Assembly: GCA_020725805.1 (NCBI GenBank)
Contig: DYEF01000023.1
Location: 1-64,000 of the forward strand
Direction of reading: 5' to 3'
DNA length: 64,000 bases
From: Bdellovibrio sp.
GTDB taxonomy: Bacteria; Myxococcota; SpSt-1050
Shown here: positions 1 to 64,000 of the stretch, one piece after another
How positions within the stretch are numbered: the stretch's first letter is position 1
Layout of the letters: each line of letters begins with the position of its first letter
Made by a program: the position numbers and the translations under genes
The notes under the pieces: model-generated
The model's input: the letters and a program-made list of their open reading frames with translations, nothing else
What the model was told of the DNA's origin: nothing
Database searches by the model: none

Positions 1-31
1 ACCAGCTAAGATTTAGTTTTGCGGAGGATTT

Positions 32-61
32 ATGAAAAATTTTGGGGTATTTCCAGAATAG
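32..61 (+). other. Nine-codon ORF behind a strong ribosome binding site
   Basis: A strong Shine-Dalgarno sequence (GCGGAGG, 21-27) precedes an ATG at 32, but the frame stops after nine codons (MKNFGVFPE). The same ribosome-site-to-start layout precedes the exported TldD gene at 16402. It may be the cut-off 5' end of a resident gene interrupted by the accessory segment, a tiny leader peptide, or chance. No function can be given. Confidence 0.2.
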
Positions 62-73
62 CAAATTAGGGTC

Positions 74-102
74 TTGACAAAAGTTGTTAAATAAAATATG
101 AG
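74..102 (+). promoter_or_regulatory. Candidate promoter for the restriction-modification operon
   Basis: A perfect -35 box TTGACA (74-79) is followed after 17 bases by TATGAG (97-102), a 4/6 match to the -10 consensus. It would give an AT-rich leader of roughly 190 bases before the restriction enzyme start at 300. That start itself has only a weak ribosome site (TAGGG). Confidence 0.45.
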
Positions 103-299
103 TCATAAAGGAATGAAATTTGAGAAAATATTGTCATCAGTCCTTAGTAGTTATAAAAATGTTTACTCTAAACAAAATTATAGTATTTGCGCCGAAGAAT
201 GAATGGCAAATTTCATTTTAAAACATATGGGTCGTGCACTAATACAAAGCAATATAAACGAATCGAAAGAATAATAATAAATCAGTAGGGCTTAATTTT

Positions 300-3200
300 A
301 TGACATTTGACAATCTGCTTGACAAATACCGAAAGATTTCCTTTTCCGAAAGGGATAAAGGTACTCGTTTTGAACGGCTGATGCAGGCATATCTTCTTAC
401 CGACCCGACATACGCTAATCTGTTCAAGAAAGTCTGGCTCTGGAGCGAGTTTTTTGGGCGTAAAGATCTCGGCGGAACGGATACAGGCATTGATCTGGTT
501 GCGTTGACCTGGCTGGGTGATTTCTGGGCAATCCAGTGCAAGTGCTTCCAGGAAGACGCCACAATAGATAAAGCCGCGGTTGATTCTTTTCTTTCTACAT
601 CCAGCCGCGAATTCAAGGACGAAAACCTCAAGACAACAAAATTCGCGCACCGGCTCTGGATTTCCACAACAAACAAATGGAGCAGCAACGCCACCGAGGC
701 TATTCAGAACCAGAACCCGCCAGTAACACGGATCAATTTATACGACTTACGGCAAGCACCTGTTGACTGGGAAAAACTGGATAAAGGCATTGCCGGCGTA
801 GAATCGAGAACTGCCAAAAAAGTCTTGATGCCCCACCAGAAAGAAGCCCTCGAAAGAGCGCACGAATACTTTAAAAAAGCCGATCGCGGCAAACTGATAA
901 TGGCATGCGGCACGGGCAAGACGTTCACCACGCTTCGTATCGCAGAAAACGAAACAAAAGGCAAAGGACTGATTCTTTTTCTGGTACCATCCATCTCACT
1001 TTTAGGACAGGCGCTCAGGGAATGGTCGGCAGACGCCGAAGAACCAATCAACGCCATCTGTATCTGTTCTGATCCCGAAGTATCACGAAAAAAGACCAAA
1101 GACGAAGATTCCGATACCTTCAGTGTAGTTGATCTGGCGCTGCCCGCCTCGACAAACGTCCGGGAAATAGTCTACCAGTTTAAAAATATTGACGCAAAAC
1201 GCGCTGCCGGCATGACGGTTGTTTTTTCAACATACCAATCGATAGAAGTAATCGCAAAGGCCCAGAAAGAAATCGCTAAGATCAACAAGCGATTCGGTGA
1301 ATTCGACCTCATCATCTGCGACGAAGCACATCGCACAACTGGCGTGGCGCTCACGGAAGAAGATTCCTCGGCCTTCATGAAGGTACACGACAACGACTTC
1401 ATCAAGGGGAAAAAGCGGCTCTACATGACCGCCACCCCCCGCCTGTACAGCGACGACGCCAAAGGAAAGGCCGCCCGGTTCGACGCTATTCTCTGTTCAA
1501 TGGACGATGTGTCGCTCTACGGCGAAGAGATATATCGCATCGGTTTCGGTGAAGCTGTTGAAAAGGATCTGTTGACTGATTACAAAGTCCTAATTCTCAC
1601 CTTAAGCGACAAAGATGTCCCTCCTGCAGTACAGGACATGGTTGCCGACCGGAACAAAGAGATAAACGCCGACGATGCCTCAAAGCTCATCGGCTGCGTG
1701 AACGCACTTTCCAAACAGATTCTCGGCGATGAAGGAACCATCAAGGCGACCGATCCCGAACCCATGCGCCGGGCAGTGGCATTTTGCCAGAAAATCACTG
1801 TTTCAAAGAAAATCACGACCATTTTCAACACCGCGACCGAAGCCTATATAAACTCCCTGCCGCAGGAGAAAAAAGAGCAGATGGTTTCGGTTGTTTCGCG
1901 GCACATTGACGGCAACATGTCCGCGCCGGAGCGCGACGAACTGCTTTCGTGGCTCAAGGGTTCTGGCGAAGGCAACGAATGCCGCGTGCTCACAAACGTA
2001 AGATGTCTGAGCGAGGGTGTGGACGTGCCTTCGCTCGATGCTGTGATGTTCCTTTCTGCCCGCAACTCGCAAGTTGATGTCGTACAATCCGTAGGGAGGG
2101 TCATGCGCAAGGCGCCGGGAAAGAAATACGGGTATATCATCATCCCCGTGGTTGTTCCCGCCGATGTGGAACCGCACGAAGCGCTTGACGACAATGAGCG
2201 GTACAAAGTGGTCTGGACCGTGCTCAACGCCTTGCGCGCGCACGATGACCGTTTCAACGCCACTATAAACAAGCTGGAACTGAACAAGAAAAAACCGGTA
2301 CAGATACTCGTAGGCAGGCCCGAATACACCTTTGAAAACGGACAGCCAGTCTCAGCCGTCCGCGAAGACTCCGAAACAAAATACGGCGAAATTGGACAGC
2401 AACTGGCGTTGCAATTTGAACAGCTTCAAAGCGTTGTGTTCGCCAAAATGGTGCAGAAGGTCGGCGACCGCCGCTACTGGGAACAATGGGCTGCCAGCGT
2501 TGCCCAGATCGCCGAACGGCAGGTGGAGCGCATCAACCGGCTCATAAAAGAAGAAGGAAACCATAAAAAAGCTTTTGAAGATTTCCTTGCCGGGCTGCAG
2601 AAAAACATCAACCCTTCCATAACGCAACAGGAAGCGGTTGAGATGCTCTCCCAGCATATCATCACGAAGCCGGTTTTCGAGGCGCTCTTTGACCGGTACT
2701 CGTTCGTGAAACACAACCCGATCTCGGTTTCCATGCAAAAGATGCTCGATCTGCTCGAAGCGCAGGCAATCGAAAAAGACACCGAAACGCTCAACAGCTT
2801 TTACGAATCGGTCCGCAAGCGCGCGGCAGGCATCGACAACGCCGAAGGACGGCAGCGGGTCATTATCGAACTCTACGACAAGTTCTTTAAGACCGCATTT
2901 CCCAAAATGGTGGACAAGCTCGGCATTGTCTATACGCCCATCGAGCTGGTCGATTTCATCATTCACTCGGTCAATCATGTTCTTGAAAAAGAGTTCGGCC
3001 GCACCCTGTCCGACGAAAATGTCCAGATACTCGACCCGTTTACCGGCACCGGCACCTTCATCACCCGGCTTCTGCAGAGCGGTCTGATTGCCCCAAAGGA
3101 CATGCTGCGCAAGTATCAGAAAGAAATCCACGCGAACGAAATCGTGCTTCTGGCATACTACATCGCCGCGGTGAATATCGAAAACGCGTTCCACGACGCA

Positions 3201-5165
3201 GTGGGCGCAAAGGAGTACCTCTCCTTTGACGGCATCTGCCTCACCGACACCTTCCAGTTGGGCGAAACCGATGAAAGTTCGAGCTTTATCTCCAAAATGT
3301 TCCCGCAGAACTCCGACCGGGTGCTGCGCCAGAAAAAAGCGCCGGTGCGGGTGATTATCGGGAACCCGCCGTATTCAGCAAACCAAGAAAACGCTGGCGA
3401 TGCCAATAAAAACATATCATATCCACTATTAGACTCGCAAATTAGTGCCACCTATATTGCTTTATCATCAAAAACGGATGGTAAAAGTAAAGCTTATGAT
3501 TCATATAAACGCGCAATGCGTTGGGCTACAGATAGGCTTGAACCCAATGGTATCATATGTTTTGTTAGTAATGGATCATTTATCACGGACAATAGCATGG
3601 ACGGCTTCCGCAAATGCCTCGAAAAAGAGTTCTCGGTGATTTATGTGTTTGATTGCAGGGGGAACTGCCGAACCCAGGGCGAATTGAGACGCAAAGAAGC
3701 CGGCAATGTATTCGGAGGCGGCTCCCGCACCCCGATTGCCATTACCCTGCTTGTGAAAAAGCCCAAGACCGACGGGCAAAAGGCAGAGATCTATTACCAC
3801 GACATCGGCGACTATCTGAGCAGGAAAGAAAAGCTGGAGATTATCAAGAAATTTCATTATGTCGGGAACCCGGAATTGAAGTGGAAGAGGATAAAACCCA
3901 ATGAGCATGGGGATTGGATAAATCAGCGAAACGATAGTTTTAGCACATTTCTACCTCTTGCAATAAATAAAAAGTCTGTTGCAAATCAATTTTTTTATAC
4001 ATATTCAATGGGTGTAAAGACAAACAGAGATGTTTGGGTTATTAATTTCTCAGAACATATGCTTTCTTATAATGTAAAAAGTATGATTAATTTTTTCAAT
4101 GAAGAAGTCGAAAGATATAATCAAAATTCAAAAAAAGATAAAGTTGATGTTGAAAAATTTATTGATACCAATCCAAAGAAAATAAAATGGACTGAAGATT
4201 TAATAAAAAGAGTAAAGGCTAATCGAATTATTAGATTTGATAAGACTTCTTTAAGAATTATCCATCGCCGGCCTTTCTGTAAGGAAAATATTTATTACAA
4301 TAAGAGCTTAAACTGGACACATCATTTAATGCCATCTTTATTTCCAGTTCCAGAAGTTGAAAATACTGGAATTTATGTTACAGGCACGGGCACAACTACT
4401 CCATTTAGTGTATTAGTAACTAATACATTGCCTGACTTTCAACTTATATCAAACGGCCAATGCTTCCCCCTCTACTACTACGACCTCCGCGAAAAGCAAT
4501 CCCCCTCGCTCTTCGACTCTGCCGACTCTTCAGGCGAATACGTCCGTCGTGACGGCATCACCGATTTCATTCTCGATCAGGCGCGTAAAATCTACGGCAA
4601 GTCCGTAACCAAAGAGGACATCTTTTATTATGTCTACGGCTTTCTCCATTCGCCGCAGTACCGCGAGACATTTGCGGCTGACCTCAAGAAGATGCTTCCG
4701 CGTCTGCCGCTAGTGGACGAGCCGCGCGATTTCTGGAAATTCAGCAAGGCGGGCCGGGAGCTTGCCGACCTGCATATCAATTATGAAAGCGTTCCGCCCT
4801 ATCCCGGTGTGCAGTTAACGGGAGCAGAAAGCGGGTATTTTATCGTAGAAAAAATGCGTTTCCCTACAGGTAAAAAAGCCAAAGACAAACCGGATACCAT
4901 TATTTACAACAGCAAGATTGTTGTTTCCAACATTCCCGCCAAGGCATACGACTATGTCGTGAATGGCAAATCGGCTATTGAATGGATTATGGAACGCTAT
5001 GCCGTAACCATTGACGAAGACAGCGGCATTAAAAACGACCCCAACGATTGGGCAAAGGAACACAACAACCCGCGTTATATTTTAGACTTGTTGCTGAGTA
5101 TTATCAACGTGAGCGTACAAACGGTAGATATTGTGAATAGCTTGCCGAAGCTGAAGTTTGAGTAA
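300..5165 (+). CDS. Type ISP single-chain restriction-modification enzyme
   Basis: A 1621-residue protein with the LlaGI/LlaBIII (type ISP) layout, in which one chain recognises DNA, methylates adenine, translocates with ATP and cleaves. An Mrr-like nuclease comes first (D65 and Q79-C-K81). A superfamily 2 helicase follows, with Walker A GTGKT near 204-208 and DEAH at 341-344. The N6-adenine methyltransferase has motif I DPFTGTGTF at 912 and catalytic NPPY at 1022-1025. The rest, to about 1620, should be the target recognition domain. The length matches the family (about 1570-1620). All motifs are intact, so it is probably active. DNA coding for residues about 1034-1099 and 1214-1384 is markedly more AT-rich than the rest, suggesting segment exchange. 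A DUF3644 gene follows after 7 bases and is probably co-transcribed. Confidence 0.93.
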   Translation: MTFDNLLDKYRKISFSERDKGTRFERLMQAYLLTDPTYANLFKKVWLWSEFFGRKDLGGTDTGIDLVALTWLGDFWAIQCKCFQEDATIDKAAVDSFLSTSSREFKDENLKTTKFAHRLWISTTNKWSSNATEAIQNQNPPVTRINLYDLRQAPVDWEKLDKGIAGVESRTAKKVLMPHQKEALERAHEYFKKADRGKLIMACGTGKTFTTLRIAENETKGKGLILFLVPSISLLGQALREWSADAEEPINAICICSDPEVSRKKTKDEDSDTFSVVDLALPASTNVREIVYQFKNIDAKRAAGMTVVFSTYQSIEVIAKAQKEIAKINKRFGEFDLIICDEAHRTTGVALTEEDSSAFMKVHDNDFIKGKKRLYMTATPRLYSDDAKGKAARFDAILCSMDDVSLYGEEIYRIGFGEAVEKDLLTDYKVLILTLSDKDVPPAVQDMVADRNKEINADDASKLIGCVNALSKQILGDEGTIKATDPEPMRRAVAFCQKITVSKKITTIFNTATEAYINSLPQEKKEQMVSVVSRHIDGNMSAPERDELLSWLKGSGEGNECRVLTNVRCLSEGVDVPSLDAVMFLSARNSQVDVVQSVGRVMRKAPGKKYGYIIIPVVVPADVEPHEALDDNERYKVVWTVLNALRAHDDRFNATINKLELNKKKPVQILVGRPEYTFENGQPVSAVREDSETKYGEIGQQLALQFEQLQSVVFAKMVQKVGDRRYWEQWAASVAQIAERQVERINRLIKEEGNHKKAFEDFLAGLQKNINPSITQQEAVEMLSQHIITKPVFEALFDRYSFVKHNPISVSMQKMLDLLEAQAIEKDTETLNSFYESVRKRAAGIDNAEGRQRVIIELYDKFFKTAFPKMVDKLGIVYTPIELVDFIIHSVNHVLEKEFGRTLSDENVQILDPFTGTGTFITRLLQSGLIAPKDMLRKYQKEIHANEIVLLAYYIAAVNIENAFHDAVGAKEYLSFDGICLTDTFQLGETDESSSFISKMFPQNSDRVLRQKKAPVRVIIGNPPYSANQENAGDANKNISYPLLDSQISATYIALSSKTDGKSKAYDSYKRAMRWATDRLEPNGIICFVSNGSFITDNSMDGFRKCLEKEFSVIYVFDCRGNCRTQGELRRKEAGNVFGGGSRTPIAITLLVKKPKTDGQKAEIYYHDIGDYLSRKEKLEIIKKFHYVGNPELKWKRIKPNEHGDWINQRNDSFSTFLPLAINKKSVANQFFYTYSMGVKTNRDVWVINFSEHMLSYNVKSMINFFNEEVERYNQNSKKDKVDVEKFIDTNPKKIKWTEDLIKRVKANRIIRFDKTSLRIIHRRPFCKENIYYNKSLNWTHHLMPSLFPVPEVENTGIYVTGTGTTTPFSVLVTNTLPDFQLISNGQCFPLYYYDLREKQSPSLFDSADSSGEYVRRDGITDFILDQARKIYGKSVTKEDIFYYVYGFLHSPQYRETFAADLKKMLPRLPLVDEPRDFWKFSKAGRELADLHINYESVPPYPGVQLTGAESGYFIVEKMRFPTGKKAKDKPDTIIYNSKIVVSNIPAKAYDYVVNGKSAIEWIMERYAVTIDEDSGIKNDPNDWAKEHNNPRYILDLLLSIINVSVQTVDIVNSLPKLKFE

Positions 5166-5172
5166 ATAGAAT

Positions 5173-6201
5173 ATGAAAGCCAGATATAAGGAAATGCTTG
5201 AGAAATCAGTTGCCGCGATAGTGGCGGCAATTGAAATCTATAATAAGCCGGATTTCAGGTATCGGGAGGAAGTTTTTTCCATTTTGGCGGTAAACGCCTG
5301 GGAACTCCTTGCAAAAGCATATCTCTTAAAATTGAACAAAAACAGTTTGAAATGCTTATACGTTTACGATAAATCAAAGAAAAAATCAGGGCAGGATTCA
5401 AAGCGATTAAAAGTTAAGCTCAATAGAAGCGGCAATCCAATCACTCACAGTCTTGAACACTGTTTGGCACTCATTGAGCAAAAAACTGGCTCTCCATTAA
5501 ATCCTTCACTAAAGAAGAATATTGAAGCGATCATTGAACTTCGCGACAATTCTGTACATTTTCTTAATCGCATACCAACCTTTTCAAAAAAACTACAAGA
5601 AATCGGTAGTGCCACCTTAAAAAATTATGTAACTCTGGTTAAGACATGGTTTAACTATGACATGTCTGAATTCAATTTCTACTTGATGCCGTTGTCTTTT
5701 TTTACAGATCATACAAATTTTGAAGCTGTCATCTTAAACCGTGAAGAAAAACGATTTCTCAAATTCATTGATTCATTAGAAAAGAATGACACTGATGTCG
5801 AAAGCCCGTTCAATATTACTGTAAATATTAATGTTTCTTTCTCAAAAACAAGGGTTCCTGGAGCAATTGAAGTAACACCAGTACGCCCGGGCGACCCTTT
5901 GGCTGAAGGTGCTACGCGTATTGTGTTAACCGAAGAGCAGATACAAGAAAGATACCCTTGGACATATAGAGATTTAGTCGATCGCTTGCAACAGAGATAT
6001 GCAGATTTTCGTCAAGATCGGAAATTCCATCAGATAAGGAAAAGCCTTGTAACTGATGAGCGTTTTGTTCTAATAAGATACCTTGACCCGAAAAAACCAA
6101 AGAGCGCACGTAAATATTTTTATAACGCCAATATTGTAAAGGAATTCGACAAGTATTATACTCTAAAGTCTGATACTTCTTTCGAAAGAAATCATAGTTG
6201 A
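5173..6201 (+). CDS. DUF3644 family protein, R-M associated
   Basis: A 342-residue soluble protein starting 7 bases after the restriction enzyme stop, without a clear ribosome site of its own. The N-terminal part resembles DUF3644, a helical domain with a conserved region around NAWELLAKAYLLK (about 38-50) and a later IIELRDNSVHF stretch (near 121). The C-terminal 100 residues look like a small alpha/beta or winged-helix region (LTEEQIQERYPWTYRDLV). DUF3644 proteins are often found beside restriction systems and other defence genes, but their biochemical role is not established. The position suggests an accessory to the type ISP enzyme. There are no membrane segments or signal peptide. The family name is recalled by pattern and was not searched. 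Confidence 0.75.
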   Translation: MKARYKEMLEKSVAAIVAAIEIYNKPDFRYREEVFSILAVNAWELLAKAYLLKLNKNSLKCLYVYDKSKKKSGQDSKRLKVKLNRSGNPITHSLEHCLALIEQKTGSPLNPSLKKNIEAIIELRDNSVHFLNRIPTFSKKLQEIGSATLKNYVTLVKTWFNYDMSEFNFYLMPLSFFTDHTNFEAVILNREEKRFLKFIDSLEKNDTDVESPFNITVNINVSFSKTRVPGAIEVTPVRPGDPLAEGATRIVLTEEQIQERYPWTYRDLVDRLQQRYADFRQDRKFHQIRKSLVTDERFVLIRYLDPKKPKSARKYFYNANIVKEFDKYYTLKSDTSFERNHS

Positions 6202-6369
6202 CCGCCGGCGCAGTTCCATACGGCGGTGGAAGAAATAAAAGTAGCACATCAAGACATAGACAAATTATATCCTTATTTTGCAAATTAGTTAAGTATTTTG
6301 TTATTTTCGATAATATGAGTATTCCCTGATATATCATCTTCTAATGTTATCGTACATCTGTCTATTAAA

Positions 6370-7004
6370 TCATACAACACTATTCTTGTGGTTATACCTT
6401 ATTTCTGCTAAATTGCACTTACCATCAACAAAGAAGTAAAAATTATCAACATATGAATAGCCTATACAATAGTTCTTTGTGGTATTATCATAAAAAACCG
6501 AAAAAGAATCATTATTGAGTTTTTTATATACTTTATTTTCACATCTGTTACTCTCTCTTTAAGAGCAGGAAGTCTAATAAGTTCTCTAAATACTGTCGAA
6601 TTATTGTAGGTAATAATACTTCTATAACAACCTGATTGAATTAACTTTTGAGGCAGTATTCAAAATATCGATGATTAAAAGATTTTTTAAGTATTCATAT
6701 CGATTCCTGATAATCATACTATATCATAAAGCGAAGAAAGATAATTATATGACTGTTTTAAAACTGCTGATTTCAGTCTAATCCCGCACCTATATAACAT
6801 CTCTGAAGACTCAGGATGAAAATTCAGCTACAGCTGATGAGTGTTTGATGAAATATATTGTAACTCAAGATCTTTAAGTTCCTCAATTTTTCTCTTTTCT
6901 TCTGCAAAACCAATATGATTAATCAGCTTAAATCTTTTCCCCAGATAATATCCAACCTGAACAGCATTTGCCCCAGATTACGTTTTAACAAGCCTTAATC
7001 TATG
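6370..7004 (-). pseudogene. Decayed transposase (IS1634/IS4-like), multiple frameshifts and stops
   Basis: No long frame exists here, but stitching minus-strand frames gives continuous protein-like sequence. It begins near 7004 with RLVKT-stop-SGANAVQVGYY, continues LGKRFKLINHIGFAEEKRK and KIEELKDLELQYISS, then an in-frame TAG. It goes on through ESSEMLYRCGIRLKSAVLK, a frame change to EYLKNLLIIDILNTASK, further shifts to FRELIRLPALKERVTDVK and then SFSVFYDNTT, and a stop at 6370-6372. The SGA-AVQ-x-HIG start and the FYD-TT motif resemble the N-terminus and first catalytic Asp of IS1634-type transposases. At least two in-frame stops and about four shifts show it is dead. The C-terminal half is missing. 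I saw no terminal inverted repeats. Confidence 0.6.
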
Positions 7005-7320
7005 TTATTGCGGTTTCAAACTATCTTATTATAGTAATTATCCAATTAAATCAACATGTTAGCTTTTTATGATTAAAAATGGGAAACTCATGAGCTTACA
7101 ATATTTTCTTCACGCTCTGTTCCAGTATAAATCCGGTAGAGTTAATTAATTAGGCCCTATTCCTACAATATTTTTGGGTTTACCGGACATAATTTGAAAA
7201 TATATCTTGTATCTTTATAAAATCCTGTAAGCAAAATATCTCCTGTGTTGTATAGAAAAACGGATTTTTCAGTGATTTATAAAAAGTTTTGGGGGTGCTT
7301 CCATTTTTTACTGAAATTTA
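7005..7320. other. AT-rich intergenic region, no gene seen
   Basis: This stretch lies between the transposase remnant and the first PAP2 gene. It is AT-rich with frequent stops in all frames. I saw no hairpin terminator, RNA gene or repeat. The last 60 bases contain GGGGGTG near 7291, too far from the TTG at 7321 or the ATG at 7360 to be a convincing ribosome site. Confidence 0.5.
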
Positions 7321-8379
7321 TTGAAATCATTTTTTAATAATGTTAACTATCTTCCTCCTATGGACGGGAAGAGAGAGAAAAGAGAGCACAGATTTTCCGA
7401 ACGCCTGTTACAGTTATTTGATAAAATAACTTATTATCTGGGGCCCGACCTGATATTCTTATTCTTTCTGATAGCGGTCCTTGTTGTACTGAGTATTATT
7501 TACGGCAACAAGAAATTTACTCCGGTCAAGAAGAGTGTAATGGTCCCGCTGATTGTCTTTTCAGGAATTCTGCTCTTCGGGGTAATAGCAAGAATAAAAC
7601 TGATATTTTCCGGACAGAAAGAGAAGATAAAGGAGCTGCTGACTCTCACACTCCATATGGCCCGCGACTGGTTCCCCCTCCTTCTGATAATTCTCATCTA
7701 CGAAAATCTGCATGACCTTACAGACCTGATTCATCCCGACACACTGGACAGACAGCTTGCCGAACTGGACCTGCTGATTTTCGGAGTTCAGCCGACTATA
7801 TGGCTCCAGCAGTTTATACACCCTGTACTGAATGACTATATGACATTTGCCTACGGACTCTATTTTTTATATCCTGCAACGATACTCGGCCTCGTCTATT
7901 CAAAAGGAGACCTCTTCAAGTTCAGGGAAGTGGCGCTCTCCTTTGTAATATGCGTAGTTGCAGGCTTCATAGGTTATGTAACGGTTCCGGCAGTCGGCCC
8001 GAGGTATTTTCTGGCAGATGAATATACAATATCTCTCTCCGGTTACCTGACCGAGGCCGGGGCCCGGGCATGGAATTCGATCGAGTCCGTCAAGAGAGAC
8101 TGTTTTCCTTCCCTTCATACGGCAATGAGTACAATTACGCTCGTGTACTTCAAGAGATTCAGAAATTTTTACAGATTCGGAAGACCGGTTTTCTATATTG
8201 CGCTGCCGCTAATAATCAGTCTCTGGATATCCACAGTCTACCTGCGCTATCACTGGGTGGTGGATGTATTTGCCGGATGGATACTTGCAATTATCTGCGT
8301 AACTCTATCACCGGCATTCATAAGATGGTATTATTACCGCAAGACGGGGAAGAGACCGGAAGTTTCTACTGACCTTTAG
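7321..8379 (+). CDS. PAP2 superfamily membrane phosphatase/phosphotransferase (copy 1)
   Basis: A membrane protein of up to 352 residues with several hydrophobic segments (for example about 44-66, 76-92, 116-124, 173-190 and later). It carries the PAP2 acid-phosphatase signature: CFPSLHTAMS with its catalytic His, then YLRYHWVVDVFAG with the second His and Asp. The family removes phosphate from lipid phosphates or transfers phospho-head-groups at the membrane. The variant with long hydrophobic spacing resembles AUR1/inositol phosphotransferase-like members, but the substrate is unknown. The start is uncertain: TTG at 7321, or ATG at 7360 (residue 14), with no good ribosome site for either. 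A paralogue starts 76 bases downstream, and the pair looks like a tandem duplication. Confidence 0.85.
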   Translation: MKSFFNNVNYLPPMDGKREKREHRFSERLLQLFDKITYYLGPDLIFLFFLIAVLVVLSIIYGNKKFTPVKKSVMVPLIVFSGILLFGVIARIKLIFSGQKEKIKELLTLTLHMARDWFPLLLIILIYENLHDLTDLIHPDTLDRQLAELDLLIFGVQPTIWLQQFIHPVLNDYMTFAYGLYFLYPATILGLVYSKGDLFKFREVALSFVICVVAGFIGYVTVPAVGPRYFLADEYTISLSGYLTEAGARAWNSIESVKRDCFPSLHTAMSTITLVYFKRFRNFYRFGRPVFYIALPLIISLWISTVYLRYHWVVDVFAGWILAIICVTLSPAFIRWYYYRKTGKRPEVSTDL

Positions 8380-8454
8380 GCAAGTATCACTCCTTATTTA
8401 CTTGCATAATTCTGAAAATGAATTTATTTATTGACCTCTTTTATGGAGTAGCGG

Positions 8455-9411
8455 ATGAATTTTCTAAGAAGAGTTTTTTTAATCCCGCCCGATTTTCTCT
8501 TTCTCGGCATCTTTGGTATTCTGCTCGGCTCAATAATCGTCAGGTACGGCGGCTCACTGAAATGGGTTGATGGCTCGATTGTTCTGCCGGCAATCGGAGC
8601 CTCGATAGTCTTCATTTGGACAGTTATCTATAAAATAATCAGAAACAGGCTCAGAAAATTTTCGGATATCCTCAATGTCATCAAGGATTCTGCAAAGGTG
8701 CTGCGCGACTGGCTCCCTCTTATCCTGATGATACTCGTCTATGAAAACCTCAAAGACAAGACGGCACTTATGGAGAATAAAACAATCGAATGGACACTTG
8801 CCAGAATGGATGCAGCACTCTTCGGCGGCATTCAGCCCACCCAGTGGCTCGAAAAATATACACACCCGGTACTCGTAGACATAATGGCCATAAATTACGC
8901 ACTTTACTTTATACTTCCGCTCTCCGTCTGGTTTACTCTCTATCTTATGAAGAACCAGAAGGGATTCTACGAGGTCTCAACCGCTATGATTGCCACATTG
9001 TATCTGGGATACATCGGATATGTGGTCTTCCCTGCTGCACCGCCGAGATTTACCCTGACATACAGCGCCCCTTTGCCGAGCCTCTTTCTGCATCACTTTC
9101 TGCAATCAAACTGGGATAAGGCAGCGGCAGTAATGCTCGGTGCCTTCCCCAGCCTGCACGTCGGACTCTCGACGATTTCAATTATATTTGCATACAGATA
9201 CAGAAAAGTACTCCCAAAAGGTATGCTCTTTTTCTGGATTGTAACACCTCTGACAGTTGGTCTGTGGTTTTCAACAGTCTATCTGAGGCACCACTGGGTC
9301 GTCGATATCTTTGCGGGATGGTTTGTGGCAATTGCAGGCTCTTTCATTGCAATTACAGGGGTCAGATTCTGGCTTAACAAGAGGGAATCTTTTATCAGGA
9401 AGGAGGAATAA
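8455..9411 (+). CDS. PAP2 superfamily membrane phosphatase/phosphotransferase (copy 2)
   Basis: A 318-residue multi-pass membrane protein that can be aligned with its upstream neighbour through most of its length: the VLRDWLPLILMILVYENLKD region, the FGGIQPTQWLEKYTHPVL region, and the PAP2 motifs AFPSLHVGLS and YLRHHWVVDIFAG with both catalytic His and the Asp. The start has GGAG upstream. The gene ends directly against the next start (TAA at 9409-9411, ATG at 9412), so it shares a transcript with the PPC-domain gene. It probably acts on a membrane lipid phosphate. The two copies have diverged in their N-terminal segments, which suggests different substrates or partners rather than recent duplication. 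Confidence 0.87.
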   Translation: MNFLRRVFLIPPDFLFLGIFGILLGSIIVRYGGSLKWVDGSIVLPAIGASIVFIWTVIYKIIRNRLRKFSDILNVIKDSAKVLRDWLPLILMILVYENLKDKTALMENKTIEWTLARMDAALFGGIQPTQWLEKYTHPVLVDIMAINYALYFILPLSVWFTLYLMKNQKGFYEVSTAMIATLYLGYIGYVVFPAAPPRFTLTYSAPLPSLFLHHFLQSNWDKAAAVMLGAFPSLHVGLSTISIIFAYRYRKVLPKGMLFFWIVTPLTVGLWFSTVYLRHHWVVDIFAGWFVAIAGSFIAITGVRFWLNKRESFIRKEE

Positions 9412-9834
9412 ATGCAGTTTGTCAAAAAGGGAAATATTCTGGTAATAAGACTCTTTAAGGACGAAGATGTCCTTGACTCCATCAAAGCCGCACTAAATAA
9501 GACCGGATTTAAGAACGGAGTAATTCTTTCGGGAATCGGAATGCTAAAGGATATCGAACTCCGGGTTTTCAAGGGAAAAGGTAAATATGCCACAAAGGTT
9601 TTCAGAAAAGACTGGGAGCTCGTCTCGTTTTCGGGAAATATTGTCAAGACAGACGAAGATTATATACTGCACATACACTCCGCCATTGCAGACCATCAGT
9701 ATAAATGCTTTGCCGGACATTTCGGCGGTGCAAAGGTGGCGGTTACTCTCGAATTATTTGTTATGGGTCTCCCGCTGAAACTTCTCAGGAAGAAAGAACC
9801 CGAGACCGGACTGACAGGACTTTATCTCAGATAG
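9412..9834 (+). CDS. PPC/DUF296 domain protein
   Basis: A 140-residue soluble protein made almost entirely of one PPC (plant and prokaryote conserved, DUF296) domain. Visible features are an NGVILSGIGMLKDIELRVF strand region near 35-54, the HIHSAIAD metal-site-like histidines near 85-92, and a GHFGGAKV loop near 100-107. Bacterial members form trimers. Their function is not settled; plant relatives fuse this domain to AT-hooks and bind DNA. No AT-hook is visible here. The gene has a strong ribosome site (AAGGAGGA) inside the end of the PAP2 gene and starts at the next base after its stop, so expression is coupled to that membrane enzyme. Confidence 0.85.
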   Translation: MQFVKKGNILVIRLFKDEDVLDSIKAALNKTGFKNGVILSGIGMLKDIELRVFKGKGKYATKVFRKDWELVSFSGNIVKTDEDYILHIHSAIADHQYKCFAGHFGGAKVAVTLELFVMGLPLKLLRKKEPETGLTGLYLR

Positions 9835-9978
9835 TCGTCAGGCTGCTGCCCCGGGAAATTCTGCATCCTTAAACAGATATATATCCCAAAAATCCAAATC
9901 CTTCCTTTAGACCGGTATCAGACTGACTGTCGAAAAGTATCTTAGTATTCCGGACTTTACCTAAAGCAAAGCAGCCTT

Positions 9979-11079
9979 CTACTGAAATCTATTCTCCTCA
10001 CACCTGTTCTCCCCCTGACAGGTCATATCCGTTGACTTTATCTTTTCGATATCCGGTTCTTCGCCTGCACACCTGTCATTCAGTATACTGGCTGCAGCGA
10101 TTCTCAGAGAATTTATATTCTGACTCCCGAATACCCTTTTTACTTCCCTGCCGGCCGAATCAAAGAGTATGATTGTGGGGAATGTACTGATTCCGTATCT
10201 TTCCTTTATGGACGGTTCTTCCTCGATAAAGACCTCACTGATATTTATTTTCATACCACTGCAATCGTCTCTGATTGCGGGCATCAGGGCGTGTAATTTC
10301 TTACATTCGGGACAGTGTTTCGAGAATATAAAGAGCATTTGCGGAGATCTGTCTGCCCTGTAATCCGACTTTAAAACGACCGTATCTGCTGAAGAGATTT
10401 TTGCTTTTATGTATGGAATTTCGGAATAAATAATCAGAAGTCCGCCCAGTACAAGAAGAATTCCGCCGAATTTCTGGAAAACGGGCATAAACCTGTAGAA
10501 TCTTCTGATTTTAGGAAGAAGATTATCGGCAAATAGGGAAAAGATCAGAAATGGAGTCAGAATTCCGATACTGTATACGGACATCATAAGAGCGCCGGAT
10601 ATAAGGCCTGTGGACCTCAATGCAACATAAGTCAGTACCGAACCAAGGACCGGACCTGCACAGGGAGACCAGCCGGCGGCAAAAACAATACCCGTAAAGA
10701 AAGATGCCAGATACCCGCTCTTTTTTATCAGACTGGTCTCGTTGAGTCTGTATTCTCTCAGCAACAGATCAATCTTTATTACACCGGAAAAGAGCAGACC
10801 CATTAGTATAATAAATATTGCACCGATTAGGGCTATGATTGATTTATTTGAGACAAAAAAACTGCTGATAGTTGCCGCCCCGAGTCCCATAATAATGAAA
10901 AGGATAGAAAAACCTGCTCCGAACAACAACGTCTGAAAGAAGAGATTGAACTTTCTACTCTCCGAAACGGCAGATGAGCCCGCAAACATCCCGAGATAAA
11001 CCGGAAGTACCGGCAGAATACAGGGGGTAAAGACCGTAGCCACTCCGCCTAAAAAAACAGTTAGAATACCAAAATCCAT
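9979..11079 (-). CDS. CcdA-type thiol transporter fused to thioredoxin-like domain
   Basis: A DsbD-like protein of about 366 residues that moves reducing equivalents across the inner membrane. The N-terminal two thirds is a CcdA-like membrane domain with the paired cysteine motifs FTPCILPVLPVYLG near the start and GWSPCAGPVLG in the middle. The last 110 residues are a thioredoxin-like domain with redox motif CPEC (in FSKHCPECKKLH) and a STFPTIILFD cis-Pro strand. It lacks DsbD's N-terminal periplasmic domain, so the output is a periplasmic thioredoxin tethered to its own reductant channel. Family alignment favours the ATG at 11079. The frame also extends to a TTG at 11121, adding 14 residues. 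No ribosome site is clear for either start. Confidence 0.88.
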   Translation of the reverse strand: MDFGILTVFLGGVATVFTPCILPVLPVYLGMFAGSSAVSESRKFNLFFQTLLFGAGFSILFIIMGLGAATISSFFVSNKSIIALIGAIFIILMGLLFSGVIKIDLLLREYRLNETSLIKKSGYLASFFTGIVFAAGWSPCAGPVLGSVLTYVALRSTGLISGALMMSVYSIGILTPFLIFSLFADNLLPKIRRFYRFMPVFQKFGGILLVLGGLLIIYSEIPYIKAKISSADTVVLKSDYRADRSPQMLFIFSKHCPECKKLHALMPAIRDDCSGMKINISEVFIEEEPSIKERYGISTFPTIILFDSAGREVKRVFGSQNINSLRIAAASILNDRCAGEEPDIEKIKSTDMTCQGENRCEENRFQ

Positions 11080-11130
11080 ACTATTGTATAGATGAATGTT
11101 GCAAAAAGAAGTTTCTCCCAAAGATTATTC

Positions 11131-11136
11131 ATTATA
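11131..11136 (-). promoter_or_regulatory. Possible -10 box for the CcdA gene
   Basis: On the minus strand the sequence reads TATAAT, a perfect -10 hexamer. It would start a transcript close to 11124 and so favours the downstream ATG at 11079 over the TTG at 11121. No good -35 box is present 16-18 bases upstream, where the dispersed repeat begins. Confidence 0.3.
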
Positions 11137-11147
11137 AGGCAATCGGG

Positions 11148-11205
11148 CAGGTGCCAGGTACAATGTTTTTTTTACAATGTTTTTTAACCCTTTGAAATCA
11201 TAGCA
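11148..11205. repeat. Copy of dispersed GGTGCCAGGTAC intergenic repeat
   Basis: GGTGCCAGGTAC (11150-11161) is followed by two tandem copies of ACAATGTTTTTT and then TTTTTAACCCTTTGAAAT. A related element at 56643 reads GGTGCCAGATAC followed directly by TTTTTAATCCATTGAAAC. The shared head and tail, with different middle lengths, suggest a mobile or REP-like intergenic element. Confidence 0.5.
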
Positions 11206-11266
11206 TTTTTTGGTCACAGTGCCGGGTATAATTCGGGTTTCAAGGCCAAACTTCTGGCTTATGATT

Positions 11267-11293
11267 AAAAAAAAGGGAGGTAAAGACCTCCCT
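11267..11293 (-). terminator. Rho-independent terminator of the beta-helix lipoprotein gene
   Basis: Perfect 8-bp arms AGGGAGGT (11274-11281) and ACCTCCCT (11286-11293) enclose the loop AAAG. On the minus strand the stem is followed by a run of T (plus-strand A at 11267-11274). It lies 25 bases beyond the stop codon at 11319. Confidence 0.88.
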
Positions 11294-11318
11294 CTTGATT
11301 ATATGCAAATAGAATGCT

Positions 11319-13043
11319 TTATTTGGGGCAGACCTTATAGGTCGAACTGTTGTTGACTACATTTGCTCCGTCTTCAACATATACATCACAGCCCTTGCTT
11401 TCCGAAAACTTACAGTTATTTAAAGTCAGGGTAATACCATCATCTACCCAGACCTGTCCGTAATCATCTCCTCCACCATGCATTACATTTACGTAATCCC
11501 ATACATTATCATTATTTGCAGTACTATAAATATCAATTTCGCCCCAATCTCCGGCCGCTGGAGTTGATTTGGCACTCTTAACAGTGATATTCGCATCCTT
11601 GGTTCCCTTTAACCTCAGCGAGCCACTGTCACTCACACCTATTTTATAATTTGGACCTATAAGTATTGTAACTCCGGCATCTACTTCAATAGCAGATTTA
11701 ATATAAATATTCTGCATCATCTCATAAGGTATCCCTGTATTCTTCCATATACCTTTCTTGAGAGTCGTTCCACCTCTGACGAGTATTGTATTGACCTGAT
11801 TACCCGAAGTCTCAAACTTATCAAGCTGAATTATATCTGGTGCAGTAATTGAAATAGGATTAAGAATTATGTTTTCAAATTTATTTCCTGAGAATGAACT
11901 TATTACCACACCTGTTTCTGCATAGATACCATAAGAGGCCGATTCTTTAAAAGTTGTATTTTTAATTATTACATCTGCACCTTCATCAATCCACAATAAA
12001 CCATAGTCACCATTTCCGCCAAACTCCAGAGTCACATATTCAAATGTATTATCAGCAGATGCGGTTGAATAAATTTCTATAAGCCTCCAATCTCCTGCAT
12101 CTTTTGTAGCCTTGGAGGAAGTAAATACAATCGGCTTATCCTGTGTCCCGATGGCCTTGATTGAACCACTATCACTGATACCTATCTTTGTATCATTTCC
12201 CATCAAAAATGTGTTCCCGGCCTCAATTTCCACACTTGCCTTAATATATATGTGCTGCTTAATAAAATACGGAATTCCGATGTTTTTCCATACTGCTGCC
12301 TTACTGATGTTACCGCCGTTAACCAATACTGCATTTACCGCATTTCCCTCTGTCTCTATTTTATTCAAAAACCTGACTTCATTTGCTGAAATGAATATCG
12401 GATTTAGATCCATATTAGAAAACTTATTGCCGGTAAAACTTCCGATATTTGCATCCTGGTCAACGTACAAGCCGTACGATTTTGAGTTGTCGAAAGTCGT
12501 ATTGTCGATTTTTACAGAAGCCCCACCGTCAATCCAGAGCATACCGTAACTACCGCTGCCTCCGTATTCCAGAATAGTATAATCAAACGCATTATCCGAC
12601 GATGACTTGTCGTAAATTTCTATAAGGTTCCAGTCTCCTTTTGCCTTGGAACTCTTCGAGGATGTAAAGACAACCGGACAATCCTTAGTACCAATGGACT
12701 TGATAGAGCCCGAATCAGTCACGGATATCTTGGCACCGGGTGCAACAAGAACCTTGGTACAGGGAGAAATCTCTACGCCCGACTTGATATAAAGATTTCC
12801 TTCGAGAATGTGAGTGCCTGACCACTTCTGGCTGCTTGTTATGCTTTCCCCTGACTTGTGGGTGACACTCTCGTTACTCCCTGTATCACCGGACCCGCCA
12901 TCAGGATTTCCTGTATCACCTGTTGCTGTATCAGCGGTTGTCCCTGTATCATCGGATGTCGAATCACTGCAACCGCTGACAAGGAAAAACATAAAAATTA
13001 AAACACACATAGTAAAAATACACTTTGGCTGTAAACTCTTCAT
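11319..13043 (-). CDS. Lipoprotein with three tandem beta-helix repeat blocks
   Basis: A 574-residue exported lipoprotein. The signal peptide ends in the lipobox LVSGC, followed by a flexible Asp/Thr/Gly/Ser linker (SDDTGTTADTATGDTG). The remainder is three successive blocks of about 170 residues beginning at LYIKSGVEI, IYIKASVEI and IYIKSAIEV. Each contains KISVTDSGSIK-like, PVVFTSSK-like and YGLLWID-like strands, typical of a right-handed parallel beta-helix. Such folds bind or cleave polysaccharides or act as surface adhesins; I see no catalytic signature. I chose the ATG at 13043 because AAGGAGGAGA precedes it and the signal peptide starts there; the frame is open 23 codons further upstream. 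It has its own promoter, CRP-like site and terminator, so it is monocistronic. Confidence 0.85.
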   Translation of the reverse strand: MKSLQPKCIFTMCVLIFMFFLVSGCSDSTSDDTGTTADTATGDTGNPDGGSGDTGSNESVTHKSGESITSSQKWSGTHILEGNLYIKSGVEISPCTKVLVAPGAKISVTDSGSIKSIGTKDCPVVFTSSKSSKAKGDWNLIEIYDKSSSDNAFDYTILEYGGSGSYGMLWIDGGASVKIDNTTFDNSKSYGLYVDQDANIGSFTGNKFSNMDLNPIFISANEVRFLNKIETEGNAVNAVLVNGGNISKAAVWKNIGIPYFIKQHIYIKASVEIEAGNTFLMGNDTKIGISDSGSIKAIGTQDKPIVFTSSKATKDAGDWRLIEIYSTASADNTFEYVTLEFGGNGDYGLLWIDEGADVIIKNTTFKESASYGIYAETGVVISSFSGNKFENIILNPISITAPDIIQLDKFETSGNQVNTILVRGGTTLKKGIWKNTGIPYEMMQNIYIKSAIEVDAGVTILIGPNYKIGVSDSGSLRLKGTKDANITVKSAKSTPAAGDWGEIDIYSTANNDNVWDYVNVMHGGGDDYGQVWVDDGITLTLNNCKFSESKGCDVYVEDGANVVNNSSTYKVCPK

Positions 13044-13083
13044 TGATTCTCCTCCTTGAAAAGAATGAATTAGTTCGGGTGGG

Positions 13084-13112
13084 ATTATCCTATCTATAAC
13101 GTCGTTTGTCAA
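13084..13112 (-). promoter_or_regulatory. Promoter of the beta-helix lipoprotein gene
   Basis: On the minus strand a perfect TTGACA (plus positions 13107-13112) is followed after exactly 17 bases by GATAAT (13084-13089), 5/6 to the -10 consensus. Transcription should begin near 13077, giving a 34-base leader to the ATG at 13043. Confidence 0.8.
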
Positions 13113-13129
13113 ATTTTTATTTGCGATTC

Positions 13130-13149
13130 TGTGTGATAATTGTCACACA
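13130..13149. promoter_or_regulatory. CRP/FNR-family operator, TGTGA-N6-TCACA
   Basis: The 20-base sequence is a palindrome with one mismatched pair and contains TGTGA (13132-13136), six bases, then TCACA (13143-13147), the E. coli CRP core consensus. Its centre (13139.5) lies about 62 bases upstream of the predicted minus-strand transcription start, the classic class I activator position. It sits about 94 bases upstream of the divergent promoter. The regulator is not in the window. Confidence 0.65.
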
Positions 13150-13198
13150 AAGCATAAAATCCTCTGGCCCCCGATAAAGTCATACTATTATAAAAAAA

Positions 13199-13227
13199 TT
13201 GACAAGAGCCGGCTCTTAAACTAATAT
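13199..13227 (+). promoter_or_regulatory. Promoter with palindromic operator in its spacer
   Basis: TTGACA (13199-13204) and TAATAT (13222-13227) are separated by 17 bases. The spacer holds a perfect 14-bp palindrome AAGAGCCGGCTCTT (13204-13217), a likely dimer-binding site that would block RNA polymerase. Transcription should start near 13234, only about four bases before the ATG at 13238. Confidence 0.6.
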
Positions 13228-13237
13228 GCTAAATACT

Positions 13238-13609
13238 ATGAAGAAGTTATTTTTATCAGTGTTAGTTACTTTCGCGCTTTTTACGGCCTGTTCTGAGACC
13301 TCCTATCAGAACGGTGTTCCGATCGCCTTTGCAGGGTTTGACAGAACGGTAATAGTCAGTCTTCTCAAGACCGAGGTACAAATCGACGGTACCGGCTCCT
13401 ATGACCCTGACTCTGACATTCTGAATTACAGGTGGCAGATCGAGATGACTCCCGAAAAGAGCAGCCTTGCAGAACTGGCCAATTACGACAGGCCGATCGC
13501 CTCATTTATTCCCGATGCCGAGGGAGATTATGTCTTCTCCCTTGTTGTGGATGACGGGGTTTTTACCTCTGCCAAAGACATCGTCGTAATAACAGTAATA
13601 AGTAAATAG
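13238..13609 (+). CDS. Small lipoprotein with PKD/Ig-like domain
   Basis: A 123-residue lipoprotein. Its signal peptide (MKKLFLSVLVTFALFTAC) ends at a lipobox cysteine and is followed by one PKD-like beta-sandwich: AFAGFDRTVIV, then the diagnostic GSYDPDSDILNYRWQI, and a final DYVFSLVVDDG strand. Such domains are found in surface proteins as spacers or ligand binders. The frame opens at ATG 13226, but that codon overlaps the predicted -10 box. The ATG at 13238 fits the signal peptide and would be nearly leaderless. It is the first gene of an envelope run reaching 18114, with 11 bases to the next gene. Confidence 0.75.
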   Translation: MKKLFLSVLVTFALFTACSETSYQNGVPIAFAGFDRTVIVSLLKTEVQIDGTGSYDPDSDILNYRWQIEMTPEKSSLAELANYDRPIASFIPDAEGDYVFSLVVDDGVFTSAKDIVVITVISK

Positions 13610-13620
13610 AGGACAGAACA

Positions 13621-14835
13621 ATGTATAAAATACCGGTCTTATCTCTTGTCTTGCTGTTTTCAGGACTCAATATCTATGCCGAAGAGTTTCTTACTCCGTC
13701 GGGTCAGGTCAGGCAGGTAAATGTTCAGAACGATAAGGCAAAGTATTTTGAGATAAAACCCGGGCAGGAACTCTTATTCAAGGTTACCGGCCCGAATTCG
13801 ATCAAGATCTACGGAAGGATTTACAATCCGTCAAAAGCGGGGAATGCCTCCTTTATGGTCTATCAGGGCAATACCCTCATCGGTGCTATGCTGGTGACCC
13901 CAAAGACATCACAGGACTTTGCCGACGGCAACAAAAATCTCCCGCTCTCTGCCGTAGCCGTTCAGGAGTTCAATATCTCTGACGGCGAGCAGACTATCAG
14001 GATCAAGTCATCAGCCAAGTCTCCTGATTCGATAGTGGCTGTCGAAGTAATGAAGAGTCCCGAGGCTTCGATAGACCTCGTACCGCTTGTGCCGCTTGCC
14101 CCGCTCGTTCCCCCGAAACAGGAAGAAAAGGCCGCTGCCCCTATCGACCTTGTACCGCTTGTCCCCCTGACTCCGCCGCAGGAGACAAAGACGGCCAAAA
14201 AGGAGGAGAAACCAAAAGAGATAATTGCACAGAACGTCGTCCAGCCAAAGGCGAAAGAACCTGCTCCGTCGGTCACAACCGTTGTCGAGACAGCCGAAAA
14301 GCCATCCATAGAAAAAAGACACGTTCAGTTAGGTGCCGATATAGGTATGATGATTCCGCTCCAGAGCATAGGCGGACCTTATATCAATGCCGCCTTTCAG
14401 GCATTCTTCTTCCCTGTCAAGACAAATTACTCCTTCGGACTTGGGCTTAAAGCCGGATATCACAATCTCAGCATAGACCTCAAGGACGGGAGTGGCCGGA
14501 AGACATACGAGATGAAATCATCGCTTGTCCCGCTCAACCTTATGATTATGTATTCCATTCCTGTCAGCAAACTTATTGTAACAGACCTGTATGCGGGAGG
14601 AGGCATCTCCCTTGTCTCTGCAACTCTTGACAGTATGACTGCCGCACCTTCAAAATCCGGCTCGAAAGTTGCACCTTCATTCGGTCTGGCTGCTGCTCTG
14701 ACCTTCAGACTGCACAAAAATCACAACATCTCAGTCAAGGGAGGATATGAGGGGGGCAGCACATCTCTGGACTTTGTCAGTAATCTTGATACCGGAGGAT
14801 TTTATTTTACACCCGGATACAGTTACACTTTTTAA
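13621..14835 (+). CDS. Exported protein with Pro-rich linker and outer-membrane barrel domain
   Basis: 404 residues. A signal peptide (to about 20, LSGLNIYA) is followed by a beta-rich N-terminal domain of about 130 residues (LFKVTGPNSIKIYGRIYNP), then a linker holding two copies of the motif IDLVPLVPL (near 151 and 175) with Pro and Lys/Glu-rich spacers. The C-terminal 170 residues look like a small outer-membrane beta-barrel: alternating hydrophobic strands and the terminal aromatic motif YSYTF used by the BAM complex. GAGGACAGA precedes the ATG. Its neighbours are two lipoproteins and a zinc-finger membrane protein, so a structural or sensing role at the outer membrane is plausible. The specific function is unknown. 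Confidence 0.7.
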   Translation: MYKIPVLSLVLLFSGLNIYAEEFLTPSGQVRQVNVQNDKAKYFEIKPGQELLFKVTGPNSIKIYGRIYNPSKAGNASFMVYQGNTLIGAMLVTPKTSQDFADGNKNLPLSAVAVQEFNISDGEQTIRIKSSAKSPDSIVAVEVMKSPEASIDLVPLVPLAPLVPPKQEEKAAAPIDLVPLVPLTPPQETKTAKKEEKPKEIIAQNVVQPKAKEPAPSVTTVVETAEKPSIEKRHVQLGADIGMMIPLQSIGGPYINAAFQAFFFPVKTNYSFGLGLKAGYHNLSIDLKDGSGRKTYEMKSSLVPLNLMIMYSIPVSKLIVTDLYAGGGISLVSATLDSMTAAPSKSGSKVAPSFGLAAALTFRLHKNHNISVKGGYEGGSTSLDFVSNLDTGGFYFTPGYSYTF

Positions 14836-14854
14836 TACGGAGGGTAAGAATTAT

Positions 14855-15283
14855 ATGAAGAGGTCAGTTTTCTTTTTTTTGGCCGTTGTTTTGCTGATTG
14901 CACTTTCCTGCGGTGATTCGAAAATAGAAGTAAAAAGCACTCTCCTTGTTGTGGATACCTATCCCTCGCAGGGAGCAGAAGTAGAACCATCACTCTCGGA
15001 TATTCTCGTCTTCTTCTCCTCAAAAATAGATACAGGCTCCGTTTCAAACGACTCTTTCCTTCTGGAGCTCGTGGGTGCTGTGGATACGGATATTGCAGGC
15101 TCAAAGGTCAACACCGAGATTCTCGACGTCTCTGAAGACAAGACCGGAGTTCACCTGAAAATCAAGGATACTCCGCTTACCGGCGGCTCCATATACCGGC
15201 TGACCATAAGCAATGTAAAATCCGCCACAGGAGAGACTCTCGAACACAAATATTACAGATTTTTTTCAGTTAAATCCAGGTGA
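14855..15283 (+). CDS. Lipoprotein with bacterial Ig-like (Big_5-type) domain
   Basis: A 142-residue lipoprotein. The signal peptide MKRSVFFFLAVVLLIALSC ends at a lipobox Cys. The mature part has a Big_5-like pattern: VVDTYPSQGAEVEPSLSDIL (the typical start with P, G and V residues), then LVFFSSKIDTGSVSNDSF, and a closing GSIYRLTISNVKSATG strand pair. The domain is generally a surface Ig-fold module. I chose the ATG at 14855 because GGAGGG lies just upstream and the signal peptide starts there; the frame is open from 14747 but that part overlaps the preceding gene. Its stop overlaps the next gene's start in GTGA. Confidence 0.75.
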   Translation: MKRSVFFFLAVVLLIALSCGDSKIEVKSTLLVVDTYPSQGAEVEPSLSDILVFFSSKIDTGSVSNDSFLLELVGAVDTDIAGSKVNTEILDVSEDKTGVHLKIKDTPLTGGSIYRLTISNVKSATGETLEHKYYRFFSVKSR

Positions 15284-16134
15284 CCTGTTCTGAATTCAAA
15301 ACCCTTATAAAAGATTATCTGGAAGGGAGGCTTTCAGAGAGCCGTAAGACTGAGTTCAGGGAACATCTTCTCTCATGTGAATACTGCCGCAGGGAGATGG
15401 GAGAGAATATTGCAGGCATCATTTCGGGCGGGCAATCAGCGGGGAAAAGAGAACAGGGCAACAGGTATGTATTGTTTTTTGTGGCTTTTATAATTTTCAT
15501 TTTTCTTGCCGTTATATCGATGCAGTATATGAAACTGCGGGAATACAGGGGAGGTGAGATAAATCCGCTTTCCAAAGACACAAGGGAGAGATTATCAGGT
15601 CAGCATAAACCAAAACCCCCTTCTGTTCCGCAGCAAAATGTCAGTCAGGCAAATGAGGAGCCGACGGATTCCGGTGACGACAACGACAAAGGCGAGGATT
15701 TCTCCTCATATTCCTCGACCGAACTGAAGGCAAGACTTTCGGACTGTATTGATTCGAAGGATTACAACTGCATCTCAAAGGCAGCGCTTTATCTGACAAA
15801 AATGACGAAAGGACAGGAACGGAAGAAGTATCGTCTGATGGCTATCGAATCTCTCGTCGAACTTTCCGATTGTGCATCGGCGATGCTCCAGATTATGCTC
15901 TTTTTCAAGGAGAGTCCCGAGATACCGGATATCCACAGGGCACATTTTCTGAATGCCCGCTGCTATGCTAAAGAGAAAAACTACAAGGATGCAGAGAAGA
16001 TTCTGTCGATGATCGAAAAGGACGCACCCGAACTCAAAGAAGAGATAATTAAGCTCAGAGAAGAAATAAGGAAAGGAGAGAAGAATGGAAAACAGACCGA
16101 ACCAGAAGGAGTTCAAGATAGAGATAGCCCTTGA
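15280..16134 (+). CDS. Zinc-finger (zf-HC2) anti-sigma-like membrane protein
   Basis: 284 residues starting at a GTG that shares GTGA with the previous stop, which implies translational coupling. The first 40 residues match the anti-sigma zinc finger (CSEFKTLIKDYLEG, then HLLSCEYCRREMG with the His-x3-Cys-x2-Cys ligands). One membrane segment lies at about 65-83 (VLFFVAFIIFIFLAVISM). The outer part has an Asp/Glu/Pro-rich linker and a helical region with repeat-like YNCISKAALYL and FLNARCYAKEKNYKDAE segments suggestive of TPR. Zinc anti-sigma factors hold an ECF sigma factor until an envelope signal arrives, but no sigma gene is adjacent. It may control a distant sigma factor or have another partner. 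Confidence 0.72.
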   Translation: MTCSEFKTLIKDYLEGRLSESRKTEFREHLLSCEYCRREMGENIAGIISGGQSAGKREQGNRYVLFFVAFIIFIFLAVISMQYMKLREYRGGEINPLSKDTRERLSGQHKPKPPSVPQQNVSQANEEPTDSGDDNDKGEDFSSYSSTELKARLSDCIDSKDYNCISKAALYLTKMTKGQERKKYRLMAIESLVELSDCASAMLQIMLFFKESPEIPDIHRAHFLNARCYAKEKNYKDAEKILSMIEKDAPELKEEIIKLREEIRKGEKNGKQTEPEGVQDRDSP

Positions 16135-16384
16135 TGATGAGATTGCACAGGGAGTCTATTCGAACCTTGCACTCATCAACCACAGTGAAAATGAATTTAT
16201 TATCGATTTCATCTTCATTCAGCCACAGCAGCCAAAGGCCAAGGTAAGGGCAAGGATAATCACAAGCCCCAGACACATAAAGAGGTTTGCAATGGCCCTC
16301 AGCGACAATATCGCAAAGTACGAATCCAGATTCGGAGTAATCGAGACCGGTAACCCCTCTCCGGATCCTACAAGTTATCAGTGA
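16085..16384 (+). CDS. DUF3467 family small protein
   Basis: 99 residues, cytoplasmic, matching DUF3467. Characteristic stretches are IALDDEIAQGVYSNLALINH, then the FIIDFIFIQPQQPKAKVRARI strand pair, and TSPRHIKRFAMALSDNIAKYE near the end. Family members are small stand-alone proteins of unknown function, common across bacteria. The start has AGGAG upstream and lies 50 bases inside the end of the zinc-finger gene, an unusually long overlap that argues for coupled expression. It may be a soluble partner of that membrane protein, though nothing in the sequence proves it. Confidence 0.8.
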   Translation: MENRPNQKEFKIEIALDDEIAQGVYSNLALINHSENEFIIDFIFIQPQQPKAKVRARIITSPRHIKRFAMALSDNIAKYESRFGVIETGNPSPDPTSYQ

Positions 16385-16401
16385 AAAACAGCGGAGGATT
16401 T

Positions 16402-18114
16402 ATGAAAAGACTACCAGCACTTTTTCTGGCCTTATCAATGCTGATTTCATATCCGGTTTTTGCGGCAAAGGAGAAACAGCAGGACAAAAGACTTATATAT
16501 CTGCAGGCAATGAGAGAGGAACTCGGGAGAACGATAAAGGACCTGAGCCTCAAAGATTTTCCCCAGATATATTTCGTAAGTTATCTCGTAAAATTTGTCG
16601 AATCATACGAAATCGGAGCACGTTTCGGGAATATTTATGCAGTACGCGATGACAGATTCGGTATAGCAGATGTGGATGTGAGGGTCGGGAGCTACGAATA
16701 CGACCATTCCACAGATAAAGGGTTTGACTGGGAATTCAGCTGGTCTCCTTCCGAATACAGGAGTTCAAACATACTTCCGCTCGAACCAGACATAAACGCC
16801 GTCAGAAACGTCCTCTGGCTCCTCTCCGACAATACATACAAGGCAAATGCCGCTCAATATCTGAAGAAGAAGGGGAAGGCAATCTATGAAGTGGAGGAGA
16901 AGGAGAAGAAGGACTGCTTTTCGAAAGAGGAGAAGGTAAGTTTTTACGGCGAAGAAAGGACACTTCAGTTCGACATAAAGAAGAATTCGGATATAGCCAG
17001 AAGGCTCTCACTGATGTTTATGAACTATCCCGAGATATTCGATTCGGACGTAAAACTCAGGGCAGAGAAAGTCACAATGATCTTCATCAATTCTGAGGGA
17101 ACCGAAGTGGTAATGGACAAGACATATTACTCCTTCGTGGCAAATGCGTATTCAAGGGCTGACGACGGTATGCTCCTGAGCAACGACAAATCCTTTTATT
17201 CGACTGAGCCGGACAAGTTTCTTAACGAAAAGCAGCTTACCGGACAGATACAGGACCTCATAAACGAACTCGTGGAACTCAGAAAGGCCCCTGTCTTCGA
17301 GCCATATACAGGACCGGCAATCCTCGAACCGGAGGCAACCGGAGTACTCTTTCACGAGGCTATAGGCCACAGACTCGAGGGAGACCGTATGAACGACCAG
17401 TCGGAGGGACAGACCTTCAAGGAGAAGATAGGGCAGGTCATTCTCCCGAAATTCATCTCGGTATTCGACGACCCCACGATGAAGGAATTCAGGGGTCAGA
17501 CACTCAACGGACATTATGAATACGACGATCAGGGCGTAAAGGCACAGAAAGTGACACTTGTAGAAAAAGGTATTCTCAAAAACTATCTGCTCTCGAGAAA
17601 ACCCGTCAAGGGATTCAACAGAAGCAACGGACACGGCCGTTCGGGTATTTACGGCAAGCCTATGTCACGTATGGCCATCACTTATGTAAAGGCAGAGGAG
17701 ACAGTAAGTTTTGCCGAACTCAAGAAAATGCTCATCGAGGAGGTTAAGAAACAGGGGAAACCCTACGGCCTTATGATAAAAAATATAAAGGGAGGTTCGA
17801 CAAACACCTCATCCTTCGGTTATCAGGCCTTCAACGGTGTACCGCGGACGGTCTACAGGGTCTATCCGGACGGGAGAGAGGAACTCGTACGCGGTGTCGA
17901 ACTTGTGGGTACCCCGCTTGTCACTATCAGCAAGATAGTAAAGGCATCGGACGAATACAGCATTTTCAACGGATACTGCGGGGCAGAGTCGGGCTTCATC
18001 CCTGTCTCAGCCATTGCACCCTATGTACTGATCTCCGAAATCGAACTTCAGTCGACAATGAAATTCAAGGAGAGACCGCCTATTCTTCCGTCTCCATGGG
18101 CAAAGAAGAAATAG
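16402..18114 (+). CDS. Exported TldD/PmbA-like metalloprotease
   Basis: 570 residues. The C-terminal half carries the TldD zinc motif HEAIGH (318-323, in LFHEAIGHRLEGDRM) and the later NTSSFGYQAFNGVPRTVYRVY and GYCGAESGFIPVSAIAP regions, which supply the remaining active-site architecture. Characterised TldD/TldE proteins are cytoplasmic peptidases that trim microcin precursors, CcdA antitoxin and other unfolded peptides. Here a clear signal peptide (MKRLPALFLALSMLISYPVFA) precedes the domain, so the enzyme should work in the periplasm. The start is the ATG at 16402, with GGAGG seven bases upstream; a GTG at 16381 would put seven residues before the signal peptide. No TldE/PmbA partner gene is in the window. 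Confidence 0.85.
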   Translation: MKRLPALFLALSMLISYPVFAAKEKQQDKRLIYLQAMREELGRTIKDLSLKDFPQIYFVSYLVKFVESYEIGARFGNIYAVRDDRFGIADVDVRVGSYEYDHSTDKGFDWEFSWSPSEYRSSNILPLEPDINAVRNVLWLLSDNTYKANAAQYLKKKGKAIYEVEEKEKKDCFSKEEKVSFYGEERTLQFDIKKNSDIARRLSLMFMNYPEIFDSDVKLRAEKVTMIFINSEGTEVVMDKTYYSFVANAYSRADDGMLLSNDKSFYSTEPDKFLNEKQLTGQIQDLINELVELRKAPVFEPYTGPAILEPEATGVLFHEAIGHRLEGDRMNDQSEGQTFKEKIGQVILPKFISVFDDPTMKEFRGQTLNGHYEYDDQGVKAQKVTLVEKGILKNYLLSRKPVKGFNRSNGHGRSGIYGKPMSRMAITYVKAEETVSFAELKKMLIEEVKKQGKPYGLMIKNIKGGSTNTSSFGYQAFNGVPRTVYRVYPDGREELVRGVELVGTPLVTISKIVKASDEYSIFNGYCGAESGFIPVSAIAPYVLISEIELQSTMKFKERPPILPSPWAKKK

Positions 18115-18168
18115 TTCTTTTGCCAGCGATAGGACATTTTTGCTGTTTTGATTTTCACAACTTAAAAT

Positions 18169-18197
18169 TTGACTATTTCATCGGTATGTAATAATTT
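18169..18197 (+). promoter_or_regulatory. Candidate promoter of the FHA/PP2C/kinase operon
   Basis: TTGACT (18169-18174), 17 bases, then TAATTT (18192-18197). The -35 is good and the -10 moderate. It would give a short leader before the AAGGAG ribosome site and ATG at 18225. Confidence 0.4.
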
Positions 18198-18224
18198 GAC
18201 GGTAATGATTAAGGAGATTCTAAA

Positions 18225-18824
18225 ATGAAAAAACTGCTGACTCTTCTTTTTATTGTTCTTTTCCTTTTTATTGCCTGTAAGGACCCGAAAAAGGAGTATA
18301 TCGAAAAGGTTACACCCGTACTGAATAATCTCGAACAGATAGGTCTCGAAATGGACAAGACAGTGGAGGCGGTCAAATCCGACGGAATCTCGATCATCGA
18401 GTTCGAGGCAAAGATTGCCGATATAGAAAAAAGGCTCAGTCTGGAGAAGGAGAATTTCAATCATAATATGGCACCTGTGGATCTGGACCTTTTTCACAAG
18501 AACATTCTGGAAGCAATTGCGGGTGAACAGCTTGCCATCTCCTCCGTAAAATCCTATGCCACCAGAAAGAATATGTACAATCTGGCAGAGAAACAGCTTA
18601 CCGAACTCCAGAAGGAAGAGAGCGAACTAATGCAGAAACCATCCGATGAAAAGACAAAGACGAGACTATCGAAAATATCTTCCGAAAAGGCAAATCTCTT
18701 AAAGCAGAAGGAGAATCTCACAGCCGAGATGGATTCACAGATGAAGTTTTATTCGAACAGTCACGACTATTTCGTAAAAATGCTCAGGGCTATGAAGAAC
18801 GGACTCAAGGGGAGGTCAAAATGA
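18225..18824 (+). CDS. Coiled-coil lipoprotein
   Basis: A 199-residue lipoprotein with signal peptide MKKLLTLLFIVLFLFIAC and a mature region that is almost wholly helical. Heptad-like runs such as VTPVLNNLEQIGLEMDKTVE and LSKISSEKANLLKQKENLTA predict coiled coils in two blocks (about 25-85 and 115-170). No known domain is recognised. The stop overlaps the start of the FHA gene in ATGA, so it is the first cistron of the signalling operon. It could be an extracytoplasmic partner sensed by, or a substrate of, the downstream kinase. That is inference from position only. Confidence 0.7.
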   Translation: MKKLLTLLFIVLFLFIACKDPKKEYIEKVTPVLNNLEQIGLEMDKTVEAVKSDGISIIEFEAKIADIEKRLSLEKENFNHNMAPVDLDLFHKNILEAIAGEQLAISSVKSYATRKNMYNLAEKQLTELQKEESELMQKPSDEKTKTRLSKISSEKANLLKQKENLTAEMDSQMKFYSNSHDYFVKMLRAMKNGLKGRSK

Positions 18825-19462
18825 AGTGTCCCGGTTGCGGCATCGAGATACAAAATCCCGGAAAGTTCTGCGGCTCCTGCGGGGCAAAACTTACGCAGAA
18901 ACTCTGTCCCAACGGCCACGTTATGAATGAGACAGATGAGGTATGCCCGCACTGTGCAACACAAAGACAGCAGAAGGTCAAGACAGTTGCCCCCGAAAAC
19001 AAGGGGAAGACACTCTTCGAGATCAATACCATAGCTCCGGTTTCACAGCAGAAGGACGAGATAAGGGAGTTTAAGATAGACAAAGGCCCTTCGCAAACCA
19101 CATCAGAGGTCAGAAAGACAAAGGTGGTAAAGACCGAGAGCCCGGTTGCTACAAATGTTCTGTCAGGCTGGCTCGTCTCCTTCGACAGAAAGACCGAGGG
19201 AGAAGATTTCAGGATATTTTCATCCGAAAATATTATCGGGGCGTCCCCGGCCTGCAATATAGTTATCGACCACGACACAATAAGTTCGAGACACGCCGCC
19301 ATTTCCTACAGGGAAGGGAATTTTCATCTCAGGGACCTCGGAAGCACAAACGGGACTTTTTTGAACGGAGTAAGGCTGGACAGGGAGATAATGCTCTCTG
19401 ACGGAGACAATATAACATTCGGAACTTTCAATACTCTTTTTGTGAGGATAAAGAGAAAGTAG
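18821..19462 (+). CDS. Zinc-ribbon FHA-domain protein
   Basis: 213 residues. The N-terminus has a double zinc ribbon: CPGCGIEIQNPGKFCGSCG (two CxxC knuckles), then CPNGHVMNETDEVCPHC. A Lys/Thr-rich linker follows. The C-terminal 100 residues are an FHA phosphothreonine-binding domain, with strand ENIIGASPACNIVI, core DHDTISSRHAAISY and GSTNGTFLNGVRL, the residues that contact phosphothreonine. FHA proteins usually bind the autophosphorylated kinase encoded nearby. It overlaps the lipoprotein gene by four bases and is followed after three bases by a PP2C phosphatase. The zinc ribbon is shared with the kinase at 20206, suggesting a common docking or nucleic-acid-binding element. Confidence 0.9.
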   Translation: MKCPGCGIEIQNPGKFCGSCGAKLTQKLCPNGHVMNETDEVCPHCATQRQQKVKTVAPENKGKTLFEINTIAPVSQQKDEIREFKIDKGPSQTTSEVRKTKVVKTESPVATNVLSGWLVSFDRKTEGEDFRIFSSENIIGASPACNIVIDHDTISSRHAAISYREGNFHLRDLGSTNGTFLNGVRLDREIMLSDGDNITFGTFNTLFVRIKRK

Positions 19463-19465
19463 GAC

Positions 19466-20209
19466 ATGCCTGTATCGGTTGCAAATCTGAGCCATACCGG
19501 AATGGTAAGGGCGGTAAATGAGGATTATTTCGGATATTTCAGAATCGGCGGCCTCGATATCCTGATAATAGCAGACGGTATGGGCGGACACAGGGGCGGG
19601 AAGGTTGCAAGCAAGATCGCTGTGGACAGCATCAGGGAATACTTCGAGACACACATAAAGGAAAACCACCCGGCTGAATCAATGATAGACGAATCACTTA
19701 ACACGGCCAACAGGATGATAAGGGATTTTGCGGCCGCAGATCCGGGACTCTACGGAATGGGGGCAACCGCCGTACTGCTTGTGATCAGGGAGAACAGGGC
19801 TGTCTTCAGGCATCTGGGCGACTGCCGTCTCTATCTCATCCGTGACGAAAAGATAAGGCGCCTTACCAGAGACCACACACTCGTCCAGAAACTTCTGGAT
19901 GACGGTATCATTACGCTTGCCGAGTCGCTCTTTCACCCCGAAAGGAATATCGTAAGCAAGGCCCTTGGCGGCAGATTCTATCTGGAGTTCGACGAGCCAA
20001 CAGGGAATCTCGAGCTGATAAACAATGACAGACTTCTTATGTGCTCGGACGGGCTGTTCGACTCTATGTCCGATGAGGAGATTCTGGAAATTGCAAAATC
20101 AGGAGATATAAACAAATGTGTACAGGCACTTGTTGACGAGGCAAACAAGAGAGGGGGAAATGACAATATAACCGTCCAGATCGTATTATACACAGGAGAT
20201 AAGATATGA
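19466..20209 (+). CDS. PP2C-family Ser/Thr protein phosphatase
   Basis: A 247-residue cytoplasmic PP2C/PPM phosphatase of the Stp1/PstP type that removes phosphate from Ser/Thr using two metal ions. All motifs are present: RAVNEDYFGYF (metal Asp), IADGMGGHRGGKVAS, GMGATAVL, HLGDCRLYLIRDEKIRRLT, MCSDGLFDSMSDEEI and GGNDNITVQIV with the final metal Asp. The length is normal for the family. There is no membrane tail, unlike mycobacterial PstP. It lies between the FHA gene and the kinase, and its stop overlaps the kinase start in ATGA. It most likely reverses the phosphorylation made by that kinase. Confidence 0.95.
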   Translation: MPVSVANLSHTGMVRAVNEDYFGYFRIGGLDILIIADGMGGHRGGKVASKIAVDSIREYFETHIKENHPAESMIDESLNTANRMIRDFAAADPGLYGMGATAVLLVIRENRAVFRHLGDCRLYLIRDEKIRRLTRDHTLVQKLLDDGIITLAESLFHPERNIVSKALGGRFYLEFDEPTGNLELINNDRLLMCSDGLFDSMSDEEILEIAKSGDINKCVQALVDEANKRGGNDNITVQIVLYTGDKI

Positions 20210-21984
20210 AATGCCCTAAGTGCGGTTCGGAAAATTCTCAGGATTCAAAATTCTGTCTTTCCTGCGGGGAGCCCCTGACGAGAAAGACAATCGCCGTAGG
20301 AGTGATTCCGCCACAGCAGACAGAGGAGAAACTCATTATCGGCAAGAATTACGAAGTGGTCAAGAAACTCGGAGAAGGAGGAATGGGAGTCGTCTATAAG
20401 GCGGTCCACAACCTCTCGGGTCAGGAAGTAGCCATCAAGATGCTACCGCCCGAACTCTCACAGGACGAAGGAATAAGGACACGTTTTATCAATGAGGCAA
20501 GGCTTCTGGCAAAGCTCGACCACCCCAATATAGTTACGCTCTACAATTTCCTCGAGGAGGACCAGAAATTCTACCTCATTATGCAGTTCGTAAAGGGGAA
20601 GACTCTCGAGGATCACATCAGGGAGAAGGGGAAACTTCCGGTCGACGAGGCCGTTAACATCTTTTCACAGGTCTGTGATGCACTCGGATACGCACACGAA
20701 CTCGGGGTAATTCACCGCGACATAAAACCTGCCAACATTATGATTACCCCCGATATGCGGGTAAAGGTAATGGACTTCGGAATAGCCAAACTTACCGGCG
20801 GCACAAAACTGACGGCAACAGGTATAGCGGTAGGAACGGTCTGGTATATGTCTCCTGAGCAGATCAGAGGTGCAGAACTGGATGCCAGAAGTGACCTCTA
20901 CGCACTGGGAATCACCCTTTACGAGGCACTCACCGGACGGGTCCCCTTCAATTCGGAGAGCGATTATGAGGTGAGGAAGAGCCACGTCGAGGTCAACCCG
21001 CCATCACCGCTGATGCACGACAGCTCCCTGCCGCAGGCCGCAGAGACGGTCCTCTTAAAAGTCCTCTCAAAAAATCCGGCTGACAGATATCAGAATGCGC
21101 AGGAATTCAAGAAGGCAATCGAATCCATCAGGACATCTCCTCTGGTAATAACACCGGAATATCAGTCTCAGGGGATTCCGACCGAACAGATACAGAAGAA
21201 AAGCAGCAACAAGGGAATTGTTATTGCCCTGATTATCCTGATACTTATCCTCTGTGGCGGAGCGGTCTATTATTTTCTCTTCCACCAGAAGATGCTTGCG
21301 CCTCAGGTAAATCCCCTGAGGGCCGAACAGGTTTATATCCCCGCGGGCGAATTTACAATGGGGAGCGAAAAGGGTAAAGACGACGAAAAGCCCGTGAAGA
21401 AAGTCCTTCTATCTGGTTATTACATCGACAAATACGAAGTTACGAATCTTCAGTACCAGAAGTGTGTGGAGGCAAAGATATGCGGTGCACCGCAGGATTT
21501 TCTTGTCAACAAATCTCCGTCTGCACCGGTCGTCGGTGTCAGTTACAATGACGCAAAGACATTCTGCGAATGGGCCAAGAAGAGACTCCCGACAGAGGCG
21601 GAGTGGGAAAAGGCAGCATCACAGAAGGGAAAAAACACGGAATACCCATGGGGAGACGAAAAACCTGACTGCAAAAGAGCCAATTTCGTGGAATGTGACC
21701 TCAAACTCAAGGAGGTCGGGAGTTTTGTAAGCGGTGCAAGCGGTTACGGCGTAATGGATATGGCCGGCAATGTCGCCGAGTGGGTTGCCGACTGGTACGA
21801 CAAGAATGCTTATCTGACCATGAATACCACAAATCCGAAGGGCCCGCTGACCGGTACATACAGGGTTGTGCGCGGCGGTTCGTTCAAGAGTACATCAATG
21901 GATCTGAGAAAGAGTAACCGTATGTATTCATCACCGTCAGAGAGACTTATGACTGTCGGATTCAGATGTGCAAGAAGTGAATAG
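20206..21984 (+). CDS. Zinc-ribbon Ser/Thr kinase with extracytoplasmic FGE-like domain
   Basis: 592 residues. An N-terminal zinc ribbon (CPKCGSENSQDSKFCLSCG) is followed by a complete Hanks-type kinase, about 48-310, with P-loop GEGGMGVVY, catalytic HRDIKPAN (H170, D172), DFGIAK and MSPEQIRG. One membrane helix lies at about 337-359. Outside is a formylglycine-generating-enzyme/sulfatase-modifying-factor fold: PAGEFTMGSEKG, GYYIDKYEVTN, RLPTEAEWEKAA, GVMDMAGNVAEWVADW and RVVRGGSFKS. In signalling proteins this fold is usually a ligand-binding sensor rather than an oxidase. The operon places it with its probable phosphatase and FHA adaptor. The kinase-TM-FGE order is known from myxobacteria and planctomycetes. 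Confidence 0.95.
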   Translation: MKCPKCGSENSQDSKFCLSCGEPLTRKTIAVGVIPPQQTEEKLIIGKNYEVVKKLGEGGMGVVYKAVHNLSGQEVAIKMLPPELSQDEGIRTRFINEARLLAKLDHPNIVTLYNFLEEDQKFYLIMQFVKGKTLEDHIREKGKLPVDEAVNIFSQVCDALGYAHELGVIHRDIKPANIMITPDMRVKVMDFGIAKLTGGTKLTATGIAVGTVWYMSPEQIRGAELDARSDLYALGITLYEALTGRVPFNSESDYEVRKSHVEVNPPSPLMHDSSLPQAAETVLLKVLSKNPADRYQNAQEFKKAIESIRTSPLVITPEYQSQGIPTEQIQKKSSNKGIVIALIILILILCGGAVYYFLFHQKMLAPQVNPLRAEQVYIPAGEFTMGSEKGKDDEKPVKKVLLSGYYIDKYEVTNLQYQKCVEAKICGAPQDFLVNKSPSAPVVGVSYNDAKTFCEWAKKRLPTEAEWEKAASQKGKNTEYPWGDEKPDCKRANFVECDLKLKEVGSFVSGASGYGVMDMAGNVAEWVADWYDKNAYLTMNTTNPKGPLTGTYRVVRGGSFKSTSMDLRKSNRMYSSPSERLMTVGFRCARSE

Positions 21985-22240
21985 TATAACCCTTCTTCTC
22001 GACGGACACTGCATAGAGACTACAGCCAGAAAAAGGCTTACAGAGCTGATAAGAAAATCCCTCACAGACGAATCGTCAGATGAATATTCGGGAGAGATAG
22101 AATTTCTCAGGGAATTCATAGAAAGAACAGATTTCAGAAGAATAAGGGCGGATAATCCTTTTCTCGACGGAAGAACAAGGATAAAGGTAATTGTTGAACT
22201 CAACAGCAGCAGGGAATATCTCTTCAGGATAATCAAGTAG
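21968..22240 (+). CDS. Small hypothetical protein coupled to the kinase gene
   Basis: A 90-residue, highly charged protein without signal peptide or membrane segment. It overlaps the kinase stop by 17 bases, so it is probably translated by coupling. An N-terminal strand (SITLLLDGHCIE) is followed by helical RKRLTELIRKSLTDESS and IEFLREFIERTDFRRIR, then a TRIKVIVELN strand. I recognise no family. Codon use resembles its neighbours, which supports it being a real gene. It could be a regulator or substrate of the kinase. Confidence 0.6.
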   Translation: MQEVNSITLLLDGHCIETTARKRLTELIRKSLTDESSDEYSGEIEFLREFIERTDFRRIRADNPFLDGRTRIKVIVELNSSREYLFRIIK

Positions 22241-22288
22241 CTTACCAGTACCCGTCATCCTGATTTTTCAATACAATCAAATATTTTG

Positions 22289-22316
22289 TTGATATTGAGT
22301 AAAATGTTTGTATTAT
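22289..22316 (+). promoter_or_regulatory. Promoter of the tryptophanase gene
   Basis: TTGATA (22289-22294), 16 bases, then TATTAT (22311-22316). Transcription should begin near 22323. This excludes the upstream in-frame ATG at 22286 and supports the start at 22349, which has AAGGAG in front. Confidence 0.6.
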
Positions 22317-22348
22317 CTCCTCACCTGTATTTTCCAAGGAGTCGTAAA

Positions 22349-23713
22349 ATGTTATTCGAACCCTTCAGAATCAAAATGACCGAGCCGATAAGAATATTAT
22401 CAAGGGAAGAACGGGTAAAGAAGATCAAAGAGGCATGTTATAACCTCTTTCTTCTCAGGGCAGAGGACGTAATGATAGACCTTCTGACAGATTCCGGAAC
22501 CGGTTCTATGAGTGCAAATCAGTGGTCTGCAATAATGGTGGGTGATGAATCCTATGCCGGAGCAACGAGCTTTTTCAAATTTGAAGAGACAGTCAGAAAG
22601 ATTACAGGACTGAAATACATACTGCCGACTCATCAGGGCCGGGCCGCAGAGAGAATACTCTTCGGACTGGTTGCCAGAAAGGGTATGGTTATCCCGTCCA
22701 ACACACACTTCGATACCACGAGGGCACTTATAGAATTCAATGAGGCTCTGGCCGTCGACCTTGTTATTGACGAAGGGAAGAAACCGTCTGTAAAACACCC
22801 GTTCAAGGGGAATATGGACCTGAACAAGCTCGAGGAGACAATAAAAAAATTCGGTCCCGAGAATATTCCGCTCTGTATGATTACTATAACAAACAATTCC
22901 GGAGGCGGTCAGCCCGTCTCTCTGGAGAATATCAGAGAGACAAAAAGGCTTTTATCGAGATACAAAATCCCTCTGTTTATCGACGCCTGCAGGTTCGCCG
23001 AAAACGCCTATTTCATCAAGAAGAGGGAGAAGGGTTACGAGAATAAATCGATACTCGAGATAGCCCGTGAGATATTCAGTTATGCCGACGGCTGTACAAT
23101 GAGCGCAAAGAAGGACGGTCTGGTCAACATCGGCGGTTTTCTGGCCCTCAACAACGAGGAACTGGCAATCCGGGCAAAAAATATGCTCATCCTTACCGAA
23201 GGATTCCCGACCTACGGGGGTCTTGCGGGGAGAGACCTTGAGGCACTCGCAGTCGGACTGAACGAGGTCTTAGATGAGCAGTATCTCTCATACAGAATCG
23301 GTCAGGTGGAATACCTCGGGAACAGATTGCTCGAAAAGGGGATACCGATTATCGAGCCGACAGGGGGACACGCAGTATATATCGATGCGGGTTCACTCCT
23401 TGGTCACATCAAACCCGAGAACTTTCCCGCACAGGCCCTTTCGGTCGAACTCTACATAGAAGGCGGCATAAGGACTGTCGAGATAGGTTCTGTAATGTTC
23501 GGGAAGAAAGAGGAGTCCGGCAGATTCAAACCCGCTCCCCTAGAGCTTGTCAGGCTCGCAATTCCGAGAAGAGTCTATACGATGAGCCATATGGACTACA
23601 TTGCAGACGTGGCAGGGAGTCTGAAAGAGAGGGCAGAAGAGATCAGGGGATACAGAATTACCTACGAGGCACCGCACCTTAGGCACTTCACGGCACACTT
23701 CGAGCCGGTATGA
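22349..23713 (+). CDS. tnaA: Tryptophanase (tryptophan indole-lyase)
   Basis: A 454-residue PLP beta-eliminating lyase that splits L-tryptophan to indole, pyruvate and ammonia. Family motifs are EPFRIKMTEPIR at the start, DLLTDSGTGSMS, THQGRAAERI and GGQPVSLENI, plus the Schiff-base lysine in SAKKD (K255). Two positions separate tryptophanase from tyrosine phenol-lyase. Here D122 (in HFDTTRA) and I379 (in VEIGS) match the tryptophanase states (Asp137 and Val/Ile394) rather than the Thr and Arg of phenol-lyase. The length is normal. The ORF is open 21 codons upstream, but the promoter and ribosome site place the start at 22349. I saw no TnaC-like leader peptide. A tyrosine phenol-lyase relative lies at 59503. 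Confidence 0.9.
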   Translation: MLFEPFRIKMTEPIRILSREERVKKIKEACYNLFLLRAEDVMIDLLTDSGTGSMSANQWSAIMVGDESYAGATSFFKFEETVRKITGLKYILPTHQGRAAERILFGLVARKGMVIPSNTHFDTTRALIEFNEALAVDLVIDEGKKPSVKHPFKGNMDLNKLEETIKKFGPENIPLCMITITNNSGGGQPVSLENIRETKRLLSRYKIPLFIDACRFAENAYFIKKREKGYENKSILEIAREIFSYADGCTMSAKKDGLVNIGGFLALNNEELAIRAKNMLILTEGFPTYGGLAGRDLEALAVGLNEVLDEQYLSYRIGQVEYLGNRLLEKGIPIIEPTGGHAVYIDAGSLLGHIKPENFPAQALSVELYIEGGIRTVEIGSVMFGKKEESGRFKPAPLELVRLAIPRRVYTMSHMDYIADVAGSLKERAEEIRGYRITYEAPHLRHFTAHFEPV

Positions 23714-23763
23714 GTCTCTTGCAGAAGACCGCATCCCGGACAAGCAACCGGGGCAAATTAAAT

Positions 23764-23791
23764 TTGACAACATACAATATCATATTATAAT
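23764..23791 (+). promoter_or_regulatory. Consensus sigma-70 promoter
   Basis: Perfect TTGACA (23764-23769) and perfect TATAAT (23786-23791) are separated by 16 bases. This is the best promoter match in the window. It would drive the small gene at 23815 and the two RNA-modification genes that follow without gaps. Confidence 0.8.
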
Positions 23792-23814
23792 TACTTCTGA
23801 AGTTTGGAGTTATT

Positions 23815-24081
23815 ATGCCCCTTATCGACAACGTAGAACAGGCAATCAGACTTGCCAAGGCAATTGCCTCGGACATAGCAATCTATCACGAAAACAAGAT
23901 TGTCGAAGGAATAATCAAGGATAATCTCTTCGAATCGATGGCCGCAATATTCGAAGAAGGCAGAAAACTATACAAGCAGAGAATCAAACCCGAAATAGAC
24001 CCCAATGCCAATCTGTTCGACAGGGCACTTGTGGATGTAATCCTAAAGTCCAAGGCCCACGTGAGATCCAAGATCTGGTAA
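23815..24081 (+). CDS. Small conserved-looking helical protein
   Basis: An 88-residue, mostly helical cytoplasmic protein with GGAG seven bases before its ATG and a consensus promoter upstream. Notable stretches are EQAIRLAKAIASDIAIYHEN, KDNLFESMAAIFEEGRKLYK and DRALVDVILKSKAHVRSKIW. I recognise no named domain. Its stop abuts the start of the pseudouridine synthase gene (TAA then ATG at 24082), so it is the first cistron of an RNA-modification operon. It may relate to translation, but that rests only on its neighbours. Confidence 0.65.
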   Translation: MPLIDNVEQAIRLAKAIASDIAIYHENKIVEGIIKDNLFESMAAIFEEGRKLYKQRIKPEIDPNANLFDRALVDVILKSKAHVRSKIW

Positions 24082-25044
24082 ATGCCAGAGAAACTAATAA
24101 TACAATCCGACAAAGACGAAGAAAGAATAGACAAGTTCATATCATCAAAGACAGACAGACTTTCACGCCAGAAAATAATCGAACTCATCAGAAGCGGACA
24201 TATACTCCTAAACGGCAATATAACAGAGCCCTCTAAAAGAATCAGGACCGGCGACACAATTACAATCAATATCCCGGACCCGGTGCAGACAGAACTGACT
24301 CCACAGGACATCCCGTTCGAAATTATCTACGAGGATGAAGATATACTTATCATCAACAAACCGTCTGACCTCGTCGTACACCCCGCGTGCGGGCACAAGG
24401 ACAATACTCTCGTAAACGCCCTCCTCTTCAGGGTCAGCTCCCTGTCAAGGCTCGGAGGAGATATAAAACCCGGCATCGTTCACAGACTCGACAAGGGGAC
24501 GAGCGGGCTGATGCTGGTAGCAAAGAACGATTACATTCACTCAAAACTTGCAAAGATGTTCGAGCGGCACACAATAAAAAAGTTCTACAGACTCATTACA
24601 CATTCGGTCCCGCGCCAGCTCTCGGGGACAATCGAGACACTCTACGGCAGAGACAAAAATAACAGGAAAAAGTTTACAACTAAAGTCAGAGAAGGTAAAA
24701 AGGCAATAACGGTCTACAGAACACTAAAGAGATTCGGCAGGATTGCCTCCTACATAGAGGCACAGCTTATAACAGGCCGTACACACCAGATAAGAGTTCA
24801 TTTTTCGGAGATGGGATGCCCGATTATCGGAGATGATTTCTATTCAAGAAGGAGAACCGGGAGTTTCGAAAATGAGGTACTGAAGGAAAAGATAAAATCG
24901 CTGAATCACCCTCTGCTGCACTCTTACAGGGTCGAATTTACACATCCAAGACAACAGAAATGGATGGTATTCTCTGCCGAGCCGCCGCAGGATTTCAGAG
25001 AGATTTTAGGATTATTCGAGGAGATATATGCAGAAAACGAATAG
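24082..25044 (+). CDS. RluA-family pseudouridine synthase (RluD-like)
   Basis: 320 residues converting uridine to pseudouridine in ribosomal RNA. An S4 RNA-binding domain (about 12-75, with RLSRQKIIELIRSGHILLNG) precedes the RluA catalytic domain. Motifs are IINKPSDLVVHP, catalytic HRLDKGTSGLMLVAK (the Asp attacks the base), and a late TGRTHQIRVHFSEMGCPIIGD. The S4-plus-RluA order and length match RluD, which modifies helix 69 of 23S rRNA; other RluA paralogues share it, so no symbol is assigned. It starts at the base after the previous stop, and its end overlaps the RlmI-like gene by 17 bases. Confidence 0.92.
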   Translation: MPEKLIIQSDKDEERIDKFISSKTDRLSRQKIIELIRSGHILLNGNITEPSKRIRTGDTITINIPDPVQTELTPQDIPFEIIYEDEDILIINKPSDLVVHPACGHKDNTLVNALLFRVSSLSRLGGDIKPGIVHRLDKGTSGLMLVAKNDYIHSKLAKMFERHTIKKFYRLITHSVPRQLSGTIETLYGRDKNNRKKFTTKVREGKKAITVYRTLKRFGRIASYIEAQLITGRTHQIRVHFSEMGCPIIGDDFYSRRRTGSFENEVLKEKIKSLNHPLLHSYRVEFTHPRQQKWMVFSAEPPQDFREILGLFEEIYAENE

Positions 25045-26194
25045 GATAATTGTTTCAGACAAAGGTAGGGAGAGAATCATCTCCGGACACAAATGGGTAT
25101 TCCGCTCTGACATCGCAGAAGACAAATCGGACAATTCGGATATCGTACTTATATTCGACAAAAAGAGGCATCTTCTCGGAACCGCCCTTTACTCAAGAGA
25201 TTCACAGATTGCATTGAGGTTGATGAGTACAGACGAGATAACAGATGTAGCAAAACATATCGAAAACTCGCTTGATTCTGCGATAAGATACCGTAAATCA
25301 CTGAATCTCACGGGCGACTGTATGAGAATAATCCATTCTGAGGCAGACAACCTGCCGGGTCTGATAATCGACAAATACTCTGACACCATTGTATTTCAGA
25401 TACTCACCCGCCCGATGGAGAATCTGAAGGATATCGTTATACAAAAGATCGTAAACACACTGAATCCCGTGCAGGTATTCGAAAAGAACGACTCCGGCAC
25501 GAGGGATATCGAGAAACTTCCGAAGATTCTTCAGACCGTCTACGGTACCAAAAGGGATAATCTCTTCTGCACCGAAAATCATCTTGTCTTCTATGCAGAC
25601 CTCATAAACTCACAGAAGACATCCGAATTTTTAGACCAGAAAATCAACAGATTCATCCTCGGACAGAGAGGAAGCGGAAGAGTACTTGATCTGTTCTGCT
25701 ATCACGGCTGGTTTGGATGCAATATCAGGAATTACAGTGAACTCATTATCGCAGACTCATCAAGAGAGGCACTCAGAATAGCCGAAATAAATCTCAAGCT
25801 CAACCAGAAGAAGAATTTCTCTGTAAAAGAAATAAATGTCTTTGATTTTCTGAGGACACTGGACAAACAGAATGAATCTTTCGACACAATAATCCTCGAC
25901 CCTCCCGGATTCATCAAGAGCAAGAAGGACCTTAGAAGCGGATATTCGGGATATAAGGAAATAAATCTGAGGGCGATGAAGATACTGAAGAGAGACGGGA
26001 TACTGGCAACATTCTCCTGCTCTTATTATATGAGCAACGAAGAATTTCTGAATATGCTGCGGGATGCCGCAAAAGATGCAAAAGCCGAATTTATTATAGA
26101 GACGAGTCTTAGCCAGTCCCCCGACCACAGAGAGCTTCTCGGCTTCCCTGAATCCCATTACCTCAAAGGATACCTTCTAAGAAAGGTAAACTGA
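25028..26194 (+). CDS. RlmI-like class I rRNA methyltransferase
   Basis: 388 residues. An N-terminal PUA-like domain (about 1-75: GRERIISGHKWVFRSDI) and a linker region precede an SAM-dependent methyltransferase fold. Motif I is RVLDLFCYHGWFGCN, the acidic residue follows in IIADSS, and the catalytic-type motif is ILDPPGFIKSK, with a Cys near FSCSYYMS. Relatives are RlmI/YccW, which makes 5-methylcytosine in 23S rRNA, and other m5C-type enzymes. The gene overlaps the pseudouridine synthase by 17 bases, making a three-gene rRNA-modification operon. The NPPY motif of adenine methylases is absent, in keeping with a cytosine-C5 enzyme. Confidence 0.88.
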   Translation: MQKTNRIIVSDKGRERIISGHKWVFRSDIAEDKSDNSDIVLIFDKKRHLLGTALYSRDSQIALRLMSTDEITDVAKHIENSLDSAIRYRKSLNLTGDCMRIIHSEADNLPGLIIDKYSDTIVFQILTRPMENLKDIVIQKIVNTLNPVQVFEKNDSGTRDIEKLPKILQTVYGTKRDNLFCTENHLVFYADLINSQKTSEFLDQKINRFILGQRGSGRVLDLFCYHGWFGCNIRNYSELIIADSSREALRIAEINLKLNQKKNFSVKEINVFDFLRTLDKQNESFDTIILDPPGFIKSKKDLRSGYSGYKEINLRAMKILKRDGILATFSCSYYMSNEEFLNMLRDAAKDAKAEFIIETSLSQSPDHRELLGFPESHYLKGYLLRKVN

Positions 26195-26312
26195 ATGCCG
26201 ACTGACTATTGGCTGTAAACCCATATTGAACTTCAGCTCTCTCGCCTTCAGCCCTTCAGCACTATCCTGTCTGTGGACTGTAGACCTTGGACTTCTTCTG
26301 TGGACTATACCA

Positions 26313-27851
26313 TCACTTCCACCGGTAATCTATCCCTATCGAGACGATTGGACCACCGAAGCCCTCTTCATCCCATTCTTTTTCATACTCCATCTTATTT
26401 GTCTCGGGATTGCAGACAAGTGAGTGACTCTTTCTCTTTTTGTAATCAAAGACCGCCGCACCACCTATAGAGACAGGAATAATCAATGTCCCGTCTCCTC
26501 CGTTACCCCTCACGAAATTCTTTATCCCTATCTCACCCATAAACCATCCGGCCTGTGAATATGCCCAGTGCGAAAAAAGGTTCACGCTTTTGGAGACGGG
26601 AGCGGATATTTCTATATCAAGACTGTTCCATGCAAATTCATATTCCGCCTCTTTTCCTGAATCACAGGGGTCACCCTCCTTATTAACTCCTCCTGCTGCC
26701 ACATCTGCACCGACAAAACTCCAGCTGCTGTGCTTCTCCTGATAGATGAATGAGTTTCGCATAGTAAAACTCAGTCCGTCTATCGCACCAAGTCTGACCT
26801 TCTGCATAAAGAGAAAGTTTCTCTGCAGATCGTGTCCCGAATAACTGTATCCCGTGCCGAGTCCGACCTCGAAGAGGTCTGTATTATAAGAGGGGATTAT
26901 GTCAATCTGGAAAGGGCTCGTATTATCCGTTGAAAATAAAATTCCCGCATTACTTATTCCGGCCTCGAGCTTGAGCGGAAAAGAGAATGTATAGTCATAC
27001 ATAAGACTAATCAGAGTACCGACGGTCAGGGTCTCGACACCGATAAACGGAGCAACTCTTCCGTAAATCCTCTGCAAATCCTTTTCGTATGACGGGGCAT
27101 ACAGACTTTCGGAGAGAGGCTTTTCGGTTAGCAGGGCGACATCTCCCACATAAGCCCTGTTCCCTCTTCCTATTCTTATCATACATCTGTCCTCGGATAC
27201 CTGAACAACCGGTGAGACTGCGGTCTGCTCTAAAGACGGCATCATCTCATAACTCTTTGTCCTGAGATTATATGTCTTTTTGAGTTCAGATGAGAGTATC
27301 TCGAACTTCATATTCTTTTCTATCCCGTCCTTTGAGCCGAGATTGATTATTGCATATCCCGGTGTCACTTCGATTACCTTCCCTTCCGGCCTTTTCTGCT
27401 CCTTCAAATCCGGCTTCTGCTGAGTAACTCCAGCGACAGAGCCTGCAGTCTTCTTGTTCAGAAGTTCATTTGAGAATGAGGTGACCGAGACCTTGCCGTC
27501 CGGTTTAAGGACCAGAGGAATCTGGGAATATGTGGCCAGTACGGCATATATCTGCTGACCATCCGTTTTGAACCTGACCACCTCACCATAGGTCTGTATG
27601 TTCTGCAGTTTTTCGGGCTTCTTCTCTTTATTCAATCTGTATACCTCAATGCCCTCCGACCCCCTTGCTACCATCAGGTACTGGTCTGCGATGATACAAT
27701 CAAACACTTCGGACGATTCTATCCTGAAAAGTTCGCTCTCCTTTTCGTTAACTATCACCTGACCATTCTCAACCTTGCAGTTCATCTGGTCGGCATAAAT
27801 CTCACTTACAAAAAGAGATACCGCAATAAAAATACCTAATACATACTTCAT
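26313..27851 (-). CDS. Exported envelope protein with FlgT/SH3-like segment and barrel-like C-terminus
   Basis: 512 residues with a signal peptide (MKYVLGIFIAVSLFVSEIYA). The next 100 residues look like propeller or beta-sandwich strands (FDCIIADQYLMVARGSEGIEV). A segment near 160-240 (KVIEVTPGYAIINLGSKDGI, then FEILSS and ADV-type strands) resembles the C-terminal domain found in FlgT and in regulators that sense envelope stress. The last 260 residues alternate hydrophobic strands rich in Tyr/Trp and could form an outer-membrane barrel ending in IGIDYRWK. I chose the ATG at 27851 (GGAGG upstream). It is divergent from the WD40 kinase, 205 bases away. Function unknown. Confidence 0.62.
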   Translation of the reverse strand: MKYVLGIFIAVSLFVSEIYADQMNCKVENGQVIVNEKESELFRIESSEVFDCIIADQYLMVARGSEGIEVYRLNKEKKPEKLQNIQTYGEVVRFKTDGQQIYAVLATYSQIPLVLKPDGKVSVTSFSNELLNKKTAGSVAGVTQQKPDLKEQKRPEGKVIEVTPGYAIINLGSKDGIEKNMKFEILSSELKKTYNLRTKSYEMMPSLEQTAVSPVVQVSEDRCMIRIGRGNRAYVGDVALLTEKPLSESLYAPSYEKDLQRIYGRVAPFIGVETLTVGTLISLMYDYTFSFPLKLEAGISNAGILFSTDNTSPFQIDIIPSYNTDLFEVGLGTGYSYSGHDLQRNFLFMQKVRLGAIDGLSFTMRNSFIYQEKHSSWSFVGADVAAGGVNKEGDPCDSGKEAEYEFAWNSLDIEISAPVSKSVNLFSHWAYSQAGWFMGEIGIKNFVRGNGGDGTLIIPVSIGGAAVFDYKKRKSHSLVCNPETNKMEYEKEWDEEGFGGPIVSIGIDYRWK

Positions 27852-28056
27852 AAATCCTCCCTGAAACAATCTGCATCTGAACTCCTTTTATCACAGGCAA
27901 ACTGTCAAGTCCAGATTTATGTCCTTGCCGGGAGAGCTTATGACACAGAAGTCTATATAGCCGCAACCGGAGTCTTTTCAGTTGAAAAAAGAGGGATATC
28001 AGATAGAATCGGCGTCTATGAAAGAGATGAACAATCAATCCAGAAGGTAGATCTCG

Positions 28057-31000
28057 ATGGAAAGGGAGATACTTTTTTGCATAACAGCTCTTCAGATGGG
28101 GCTCGCGACTCCCGAATTGCTGAAAAATATCGGTAAAGAGCTTTCGGAGAAGAAGATAGGCTCAATCCGTGCAGAGCTTATCAGAAGGGCATCGATTCCG
28201 CCCGAAAAAATCAAGACAATAGAGCAGGCTGTGGACCTCTCCGCCTCTGTACACAACGGCAATTATAAAAAAATACTTTCGCAGAAGATATACCGCAAAC
28301 TTGTCAGAGAAGCCTTCGGTGATTCCATCAGCATAAGCCATACCGGAGAGCTCAGACCTTCATACCCCAGAATAGTAGACGACGAGACAATGACCGATAT
28401 CCATACGGTGACGGAGGAATCACCGGAGAGATATTCACAGATAAAGGAGATAGGAGCCGGAGGAATCGGAAAGGTATTACTCGTATATGACCGGCATACA
28501 GGAAGAAATATTGCAGTAAAGGAGCTTCTTCCGGATATCAATCATCAGGTCTCCTCAGATTCGGTAATCAGTCCCGACGAGGCAAGATTCTTAAGAGAGG
28601 CGAGACTGACCGCCCAGCTGGAACATCCGTCCGTTGTCCCCGTCTATGAGATAGGGAGAAAACCGGACAACTCCATCTACTACACAATGAAATACGTAAA
28701 GGGCAGGACGCTCTCGGATATAATCAGGAGCTCAAGCAGTCTCAATGAAAGACTCAAATTCCTGAGTCACTTCCTCAATCTCTGCAATGCCATCGCATAC
28801 GCACACTCAAAAGGAGTCATTCACAGGGATATCAAACCACACAACGTTATGATCGGGGAGTTCGGAGAGACAGTCGTACTTGACTGGGGGCTGGCGAAGA
28901 TAAAAGGGACTACCGACACAGAGAACGAAAAATTTGCCAACCAGATGAGATTGCTGATGGATGCTGCGGCAGGAAAGACGGTAGCCGGAGAGGTAATGGG
29001 AACGCCGCAGTATATGCCGCCCGAACAGGCGTGGGGAGATGTAAACAATATCGACGAAAAGAGCGACATATACTCCCTCGGTGCCGTCCTCTATGAAATT
29101 CTGACAGGATTCCCTCCTTTCGACGGAGATTCTCCTTTGGAAATAGTCAAGGCAGTCAGGGCATATTCGCGCGGAGAAAAAAAACTCGTACCGGTAAAGG
29201 AGGAAGAGCCGGAATCTCCCGACGAACTCGCCGCAATAGCCGAAAAGGCACTGTCGGCTGACAAGAACAGGAGATATCAGTCTGTCGTTGACCTCATCGA
29301 CGACGTCGAGGCATATATAGCGGGTCGAAAGGTGAGCGGACACAGATATTCGGTCTTCGCCTACCTGCGCTATATATTTAGAAGGGGAAAAAGGTCGCTG
29401 TTATTCGTTCTTACGGTCCTCACAATTCTGGCTCTCGCAACCTTTCTGCTCTATCGGACAAACAACATCAGATATGAGAATATTTTCAGACTATATACAG
29501 AAAAGGCGCTGAATAATATTGAAAAAAATGACTTTCTCTCCGCCGCATACTATGCAGCACTCGCATCGGATATCAAGATGGGACCGAATCCGCTGACCAG
29601 TATTCAGAATAATCAGATAGCATCGTCGCTTATTGGTGCCACCACCATAAAAGAGAAGAGTATAACATCAATCTCGGTATCGGATGATTCGAGATTCCTT
29701 GCCACCGGCACCGATGACGGGACAGTCTTTTTATATGAACTGGCGACATTAAAGACAACCGGAAAGGCGTCATTTCCGTCAGCTGTCTCGAAAATAATCT
29801 TTTCCTCAGAGGGAGATAAACTTGCAGCAGGTTTTTCGGACGGAAATATCAGGATATTCAATCTTCACCCCTTCTCGCTCGTCAAGGTAATCAAGGATTT
29901 TTCAACTCCGGTAAAGTCGCTTGTTTTTTCAGAAGGAGGGAAATATCTCTTCGCCGCTGCCGGAAACATATCTTCAGAACAGAGACAAGTGGCCGATTGC
30001 TCAATCAGGATATACTCTACCGGGGCATACAAATTTATCGATAATCTAACAGGACATACGAAATCCGTAAGTAATCTTTCAATACTTGATTCCGGAAAGT
30101 ATCTAATATCATCCTCTTACGACGGCAACATTATAGTCTGGGACATATTCAGCAAAAAGGAGATTAAGAGATTTACACTCGGGACTCCGGTCTTAAACCT
30201 TTCTGTAGCGAAAGACTTTCCTGTTTTTGCCCTCACTGAGGAGGGTAAGTTATTCTCACTCAGTATCTCTTCCGAACCGGCAATTATCTCTATCAAATCA
30301 TACAACCACAATATTATTACGGCAGGTGCCGGCAGCATAATCACCGGAGGAGGGGCATACGACGGCGAAAAATGCAGATTCTGCGACCTGAAGATATATG
30401 ACCTGCAGAAGAACATTAATATTGTTCAGGGTTTCAGGTTCAGGATAACCGACATTGTACTGACTTCTGACACAAAACACATAATTGTATCTGACGACAG
30501 AGGGAATATCTTTATCTTCAAACCGGCAAGCCTGCTTTCAAAACCATTTAAGGTTCAGTACAAATATACTTTGGCAGATCAGTTAGCTGGTATGAGATGT
30601 CTGAAACACATACAGAGCTGCTTTGCAACAGACAGGTCGATGAACTTTTATACCCTGCTGCCTGACAGGGTTGAATCAGAGACCGCTTACAAATTGCCAA
30701 AGGCTATCGAGCACGGTAACTTCTATATAGTCGACAGAGATACAATTATCATCAACACCCCTGACAGGGAAGTCTATTATGCAAATCCGGCCAAAACGGT
30801 ATATAAGAAGATATTTGCCGAAGCTTTAAAGATTCAATCCCTCAGAATAAGCAACAACAACGAATACATAGGTATCACGGATACAGAAGATACTTTCTAT
30901 CTTCTGAAAAAATCGGGAGGTGAAATATCCGATACCCTCATCAGGGAAAGAAACGTACTCGGTTTTAACTTCCTGCCGGATTCCCTGTCTGCGTACTTCT

Positions 31001-31527
31001 TACGTGCCGAGTTCAATGCAGCAGGTGAAAGGTTATATATTCTTGCCCAGAAAGAACTGATGACAGAGAATCCCGAAAAGATACTGATAAAGACGAAGAA
31101 TCAGATGAGAGAGCTGATAACATCCGAGAACCCCCTTGTCCTTGATGCACAAAACACGATATATACAATAAGCAGAAACGGACTGGTTTCGAATTACAGA
31201 ATACAGGTTCCCTACAAGATTGAGAGGGTCATCCATTTACCCAAAAGCGTCTATGCCGTCCTTCAGTTCGAAGAGAAGAATTTCTTTGCTGTCTATAATA
31301 TCCTGACGAAAAAAATAGTCTCCTATCTGGCCGGACATACTGAACCGATAGTCAATATTGATGTGCTTGAAAACAGGATTTTTACAATTGGTCTCGACGG
31401 AACAGTAATAGTATACAATACGGATTTCGAAACATCTTCACAGCGCTTTTCAGGACCCGAAATCAAATCAGAGATTCAGAGGCTGAAAGAGATTCTGAAG
31501 GGGCTCAACAGATTCTTCGAAGACTGA
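28057..31527 (+). CDS. Ser/Thr kinase with extracytoplasmic WD40-like propeller
   Basis: 1156 residues. An N-terminal helical region (1-120) is followed by a Hanks-type kinase (about 127-400) with GAGGIGKVLL, HRDIKPHN (H256, D258), DWGLAK in place of DFG, and GTPQYMPPEQAWGD. A membrane helix lies at about 448-467 (LLFVLTVLTILALATFLLY). Beyond it are many WD40/PQQ-like blade repeats, for example SISVSDDSRFLATGTDDGTV, ISSSYDGNIIVWD and TIGLDGTVIVYN. The propeller would be outside the membrane and could sense ligands. DWG instead of DFG is common in this propeller-kinase group. Its TGA abuts the convergent alpha-2-macroglobulin stop. Confidence 0.92.
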   Translation: MEREILFCITALQMGLATPELLKNIGKELSEKKIGSIRAELIRRASIPPEKIKTIEQAVDLSASVHNGNYKKILSQKIYRKLVREAFGDSISISHTGELRPSYPRIVDDETMTDIHTVTEESPERYSQIKEIGAGGIGKVLLVYDRHTGRNIAVKELLPDINHQVSSDSVISPDEARFLREARLTAQLEHPSVVPVYEIGRKPDNSIYYTMKYVKGRTLSDIIRSSSSLNERLKFLSHFLNLCNAIAYAHSKGVIHRDIKPHNVMIGEFGETVVLDWGLAKIKGTTDTENEKFANQMRLLMDAAAGKTVAGEVMGTPQYMPPEQAWGDVNNIDEKSDIYSLGAVLYEILTGFPPFDGDSPLEIVKAVRAYSRGEKKLVPVKEEEPESPDELAAIAEKALSADKNRRYQSVVDLIDDVEAYIAGRKVSGHRYSVFAYLRYIFRRGKRSLLFVLTVLTILALATFLLYRTNNIRYENIFRLYTEKALNNIEKNDFLSAAYYAALASDIKMGPNPLTSIQNNQIASSLIGATTIKEKSITSISVSDDSRFLATGTDDGTVFLYELATLKTTGKASFPSAVSKIIFSSEGDKLAAGFSDGNIRIFNLHPFSLVKVIKDFSTPVKSLVFSEGGKYLFAAAGNISSEQRQVADCSIRIYSTGAYKFIDNLTGHTKSVSNLSILDSGKYLISSSYDGNIIVWDIFSKKEIKRFTLGTPVLNLSVAKDFPVFALTEEGKLFSLSISSEPAIISIKSYNHNIITAGAGSIITGGGAYDGEKCRFCDLKIYDLQKNINIVQGFRFRITDIVLTSDTKHIIVSDDRGNIFIFKPASLLSKPFKVQYKYTLADQLAGMRCLKHIQSCFATDRSMNFYTLLPDRVESETAYKLPKAIEHGNFYIVDRDTIIINTPDREVYYANPAKTVYKKIFAEALKIQSLRISNNNEYIGITDTEDTFYLLKKSGGEISDTLIRERNVLGFNFLPDSLSAYFLRAEFNAAGERLYILAQKELMTENPEKILIKTKNQMRELITSENPLVLDAQNTIYTISRNGLVSNYRIQVPYKIERVIHLPKSVYAVLQFEEKNFFAVYNILTKKIVSYLAGHTEPIVNIDVLENRIFTIGLDGTVIVYNTDFETSSQRFSGPEIKSEIQRLKEILKGLNRFFED

Positions 31528-34500
31528 TCAGTGAACCGAAATCTCCTCATTCGGAATCTCTCCGTAGATATCAGGCATATACATCAGTTCTACCCGCGTG
31601 GGAGGGAGTCTGAATTTACCCTTTGTATTCAGCCTTACTGAATATTCAAATACAATCTTATCCGAATAGACATACTCATAATAGGTTCTAATATAGCCGT
31701 CTCTCACATCCGAGTAGGTATATTCCCAGAAATAATCCGCTGAATCAGCGGCATCCTTCTTTATCCTTCCCATAACCTGAGAGCCTGTAATAAGCGGGTC
31801 AATGAGCACTATATTACTATAATGTGAATCCGGTTCATAAGTAATTCTTACTTTTACAAGGTCTGATTGCCTGAACTCCTTTTTTATAAGGCCCTTTTCA
31901 TCCAGATACTCCTTTTTTATCTTAAATCCCTTGAAGACAGGCTGAGTCAGTGGTGATTTCTCAATAAACAGAGTCTTTACCCAGTAACTATTCTTATTAT
32001 CCTCACAGACAAGTTTTTCCGGTTTCCCCTCTTTGCAGCCTGCAGCCGTCTCTCCACCTATGATTTTCCCGTCTTTCGTTATATCAAAGAGAAATGACTT
32101 TGTCTTAAAAGTATCGTCAACGTTCTCCGTAAAGTAATTACATCCCAAACTTACCATAAGGGAGCTTTTCTCAAAATTCGTTTTGAATCTCTTTGCAAAG
32201 AGCCTTAATGCCACAGCGGCATATGCATTCGCCGTCGTATTGTAGAGATAACCGCCCTTCTCGAACCGGTTTATGAGTCCGTTTGCCATCTTGCCGAGCT
32301 TAGTCTCATCTGCATCTGTTCTCAGCAGATAAATCAGGGTTCTGGCAAATGCCTCGTCCTCGGAGCGCATAAGCCACCAGTATCTGTTTCTATCGTCTGA
32401 TTTCAAAAAGTATGCCCCGCTCTTCTCCGTAAAGAACGAAAATATTGCATTCTCCAGTTCCTTGTTTTTTCCGGCAACACCGGCAACATCGATAATCGAA
32501 GAAAGTGAGAGCAGAGATACCTCCGGTTTAATAGCATTTAATAATTCTGATGACCTTGTCTTATCATATTTACTCAACACAAAGAGCGCATAGAGTCTTT
32601 CGAGATTCTGGGTAGTCTGAATATATACATTTTTCCTGTAGATCTTACCAATCACAAAATTCATCAGGGCATCTGTCGTCCTCTGAATTATATGATATGG
32701 GAGTTCGAATCCGTTCAGATTCGTTATATCCAGCACGTAGGCTGTAAGCATAGGTGAACCTTCCTGTGATGACGGAAAATATTTGAGAAATCCGTTATCA
32801 TCCAGATAGAGGTTTATCTCATTTAAGAGCTTGCCGAAAAACTCCTTGTCGTCTGCGACCACGGCATAAGATATCTTCTGCTCCAGACATGCGAGGGCAA
32901 AACCACTGTAGTTCACAAGTTGTCTCCCCGTCTCACTCAGGTCCCTGAGAAAAGAAATATTTATCCTCTTCTGAATATCCTTTTCAACAAATCCCCTGTA
33001 ACTCTCGGATGAACTCCCGGATAATCTTTTGAATATGGACTGTACAACCCTCGACAAGTCAGCCTCCACTATCTTCTGACCGACACTGATACTGTCAATT
33101 ATTTTACCGTCCGAGAGTATATCTATTCTGTATTTACCTTCATCTGCAATATCCGGAATCTTGACGGGGAACGATACCCTGCGGTTGTCGCCGGCCTTAA
33201 TCATTACATTCTCTGGTCCAAGCAGATCCTTTCTGACCAGTCTGTTCCCGCTGAAGAAGCTGACCTCTCCCGTAACCTGCAGGCCAAAACTCTTCTGGGA
33301 GACGTTCTTGATTACAAATTCCGCATCATAGCTGTCACCCTCTCTTGCAAAATACGGTAAAGATGAATTTATAAAGAGCTCCTTCGTGCTCTCTATGCCG
33401 GCATATCCGGTACCGAATCTCTTCTGAGTCGAGGCAACGGCGATGATTCTGAACGAAGTAATCGAATCATTTAAAAAAAACTCAAAATCCGCCCTGTTGT
33501 TCTTTACCTTAAGGGATTCATCAAAGTAAATCAACGTATCAAACAACTCCCTTGTAACAATCCTGCCTCCGCCTCCCCCTGACGGAAGTGCCTTTCTGCC
33601 GAAATGCCTCTTACCGATTACCTGAATCAGCCCCGTGGAAGTATTGACCCCGAGCCCGCCCTTCTTTATCATATTATCCAGCAGGTTGTATGTCGGATTT
33701 TCAAGAAGTGTCAGCAACCCCTCATCAATCACTACAAGAGTTACATCTGCATCATCACCATCAGCACCTTTTATCTCGACGCTCCCCTTTACCTTCTCCC
33801 TGATCTTATACCTCTTCTTCTCTGTCTTTATATCCACACCAAGCCTGTATTTATCCTTATCAACACTTATTTCCGTCATTCCCATCTTCAGAGAAGGCTT
33901 CGCAAGGTCAACAAGGAAAGTGGGAGGAGGAGAGGCGACTCTGCCTCTTATCAGGACAACAGATATATAGGCATTCGGAGAGTATTCGGGCTTTACCCTC
34001 AGTTCTATAACCGGCTTTTTGCCTGAAAGTTCTGTTACAAAGTAATCCAGTACTGATTCCCGCTCGACCGTTACAAGTGCGGTTGCATTTTCAAACGGCG
34101 TTACAACCCTGAGTTTAAGTGTCTCGCCTGTTTTATACTCAGTCTTATCGGGGAAGACGTCAATCCTGTCCGAATCCGAGGCATAATCAAACCAGTAATC
34201 GCTCTCATAGTCATACGAATAGACCGAGGAATAAGAGACCGCCAGATTCCTCCTGCTGTCACCCGCAATCACCTCGGCTGAATACTGACCGCCTTTTTCA
34301 ATCTTTTTGCTGCATATCACTCTGCCCTCCTCGTCCGTCGTGGCAGTGCAGAGTTCACCGAGCGGTTTTACCTCGTTTATATGTTCATACGAGTAATACC
34401 CTCCTAAAATCTTCTTTCTGTGGACATAACTGATGGTCTGATACAGATTTATTGTAACCTTCTCTCCCTTAACCGGTCTCTTTTCGGTATCCAGGACTAC

Positions 34501-37326
34501 AGCATTCGCAATGAATAATCTGTTTTTGCTGTCAACTGATGCCTTTATACCGGCAAGTAAGGAAGAGGTATAGATGGTGCTGCGTTTCTCTATTGTATTG
34601 AAATAACCGTTTGGGTCAGTATATCCCGCCTCTAACTGAAGGATTACTGGCCTTCCGTCCTTTGATTTCTTTACTTTGAGTTCGGTTTTGAATCTTCCGT
34701 ATTCATCTGTTTTGAGACAGACCTGCTCCGAGAGTCCGGCCGTCTTTTCCTTATACTCCTCGCCCTCAATCATCTCGCCGTCACCCTCACTGCCCTCCTC
34801 GTCATAATCCCTTCCGTATTTACTGATTCCCGCTCTCACCCTTCCTCCCAGAAAATGATAACCGCTGTACTTCGAATCAGAGAAGAAGAAGTCGTCCGAG
34901 AATCTGTATCGCAGAGTTACCGCAAGGTCGTTTGCCGGTGCACCCATAAGGTAGCTGAATATCCCTTCAACGATTATTTTCTCCGGATTCCTGCTATCGA
35001 CCAGCAAATCCCCTTTGATAAGCGGAACCTTGAACTCTTCGACCAGAAAGCTCCCTGTCTGATAATTGCATTTGGAAGATGTATTATCCAGCGGACAGTC
35101 GAAGTATGAAACCCTGTAATGCCCCGTATGTGCATCTTTCGGGATTTCCCACTTAAAGAGTGAATTTCCGTTTTCACCCCATGTGATATCATACTCCCAG
35201 ACCTTATCGGTACCTGTATGTTCAATGCGGATCTTTCGTGGCATTTCCTCCTTATGGGCAAAACGGATATCCTTTAATGCCTTCTTTCTGAAATACCCCT
35301 TTATATGAACCGTCTCACCTGACCTCAGAAGATTACGGCTAAAGACAGAATGGACAAGAGTATCTGACTGATAAAATTCCGAATAGATATTGTATCTGTA
35401 TGGCTCAATTCCTTTGTCCCATTTCGAATTCACGAGTGAAAAGTCATTCTTGTATCTGGCTATTACTGTCAGACCTTCTCCCAAGAACCTGTAATACGAC
35501 TCATAAAAACCGTCAGACCCGTAGTCAGAAGCACAGCGGGGTAGAATATAATCATCCGGAAGGTATTTTTCCACATACAGAATCCCGTTTGTATCGGTCG
35601 TTCCCGAGAAGTATTCGTTCCCCTTGCAGTCATAGGCATTTATGTAGGCACCTCCTACGGGAGAGGCATCAGACAGTCTCGTCACAAAGACAAGCGAACT
35701 GACAGGTCCTTTCTTAAATGTTACTGCCATATCCGTAACGAGCGCAACCGAACGGATATATGCCTTTCTCTGACCTTTCTTCTTCTCCTCGTCTGAGACG
35801 ATATAATCACCCAGAACACTGCTCTCGAGTTCAAAGAAATACAATCCGTAATTCTTCATTGGGATACCAACGACTGTTGCCTCCCCGGAATCCGCCATAT
35901 CCGGCAGTCTGCTCACCTCGTAAGGATACTTCTCATCATCGAATACGCCTTTCGAAAGATTCTGATACCTTATGCTGTTTATAAACCCGAATATCTTATC
36001 GGCCGAAAAATCGGAGAGCCTGAGATTCCTGATCTTTATATCCGTTGCAAGATATTTTTTATCCCCGCCGACTGTCCCGTCCGGCTTCTTTGTTCTTGTA
36101 AAAAGGGATCTGATAAACTCCCATATTCTTGCAAAAAATCCTTTCTTCTGCACTTGCCGTCTTTCGGGCATTCCGCCTTCGAGTGCAAAACTCCTTATTC
36201 TGTGCTCTTTCCCGAGCCCCCTGACAGTAACCGGAAGTACGCCTTCGCCGTCTATCATCTCCACAATGCCGAAATCGGCTGCAAACTTTGCAAGCGGAGG
36301 CATCCTGTCGGTCCTGAAAACCAGAGGGAATTTGCCGCTGTTTACCGGCGTCCTGTCATAGATATCCTTTATGTCCTGAGGAATATGCAGGGTATACGAA
36401 TGCTCCGGCCTGAACGGGCCCAGAAATCTCACGGAGTTTACGATCTCCTGATGCTCATCTGTCTTTTCAGGCAATATCCTGTTGCCACTCTCGTCCGACA
36501 AATATATCCGTGTTGCATATTCCCTGTTTACAGGTTCGGAGAAGTTTACCTCGATATTCGAAAGAGGGATACACCCCCGCTCGGCCTTCTCCCTTTCGCA
36601 ACCGAGTTCTATCCTGAATCCGTCCATTACAGTATAGGCGTATTTCTCCTCAAAACCCGATACGACCTTCCCCTCCGATTCGATATTCTTGAAGACGAGT
36701 ATTATCCGCTCCTTATCGGCAAACCTCACTTTCGGCTTAATCCCGAATATTTTCTCCTTCTTCAGGTAAGGATAGAGATTACTGACTACACGCTCCGTAT
36801 CTGCCTGATCTATCAGAACTGCTTCCGTGATCTCCGATGTATGGCTTCTTTTGAAAAATATCTTATTAATGTTCTTTCTGATATCCACATCGCCGTTGAA
36901 TGAGAAGAGGAATATCTGTTCATTGCTGATCTGCTGATATGTACCGGGAATTATCCTGTTTACCGTTACTGCGTCCGAATCGAATTCGAACTCTCTCTCC
37001 CCGCTATATATTCCGCCGTCTATGGATTTGATATCATCTCTTAACTTTACCTTACACATAATTCCCGCCTTAAGCGGTTTTTCGAACTTTATCACATAAA
37101 GATACGGGTCCTCCCAGACTCCCTTCGGTTCTTCCTTTATACAACTTACCGACAGGACTGGATTGTATCTGAATGAAGGGTCTCCGACCGGGGCAACCTG
37201 TTTTGAAAACTTTATTCTTATCTCGGAGGCACTTCTCGCCCTCTTCTTCGGGAAGAAATCCGCATTGAAGGCAAAGAGTCCTGATGAAAACGAAAAGAAG
37301 ACCAGAAGGAAAAAAAACCTCTTCAT
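31528..37326 (-). CDS. Bacterial alpha-2-macroglobulin with thioester
   Basis: A 1932-residue periplasmic protease trap. A signal peptide (MKRFFFLLVFFSFSSGLFA) precedes macroglobulin beta-sandwich domains. The Gly-rich stretch SGGGGGRIVTRELFD (near 1243) marks the end of the bait-region side, and the A2M core motif FDESLKVKNNRADFEFFLND follows. The thioester CLEQ sits at 1480-1483, in SGFALACLEQKIS, with a helical thioester domain around it. The bait loop is cut by an attacking protease, which is then covalently caught. There is no lipobox Cys, unlike E. coli ECAM, so it may be soluble or anchored by other means. pbpC lies nine bases upstream in the same transcript, the classic pairing. Confidence 0.93.
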   Translation of the reverse strand: MKRFFFLLVFFSFSSGLFAFNADFFPKKRARSASEIRIKFSKQVAPVGDPSFRYNPVLSVSCIKEEPKGVWEDPYLYVIKFEKPLKAGIMCKVKLRDDIKSIDGGIYSGEREFEFDSDAVTVNRIIPGTYQQISNEQIFLFSFNGDVDIRKNINKIFFKRSHTSEITEAVLIDQADTERVVSNLYPYLKKEKIFGIKPKVRFADKERIILVFKNIESEGKVVSGFEEKYAYTVMDGFRIELGCEREKAERGCIPLSNIEVNFSEPVNREYATRIYLSDESGNRILPEKTDEHQEIVNSVRFLGPFRPEHSYTLHIPQDIKDIYDRTPVNSGKFPLVFRTDRMPPLAKFAADFGIVEMIDGEGVLPVTVRGLGKEHRIRSFALEGGMPERRQVQKKGFFARIWEFIRSLFTRTKKPDGTVGGDKKYLATDIKIRNLRLSDFSADKIFGFINSIRYQNLSKGVFDDEKYPYEVSRLPDMADSGEATVVGIPMKNYGLYFFELESSVLGDYIVSDEEKKKGQRKAYIRSVALVTDMAVTFKKGPVSSLVFVTRLSDASPVGGAYINAYDCKGNEYFSGTTDTNGILYVEKYLPDDYILPRCASDYGSDGFYESYYRFLGEGLTVIARYKNDFSLVNSKWDKGIEPYRYNIYSEFYQSDTLVHSVFSRNLLRSGETVHIKGYFRKKALKDIRFAHKEEMPRKIRIEHTGTDKVWEYDITWGENGNSLFKWEIPKDAHTGHYRVSYFDCPLDNTSSKCNYQTGSFLVEEFKVPLIKGDLLVDSRNPEKIIVEGIFSYLMGAPANDLAVTLRYRFSDDFFFSDSKYSGYHFLGGRVRAGISKYGRDYDEEGSEGDGEMIEGEEYKEKTAGLSEQVCLKTDEYGRFKTELKVKKSKDGRPVILQLEAGYTDPNGYFNTIEKRSTIYTSSLLAGIKASVDSKNRLFIANAVVLDTEKRPVKGEKVTINLYQTISYVHRKKILGGYYSYEHINEVKPLGELCTATTDEEGRVICSKKIEKGGQYSAEVIAGDSRRNLAVSYSSVYSYDYESDYWFDYASDSDRIDVFPDKTEYKTGETLKLRVVTPFENATALVTVERESVLDYFVTELSGKKPVIELRVKPEYSPNAYISVVLIRGRVASPPPTFLVDLAKPSLKMGMTEISVDKDKYRLGVDIKTEKKRYKIREKVKGSVEIKGADGDDADVTLVVIDEGLLTLLENPTYNLLDNMIKKGGLGVNTSTGLIQVIGKRHFGRKALPSGGGGGRIVTRELFDTLIYFDESLKVKNNRADFEFFLNDSITSFRIIAVASTQKRFGTGYAGIESTKELFINSSLPYFAREGDSYDAEFVIKNVSQKSFGLQVTGEVSFFSGNRLVRKDLLGPENVMIKAGDNRRVSFPVKIPDIADEGKYRIDILSDGKIIDSISVGQKIVEADLSRVVQSIFKRLSGSSSESYRGFVEKDIQKRINISFLRDLSETGRQLVNYSGFALACLEQKISYAVVADDKEFFGKLLNEINLYLDDNGFLKYFPSSQEGSPMLTAYVLDITNLNGFELPYHIIQRTTDALMNFVIGKIYRKNVYIQTTQNLERLYALFVLSKYDKTRSSELLNAIKPEVSLLSLSSIIDVAGVAGKNKELENAIFSFFTEKSGAYFLKSDDRNRYWWLMRSEDEAFARTLIYLLRTDADETKLGKMANGLINRFEKGGYLYNTTANAYAAVALRLFAKRFKTNFEKSSLMVSLGCNYFTENVDDTFKTKSFLFDITKDGKIIGGETAAGCKEGKPEKLVCEDNKNSYWVKTLFIEKSPLTQPVFKGFKIKKEYLDEKGLIKKEFRQSDLVKVRITYEPDSHYSNIVLIDPLITGSQVMGRIKKDAADSADYFWEYTYSDVRDGYIRTYYEYVYSDKIVFEYSVRLNTKGKFRLPPTRVELMYMPDIYGEIPNEEISVH

Positions 37327-37335
37327 AAAATACTC

Positions 37336-39462
37336 CTATCTTACTTCATAATTCGAACTGTCAAGTATATGCCCTGACGCATCGATCAGTTCGAGTGTAT
37401 GCCGGCCCTTCTCGATACCGAGCATATAGACGGTGTCGTGACTTTCGACCTTTCTGCTGTTACTCAGCAAAATACAGTCTCTGCAATTCGTATAGACATA
37501 AAGCAGTTGCTGTGAAACCGGTATAGCCGGATCCAGCGCAATAACTGTGCCGTCGGGAGGATAGATAATCCTCGGGATATTCCCGGTATCTACAGGTATT
37601 TCATCTCCTGACGGCTCTGTCCCTTCTATAAAATATTCATCTCTTACAGGTTCATACGCCGGTTTGAAAACTATCCGTTTTTTAATCACTCCGTAAGGAG
37701 TCAGAGGCGGCTTTGAGCCGGTCTTTTTGTGTAATTCCTTCATCAGTGCGAACCAGATCTGCGAAGCCCCGTGCGAACCCGAGACATTATGCATAGGCTC
37801 CCCCGAAAAATTTCCTGTCCAGACCCCGACGGTATATTCAGACGAGAATCCTACACACCAGTTATCCCTCATATCCTTGCTCGTCCCTGTCTTTACTGCC
37901 GAATAAAAAGGGGTAGAGAGCGTGTTCTCAAGATCGAAGGTGAGTGAACGTGCATCCCTGTCAGAGAGAATGCTCTGGATAATATAAACGGCCTTTTCAT
38001 CCAAGACCCTCTTTTCCTCCGCCATTTCCTTCTTTGAAATTCTCAGATTCTTATATAATCCTCCGTTTGCAAGAATCATATACGCCCTCACGAGTTCGAA
38101 GAGTGAGACATCCAGACTGCCAAGGGCAAGCGATTCTCCGTAATAGTCTTCTATCTCATCGGACTTTTCAGGCTGAAAACCGAGACCCTTCAGATGTCCG
38201 GTATAATTTTCGACACCCGCAATCATAATGCTCTTTACTGCGGGGATGTTAAGTGATGAGGCAAGTGCGGTCCTGACAGATACATATCCCTTGTACGTCC
38301 TGTCATAATTCTGAGGGGAATAGACAACCCCCTTCTTTCCGATAAAGAGCGGAAAATCCTCGATAATGCTCGCCGCAGTCAGAAGTCTCTGTTCAAGGAG
38401 ATACTCATATAAAAACGGCTTTAAGGTAGAACCCGCCTGTCTTTTTGCCTTTACACCGTCTACATACTTTCCGGACGAGAGTTCGAAGGAATTCGGGATA
38501 TATGCCAGTATCTCTCCAGTCCTGTTTTCGGCAACGAGCAGCGCCGCATCATTCAGATTCTTTCCCTTGAGTACAGATACGAATGACCTCGTAATCTCAA
38601 GTGCTGTTTTCTGAATCTCTTTATCGATCGTCGTTACAACCGGAGATTTGTGGTTTCTGAGCAGCCTTTCTGAAAGGACAGGGAGATAATCTGCCGGTTT
38701 CGGGATATAATATCTTTCGGGGAGTTTCGATATTATTTTTTCAATCTCGTTTTCAGAGATGTTCAATCCTAAATTGCCGTTGTTTCTAAGGGCTGCCTTT
38801 ACCAGCTCTTCCCGGCTCACCGAAGGTCTCTTAATGAGTGAGAGTAAAATCAGTGACTCGGTCTCGGTCAGATATTCAGGTGATTTACCGAAAAGTCCCC
38901 ATGCAGCTGTGTATATACCCGAAATCTCCCCTTTTACAGGAACGGTATTGATATAAGCCTCGAGGATTTCACTCTTACTCCATCTCAAATCAATTATAAC
39001 AGCGTAATAAATCTCCTTTATCTTTCTCAGTACGACATTCTCCTGACCAAGTCCGTAATAATTTCTCACAAACTGCATATTGATAGTGCTTGCCCCGCGC
39101 ATCCTTCCCCTCAGAACAAAATCCCTTAATGAGGAAATGACGGATACAACATCAATACCGCCGTGAGAATAAAATCTCTTATCCTCGGACCTAATCAGAA
39201 GATTCAGAAAACGGCTGTTTACTTCCCGCAGTCTTACATAACCTGCTCTTCTGAGATTAAAATCTGTCCTTACAAATGAGAGGGGATAGAGATTTCTGTC
39301 CAGAACGACCCCGTCCGAAAGCCTGAAATATCCGTACCTGAATTTATTATAATCCGGGAAAGTCAGTAAAGAACGAACGAATAAGAGCAGCAAAAATAAT
39401 AAGGCAACACAGAAAACCCATATCAGTTTACCTCTTTTCAGTCTCCCTGCTCTCCTTTCCAT
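37336..39462 (-). CDS. pbpC: Penicillin-binding protein 1C
   Basis: A 708-residue bifunctional peptidoglycan synthase. A short cytoplasmic part and one membrane helix (about 14-31) precede a GT51 transglycosylase domain (EDKRFYSHGGID, GASTINMQFVRN, and the RKIKEIYYAVIIDLRWSKSE region). The transpeptidase has S-x-x-K in AGSTLKPFLY and KTGTSKDMRDNWCVGFS. A C-terminal PBP1C domain of about 90 residues follows. Partner A2M is downstream. In known systems PBP1C repairs cell wall broken during attack while A2M traps the proteases. I chose ATG at 39462; the frame also opens at a TTG three codons earlier, and neither has a strong ribosome site. Confidence 0.93.
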   Translation of the reverse strand: MERRAGRLKRGKLIWVFCVALLFLLLLFVRSLLTFPDYNKFRYGYFRLSDGVVLDRNLYPLSFVRTDFNLRRAGYVRLREVNSRFLNLLIRSEDKRFYSHGGIDVVSVISSLRDFVLRGRMRGASTINMQFVRNYYGLGQENVVLRKIKEIYYAVIIDLRWSKSEILEAYINTVPVKGEISGIYTAAWGLFGKSPEYLTETESLILLSLIKRPSVSREELVKAALRNNGNLGLNISENEIEKIISKLPERYYIPKPADYLPVLSERLLRNHKSPVVTTIDKEIQKTALEITRSFVSVLKGKNLNDAALLVAENRTGEILAYIPNSFELSSGKYVDGVKAKRQAGSTLKPFLYEYLLEQRLLTAASIIEDFPLFIGKKGVVYSPQNYDRTYKGYVSVRTALASSLNIPAVKSIMIAGVENYTGHLKGLGFQPEKSDEIEDYYGESLALGSLDVSLFELVRAYMILANGGLYKNLRISKKEMAEEKRVLDEKAVYIIQSILSDRDARSLTFDLENTLSTPFYSAVKTGTSKDMRDNWCVGFSSEYTVGVWTGNFSGEPMHNVSGSHGASQIWFALMKELHKKTGSKPPLTPYGVIKKRIVFKPAYEPVRDEYFIEGTEPSGDEIPVDTGNIPRIIYPPDGTVIALDPAIPVSQQLLYVYTNCRDCILLSNSRKVESHDTVYMLGIEKGRHTLELIDASGHILDSSNYEVR

Positions 39463-39616
39463 ATCAATCAAGTTATATTTTATAGAGCAATAGTCAAGAA
39501 TAAATTAGATTACGCATTTTTTCATCCGTCAAAAGACTTCCTTAAAATTTTGCAAAATTATCCTTTAGTTTATGCAACCGGCAACATATTGTATATAAAC
39601 CGGCAATATTAAATTT

Positions 39617-39644
39617 TTGACAAAACTGATTTTTCCTGTAGAAA
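39617..39644 (+). promoter_or_regulatory. Candidate promoter of the exported CsgG-like gene
   Basis: TTGACA (39617-39622) with TAGAAA (39639-39644) after 16 bases. The -35 is perfect and the -10 weak. It lies in the 204-base divergent region next to pbpC. Two copies of ACCGGCAA occur just upstream (about 39575 and 39599). Confidence 0.35.
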
Positions 39645-39666
39645 TATTTCGCAGACGGAGAGCATT

Positions 39667-40632
39667 ATGAAGAAGGCTGTTTTTCCTTTCTGCTTTTTCT
39701 GTGTTTTTTGCATGTTTTTTTCATTCTCATTACAGGCGCAGGAAAACAAACTGAATGACGGTAAAAAGGCAGAAAATAAAATCACAGACAAAGAAAACAA
39801 AGCGTCTGAAACAGCAGAAAAAGGTCCGGGATTAGAGTTACCCACACTCATAGTCTTCGATATAAAGGCGGAAAAGGGGGTTGAGAGCGGGAGCGCCAGT
39901 CTGCTTACAGAGATCGTTCTGGATGAGGTGGCGGGAATTTTCAAGGGAAAGTATAAAGTAATAGGCCAGAAAGATATCGACAAGATGCTCTTCTGGGAGA
40001 CAAACAAGAGCCTCAAGAACTGTACAGAAAGCAGTTGTCTGATGCAGATAGCTGGGGCAATGGGGGCAGAATATTATATAGAGGGCTCTGTCGGAATAAT
40101 GGGAGAGAAGTATGTCCTCGCCCTGAAATATATAGATGCAATGAAGGTCGAAATACTCTCGAGAAAGACCGTAGTCATAGAAAAAGATGAAAACAGGCTG
40201 ATAGAGAACGTCAAGGCTGTAATCAATGAAATACTTTTGGGGAAGGTTACAAAGGAGGACGGGAATAAATCCGCTCCGGTTTCCAAACAGAATGAATCGC
40301 TTAAGGACGAAAGCAGGATGCTGACCAAAGAGACTGTCAGGCCCGGGGAGAAGAAGGCAGAAGAGTCAAAAACCATTAAGAAGATGATAGCGTATTCCCT
40401 CATCGGGGCCGGACTTCTGAGCGGCGGATTCGGCGTGAAGTTTCATCTGGATGCCAACGACATCAAAAATAACTACAATATGACTCCCGAGGAGGCAGCG
40501 AGGGCGAATCAGGATTACAAGGATTTGACTACCGGTGCCGCGGTCGCCTATTCTCTGGGAGGAGCCTGTATTATCGGCGGAATAGTCCTTTTACTCCTAT
40601 CTCACGAAAAAGAGAATAAAAGCGAAAAATAG
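39667..40632 (+). CDS. Exported protein with CsgG/LpoB-like fold and C-terminal membrane pair
   Basis: 321 residues. A signal peptide (MKKAVFPFCFFCVFCMFFSF..LQA) is followed by a charged linker and a domain at about 55-190 reading TLIVFDIKAEKGVESGSASL, ILLTEIVLDEVAG-like, KYKVIGQKDIDKML, CLMQIAGAMGAEYYIEGSV. This is the pattern of TolB-N/CsgG/LpoB-type alpha/beta modules that recognise the time-honoured query of a named protein, often at the outer membrane. A Lys/Glu linker then leads to two hydrophobic helices near 238-256 and 289-310. Such proteins are frequent next to signalling kinases in deltaproteobacteria, but I cannot name a function. It has GGAG upstream of its ATG and is monocistronic. 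Confidence 0.6.
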   Translation: MKKAVFPFCFFCVFCMFFSFSLQAQENKLNDGKKAENKITDKENKASETAEKGPGLELPTLIVFDIKAEKGVESGSASLLTEIVLDEVAGIFKGKYKVIGQKDIDKMLFWETNKSLKNCTESSCLMQIAGAMGAEYYIEGSVGIMGEKYVLALKYIDAMKVEILSRKTVVIEKDENRLIENVKAVINEILLGKVTKEDGNKSAPVSKQNESLKDESRMLTKETVRPGEKKAEESKTIKKMIAYSLIGAGLLSGGFGVKFHLDANDIKNNYNMTPEEAARANQDYKDLTTGAAVAYSLGGACIIGGIVLLLLSHEKENKSEK

Positions 40633-40674
40633 ATTCTGAAAGTTATACAACAATCACAACCGGGGATTTGGGTA

Positions 40675-43077
40675 TTATTCTAAAACTCCTGCGTATCTCA
40701 GCATCCAGTAAGCAATGGAATAGAACATAGGACCACCATATCCCTGAGGGCTTCCGCCCGATACCTTCGAGTAAGGATTTCCGTTCCACCACATAGTTCG
40801 TATTTCATCATACGGAAATACCCTGTCCCACTGTGGCTTCTTGAATCTGTCGATCCCGTTATCCTTTGCATCCTGCCGGTTGCTGTTGTCGAACAGTACC
40901 TTTCTGAGGTCACGCGGAATCTCCCGCATTGTTCTGACTGCATCCTCGACCCTCGCCCCGTCTTCACTGTAGAGTGCGACCACGGCTGCCCACATCGGTT
41001 GTCTCTCGGGAATCTCCCATTCGTAGAATTTCAGCAGGTTTGCAAGCCATTTCGCCCTTCTCTCGGGATTGTGCTCGTATCTCAGAAGTGTTGTATATGC
41101 CAGCATAGCCAGTTCGTGGTCGGAGTGATTTGCTATAGCGGGATTCGTAACTGTCCAGATCTCATCTGTAAATTCGACGAGTCTGTCGTACTTATACCTG
41201 TTTATCAGCTCCTCATAGGCATTGTAAAATTTGAGCTCTCCAGTAATTCTGTATGCGGAGAGCATAAATCCGAGAATCTGTGTACCGTTGAGCCAGCCTC
41301 CGCCGTGTGCCGATTCCATACAGAGGTCGAGCGGGTATTTCTTGAGACACCTGTCCATTCCGTCAACGGAGACACCAATATAATCCGGTTGCCAGTGCCC
41401 CCACGTAGTCTTCTGACCGTCCAGATCCAGAAGCTGATAACCGTTTCTCAGAATATAATCAGCAATCCCGCCGAGCCGTTTTGCAACCTCTTCACGCTCC
41501 TTGTCATCCTTCGCACAGTGGTCGTAGTAAAAAGAATATCCGAAGAAATGACCATCTATCTCGTCTGATGATGTATCATCCTTCCAGTAATACTTCTTCC
41601 CGTTGTATTCAACAGGATGCCAGTTCGGACGACTCTTCTTATCCTCATATACAGCCCCCTCGTCTTCCCTTACAAGAGAACGGGTTACAAATCCGTATCC
41701 GAGTCCGGCCTTCTCAAAATCCACGGCCGGTATATCCACTTCCAGAAACATTACCTCGATAGCCTTCCGGGCCTTCTGATAATAATATTCGTCCTTCGTA
41801 ACCGCATAGGCCATACACCATGCTGCTACCTGCATCTGTGTCCAGAGCCCGTCATTGTCGGAATCCCAGACCTTCGGGTCCTTTATCTCGAACTCATCGC
41901 CCGAAGAGAGGTCGGGGGCAACGAAGCCGTCCATACGCCAGAAATATTTATCCTGCAGTTCCTCAAAATATTTGATCTTATCCGCAAGTTTTGTCTCGAC
42001 GAGATAAATTCTCGAGATACCGCTTTTTGTGGCAATAAATCTGTTGCCGTTATCGTCCAATGCTACATCATTTACCTTTTCATCGAGTATCCATCTTCTC
42101 GAGAGATAGTAGTCGACATGACCGTCCTGCTGATTAATAAACGTTGCGCCGATCTCGTGTCCGAGGGCTATCATATTCCCTCTGCATACTGCGGAGTTCG
42201 TCCTGTTCATAGGCAGTCCGTCAGGCTTTGCATAGAATTTTTCGAACTTACCTTCTTTGTAAAGAGTATAGCCGGAGAATGTTGATATAACCAGAGTCCT
42301 GTTGTCATCGCAGAAGGCAAGAGATGAGACCAGATTATCTCCCAGGTCGCCGTTTTCGGAGTTGTAATTCTTCATTGCCATACCATCATTTTCATACACA
42401 CCCTTATCCGTCCCAATGAATATATGCAGCTGATCACTTACAGCGATATTCTTGATTCCTGATACATCCGTAATTTTATAATACTCCGAAAAATTGCTCC
42501 CGATCTCATAGACGGAACTATTTGTTGCAAAATAGTAGTGATTATTAACCCCGTATAAAGAAATAACGTCCTCACCCAGAGCGCTTATATCAATATCTTT
42601 TCTTTCTGTTTTATTGAAAAGGACAATACTACCGGCCGTTCTCCCGATCAGAAAATCAGAGTTCTTTACCTTCCCTATATCAAGAAGTCCGTCAATCAGG
42701 GGGACGGCATTCTCAAAAATATCCAGATTCTGATTATATGCAAACAAACCGTTCTTTGTCATAACATAGAGGGTATCCAGATATGCGAATTTCAGGGCAT
42801 TGACATCCGGCAACTGATCTGTTTTGTAATAGAATTTTACCAACTCCTCGGAAAAAGGCGTATCTTTGACGACAGTCGAATGCTTCTCGACCTTATAGTA
42901 GGCCCGTGGCGGAATATAGCCTGTATCACCTCCGGCATCAGTCTGTACATCAGAACCCGAGACATCGGCAATGTCAGTATAAACATCTTCCGCAATTATA
43001 TCCTTTGAATCAGAAGATTCATCGGAGCAGGAAAAGAGAAGAGCAAATAAAGCAATAAGGATAATATAATTTTTCAT
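40675..43077 (-). CDS. Lipoprotein: beta-propeller plus alpha/alpha-toroid domain
   Basis: An 800-residue lipoprotein with signal peptide and lipobox (IALFALLFSC) and an acidic linker (SDESSDSKDIIAEDVYTDIA). Residues about 70-370 are propeller blades of the two-component-regulator or NHL kind (TLYVMTKNGLFAYNQNLDIF, HIFIGTDKGVYENDG, RFIATKSGISRIYL). Residues about 400-800 are helical with Trp/Tyr-rich turns (MQVAAWCMAYAVTKDEYYY, WGHWQPDYIGVSVDG, ANHSDHELAMLAYTTLLRYE), resembling an alpha/alpha toroid of six-hairpin glycosidases. A polysaccharide-processing role is possible, but I see no certain catalytic pair. The ATG at 43077 has GGAGGATAC upstream; a frame extension to 43125 is too early for the signal peptide. 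Confidence 0.65.
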   Translation of the reverse strand: MKNYIILIALFALLFSCSDESSDSKDIIAEDVYTDIADVSGSDVQTDAGGDTGYIPPRAYYKVEKHSTVVKDTPFSEELVKFYYKTDQLPDVNALKFAYLDTLYVMTKNGLFAYNQNLDIFENAVPLIDGLLDIGKVKNSDFLIGRTAGSIVLFNKTERKDIDISALGEDVISLYGVNNHYYFATNSSVYEIGSNFSEYYKITDVSGIKNIAVSDQLHIFIGTDKGVYENDGMAMKNYNSENGDLGDNLVSSLAFCDDNRTLVISTFSGYTLYKEGKFEKFYAKPDGLPMNRTNSAVCRGNMIALGHEIGATFINQQDGHVDYYLSRRWILDEKVNDVALDDNGNRFIATKSGISRIYLVETKLADKIKYFEELQDKYFWRMDGFVAPDLSSGDEFEIKDPKVWDSDNDGLWTQMQVAAWCMAYAVTKDEYYYQKARKAIEVMFLEVDIPAVDFEKAGLGYGFVTRSLVREDEGAVYEDKKSRPNWHPVEYNGKKYYWKDDTSSDEIDGHFFGYSFYYDHCAKDDKEREEVAKRLGGIADYILRNGYQLLDLDGQKTTWGHWQPDYIGVSVDGMDRCLKKYPLDLCMESAHGGGWLNGTQILGFMLSAYRITGELKFYNAYEELINRYKYDRLVEFTDEIWTVTNPAIANHSDHELAMLAYTTLLRYEHNPERRAKWLANLLKFYEWEIPERQPMWAAVVALYSEDGARVEDAVRTMREIPRDLRKVLFDNSNRQDAKDNGIDRFKKPQWDRVFPYDEIRTMWWNGNPYSKVSGGSPQGYGGPMFYSIAYWMLRYAGVLE

Positions 43078-43101
43078 AACCTGTATCCTCCTGTGCAAAA
43101 A

Positions 43102-43130
43102 AGTATATATCAGATAAAGTGGCAATTCAA
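43102..43130 (-). promoter_or_regulatory. Promoter of the propeller lipoprotein gene
   Basis: Minus strand TTGAAT (43125-43130) is followed after 17 bases by TATACT (43102-43107), 5/6. It gives a leader of about 20 bases to the ATG at 43077. The remaining gap to 43419 holds no gene or hairpin that I can support. Confidence 0.55.
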
Positions 43131-43419
43131 TACAGAAAATAAATCTTTAAGCATCTGTGTCCGACCTCTTTTTATAGTGAGTTATGAACAAGATTTAACA
43201 AAAGTCTAACCGGCACCGGACTGATAACTCCTGCTACGCCCGAAATTCTATGCACTCAAGAAGTAAATCCGGAATTAAAACCATTCACACACATTTTGCA
43301 AAAGCTATAAATATCTTAAACCAGCATTAAAAGTAATCAAAATGCAGTTATATAAAACGCCCCGGAAATAAATATGGATACTCTTTATAGCAAACCTGAG
43401 GCAAGATTAGCCGCGAGTT

Positions 43420-44157
43420 TTATTCTTTATCGGTCTGGTCTGGCTTCTTTCCGGCAGATAGACCGCCACCGCCGATTGCCAGTCTGATAAAAACCCCCCT
43501 GATATCCGCAGATGGTCCGTTGGTGATCTCCTGTTCATTATACACCCAGCTGCCTCCCTTATAGAGCGGAAGGATAAAACCACCTCTTAATCCTATCAGA
43601 AGTCCGCCGGTGCCTTCACCGTCCCTGCCAAGCGGCAAAAGAAAATCTGCACCCAGTGAGAAGGATGTAATAAAACCACCGTTTGAGAGTTCTATTCCCC
43701 TCTTTGGATTTTTAAGGGCTTCATTGAAATCATAACTTGCTTTTTCCGAGATCGAGACATTAATTCCGGCTCCTCCTATACCGAGCATCGGATAGAGAAT
43801 CAGTCCGCCTCTTCTGAACAGAATATACCCTACGTCAAAGAGTCCGTACCCGCCTGAGACAGAGACTTTATACAAATTGGTCGATTTACTCTCTGTATTC
43901 AGCCCGTGACCTTCCCCGCCGAGAATGAAACTCCCCATTATCCCGTGTCCTCCTCCGCCAAAGGAATACTGACTTTCAGAAAATTCGGGCAGATCATTTG
44001 AACCGAGTGTTTTATTCAATCCCGAAAGATTAATATTCTGCCAGCCTGCCATAAAATAGCCCATTCCACCTCCCTCTCTGCTATCCTTCTCCCCGGCATT
44101 CAGTATCGAAGAAGCAAAAAGTAAGAACAAAGAAATCAAAACAACTTTTCTGAGCAT
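43420..44157 (-). CDS. Exported glycine-rich barrel-like protein
   Basis: 245 residues with a signal peptide (MLRKVVLISLFLLFASSILNA). The mature protein is Gly-rich and beta-strand-like: GGMGYFMAGWQNINLSGLNK, YSFGGGGHGIMGSFILGGEG, YKVSVSGGYGLFDVGYI, FITSFSLGADFLLPLG, LLIGLRGGFILPLY. Repeated strand-turn segments suggest an outer-membrane barrel, or a protein bearing many Gly-rich turns. It ends in a hydrophilic tail (GGLSAGKKPDQTDKE), not the usual aromatic residue, so insertion by BAM is uncertain. The start is the ATG at 44157 with AAGGGAGG upstream; the frame extends 18 codons earlier. No named family recognised. Confidence 0.6.
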   Translation of the reverse strand: MLRKVVLISLFLLFASSILNAGEKDSREGGGMGYFMAGWQNINLSGLNKTLGSNDLPEFSESQYSFGGGGHGIMGSFILGGEGHGLNTESKSTNLYKVSVSGGYGLFDVGYILFRRGGLILYPMLGIGGAGINVSISEKASYDFNEALKNPKRGIELSNGGFITSFSLGADFLLPLGRDGEGTGGLLIGLRGGFILPLYKGGSWVYNEQEITNGPSADIRGVFIRLAIGGGGLSAGKKPDQTDKE

Positions 44158-44182
44158 AAAAAACCTCCCTGATTTGGCGGAT

Positions 44183-44211
44183 AATAAATATTTTTTCGAA
44201 CCGGTTGTCAA
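44183..44211 (-). promoter_or_regulatory. Candidate promoter of the Gly-rich protein gene
   Basis: Minus strand TTGACA (44206-44211) is followed after 17 bases by TTTATT (44183-44188), 4/6. The palindrome AACCGGTT-like sequence next to the -35 (44199-44206) may be part of a control site. Confidence 0.5.
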
Positions 44212-44435
44212 TACAATTATGTTTATTGCAATATATATCTATTCATTGCCTCGTCACAAATACCCCAAAGCTTAATATATCAGACAAGAAAATTCTCTCA
44301 CTGAATCTCGTTAAGAGCGGAATAGTCCATTCACTCTGGTTTTTAGTCCTGTTTTCTAAACATATTTATAACTAGTTGCATTTATAATTCTTTTCAATGT
44401 GCATTTTTATTCTTTGATTACAGAGCCGGTATTGA

Positions 44436-44549
44436 AATTATGATAGTCAACTCCATTTTCATAATGCCGATATCAGATCAGAAAACCCGTATGGTGAATG
44501 GACGAAATTCAGGACAATATTCAACAAGGCCTCTTTGGTAAAAATATAA
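44436..44549 (+). other. Short protein-like remnant in a 408-base gap
   Basis: In the otherwise empty stretch 44158-44565, one plus-strand frame from a stop near 44433 to TAA at 44547 reads HFHNADIRSENPYGEWTKF followed by RTIFNKASLVKI. It has the look of real protein but no start or ribosome site. It may be the tail of a lost gene, possibly a mobile element. The rest of the gap shows only the promoter next to 44157. Confidence 0.25.
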
Positions 44550-44565
44550 AAAGTTGGAACCCGCT

Positions 44566-44925
44566 CTATCTGATGTATTTTTCGGGCTCTTTATCAAAAT
44601 GAGGTTTGCAGCCCTCGCAGCAGAAATAATAGTATTTCCCTTTATACTCGGAGTAAGTGGTATCTTTTGTTATTTTAAATTTTTCCTTTGTCACAGGGCA
44701 AACAGCCTCTGTACTTTCTGCCTGCTTCTTGTTGAATCCAATAGATGGTTCTTCCGATTTTTTCTTCTCTTCCTGTTTTGTGAGCTGATGATGTTTTTCC
44801 GATTTCTTCTCGCTTTTTACTGCAGTATTATTTTGATGTTCTGATTCTTTACAATCATCAGCAAATAGTATGGCAGAGAATCCAAAAAGAAAAAACATCA
44901 AAGAAAAAGCAAATAAATTTCTCAT
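44566..44925 (-). CDS. Exported YHS-domain protein
   Basis: 119 residues. A signal peptide (MRNLFAFSLMFFLFGFSAILFA) is followed by a Lys/Glu/His-rich linker of about 50 residues and a C-terminal YHS domain: CPVTKEKFKITKDTTYSEYK, then YYYFCCEGCKPHFDKEPEKY. The four cysteines and the Tyr-Phe core bind a metal ion (YHS modules occur in copper and heavy-metal ATPases and in metal chaperones). Exported YHS proteins of this size probably bind copper or a similar metal in the periplasm. A ribosome site (GGAGG) precedes the ATG. It is separated from the methyltransferase upstream by 45 bases and may be in the same transcript. Confidence 0.85.
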   Translation of the reverse strand: MRNLFAFSLMFFLFGFSAILFADDCKESEHQNNTAVKSEKKSEKHHQLTKQEEKKKSEEPSIGFNKKQAESTEAVCPVTKEKFKITKDTTYSEYKGKYYYFCCEGCKPHFDKEPEKYIR

Positions 44926-44970
44926 AAATACCTCCGGATGTTATTATGATGACAATCTATTACATTGGAT

Positions 44971-45843
44971 TCATCTTCTCATCTCTAAAATACCTATTTT
45001 ATATACATTATTTACTCCCGTAAAGGAAATCTTAATGTCATTGATTTTGAAACCCGAACCACATAAGATGCTGCTCCAGTCAGAAAGGGCGATATACTTC
45101 TCTCCAAGTCCCAGTCTGCTTGATTTTAAAATACTCACATATTCATCATAGTAAAAGTTGTTTAGAATCTGTTCTCTATGTCTGGTGTCAGTCATAGATC
45201 TTACTGTGTCGAAGACATCTTTATATAGAAGGGTTGCCGAGATATTTCTGAGTCTTGCATCTCTTATCATTTCAAGATTATGGTCAACCTCAATAATTAT
45301 AAACAGCTTTGGGTTGAGATGATATATTTTACTAATTATTTTTAATTTATCACGCATTCTTAAATGATGAAGAGAAAGAGATGACAAAACGATATCTGGT
45401 CTTTCCGGTAATGTTTTGACATCTAATTTACTTAGATTTGCTTTAATCGGGGTTACACCGCAATAGCTAAAACGAGAAAGATTTATTTTAAGTTGTTTCA
45501 GGGCTGTATCTGAATAATCTATCCCGGTGATTTTAAGAGTGATATCCGGTTGTTTATGAATATTTTCAAGTACTCTTTTCCACATAAGTCCTTCACCAAT
45601 TCCAAGGTCAAGTATATTTAATCTGTGATGCTGGTTGATCAGTGTATTAATTTTTTGATAGACGAAGTAATGAGTCTCTTTAAGAATCACGGAATTGGCA
45701 AAGAGGAGATAGGCATTTCTTGTCCGGGGATTTATATATTTTTGTCTTAAATTAAACTCTTTTTTTCCCAATATTCTCTGATAGACGCGGTCTATGTCTT
45801 CCTTAGAAAGTATGGACAGGCATTCTGTAAAATTATATCTCAT
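44971..45843 (-). CDS. SAM-dependent methyltransferase
   Basis: A 290-residue class I methyltransferase. Motif I is LNILDLGIGEGLMWKRVLEN near 93-112. The acidic motif II follows in ITGIDYSDTALKQLKIN, and motif IV is DIVLSSLSLHHLRMRDKLKI. N- and C-terminal helical extensions would form a substrate lid. The start overlaps the stop of the PLP gene by 11 bases. In this cassette a thiol, amino-acid or small-molecule methyl transfer linked to sulfur metabolism is possible, but the substrate cannot be read from sequence. It shares the low-GC codon use of the two genes before it, unlike neighbouring cysK. Confidence 0.82.
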   Translation of the reverse strand: MRYNFTECLSILSKEDIDRVYQRILGKKEFNLRQKYINPRTRNAYLLFANSVILKETHYFVYQKINTLINQHHRLNILDLGIGEGLMWKRVLENIHKQPDITLKITGIDYSDTALKQLKINLSRFSYCGVTPIKANLSKLDVKTLPERPDIVLSSLSLHHLRMRDKLKIISKIYHLNPKLFIIIEVDHNLEMIRDARLRNISATLLYKDVFDTVRSMTDTRHREQILNNFYYDEYVSILKSSRLGLGEKYIALSDWSSILCGSGFKINDIKISFTGVNNVYKIGILEMRR

Positions 45844-46990
45844 AGTTTAATCTGTTCCTCATAGATAGGCTGATTGCCTTTGATAAATCATCGATTATAT
45901 CTTCGGCATTTTCAATACCAGTTGATAGTCTCAAAAGATTGTCCGTTATTCCCCTTTTTTCTCTTTCTTCATAGGATAGAGATGCGTGAGTCATTTTAGA
46001 TGGTATACAAATTAGTGATTCGATACCTCCTAGACTCTCTGCATTTTTTATAATTTTGAGTGATTTCAGAAACATCTCTGTTTGAGCATAGTCGTTGCCA
46101 AACTCAAAACTAATCATTCCGCAAAAACCTGCCATCTGCCTCTTGTAGATTTCGTCGTTTTCTATGTCAGGAAAGTAAACTTTCTTTATGAACCTGTTGT
46201 TTTTTAAATAATTGTACACTTTTCTAGCATTTTCGAAGTGTCTCTCCATTCTGATAGAAAGCGTTTTTATTCCTCTGAGTGTAAGGAAACAGTCAAAAGG
46301 AGAGGGGATAGCTCCTGCGGCGTTCTGATAAAACTTGATTCTTTGATATATGTCTTCATTATTAGTTATTACTGCACCTCCTACAACATCACTGTGACCA
46401 TTGAGATATTTTGTACTGCTATGAACGACTATATCGGCACCGTGGTTTAATGGCCTCTGAAAATATGGGGTTGCAAAAGTGTTATCAACCACAAGAATAG
46501 TGTTACTTCTTTTTATAGAAGCTATATCATTGATGCTGTATAATTTTAGCAGAGGGTTAGATGGTGTCTCTATCCATATTATCTTTGTCCTTTCATTTAA
46601 AAGATCTTTTATTTCATAAGGGTCATTAGAAAACACATAGTTTGTTGTTATACCGTATTGTCGCAGTATCTTTTCAAATATTCTGTAGGTACCTCCATAA
46701 ATATCCGATGAGGAAATAATCTCGTCTCCCGTTTTCAGGATACTAAGAACAGCCATAGTTGCGGCACATCCGGAGGAGAAGGCAAGAGCGAAATTGCCAT
46801 CTTCAAGAGATGCCAGGACCTCCTCAAGTGTCCTCCTCGTTGGATTCTGTGTCCTTGAATATTCAAAACCTTTATGCCTTCCCGGAATCTCCTGATAAAA
46901 TGTAGTAGAAAGATGGACAGGCGGTATTATTGCACCAGTTGAAAGGTCAGGCTCCTGCGAAATATGAATTGATCTTGTTTCAAATTTCAT
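45833..46990 (-). CDS. Cys/Met-metabolism PLP enzyme (cystathionine gamma-lyase or synthase)
   Basis: A 385-residue member of the Cys/Met metabolism PLP family. It has the N-terminal PPVHLSTTF, the phosphate-loop FSSGCAATMA, the cofactor ring Asp in LVVDNTFATP, and the Schiff-base Lys in SSTKYLNGHSD (K194). It closes with LRLSTGIENAEDIIDDL. Gamma-lyase, gamma-synthase and beta-lyase cannot be separated by eye. The upstream cystathionine beta-synthase makes reverse transsulfuration (cystathionine to cysteine plus 2-oxobutyrate) the best guess. It overlaps the genes on both sides by 11 bases each and is AT-rich (a sampled 60 bases has 27% G+C). Confidence 0.9.
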   Translation of the reverse strand: MKFETRSIHISQEPDLSTGAIIPPVHLSTTFYQEIPGRHKGFEYSRTQNPTRRTLEEVLASLEDGNFALAFSSGCAATMAVLSILKTGDEIISSSDIYGGTYRIFEKILRQYGITTNYVFSNDPYEIKDLLNERTKIIWIETPSNPLLKLYSINDIASIKRSNTILVVDNTFATPYFQRPLNHGADIVVHSSTKYLNGHSDVVGGAVITNNEDIYQRIKFYQNAAGAIPSPFDCFLTLRGIKTLSIRMERHFENARKVYNYLKNNRFIKKVYFPDIENDEIYKRQMAGFCGMISFEFGNDYAQTEMFLKSLKIIKNAESLGGIESLICIPSKMTHASLSYEEREKRGITDNLLRLSTGIENAEDIIDDLSKAISLSMRNRLNYEI

Positions 46991-48341
46991 TTTTTATGCT
47001 CCTTCTGAGTAAAAAATTAATCAGATCAGATTTTGTAATGATATTGGAAGGTATTCCGTTCTTAAGAATAATGACGGCATTAGAGGATTTTGACAATACA
47101 TTTCTGATGTCGTCGATCGAGGCAGATTCATCAAAGAGAGGTAGTGGAGGCCCCATAACTTCACTGACTCTGGCAATAGAGACAATATTTTTGTTTTTGA
47201 AAGAGTGTAGTAACCCCTCTTCTGTCAGATTCCCGATGATTTTCTTTTTTTCTGTTACGGGTAGTTGAGAGATACCGTATTTATTCATTAGATTAATGGC
47301 ATCGGTGATATTCTGTTCTGCTTCAACTGTTATTAGGTTTGGACCAATCATATTTAGTTCGTTTAATATAGAGGCCGCATTGATTGGTTCTCTGCTGGTT
47401 AAAAATCCATTTTCTGTCATCCATTCATCGGAATAGAACCTGGATATATAGTTCCTTCCGGTGTCAGGTAGAATAACAACGATATTTTCCTCTTTGTTTT
47501 CCCTTTTAACGTATTTAAGAGCCGCGGCAAGGGCTGTGCCGGAAGAACCTCCTGCCAGTATTCCCTCCTCTTTTGCAAGCCTTCTCGCGGTTATAAATGA
47601 TTCTTCGTCAGTGACTCTGATAAATTCGTTTATTATCTGTGCATTTAGTGTAGTTGGCACAAAATCCTCTCCTATTCCCTCGACCTTATATGATTTTGGG
47701 TTATCTCCAGAGAGGACAGAGCCGGATGGGTCAGCAGCAATAATGTAGAGATGAGGTATTTTCTCTTTGAGATATAAGCCTGTCCCAGAAATTGTCCCAC
47801 CGGTTCCAATGCCGGCGACAAAGACATCAATTTTCCCCTCCATATCGGAATATATTTCCCTGCCGGTCGTTTTGTAATGGGCGTTTGGGTTGTCAAGGTT
47901 TTTAAATTGTGAAGGGCGAAAGGAATGTGGAATATTATTCGCAAGCCTGTCGGCGTAGTTATTATAATTGTCCGGTGAATCCGGTGATTCGTTTGGTACA
48001 ACAACGACTTCTGCTCCATACGCCCTGAGAATGTTTATTTTTTCTGTGCTCATCTTTTCGGGGACGATAAATATACATCTGTAACCCTTTATTGCACATA
48101 CAAGTGCAAGACCAATTCCTGTATTTCCGGCGGTTGCTTCAATAATTGTGCTTTTGGGTTGCAGGATCCCTTTTCTTTCAGCTGACTCTAACATTTCGAG
48201 AGCGATTCTGTCTTTTACACTTCCGCCCGGATTGAACATCTCACACTTAACGAATATTCGGGATTTTATCCCGGCTGAGATCTTCTTTAGCTCTATTAAG
48301 GGGGTATTACCAATTGATTCAAGAATAGATTTATAAACCAC
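46980..48341 (-). CDS. Cystathionine beta-synthase
   Basis: 453 residues. The N-terminal 315 are a cysteine-synthase-fold PLP domain: SIGNTPLIELKKI, Lys43 in GGSVKDRIA as Schiff base, ATAGNTGIGLALV and GTGGTISGTGLYLKE, with GGSSGTALAAAL near the C-terminus. Residues about 335-450 are a tandem CBS pair (LITVEAEQNITDAINLMNKY, then ASIDDIRNVLSKSSNAVIIL) that in this enzyme responds to SAM or other adenosyl ligands. It condenses serine or O-acetylserine with homocysteine. The next gene's start is inside its last 11 bases. Composition is AT-rich relative to cysK, 96 bases upstream. The CBS domain pair separates it from plain CysM. Confidence 0.9.
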   Translation of the reverse strand: MVYKSILESIGNTPLIELKKISAGIKSRIFVKCEMFNPGGSVKDRIALEMLESAERKGILQPKSTIIEATAGNTGIGLALVCAIKGYRCIFIVPEKMSTEKINILRAYGAEVVVVPNESPDSPDNYNNYADRLANNIPHSFRPSQFKNLDNPNAHYKTTGREIYSDMEGKIDVFVAGIGTGGTISGTGLYLKEKIPHLYIIAADPSGSVLSGDNPKSYKVEGIGEDFVPTTLNAQIINEFIRVTDEESFITARRLAKEEGILAGGSSGTALAAALKYVKRENKEENIVVILPDTGRNYISRFYSDEWMTENGFLTSREPINAASILNELNMIGPNLITVEAEQNITDAINLMNKYGISQLPVTEKKKIIGNLTEEGLLHSFKNKNIVSIARVSEVMGPPLPLFDESASIDDIRNVLSKSSNAVIILKNGIPSNIITKSDLINFLLRRSIKNEI

Positions 48342-48436
48342 AGTCTCTATCTCCTTGAGAAAAAATTACAAATTAGCACCCACTCCAAACATAAATTACA
48401 TATCATTTCTCTTCGCAGGTATTAATAATCTAAACA

Positions 48437-49366
48437 TTATTCGATACCATCCATCAGCGCCGTCGAGAGATATCTTTCACCGGTGTCGGGAAGGAGAACA
48501 ACGATTACCTTACCTTCGGATTCCTTTCTCTGTGCAACCTGAAGTGCGGCCCACATAGCGGCCCCCGAAGAGATTCCCGCCATTATCCCTTCCTTTCTGG
48601 CTATCTCCCGTGCTGTATTGATTGCATCTTCATTGGTGACCTGAATTATCTCGTCGATTATTCCCTTATTCAAGACCTCCGGAACAAATCCCGCCCCAAT
48701 TCCCTGTATTTTGTGCGGACCGGGCTTCCCGCCCGAAAGGACCGGAGAGGCGGCCGGCTCCACGGCAACCGAATAAATCTGTTTCCGTCTCTTTATTGCC
48801 TCTGATACACCCGTAATTGTCCCGCCTGTACCGACACCACCCACGAAAATATCAATTTTCCCCTCTGTATCATTCCAGATTTCCAAAGCTGTGGTCTTAC
48901 GGTGAACTTCAGGATTGGAAGGATTTTTGAACTGCTGCAGCATAAAACCACCGGGTGTACTTCTGAGAATCTCTTCGGCCTTTCTGACCGCCCCGCTCAT
49001 ACCTTCGGGTCCCGGAGTAAGCAGAATCTCTGCCCCGAGAAGTCTTAAGAGCTTTCTTCTCTCGACGCTCATTGTCTCGGGCATTGTAAGTATGAGTCTG
49101 TACCCTTTTGCAGCGGAGACGAAGGCAAGGGCAATCCCGGTATTTCCGCTCGTAGGTTCAATAAGTGTTGTGAATCCGGGCTTAATCAGTCCCTTCTCCT
49201 CTGCGTCCTCAATCATTGCAAGACCTATCCTGTCCTTAACACTGTGGGCAGGATTGAAGGACTCGATTTTGGCAAACAGGGAGACATTAAGACCTTCTGT
49301 GAGCCTGTTAATTTTCACAAGCGGCGTATTTCCGACTGTTTCGACGATACTGTTATAAACTTTCAT
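48437..49366 (-). CDS. cysK: Cysteine synthase A
   Basis: A 309-residue O-acetylserine sulfhydrylase making cysteine from O-acetylserine and sulfide. It shows [12 protein letters not shown] near the start, the Schiff-base Lys44 in AHSVKDRIG (the CysK variant AHSVK, versus PGGSVK in CBS enzymes), [14 protein letters not shown] for the carboxylate loop, the phosphate loop GTGGTITG and a typical final [15 protein letters not shown]. The length is right. Codon use is GC-rich (67% in one 60-base sample) and unlike the downstream cassette. It is the second gene of the unit controlled by the Rrf2 regulator, with 16 bases to it, GGAGG upstream of the ATG. Confidence 0.95.
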
Positions 49367-49382
49367 ATATCCTCCTTTTGTT

Positions 49383-49814
49383 TCAAATATAAAACATCGG
49401 TGTCATAGGTGATATTGAATTTTCAAACCTCGTATAAAGTGTTTCGAAGTCTGTTTTCGCAAGTAACTGTTCATACTCACTTACCAGTTCAGAGGCAATC
49501 TTTTTTGAAAAATTCTGAAAGAGGTTATCAGGGTTTTTCTCCTGCCTGAACGTTTTACGGGCTGTAGCATTAATAATATCCCTGACGGTTATCTCTCTCA
49601 TAGCCTTTGCCAAAATATAACCACCCTTAAATCCCCTTATGGATTTTAATATACCGGATCTCTGCAGGTCGGAGAGAATTACCGATAAATATTTTGCAGG
49701 GATACCGGTTGCATCATATATTTGACCGGACGTTACCGACCCGCCTGATCTGGTCGAATAACGAATATAGATTATTATGCTGATTGCATATTCCGCTTTC
49801 TTACTTAAAACCAT
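49383..49814 (-). CDS. Rrf2-family regulator, CymR-like, of cysteine genes
   Basis: 143 residues. The N-terminal winged helix has [18 protein letters not shown], the recognition region [20 protein letters not shown] and the wing [16 protein letters not shown]. Rrf2 proteins that bind an iron-sulfur cluster carry three cysteines after residue 90; none is present here, as in CymR, which instead works with CysK. That fits the adjacent cysK. I chose ATG 49814 because GGAGGCG precedes it; the frame is open to 49925, across the promoter. Its own promoter sits inside a long palindrome, so it is almost certainly autoregulated and controls the whole cluster. Confidence 0.9.
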
Positions 49815-49828
49815 ATCGCCTCCAAAAT

Positions 49829-49865
49829 ACTCTACCAATATAATCATATTAGTAGAGTTTGTCAA
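49829..49865 (-). promoter_or_regulatory. Promoter/operator of the cysteine cluster
   Basis: On the minus strand TTGACA (49860-49865) and TATATT (49837-49842) are 17 bases apart. They are overlain by an inverted repeat with 13-base arms, ACTCTACCAATAT (49829-49841) and ATATTAGTAGAGT (49846-49858), 12 of 13 pairs matching around the spacer AATC. The palindrome covers the -10 box and most of the spacer. A bound dimer would block polymerase, as expected for autorepression by the Rrf2 protein encoded 15 bases away. Confidence 0.75.
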
Positions 49866-49882
49866 GAAAAATTTCTCCATTT

Positions 49883-49934
49883 CTGTTTCTACCTGGCACC
49901 GAAAAATCCTGTTTCTACCTGGCACCGAAAAATC
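49883..49934. repeat. Perfect 26-bp tandem duplication with TACCTGGCACC core
   Basis: A 26-base unit (49883-49908) containing TACCTGGCACCG is repeated exactly at 49909-49934. A further TACCTGGCACCGG occurs near 49977-49989. The core is the reverse complement of the GGTGCCAGGTA head of the dispersed repeat at 11150. Nothing here suggests coding. Confidence 0.7.
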
Positions 49935-50127
49935 GATGACCCAAATAAAACCAATAAAAACAGTTAGTTACAAACATACCTGGCACCGGTTCGGATTCAG
50001 TTCGGATTGCAATGATACTGAATTTATTGTTCACTGAACTTATTATTCAACAATATACATAATACCTAAAATTGGCACACAACTTGAGGCAATAAAACAA
50101 AATCTCGTATTATTAAGGAGGTTTACT

Positions 50128-52143
50128 ATGAGATTCAGAATCGGTCCGGATGTAACGTTTATCTCACTTTTTATCCTTCTGCTGATTTGCATAATCATCC
50201 CGATGCCGGGGTGGCTTCTGGATTTCTTCATATCAATGAACATCTGTGCGACCATACTGATTCTGGTGATTTCTCTGAATATCTCTTCGGCAGTCGAACT
50301 TCCGTCATTCCCTTCTATCCTCCTTGTCACGACACTCTTCAGACTCTCTCTAAATGTTGCATCCACACGCGCAATTCTCACCACAGGTGAAGCCGGAAGG
50401 GTAATCGCTGCCTTTGGAAACTTTGTCATAGCAGGGAATTACTTTGCAGGGGCAGTCGTTTTTCTCATAATTACCATTATTCAGCTCATTGTTGTTACCA
50501 AAGGTGCCGAAAGAGTTGCCGAGGTATCGGCCCGGTTTACTCTCGATGCTATGCCGGGCAAACAGATGTCAATCGACGCCGAACTGAGATCCGGACACAT
50601 CACACAGGAGGAAGCGATCAGACGAAGGACAAACCTCTCCATAGAATCCCAGTTCTTCGGTTCAATGGACGGTGCGATGAAATTCGTCAAGGGAGATGCT
50701 ATTGCCGGAATTCTTATATCACTGATCAATGTTGCCGGAGGGATACTTACCGGAACAGTAATGAAAAATCTGAGCGTTGCAGATGCGGTATCAAAATATA
50801 CGATACTCAGTATAGGAGACGGTCTTGTATCGCAGATTCCTTCTCTTGTCATCTCAGTCTCCGCCGGAATAATCATTACCAGAATCTCCACCATAAAGAA
50901 GGCCGGACTCGGCAAAGAGATATTCATCAATCTTACACGCAAACCGCTGATGATTCTTATTGCATCTGTCATCGCCGTGCTTTTCTCTCTCCTTCCGCAT
51001 ATCCCGTTTCTCCCCTTCTTTTTGATCGGAGCCTCTCTGGCAGTTGCATACAGAAGACTCAACTCGGCATCACCCGACGAAAAGGCAAATCAGGAACCTG
51101 AGAATACCAGAAAAGCACAGGAAAGAGGAAATCCGGTTCCTGAGAATAACGAGACAAACAGCCTCTTTGCAGAACCGGTAACACTTGTAGTCTCAGAGGG
51201 TTTATGCTCCGACAGTTCTATCGGCTCCCCCGATTTCATCATCAGGAATATTCTTGCATCGGTCAGAAAGAGATTTCTTGAAAGACTCGGCTACAGAATG
51301 CCCGGAGTCCGTGTCGTAATTTCAGATTCATCAGAACCATCTTTCTCTCTTAACATTTACGGTACAGAGGTTGCAAACCTCACATTCAGAAAAGATGCCG
51401 TATATACTATCCGGAAGAGATATTCAAAGGACGCAATAGCCGAGCTCGCAAGCGGGGAATATGTAAAGTATTACACAGAAGGCGATGGTCAGGGCAGCAC
51501 AGAGAATCCGGGTCTTGCTCAGGTAATGCAGGAGATACTCTATTCGTACATTCTGAAAAATATCAGGGAGCTTTTCGGTATTCAGGAGACCTCCGAAATA
51601 ATCGAAGAGTTCTCACAGAGATATCCGGCGCTGATAAGGGAGACGATTCCCAGGGCAGCAGGCATCAACACACTCTCGGAGATACTGAAAAATCTCCTGT
51701 CAGAGGGAGTGTCAATCAAAAACATGAAAAACATCCTCGAGACCATTGAAAGATATGCCCCCTTCGAAAAGAATCCGATTCTCCTGACAGAATTCGTAAG
51801 GGTCTCGCTTGCCAGACAGATATGTCAGAATCTCTCCGCCGGTCAGCGGCTTCCGGTCTATGTCCTGTCTCAGGAAATCAACAGGCTCATTCTGGATTCC
51901 ATATCAGATATCGGCGGAGAACACGTACTCTCGATCAGTCCCGAAAACGCCCGCAGAATAATAGAGGCCGTGAAAAACACAAGGGAGAATTCAGAGGGAC
52001 ATCTGGTCATAATGACTGATTTCGAAGTACGGAGATTCGTAAGAAAGCTCATCGAGTACGAGATGCCCTTTGTTTCGGTTATCTCATTTAAGGAGGTATC
52101 CTGTAATGTCAGAATCGAACCGGCCGGGGTTATAGGTCTTTGA
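50128..52143 (+). CDS. sctV: Type III secretion export-gate protein SctV (FlhA family)
   Basis: 671 residues, the export gate that selects substrates. Several membrane helices (about 10-34, 40-62, 72-90, 107-130, 200-220, 240-262, 280-305) precede a long cytoplasmic domain (about 345-671) that forms the nonameric ring. The FHIPEP-type loop shows LLVTTLFRLSLNVASTRAIL, then VKGAERVAEVSARFTLDAMP. The sequence MDGAMKFVKGDAIAGI is the SctV/YscV form; flagellar FlhA usually has DGASKFVRGDA. No other secretion genes are in the window, so the gene is isolated or at the edge of a dispersed system. It has a strong ribosome site AAGGAGG. Confidence 0.87.
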   Translation: MRFRIGPDVTFISLFILLLICIIIPMPGWLLDFFISMNICATILILVISLNISSAVELPSFPSILLVTTLFRLSLNVASTRAILTTGEAGRVIAAFGNFVIAGNYFAGAVVFLIITIIQLIVVTKGAERVAEVSARFTLDAMPGKQMSIDAELRSGHITQEEAIRRRTNLSIESQFFGSMDGAMKFVKGDAIAGILISLINVAGGILTGTVMKNLSVADAVSKYTILSIGDGLVSQIPSLVISVSAGIIITRISTIKKAGLGKEIFINLTRKPLMILIASVIAVLFSLLPHIPFLPFFLIGASLAVAYRRLNSASPDEKANQEPENTRKAQERGNPVPENNETNSLFAEPVTLVVSEGLCSDSSIGSPDFIIRNILASVRKRFLERLGYRMPGVRVVISDSSEPSFSLNIYGTEVANLTFRKDAVYTIRKRYSKDAIAELASGEYVKYYTEGDGQGSTENPGLAQVMQEILYSYILKNIRELFGIQETSEIIEEFSQRYPALIRETIPRAAGINTLSEILKNLLSEGVSIKNMKNILETIERYAPFEKNPILLTEFVRVSLARQICQNLSAGQRLPVYVLSQEINRLILDSISDIGGEHVLSISPENARRIIEAVKNTRENSEGHLVIMTDFEVRRFVRKLIEYEMPFVSVISFKEVSCNVRIEPAGVIGL

Positions 52144-52219
52144 AACAGCGGCTAAACTTTTGCTTTACTTTGTCTGCCAAAAAATGTAAATGGCTTATTA
52201 CCTGTCTACGGAGGAACAT

Positions 52220-53536
52220 ATGGTAGAACGTTATGACGTCAGGGAAGTAAGTTCGCTGTTTACAGAGACGGCAAGATTCAACGAGTTTCTCGAGATTGAA
52301 TTACTGGTATGCGAGGCATACGAACGTTCGGGGAAAATACCTTCCGGAACGACACTAAAGTTAAGGGAACTCATCGGCAGACTGACCGATGAGGATGTAA
52401 AGAAGATAAACGAGATAGAAAAGACAACAAAACACGATATCATCGCATTTTTAACACTCATTGAACAGAAGGCGGGCGACCTCTCCAGATATATACACCT
52501 CGGGCTTACGAGCTATGACGTAGTGGATACGGCACTCTCCTCTCTTATGGTAAAGGCGCTCGGGATAATAATATCGGATCTCAGGAAACTGGCAGACGTT
52601 CTGATGCAAAAGGCGGATGAGTTTAAGTATACACCGATGATCGGACGGTCTCACGGGATACACGCCGAACCTATTACCTTCGGACATAAACTGATAAACT
52701 TCTACGATGAAACCATGCGCAATCTTGCCAGACTCGAAAGGGCCAGAGAAAACATTGCTGTAGGTAAAATATCCGGGGCAGTTGGAATCTACGGCAACGT
52801 CGACCCTGATGTGGAGAACTATGTGCTGAACAAACTAAACCTCAGACCTCTCTTTGCAACGACGCAGGTAATTCCGAGGGATATACACGCAGAGCTAATC
52901 CTGAGCCTTGCAATTAATGCTGCCTCGCTGGAGAAGTTTGCAACGGAGATAAGGCATCTTCAGAGGACGGAGCTCAGGGAAGTATTTGAATTCTTTACCA
53001 AAGGGCAGAAAGGCTCCTCCGCCATGCCGCACAAAAAGAATCCGATACTTTCGGAAAACGTCTGCGGCCTTGCACGAATTATAAAATCATACACAGTTGC
53101 CGCTCTGGAAAATATCCCGCTCTGGCACGAAAGGGATATATCGCACTCGTCTGTCGAGAGGATTATGCTCTCGGATGTCTTTACTCTCTCATCTTTTACC
53201 ATACGAAGGACGACCCAGATATTCGAAAAGATGATAGTACTCCCCGAAAATATGCAAAAGAATCTCGACATTACAAAAGGCCTCTATTTCTCAGAATCAC
53301 TCCTCCTAAAGATTGTCGAAAAAGGATATCTGAGACAAAAGGCCTATGAACTCGTTCAGAAACTGGCATTACATGCCTTCGAAAATGACCTCGACTTCAA
53401 ATCCGTTGTAAAGGAGAGCGATGAGATAAAAGCCATTCTGTCCGAAAAGGAAATAGAGTCTGTCTTCAATTTTGACCATCACTTCAGAAACATAAACTTC
53501 ATTTTCGAAAGTGTAAAAAATAAATACAGGACCTGA
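52220..53536 (+). CDS. purB: Adenylosuccinate lyase
   Basis: A 438-residue fumarase/aspartase superfamily enzyme that removes fumarate from SAICAR and from adenylosuccinate in purine synthesis. Motifs are TKHDIIAFLTLIEQKAG, LTSYDVVDTALSSLM, GRSHGIHAEPITFG with the catalytic acid His, and the signature GSSAMPHKKNPILSENVCG. The C-terminal helices have normal length. The start is the ATG at 52220 with ACGGAGG upstream; an ATG at 52190 gives 10 extra residues without a ribosome site. It follows sctV by 76 bases and is likely a separate housekeeping unit. Confidence 0.95.
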   Translation: MVERYDVREVSSLFTETARFNEFLEIELLVCEAYERSGKIPSGTTLKLRELIGRLTDEDVKKINEIEKTTKHDIIAFLTLIEQKAGDLSRYIHLGLTSYDVVDTALSSLMVKALGIIISDLRKLADVLMQKADEFKYTPMIGRSHGIHAEPITFGHKLINFYDETMRNLARLERARENIAVGKISGAVGIYGNVDPDVENYVLNKLNLRPLFATTQVIPRDIHAELILSLAINAASLEKFATEIRHLQRTELREVFEFFTKGQKGSSAMPHKKNPILSENVCGLARIIKSYTVAALENIPLWHERDISHSSVERIMLSDVFTLSSFTIRRTTQIFEKMIVLPENMQKNLDITKGLYFSESLLLKIVEKGYLRQKAYELVQKLALHAFENDLDFKSVVKESDEIKAILSEKEIESVFNFDHHFRNINFIFESVKNKYRT

Positions 53537-53669
53537 TTTTTTGCCTTTACATAAAAATTGTATACAAAAGGAATCTGTGCTCCGGGATATTCCCCCTTAC
53601 AATGCTTATCAGTACCGGAAGCAGAGTCAGGCGATAAAATTCTAAACCGGTTTATCAGGCAGTCAGGTG

Positions 53670-53684
53670 CCGGTTACAAACCGG
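53670..53684. other. Small CCGGTT/AACCGG hairpin in a 367-base gene-free gap
   Basis: The gap 53537-53903 has no credible gene. It is rich in CCGG words and in GGTGCCGG variants of the dispersed repeat (near 53667 and 53768). CCGGTT (53670-53675), ACA, then AACCGG (53679-53684) forms a perfect six-pair hairpin with a three-base loop. It lacks a T run, so it is not a standard terminator. Confidence 0.35.
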
Positions 53685-53903
53685 GTGAAGAGTATCTGCC
53701 TTAAAGAGTATCCGGCAGCCTCTATTGCCTTGATTTCACGCCGTTTTTTGCAATATCCGGAAGAGAGGTGCCGGGCAGAATTTGCCGGATTTACCCGGAA
53801 GATATCCGTTTGTAAATGACTAGATTTCCGGTCTGTTTTCTGTTGCCATTAATTTTATTTAATGTTAGTCATTTCGGGTTACAGGGTATGGGTTGGTAAG
53901 ATT

Positions 53904-54047
53904 ATGACACATCTGGCGAAAAGAGTTAGACGTTATATGGTCTTCATAGTCTTATCCGTCATTATCGCATCCTGCGGGATAAAGGCTCCGCCCAAACCCT
54001 CTGGTCAGGCACTTGCGGAGGTCATTATATGTTCAAAGGCTCGATAG
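53904..54047 (+). CDS. LptM-like small lipoprotein
   Basis: 47 residues. The signal peptide MTHLAKRVRRYMVFIVLSVIIAS ends at a lipobox Cys followed by CGIKAPPKPSG, the hallmark of LptM/YifL-type proteins (CG-x-K-x-P), which help LptD form correct disulfides at the outer membrane. It overlaps dapA by 19 bases. Gene order lptM next to lysA/dap genes is widespread. I chose the ATG at 53904 because the signal peptide begins there; the frame opens at 53862. The C-terminal part after the Pro motif (QALAEVIICSKAR) is short and lies in the overlap. Confidence 0.6.
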   Translation: MTHLAKRVRRYMVFIVLSVIIASCGIKAPPKPSGQALAEVIICSKAR

Positions 54048-54910
54048 TTGCTATTGTTACCCCGTTCAGAAACGGCAGAATTGACAAGACAGCCTTAAAG
54101 GAACTTGTCAAATGGCATATACGGCATAAAACGGATGCTATTGTGGTAAACGGAACTACCGGTGAAACCCCTACCCTTTCCCGGGAGGAGCAGAAGGAGA
54201 ATATTTATACCGTACTCGAGGCCACCGATTCGAGAATTCCGGTCATTGCAGGTATCGGTTCGAACAGTACCGAACATACTATCGACAACGCAAAGACGGC
54301 TATATCCTGCGGCGTCGACGGTCTGCTCGTTGTAACACCCTACTACAACAAACCCACACAGGAAGGAATGTACCAGCATTTCAGAAAGATATCCGAACTC
54401 TCGCCTGTCCCGATAATCCTCTACAACGTACCGGGCAGAACGGGAGTCTCACTGAAGACTGAGACAGTAATGAGGCTTGCCCTTCTCAAAAATATCGTCG
54501 GGATAAAAGAGGCGGGCGGTGACTTCAAAATGGTTATGGAACTTGCATCGAATCTTAAGAATTTCGATATACTCTGCGGAGACGATGCCCTCAATCTGCC
54601 TATGGCATCGGTAGGTTCAAACGGGGCAATAAGTGTAACCGCAAATGTCGTACCGAATCTTATGTCGAGGATGTACAAACTCATAGAAAAAGGAGATTTC
54701 AGAGAGGCAAAGAAGATTCATCTCGGGCTGAGGCACCTGAATTCGGTTCTCTTCATCGAGTCAAATCCGATTCCGGTCAAGGCTGTTTTATCGCTTATGA
54801 AGAAGATAAAAAACGAACTAAGACTTCCGCTCACTCCAATATCTGCGGAAAACATGAAGAAGATAAAGGCTGTCATCGACAGATACTACCCCGAAATCTA
54901 TAAATTATAA
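54029..54910 (+). CDS. dapA: 4-hydroxy-tetrahydrodipicolinate synthase
   Basis: A 293-residue class I aldolase-type TIM barrel condensing pyruvate with aspartate semialdehyde in lysine/diaminopimelate synthesis. Visible motifs are GSIVAIVTPF at the N-terminus, VVNGTTGETPTLSREE, LVVTPYYNKPTQEG, LYNVPGRTGV with the active-site Tyr and Arg, and the Schiff-base Lys in IVGIKEAGGDF. The length is typical. GGAGG in the end of the lptM-like gene provides its ribosome site. dapB follows after 15 bases. Confidence 0.96.
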   Translation: MFKGSIVAIVTPFRNGRIDKTALKELVKWHIRHKTDAIVVNGTTGETPTLSREEQKENIYTVLEATDSRIPVIAGIGSNSTEHTIDNAKTAISCGVDGLLVVTPYYNKPTQEGMYQHFRKISELSPVPIILYNVPGRTGVSLKTETVMRLALLKNIVGIKEAGGDFKMVMELASNLKNFDILCGDDALNLPMASVGSNGAISVTANVVPNLMSRMYKLIEKGDFREAKKIHLGLRHLNSVLFIESNPIPVKAVLSLMKKIKNELRLPLTPISAENMKKIKAVIDRYYPEIYKL

Positions 54911-54925
54911 CTAAAGGAGCGTATT

Positions 54926-55735
54926 ATGATAAAAATCGTCGTAATCGGTGCAATGGGAAGAATGGGAAGACTTATTATTCAGACAATTACAGAAGACCCT
55001 GACACAGAACTCTGCGGTGCGGTAGAGGTCTTCGGGCACAAGGATATCGGAAAGGATATCGGGAATCTCTGCGGTCTTGGTACCCTCGGAATGCCCCTCT
55101 CCGATGACCTCGAGAAGGTAATTACCGGGTCTGACTGCATCATCGACTTCTCCACACCAAAATCTACTCTCGAAAACCTGCCGGTTGCGGCAGAAAACGG
55201 CACCCCGGTAGTAATAGGCACGACCGGACTGACGGGCCGCAAAGAGATGAAACAGATAAGGCTCTACAGCAAGAAAATTCCTGTCCTCTTCTCTCCCAAT
55301 ATGAGTATCGGTATGAATATACTTTTTAAGGTCGTCAGGGATGTTGCAAAATTTACAAAGGGCAGATTTGACATCGACATCCTCGATATTCACCACCGCA
55401 CAAAGAAGGACGTCCCGAGCGGCACTGCCCTGAAACTTGCAGAGAACGTAGCTGTTGCAAGAGGACTCGATGCAAAGAAGAATATTCACTTTATGAGACA
55501 CGAAACCAACTTTACAAGAGACCCGAACGAGATAAAGATAATGGCCTCCAGAATCGGAGACATTGTAGGGGAGCATACTGTCTTCTTTGGCGGGAAAGGC
55601 GAGAGTATCGAGATAACACACAGGGCATCGAACAGACAGAACTTTGCCGAGGGCGCTATTCTGGCAGCAAAATGGCTTGTCAACCAGAAGAAGGGCCTTT
55701 ACAGCATGTCAGACGTTCTGGGACTGAATGATTGA
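54926..55735 (+). CDS. dapB: 4-hydroxy-tetrahydrodipicolinate reductase
   Basis: 269 residues, the NAD(P)H-dependent step after DapA. The N-terminal Rossmann fold has VIGAMGRMGRLIIQ (GxxGxMG). The catalytic region is DILDIHHRTKKDVPSGTALK with the His pair and Lys, and the dimer region ends HRASNRQNFAEGAI. The length is typical. The stop overlaps the next gene's TTG start (TTGA). Co-transcribed with dapA and the EamA transporter. Confidence 0.96.
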   Translation: MIKIVVIGAMGRMGRLIIQTITEDPDTELCGAVEVFGHKDIGKDIGNLCGLGTLGMPLSDDLEKVITGSDCIIDFSTPKSTLENLPVAAENGTPVVIGTTGLTGRKEMKQIRLYSKKIPVLFSPNMSIGMNILFKVVRDVAKFTKGRFDIDILDIHHRTKKDVPSGTALKLAENVAVARGLDAKKNIHFMRHETNFTRDPNEIKIMASRIGDIVGEHTVFFGGKGESIEITHRASNRQNFAEGAILAAKWLVNQKKGLYSMSDVLGLND

Positions 55736-56586
55736 CTGAGCAAAGAACATTTCTTCCGCTTGTAATAATAACCGGTATCGTCTCTATTTCATTCGCCGGG
55801 CCTGTTACGAGTATGGTAGCAATGCCCGCCGTTGCAATTGCGCTCTTCAGACTCTCTATATCCTTTATAATCCTTCTCCCCTTCTTTATCAGAGAAATTA
55901 CGAATAGTCAGTTTCCGGAGATAAAACTGATAAAACTCTCACTATTGGCCTCCGTATTTCTGGCACTACATTTTATATTCTGGATCAGTTCGCTAAAATA
56001 CACAAGTGTTACGAGTTCGGTCGTGCTCGTAACGACCAACCCCCTCTTTGTCGGAATCCTTTCTGCCCTTTTATTAAGGGAAAGACCCGGGAAAAAACTG
56101 ATAATAGCCATTTCAATAGTTCTTCTCGGAGGTATAATCATATCGTCGGGTGAAGAGATCGACAGCATTAAAATAAAAGGAAATCTGCTCGCACTGGCAG
56201 GTGCCGTAATGGCCTCACTTTATATAATAACAACAAGGAAAGCGAGGCAGAACTACTCACTCGTTACATATACCACAGTGCTCTATCTCTTTACCTCGGG
56301 CATACTTCTCATAGCAGCACTGATATCGGATACGAAACTCTTTTACTACCCTGCAAAGAACTACCTGCTCATATTATTTCTCGCGATAGTCCCGCAGCTT
56401 CTGGGGCACAACTCCTTTAACTGGGCGCTAAAATATCTCTCCCCTACAGTCGTAGCAATTCTGATACTTTTCGAACCTATAGGCGCAACAATAATATCCC
56501 ATTTTATCTTCGGATATATCCCGTCTACGGGAGAAATAATAGGTTCAGCACTGATTCTGACAGGAATACTCGTATCACTAATTTAA
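55732..56586 (+). CDS. EamA/DMT family transporter
   Basis: A 284-residue integral membrane protein with about ten hydrophobic segments in two repeated EamA units (about 6-135 and 145-284): FAGPVTSMVAMPAVAIALFR, LALHFIFWISSLKYTSVTSS and LILFLAIVPQLLGHNSFNWA. The family exports or imports amino acids and metabolites such as threonine, cysteine or purines. The TTG start at 55732 overlaps the dapB stop. Position after dapA-dapB suggests a link to lysine or a related amino acid, but substrate is unproven. Confidence 0.88.
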   Translation: MTEQRTFLPLVIITGIVSISFAGPVTSMVAMPAVAIALFRLSISFIILLPFFIREITNSQFPEIKLIKLSLLASVFLALHFIFWISSLKYTSVTSSVVLVTTNPLFVGILSALLLRERPGKKLIIAISIVLLGGIIISSGEEIDSIKIKGNLLALAGAVMASLYIITTRKARQNYSLVTYTTVLYLFTSGILLIAALISDTKLFYYPAKNYLLILFLAIVPQLLGHNSFNWALKYLSPTVVAILILFEPIGATIISHFIFGYIPSTGEIIGSALILTGILVSLI

Positions 56587-56621
56587 TCTGAAAAACTATT
56601 ACCAGTCAGGAAAGATATGGC

Positions 56622-56690
56622 TAAAGGCCGGTACTAAAGGCCGGTGCCAGATACCTTTTTAATCCATTGAAACGATTGAAAAACATCTGC
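56622..56690. repeat. Second dispersed-repeat copy with duplicated TAAAGGCCGGT head
   Basis: TAAAGGCCGGTAC (56622-56634) is repeated as TAAAGGCCGGTGC (56635-56647). It then runs through GGTGCCAGATAC into CTTTTTAATCCATTGAAAC. The match to 11150-11205 at both ends suggests a common intergenic element. Confidence 0.5.
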
Positions 56691-56775
56691 TCCCGGTATT
56701 TTGTCCAAACATTGAACACAGATGCATAACCGGTCGGAATCCGGCGAATCATTAATAGTTTTTGCGATATTAGTT

Positions 56776-56809
56776 TAAAATAAAAAAGGCGAGGAATTTT
56801 CCTCGCCTT
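56776..56809 (-). terminator. Rho-independent terminator of the Cys-rich lipoprotein gene
   Basis: Perfect 10-bp arms AAGGCGAGGA (56786-56795) and TCCTCGCCTT (56800-56809) with loop ATTT. On the minus strand the stem is followed by TTTTTATTTT. It is 23 bases beyond the stop at 56833. Confidence 0.92.
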
Positions 56810-56832
56810 ATGTCGGAATTTAGATTCCGTTA

Positions 56833-59154
56833 TTATTCTGTTGCACAGCTGTTGCTGTCGGGTACACAGAGATTTACCCCGTTTACATCCTTACAGGTGA
56901 ATTTTTCGGGGCAGGCTCCCGGGACTTTCGGGTCACAGGAAGCGAGGCAGAACATATCTGCTCCGCTGTCAGGTACCTTTACACATCTGTTGGGCGGATT
57001 CGGATTGTTATAATCCGGATTGCCGCTGTTGCAATATGCATCCTCAAAGCAGGGTACGCACAAAAGTTCGGTCATAGGAATGCATATACCCTGATACAGG
57101 GCACCAAGTCCGAGCCAGGATTCATAGCAGGCATAACCTGCCGGACAATCGGCGTTGGTCTTGCAGATGCTGGAGCATTTCCCGTTGTTGAGACAGAGGT
57201 CATTGGCGCAGGGCTTATCAATGCAGGCCTCGTGACAGACCTCGTCTGTCGAACAGGCAACGCAATCACCATTGAAGCCCGCTCCTCCCTCTGTCGGGGC
57301 AGAACAGAATGAATAGACCTTATTTGCCTTCGTATCAAATCCGTACATCTTGCAGACTTCGCCGTTGGAGCAGTCCTTGTCTCCGTTGCACTCCTTGCCG
57401 GAACCGGAGAAAGGAATACAGAGGTTTGTCTGATTTACAGTGTCATAACCCTCTGAAAGCGGCTGAGGCATACATTTCCAGGTATAATTACCGGCCTTAC
57501 CATAATCGCAGTCTGCACCGATATTGTCACAGGCGCCGGAGCAGTATCCTACTCTCAGACAGAGATTTGTCGAACAGGAGAAAGATGCCTGGCACTGCTG
57601 CCCGGGTTTGCTGGCCCCTGAATATTCCTTTGCACAGATCGAAACGGTATTGTCATCATATGTTTCGGGTCTGGAATAGTCGTCATTGTCCTCGTTGCCA
57701 AAGATAAGTTTGCAGATTTCTCCCGAGACCTTGCAGTCTGACGGCTTTTCACACTTGGTCGGCTTATCTCCCTGATAAACGGTCGGCATACAGATGCCCA
57801 TATAAACCACCGTACAGCCCGCCTGGTCGAGGCTCATTCCCACATCACGGCATACTCCCTTAAAGCCGTCGCCGTAATTGCAGGTGCAGTCCTGGTCAGT
57901 GCAGTTGACATTTGCCACACACTTGTTGTTGAGACACTTGAGACTGCAGCACTCACCGTCCACGGTACAGGTCTGGTCGACCTTCTTGCAGTTGGGATGA
58001 CAGAATGAGGCACACTTTCCTTCGAGGCAGAAGAGAGAGCAGCAATCGTCGTCTTCGGTACAGTCCTCGCCTGCCTTCTTCCCGCCTTTTGAGAGCTCAC
58101 AGGTCTCGCCGCACTTGGTATTCAGTCCAAGGATGGACTGACCGGTTTTGTCAAGAGTAAAGCCCATCTGGCATTTCTGATTATCTGAGCAGGTATTATC
58201 ACCGTAGCAGTCGGGTCTGAAACGGTTCGGGAAGCAGGATGAACAATACTTCTTCTCGACAACCACTTTGGTTTTGGTATCATAGGTCTTGAAGAGATTA
58301 CAACTCATATCTCCCACACAGTCATCATCTTTTTCACACTCCTTATCGTCCTTTACATAACAGCTCTGGCAGATATTACCTCCGTGGGCGTTCGAGGAGG
58401 CACAGTATTTTTCCTGTGAGTATATACAGTCCCTGTTGTCATTGCAATAATTTACGCATCTGTCTGTCTTCACACACATAGCCGTTCCGTACTGTGCCGA
58501 ACTCAGACACTCGTAGCAATTCATCCTGTAACCGCCAACAATGTTGAAGAACTCGGCACAATCAGCAGACTTTTCACACTTCTTCGAACAGACCGAACCT
58601 GACTTGTAAACACCGTTATCATCTCTCTCTCCGACACAATAAGTCTCCCCGGCCTTGCAGGCTACGTTCCCAAGTTTGTCACAGGGCTCTCCCGCGCCTC
58701 TGTTGAGTGGAGTACAGGCTCCTTCCGTATACATACAAACCTTCTTGGTAGAATCGAGTGAATCATATGTACAGCAGTAATTCTTCTCTCCGGCAAAGCC
58801 TGCACAGTCCGCATCTGTTTCACAGCTCTTTGAACAATAACTGTTCTTTATCTTAGCCGTAATACCGTAGCATAATCCCGACGCACAGTTGTCATCGGAT
58901 GAGCAGAGTTCACCGTTATTTTTAAGCGGCTTCTTACAGGTCTTGCTTGTAGGGTTACATTCCAGCCCCTCACAGCAGTCCTCTGTCTTTTCACACTTCT
59001 GGTTGAGGGCTGAACATTGCGGTCCGGTATCGCCGGTACCGGTAGTGTCCGTTGGTGCAGCATCCTTACTCCCGCCGTTCCCATCATCCGAGGAACATGC
59101 ATTCAGCAATGCTACCGAAAGAATAATTCCTAAAATCACCAAAAACTTCTTCAT
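56833..59154 (-). CDS. Large Cys-rich lipoprotein with Dickkopf-like repeats
   Basis: A 773-residue lipoprotein. The signal peptide (MKKFLVILGIILSVALLNAC) and an Asp/Thr/Gly linker (KDAAPTDTTGTGDTG) precede a very Cys-rich extracellular part. Repeated units resemble CxxxxCxxxxDCCxGLxCxxxxxxC, e.g. QKCEKTEDCCEGLECNPTSK, SSDDNCASGLC, DGECCSLKCLNNKCV and CEKDDDCVGDMSCN. Disulfide-rich Dickkopf-like modules are common in myxobacterial and related genomes as surface proteins of unknown role. I chose the ATG at 59154 with TAGGAGG upstream. It has its own promoter and terminator. With this many disulfides the CcdA-thioredoxin protein at 9979 may matter for its folding (inference). Confidence 0.8.
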   Translation of the reverse strand: MKKFLVILGIILSVALLNACSSDDGNGGSKDAAPTDTTGTGDTGPQCSALNQKCEKTEDCCEGLECNPTSKTCKKPLKNNGELCSSDDNCASGLCYGITAKIKNSYCSKSCETDADCAGFAGEKNYCCTYDSLDSTKKVCMYTEGACTPLNRGAGEPCDKLGNVACKAGETYCVGERDDNGVYKSGSVCSKKCEKSADCAEFFNIVGGYRMNCYECLSSAQYGTAMCVKTDRCVNYCNDNRDCIYSQEKYCASSNAHGGNICQSCYVKDDKECEKDDDCVGDMSCNLFKTYDTKTKVVVEKKYCSSCFPNRFRPDCYGDNTCSDNQKCQMGFTLDKTGQSILGLNTKCGETCELSKGGKKAGEDCTEDDDCCSLFCLEGKCASFCHPNCKKVDQTCTVDGECCSLKCLNNKCVANVNCTDQDCTCNYGDGFKGVCRDVGMSLDQAGCTVVYMGICMPTVYQGDKPTKCEKPSDCKVSGEICKLIFGNEDNDDYSRPETYDDNTVSICAKEYSGASKPGQQCQASFSCSTNLCLRVGYCSGACDNIGADCDYGKAGNYTWKCMPQPLSEGYDTVNQTNLCIPFSGSGKECNGDKDCSNGEVCKMYGFDTKANKVYSFCSAPTEGGAGFNGDCVACSTDEVCHEACIDKPCANDLCLNNGKCSSICKTNADCPAGYACYESWLGLGALYQGICIPMTELLCVPCFEDAYCNSGNPDYNNPNPPNRCVKVPDSGADMFCLASCDPKVPGACPEKFTCKDVNGVNLCVPDSNSCATE

Positions 59155-59201
59155 CAAAAACCTCCTAAAAATGGTTTATTTACGCCAAAAACAGCCCGCC
59201 T

Positions 59202-59230
59202 AATACAATATATAATAACCGTATTGTCAA
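59202..59230 (-). promoter_or_regulatory. Promoter of the Cys-rich lipoprotein gene
   Basis: Minus strand TTGACA (59225-59230), 17 bases, then TGTATT (59202-59207), 4/6. The leader to 59154 is about 40 bases. The region 59155-59502 has no gene and carries this and the divergent promoter at 59428. Confidence 0.55.
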
Positions 59231-59427
59231 ATATAAAAGCAGCAAAATCCTGATTTTTCTGAAATTCTTGTCATATCATAATTCATCCGGAATCCACCTG
59301 TAGCAAAGTCAACACTATCTATAATAATGTTACATCATAATCTTTATCTTTATTCAAACACCTGTCCGACTCAGATAACATACATCTGTACAGATTATCA
59401 GGGTAAATATTTTGACCACTATACTTG

Positions 59428-59456
59428 TTGACTTAAATTTACATTTTTACTAATAT
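59428..59456 (+). promoter_or_regulatory. Promoter of the tandem phenol-lyase gene
   Basis: TTGACT (59428-59433), 17 bases, then TAATAT (59451-59456), the same -10 as at 13222. Transcription should begin near 59463. An AAAGGAAC ribosome site precedes the ATG at 59503. Confidence 0.6.
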
Positions 59457-59502
59457 CCTCCCGTTTTGAAAGATTAACCTTTTTTCAGGAAAGGAACAGA
59501 AT

Positions 59503-62160
59503 ATGCTTATTCACGAACCTTACAAGATCAAATCAGTCAGAAATATTCCATTCACCACCTATAATGAGAGAAAGAGAATCCTGAGAGAGCATTTTTACAA
59601 TACAACGTTAATTCCCGCCGATAAAGTAACATTCGATATGGCCACACAGGGAACATCTGCAATGTCTCAGGAACAGGTAGCCGCACTCTTTGTTGGAGAT
59701 GAGGCCTATGCAGGGGCTGTAAATTTCTATCATCTGGAGAATGCAGTAAGAGATGTCTTCGGACTTAAAAACATATGCCCCACACACAACAGATTCGGTA
59801 ACATTAAGCTGCTGACCTCGATCATGGTCAAAAGCGGAAAATCGGCCTTCTCGAACATAAGACAGCCAAAGGAAATAGTCGAATACTACAAGGGCCGCTT
59901 CGTCCAGATATCCTCAAGGGAGGAGAACGGTTTCTCTATACTGGATGTGTCAGAGGTCAAAAAAGCAAAGAAAGACGAGACCGCCTACATATTCATAGAC
60001 CTGAGAAGCGATGAGGGGAGACCGGTCTGCCCGTCCTGCCTTAATGAGATTGCACATTTTTCGAAAGACTCGGGTATCCCGCTGATTATCGACTGTTCGA
60101 ACATCGTCCTCTGGGCAAACAGGGTAAAGAATGTCGCAAAAGACTATTCATCGAAGAGAATCTCCGAAATTATTAAGGAGGTCTCCGCTCTCGCAACAAC
60201 TGTGGCATTCGACGCCGGACAGGATGCGATGAGTAATGTCGGAGGATTTCTTGCAACAAACGACCCGAAGCATCACGAGGCCCATCAGAACGAAGTCGTA
60301 ATATATGAGGGGCTGCACACCTACGGAGGTATGGCCGGAAGGACAATGGAAGTAGTCGCTGTCGGGCTGAGGGATATGACCGATGAAAACAATGCAGTTT
60401 GGTACCAGCAGCAGATCGACCTCTTATCGGAAATTCTCTCCAAAGAGAGAGTACCTCACTATAAGGGACTGGACGGCGTATACCTCTGTGCGGACAAGTT
60501 CCTCAGCCACCTCAGGGAGAACAGGACCCACACACTGGCAACTGCAATCTATCTGAAATCCGGGGTAAGGGCATATCTTGGAGGCAGATATATACCGTCC
60601 GAGATTCTGCCCGTTCAGATTCCGAGAAGGGCACTTTTAAACAGACAGGTCGTTCAGATCGCAGAGGCAATATGCGAACTCTTCAGAGAGGCCGCTCAGA
60701 TACCGGCGCTCGTTCTGACCAACAGACCCGAATATCACAACGAGGCTGTATTCGACTGGCTCATACCGGTTATCAGGCCTTACGAATTCGAATGCGAACC
60801 TTATACGGTCCACGCAATCGAGAAGATTGCAATGAAGAGCGTGGAGGAGAGACGAAAGGCGGCAGAAGAGGCAGGTTACAATACATTTCTCCTTAAAATG
60901 GAGGATGTGACAATCGACCTGCTCACAGACTCCGGAACGGCAGCTATGAGTGTAGAGCAGTGGAAGGCTTACCTCGGCGCCATAGAGACACCAAACACAT
61001 CTGATGCCTATATCGACCTTGTCAGAACCGCACAGAAGGTATACGGTTACAAACATATTATCCTTACCCATCAGGGCAGAGCAGCAGAACACATAATGTC
61101 CCAGATGTTTATCAGACCGGGTGACTACGTGCCCGGCAATATGTACTTCACGACCACCAAGCAGCATCAGGAGATGGCAGGCGGAATTTTCGTGGACGTA
61201 ATCGTCGATGAGGCAAACGATACAGACTCAGACTTCGAATGGAAGGGAAATGTGGACCTGAAAAAACTCTCGGACCTCTACGATAAGGCAAAATCCGAAG
61301 GCAAAAAGCTTGCATACATCTCATTCGAATTCAATGTAAATCTTGCAGGCGGACAACCGGTCTCGATGGACAATATGAAGGAGGTCTATGAATTCTGCAA
61401 ACCGAGAGGAATCCCGGTATTCTTCGATGCGACGAGATGCTCTGAAAATGCGATATTCATCAAGCAGAGGGACCCGAGATACAGGGATGCAAGCATCGGG
61501 GATATACTTCTCGAGATGTTCAGTTACGGCGACGGTGCCACCATTTCAGCCAAAAAGGATATGCTCACAAACCTCTCGGGAGCACTCCTCTTCAGGGATA
61601 ACGAAGAGTGGTACAGAGAGGCTCTCAGGATGCTGCAGATATTCGAAGGAGGTCATTCAAGCGGCGGTACATCTGCAGGAGATATGGCAACACACGCACA
61701 GGGATTGAGAGAGATGGTCGATGAAAGATATCTCAAGGCAAGGGTCGAACAGGCGAGATATCTGGGCAAACTCCTGATCGATGCGGGTATTCCGATTGTA
61801 ATGCCTCCGGGAGGCCATGCGGTATTCCTCGATGCGAAGAAATTCCTCCCTCACCTCGACCAGGACCAGTTTCCGGCACAGACGCTCGCGGCACACATAT
61901 TTATCGAGACCGGAGTCCGGGCAATGGAGAGGGGAAACGTAAGCAAGGGAAGGGACCCGAAGACGGGAAAGAATTACAGACCCAAACTCGAGCTCGTTAG
62001 ACTTACAATACCCAGAAGGGTATACTCACTCGACCATATGAAGGCTGTTGCAGAGGGAATCATCAGACTATACAGGAAGCGCGATTCCATAAGGGGACTC
62101 GAATTTACATACGAACCGAAGGCACTCAGATTCTTCCAGTCCAGATTCAGACTCATTTGA
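59503..62160 (+). CDS. Tandem tyrosine phenol-lyase-like protein with degenerate N-terminal copy
   Basis: 885 residues; single-domain family members have about 450-475. The C-terminal unit (about 425-885) is a full PLP beta-lyase: DLLTDSGTAAMS, THQGRAAEHI, GGQPVSMDNM, Schiff-base lysine K685 in SAKKD, with T550 (MYFTTT) and R810 (AMERGN), the residues typical of tyrosine phenol-lyase (Thr124 and Arg381). It would split tyrosine into phenol, pyruvate and ammonia. The N-terminal unit (1 to about 410) aligns over the same landmarks: EPYKIKSVRNI, FVGDEAYAGAVNFY, LHTYGGMAGRTMEVVAVGL. But DSGT is TQGT, THQGR is THNRF, and the lysine site reads AGQDAMSNVGG, with Gln240 at the Schiff-base position. 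It should be inactive and may regulate, stabilise or pair with the other half. Confidence 0.9.
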   Translation: MLIHEPYKIKSVRNIPFTTYNERKRILREHFYNTTLIPADKVTFDMATQGTSAMSQEQVAALFVGDEAYAGAVNFYHLENAVRDVFGLKNICPTHNRFGNIKLLTSIMVKSGKSAFSNIRQPKEIVEYYKGRFVQISSREENGFSILDVSEVKKAKKDETAYIFIDLRSDEGRPVCPSCLNEIAHFSKDSGIPLIIDCSNIVLWANRVKNVAKDYSSKRISEIIKEVSALATTVAFDAGQDAMSNVGGFLATNDPKHHEAHQNEVVIYEGLHTYGGMAGRTMEVVAVGLRDMTDENNAVWYQQQIDLLSEILSKERVPHYKGLDGVYLCADKFLSHLRENRTHTLATAIYLKSGVRAYLGGRYIPSEILPVQIPRRALLNRQVVQIAEAICELFREAAQIPALVLTNRPEYHNEAVFDWLIPVIRPYEFECEPYTVHAIEKIAMKSVEERRKAAEEAGYNTFLLKMEDVTIDLLTDSGTAAMSVEQWKAYLGAIETPNTSDAYIDLVRTAQKVYGYKHIILTHQGRAAEHIMSQMFIRPGDYVPGNMYFTTTKQHQEMAGGIFVDVIVDEANDTDSDFEWKGNVDLKKLSDLYDKAKSEGKKLAYISFEFNVNLAGGQPVSMDNMKEVYEFCKPRGIPVFFDATRCSENAIFIKQRDPRYRDASIGDILLEMFSYGDGATISAKKDMLTNLSGALLFRDNEEWYREALRMLQIFEGGHSSGGTSAGDMATHAQGLREMVDERYLKARVEQARYLGKLLIDAGIPIVMPPGGHAVFLDAKKFLPHLDQDQFPAQTLAAHIFIETGVRAMERGNVSKGRDPKTGKNYRPKLELVRLTIPRRVYSLDHMKAVAEGIIRLYRKRDSIRGLEFTYEPKALRFFQSRFRLI

Positions 62161-62296
62161 GAGTCAGTCTTATTACGGATTTCTGTATATACATAGAGTT
62201 GCTTGCCGGTAAAATGCTCTGCAACAAAGTCCTTACAGGCTATTCAGCCGGTTTTCGCAAACTGTGCATTGTAAAATTCGTATACTTAATTTTTTA

Positions 62297-62324
62297 TTGA
62301 CACCGAAATGAATAATGGTAGTAT
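62297..62324 (+). promoter_or_regulatory. Candidate promoter of the HEAT-repeat lipoprotein gene
   Basis: TTGACA (62297-62302), 16 bases, then TAGTAT (62319-62324), 4/6. It leaves a leader of about 80 bases to the ATG at 62409. Confidence 0.45.
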
Positions 62325-62408
62325 TAGCCCGTTAACTTTATATTTTTTTGAGTAATGATGAGCATTTTTCTGAATTTAATTAATAATTTTATTACGAAGG
62401 GAGCAGAG

Positions 62409-64000
62409 ATGAACAAGGCAAGATTTTTTGTGCTTTTTCTGGGAATTTTTATCTTTACAGGACTTCTTGTCAGCTGTGTAAGTGACAAGGAGGCAAGCAA
62501 ATTCGTGGAGAAACTCGAGAAGAAACCGGGAGAAGGGAAACCTGCGTCATACTGGGTTAAAAAGCTGACCGATGTTCAGCTCAAACCGGATGCCGTAAAA
62601 GCACTTATGGAACTCAAGGACAAGAGCGTTATTCCGCAGCTCACGGAACTCTTCAAAAAGGACAGGTCGCTCAGAGCCGACATTGCCGAGATTCTCGGTA
62701 TGCTCGGAGAGAAGAGCACAGCCCCTGTACTTCTTGAAGGACTGGTCTTCGAGGTTTCCAACAATATTCAGGAACAGAGAGAGAATGACAGAATCAACGA
62801 GAAGATTCTCGGCGCCCTCGCTGCTATGCAGGAAGAGTCGGCAAAGCCGGCCGTAATCAAGCTTCTCTCATCCACCTCTGCACCGGTTCTCGCCGCCGCA
62901 GTCAGGGCCGAAAAGGTCTTCAAGGATAAAAACGCCGTCGACGCCCTCATTGCAATTATCAGGAATGACAATCTTTCAAAGGCTATAAGGGCCGATGCAA
63001 TTTATGTTCTGGGTGAAATCGGCGACCCGAAGGCCGTTCCTGCACTCGTCAGGGCAATGTACATCGAGAGACAGGGTACCGTTTACCCTGAGGCAAACGA
63101 GGCACTTCAGAAAATCGGCAAAGCCGCCGTTCCTGAACTCGTAAAGACATTTCTGGGTAAGAATGAAGAGGTCAGGCAGCTCGCCGAAAAATCCAACTTC
63201 GTCGTAGGTGCAATCGAGGGGAAGGCCGCAGAGACACTCGGCGACATCTGTGACCTCTCTGCAGAGGACGCACTCTTAAAGATGGTTAAATCGGACGAGG
63301 ACAATCCCATTGCCAAATCCAAGGCCGCCTTTGCGCTCGGAAGGATGCAGTCCAAGAAGGCAGCACCCGTTATGGCAAAACTTGCAGAAGATGAAGAAGA
63401 CCCCTCGGTAAGGGCCCATTACCTCCTTGCAATAAATCTCATCGGTGATACTTCCGTTATACCGTCACTCGTGAAGGGTGCAAAAAAGCCGGACCTCGAC
63501 AAGTATAAGAAGGAAGGGGCAACACAGCAGGAACTCGACATCCTCAGAAAAGGAAGGGAAGAGGTAGTAAAGACAATAGCAAGGCTCGCCACCGACAAGG
63601 ATGCAGCTCATTACGATAAGGTTATGAAGGAAGAGAAGAATCCGGAAATCAGCAAGGTAATAAAGGAATATTCCGTGATGATCGATGTCGCAAAGGAATG
63701 CAAGGGTGATTTTGCCTGTTACAAAGGAAAGCTCTCCGACACAAACAAGGTTGTAAGAGAGAAGGCCGCATATATGATCGGAAGAATAGATTCTGAAGAG
63801 GCGGTCAATACCCTGATAGACCTGCTCGGGACAGAGAAGGACAACGATGTAAAATTTGCTGTCCTGCAGGGCCTGTTCAATTTCTCGGGCAAATATTACA
63901 AGACAATGCTGCCGAAGATCGAGGCAAAGGTAGCTGAGCTCAAGGATGATATTCTCAAAAACGACCTGAACAGACTTCTGCTCAGATTAAAAAGCTTGAA
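62409..64000 (+). CDS. HEAT-repeat lipoprotein, cut by the right edge
   Basis: An open frame from an ATG with AAGGGAG upstream to the end of the window; 530 codons are seen and no stop is reached. The signal peptide (MNKARFFVLFLGIFIFTGLL) ends at the lipobox Cys in LVSC. The mature protein is made of helical repeats of about 30-35 residues of HEAT/PBS-lyase kind: AVKALMELKDKSVIPQLTEL, IRADAIYVLGEIGDPKAVPA, SKAAFALGRMQSKKAAPVMA, VREKAAYMIGRIDSEEAVNT. Such solenoids form protein-binding scaffolds; here at the membrane surface. No catalytic motif is visible. Confidence 0.85.
   Translation, partial: MNKARFFVLFLGIFIFTGLLVSCVSDKEASKFVEKLEKKPGEGKPASYWVKKLTDVQLKPDAVKALMELKDKSVIPQLTELFKKDRSLRADIAEILGMLGEKSTAPVLLEGLVFEVSNNIQEQRENDRINEKILGALAAMQEESAKPAVIKLLSSTSAPVLAAAVRAEKVFKDKNAVDALIAIIRNDNLSKAIRADAIYVLGEIGDPKAVPALVRAMYIERQGTVYPEANEALQKIGKAAVPELVKTFLGKNEEVRQLAEKSNFVVGAIEGKAAETLGDICDLSAEDALLKMVKSDEDNPIAKSKAAFALGRMQSKKAAPVMAKLAEDEEDPSVRAHYLLAINLIGDTSVIPSLVKGAKKPDLDKYKKEGATQQELDILRKGREEVVKTIARLATDKDAAHYDKVMKEEKNPEISKVIKEYSVMIDVAKECKGDFACYKGKLSDTNKVVREKAAYMIGRIDSEEAVNTLIDLLGTEKDNDVKFAVLQGLFNFSGKYYKTMLPKIEAKVAELKDDILKNDLNRLLLRLKSL

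Follow-up and report, generated by a model that had tools for sequence, protein, structure and literature searches.

A recurrent tandem tyrosine phenol-lyase fusion predicted to share one active site between two reciprocally decayed halves

Locus and architecture of the fused gene

The window, i.e. the whole 64,000-nucleotide stretch of DNA that was analysed, carries on its forward strand one open frame running from an ATG at 59503 to a stop at 62160 and encoding 885 amino acids. A purine-rich ribosome-binding stretch (AGGAAAGGAA) lies a few bases 5' of the ATG. The features of this gene are listed below, with equivalent residues of tyrosine phenol-lyase (TPL) after the equals sign.

59503–62160, +: fused tandem gene of TPL type, 885 aa, a single frame across both halves (frame, profiles, genus mate, fused loci)
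59503–60741, +: N-terminal pseudo-half, residues 1–413; beta-lyase fold without the PLP lysine and with the residues that are donated to a partner (sequence and model match)
59695–59715, +: GDEAYAG loop with Asp66, Glu67, Tyr69 (= Tyr71), Ala70 and Gly71, invariant in N-halves and destroyed in C-halves (alignment; function from PMC11301627, PMC9262865)
60211–60225, +: D237-A-G-Q240-D241 in place of S254-G-K256-K257-D258, with Gln for the PLP lysine (alignment)
60307–60351, +: EGLHTYGGMAGRTME loop with Tyr274 (= Tyr291) and Arg280 (= R297), each invariant across the N-halves (alignment; trans contact from PMC2770544)
60742–60789, +: linker between the halves, about residues 414–429, poorly conserved (alignment)
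60790–62157, +: C-terminal catalytic half, residues 430–885, TPL type (profiles, structure match)
60982–60999, +: IETPNT, with Pro497 at the Tyr71 position; Tyr gone in 48/48 C-halves (alignment)
61147–61152, +: Phe549-Thr550 (= F123, T124), PLP stacking and phenol recognition (alignment)
61546–61557, +: S682-A-K684-K685, PLP lysine K685 (= K257) and phosphate site (alignment)
61651–61680, +: G717, S720 and G726 at the M288, Y291 and R297 positions, all lost (alignment)
61924–62001, +: Met808 and Arg810 (= M379, R381, TPL specificity) and Arg833 (= R404, substrate carboxylate) (alignment)

The first-pass annotation of this DNA had described the product as two beta-lyase units in line, and the halves do match PF01212 and the TPL/tryptophanase (TnaA) models separately. 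The N-half alone was recognised by PF01212 (E 1.5e-23) and NF009709 (8e-72), and the C-half alone by PF01212 (6e-63) and TIGR02618 (3.7e-184). Among solved structures, TPL was the best sequence match of both halves, with 54% identity between the C-half and TPL 1c7g. Scores against TIGR02618 were 612.8 for the C-half alone, 231.4 for the N-half and 836.1 for the whole chain (the sum of two stretches), the equivalog cut-off being 720.7. TPL subunits are identical one-unit chains of about 450–475 residues assembled as homotetramers; the predicted product of this gene is an 885-residue chain with unequal halves.

Reciprocal loss of active-site residues

Catalysis in this family depends on residues supplied across a subunit interface. 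In Escherichia coli tryptophanase, the PLP phosphate of one subunit is hydrogen-bonded by Tyr74 and Tyr307 (= Tyr71 and Tyr291 of TPL) of its neighbour, and the Y74F variant has negligible activity (PMC2770544). In Proteus vulgaris tryptophanase, too, the proton donor, Tyr72*, belongs to the second chain of the catalytic dimer (PMC11301627). The leaving carbon is protonated in TPL by Tyr-71, with the substrate hydroxyl held by Arg-381 and Thr-124 (PMC9262865).

The C-half of the window gene has kept the PLP lysine and the phosphate and pyridine site in cis (K685, S682, K684, Q524-G525-R526, D642, R645), all of which are conserved in every complete C-half. The TPL-specific substrate residues Thr124, Arg381, Met379 and Phe448/449 are present as T550, R810, M808 and F877/F878, and were kept in every C-half covering them except for one odd end in L072. 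The alignment thus bears out the earlier assignment of K685, T550 and R810 to K257, T124 and R381. What the first-pass annotation had missed is that the C-half is also damaged, namely in the residues that a partner would donate: Y71 is replaced by P497, M288 by G717, Y291 by S720 and R297 by G726. In the N-half, Gln240 was correctly placed at the position of the PLP lysine, and the DSGT and THQGR loops reported as lost were found as T-QGT, with D50 deleted, and THNRF. The equivalents of Tyr71 and Tyr291 are hence present in the fused chain as a whole (Y69 and Y274, N-half) and absent from its catalytic half.

The same pattern was observed across 48 fused loci, 7 from a search of the phylum and 41 (L033–L073) from a wider scan described below, 47 of them being distinct; L033 is apparently the same contig as L003. 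All N-halves have Y71, Y291, E69 and R297 (48/48 each), and none has the PLP lysine (Gln in 44, Glu in 4) or R404. Among the C-halves covering each position, the PLP lysine was found in 43/43, T124 in 48/48 and R381 in 42/42, as opposed to Y71 in 0/48 and Y291 in 0/43. Both sets are retained in single-chain enzymes (Y71 in 80/81, Y291 in 81/81, Lys in 80/81), where the exceptional row is either L075, a fusion truncated by a contig end, or a gap. An unbiased scan compared N- and C-halves at 106 positions, all of them conserved among 80 single-chain enzymes. Only eight persist in N but not in C (K11, D68, E69, Y71, A72, G73, Y291, G296), i.e. the two donated-tyrosine loops plus K11, and 38, mostly PLP and substrate residues, persist in C but not in N. 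The decay is reciprocal, each half being without active-site parts that the other half keeps.

Proposed composite active site and predicted structure

We consider it very probable that the chain is a single-chain, obligately heterodimeric TPL with complementary halves and one composite active site, and we infer its spatial pairing, stoichiometry and reaction; its architecture, recurrence and single origin and the reciprocal residue loss are shown by the present analysis. Tandem duplication and fusion would have joined both subunits of the catalytic dimer, and parts that had become dispensable would then have been lost from each half. The C-half would form the Schiff base with PLP and bind the substrate (K685, R833, T550, R810, M808, F877/F878). 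The N-half, no longer binding PLP itself, would reach over the interface with Tyr69 and Tyr274 into the C-half site; there Tyr69 (TPL Tyr71) would protonate the carbon of the phenol leaving group, and the PLP phosphate would be held with the help of both tyrosines. Each 885-residue chain would contain one site, and two paired chains two sites, against four in the ordinary tetramer. The potassium site may be shared as well, with Gly52 and Asn262 in the C-half and Glu69, which presumably acts there in trans, in the N-half (48/48). Because Tyr71 and Tyr291 are missing in all fusions covering these positions, the C-half should be inactive without the N-half. The earlier proposal that a pseudoenzyme half replaces a subunit holds in so far as the N-half would be the partner in the catalytic dimer and would supply the trans residues; its view of the C-half as a complete active enzyme does not, since Tyr71 and Tyr291 are lacking there.

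AlphaFold2 models were obtained for the window chain (mean pLDDT 84.6, pTM 0.80) and for L042 (mean pLDDT 81.2, pTM 0.69), with low confidence at residues 68–70 and 461–480. The modelled N-half (residues 1–405) matched tryptophanase 4up2_C with Z 41.2 over 376 aligned residues; the C-half model matched TPL 7tcs_A with Z 49.8. The full model aligned through residues 68–885 on TPL 38–456, too indirectly for placing the N-half loop in the C-half site. As both pTM values exceed about 0.5, our own estimate for two well-folded but unplaced halves, the halves are placed relative to each other with fair confidence. This placement within single chains speaks, short of proof, against a domain-swapped assembly, in which the N-half of one chain would pair with the C-half of another to form the same composite site. 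The residue pattern would be met by any pairing of N- and C-halves, and the linker is short and variable; nevertheless, we regard the swapped arrangement as unlikely.

Remodelled pocket of the N-half

Asp237 and Gln240 are invariant in 43/43 non-basal fusions. They belong to a set of new N-half residues, N98, K104, S216, D254, Q257 and W317 in TPL numbering (N96, K102, S199, D237, Q240 and W300 of the window protein, window 59788–60402), that is invariant in all 43 non-basal N-halves. Most of them lie at or beside PLP-site positions, W300 being near in sequence order. The dead PLP pocket thus appears to be remodelled and conserved, not simply relaxed.

Such conservation would suit a reading in which the N-half donates its residues, the general acid included, and also senses a ligand, the remodelled empty pocket binding an effector that gates the C-half and switches the single site on or off. 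Control of the lyase would then run through a relic duplicate of its active site. However, the new invariant residues may merely fill the vacated pocket, and the R404 position is occupied by Pro in 39/48 N-halves, so that the amino-acid carboxylate site is gone. We therefore treat this ligand-sensing role as a rather doubtful extension of the composite-site reading.

Probable reaction

The reaction most likely catalysed would be the reversible conversion of L-tyrosine to phenol, pyruvate and ammonia, in amino-acid catabolism. Nearly all fusion genomes checked carry a separate one-unit tryptophanase-like gene, and a single-chain TPL-type gene, called by identity >= 49% only, accompanied the fusion in 0/41 surveyed genomes, where about 2 would be expected by chance, so that this absence weighs little. 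With the TPL-specific residues kept, a separate TnaA-type gene present and no single-chain TPL gene, the reaction is most probably that of TPL. A C-half that had drifted to another beta-elimination reaction, within a composite site that is itself real, would agree with its score below the TIGR02618 cut-off when taken alone; in view of the retained specificity residues and of the gene complement we find such drift improbable.

Very improbable, in our judgement, is that the N-half acts merely as a structural tether or chaperone which fixes the oligomer, with a full active site rebuilt in the C-half from other residues. Scaffolding is common among pseudo-subunits, and the PLP and substrate residues are missing from the N-half. 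Against this, the strongest constraint on the N-half falls on the two donated-tyrosine loops (48/48), and no fusion has a C-half Tyr at either site.

Distribution and origin of the fusion

The one other genome of the genus examined encodes the same 885-residue chain at 85% identity and without a stop. The fusion was found in 7/195 genomes of the phylum with both halves in one frame, and a scan of the species-genome collection with the N-half alignment returned 41 fused loci (L033–L073), all of which continue in frame from the N-half into a C-half of TPL type. By record titles, the at least 47 distinct loci belong to Myxococcota/"Deltaproteobacteria", Bacteroidota, Gemmatimonadota, Acidobacteriota, Planctomycetota, Chloroflexota, Desulfobacterota and Lysobacterales, and include one named strain, Plebeiobacterium marinum D04 (L042:6004–8649). 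The recurrence that the first-pass annotation had named as supporting evidence was thereby observed. Of the genomes sampled from the phylum to which one Gemmatimonadota locus belongs, 10/395 had the fusion, as did 24/393 from the order of L042.

No two-gene version of the pseudo-half was seen, every N-half match in L033–L073 being fused. A possible split copy (L117; G114:C45, about 2650–3960) proved to be a frameshifted one-unit tryptophanase (TnaA)-like gene. The ten best matches in plasmid records were all one-unit TPLs, and no match was found in phage families. It should be added that in L072 (CP070823, 5965–8892, +), G390 and G339 the C-half match to TPL ends at about residue 320–340 and the frame stays open, possibly by a frameshift or a truncated match.

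In a tree of both halves, the N-halves formed one clade and the C-halves another (SH-aLRT 97 and 100) with matching internal order; the tree was built quickly and its N-half branches are long, so that its deep placement is less sure. Separate trees of the N- and C-halves had 24/35 splits in common, against 0.25 expected, and no conflict among well-supported splits. Because the two trees mirror each other, a single duplication and fusion followed by joint inheritance of the halves is the history they indicate. The window sequence groups with Bacteroidales and Deltaproteobacteria MAGs at 60–61% identity, which suggests transfers of the fusion between phyla.

The error of sequencing or assembly that could have joined two adjacent genes, named by the first-pass annotation as what would overturn its reading, has practically no chance of being correct: fusion artefacts are common and Bacteroidota have adjacent TPL and TnaA-type genes, but the layout recurs at distinct loci in several phyla, among them the P. 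marinum strain and MAG records whose titles call them chromosomes (CP070722, CP070670), the halves are co-inherited, and this recurrence, together with the intact chain of the genus mate and the in-frame junctions, rules it out.

A basal group (L006–L009) shows the order of loss as a graded series. Its C-halves have lost Y71, M288, Y291 and E300 and retained D68, E69, G73, G296 and R297. In its N-halves the PLP lysine is already Glu and R404 is gone, more of the phosphate loop is retained, and S-G-K-type residues still precede the lost lysine. Between the two genus members, dN was 0.17 for the N-half and 0.05 for the C-half with dS saturated, which places both halves under purifying selection.

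Gene neighbourhood and other family members

No conserved gene neighbourhood was found across all loci, only local themes. In some Bacteroidales the genes next to the fusion encode a ligase of ADP-forming acyl-CoA type, an aminotransferase and a subunit of pyruvate/2-oxoacid:ferredoxin oxidoreductase, and an Lrp/AsnC regulator adjoins it in three loci. This amino-acid fermentation set and the regulators fit amino-acid catabolism.

In the window, a 774-aa cysteine-rich lipoprotein gene without a Pfam match (56833–59157, −) lies upstream of the fusion, and a gene for a HEAT-repeat lipoprotein (62352–63998, +) directly downstream. The genus mate also has a similar cysteine-rich lipoprotein gene upstream (L033:3209–5590); its downstream gene is a different one, encoding a membrane protein (L033:8692–9822). 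The only other family member found in the source genome is an ordinary single-chain tryptophanase-type beta-lyase at window 22352–23704 (+), with D at 124, I at 381 and H at 448 in TPL numbering. At 12 loci of Bacteroidota and relatives (L078, L080, L082, L083, L086, L088, L092, L096, L100, L102, L107, L111), a single-chain TPL gene directly adjoins a second single-chain family gene, tryptophanase-like by score.

Comparison with known systems

Compared with TPL (EC 4.1.99.2; Citrobacter freundii and Erwinia herbicola, PDB 2ez1, 1c7g), the C-half of the fusion has the same fold and keeps every cis active-site residue tested, and the N-half keeps the partner-donated ones. The enzymes described so far assemble as homotetramers, with chains of about 456 residues and four equal sites, whereas the fusion has two unequal halves and a predicted single site per chain. 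Tryptophan indole-lyase (tryptophanase) of E. coli and P. vulgaris shares the fold and both trans tyrosines, which in the E. coli enzyme are Tyr74 and Tyr307 (PMC2770544), but differs in specificity residues, those of the fusion being TPL-type T124/R381/F448 and not TnaA-type D/I/H.

We regard the eukaryotic serine palmitoyltransferase LCB1/LCB2 (SPT1/SPT2) as the closest analogue. In this PLP heterodimer of fold type I, the PLP lysine is missing from one subunit and the single active site lies presumably at the interface (PMC6148460); in the fusions, correspondingly, one unit is without the cofactor lysine (0/48 N-halves). It differs in belonging to the alpha-oxoamine synthase family, in the independent origin of the arrangement and in its separate chains in yeast and man. 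The AdoMet decarboxylase of Trypanosoma also requires a catalytically dead paralogue, the prozyme, for activity (PMC5201418), but fold and cofactor are other ones, the chains are separate, and activation proceeds through relief of autoinhibition, not through donated residues. Thiocysteine lyase (SH) domains embedded in polyketide synthases (PDB 9cen) have the Beta_elim_lyase fold, with one lyase unit in an assembly line and no pseudo-half. In the open-access papers searched, no account of a TPL that is fused or heterodimeric was found.

Implications

Family models name the fusion genes plain tryptophanase or TPL, an annotation to be corrected, as neither half should work alone. TPL is used for making L-DOPA and other tyrosines, and a single-chain TPL with two independently changeable faces would have practical use. 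Furthermore, the fusion would provide a natural single-site version of TPL/tryptophanase for studies of subunit communication. It would represent a clean natural case in which two fused copies of a symmetric enzyme split one active site. With 47 distinct sequences, intermediates visible and both halves readable residue by residue, it would allow a direct test of how symmetric homo-oligomers turn into obligate asymmetric ones.
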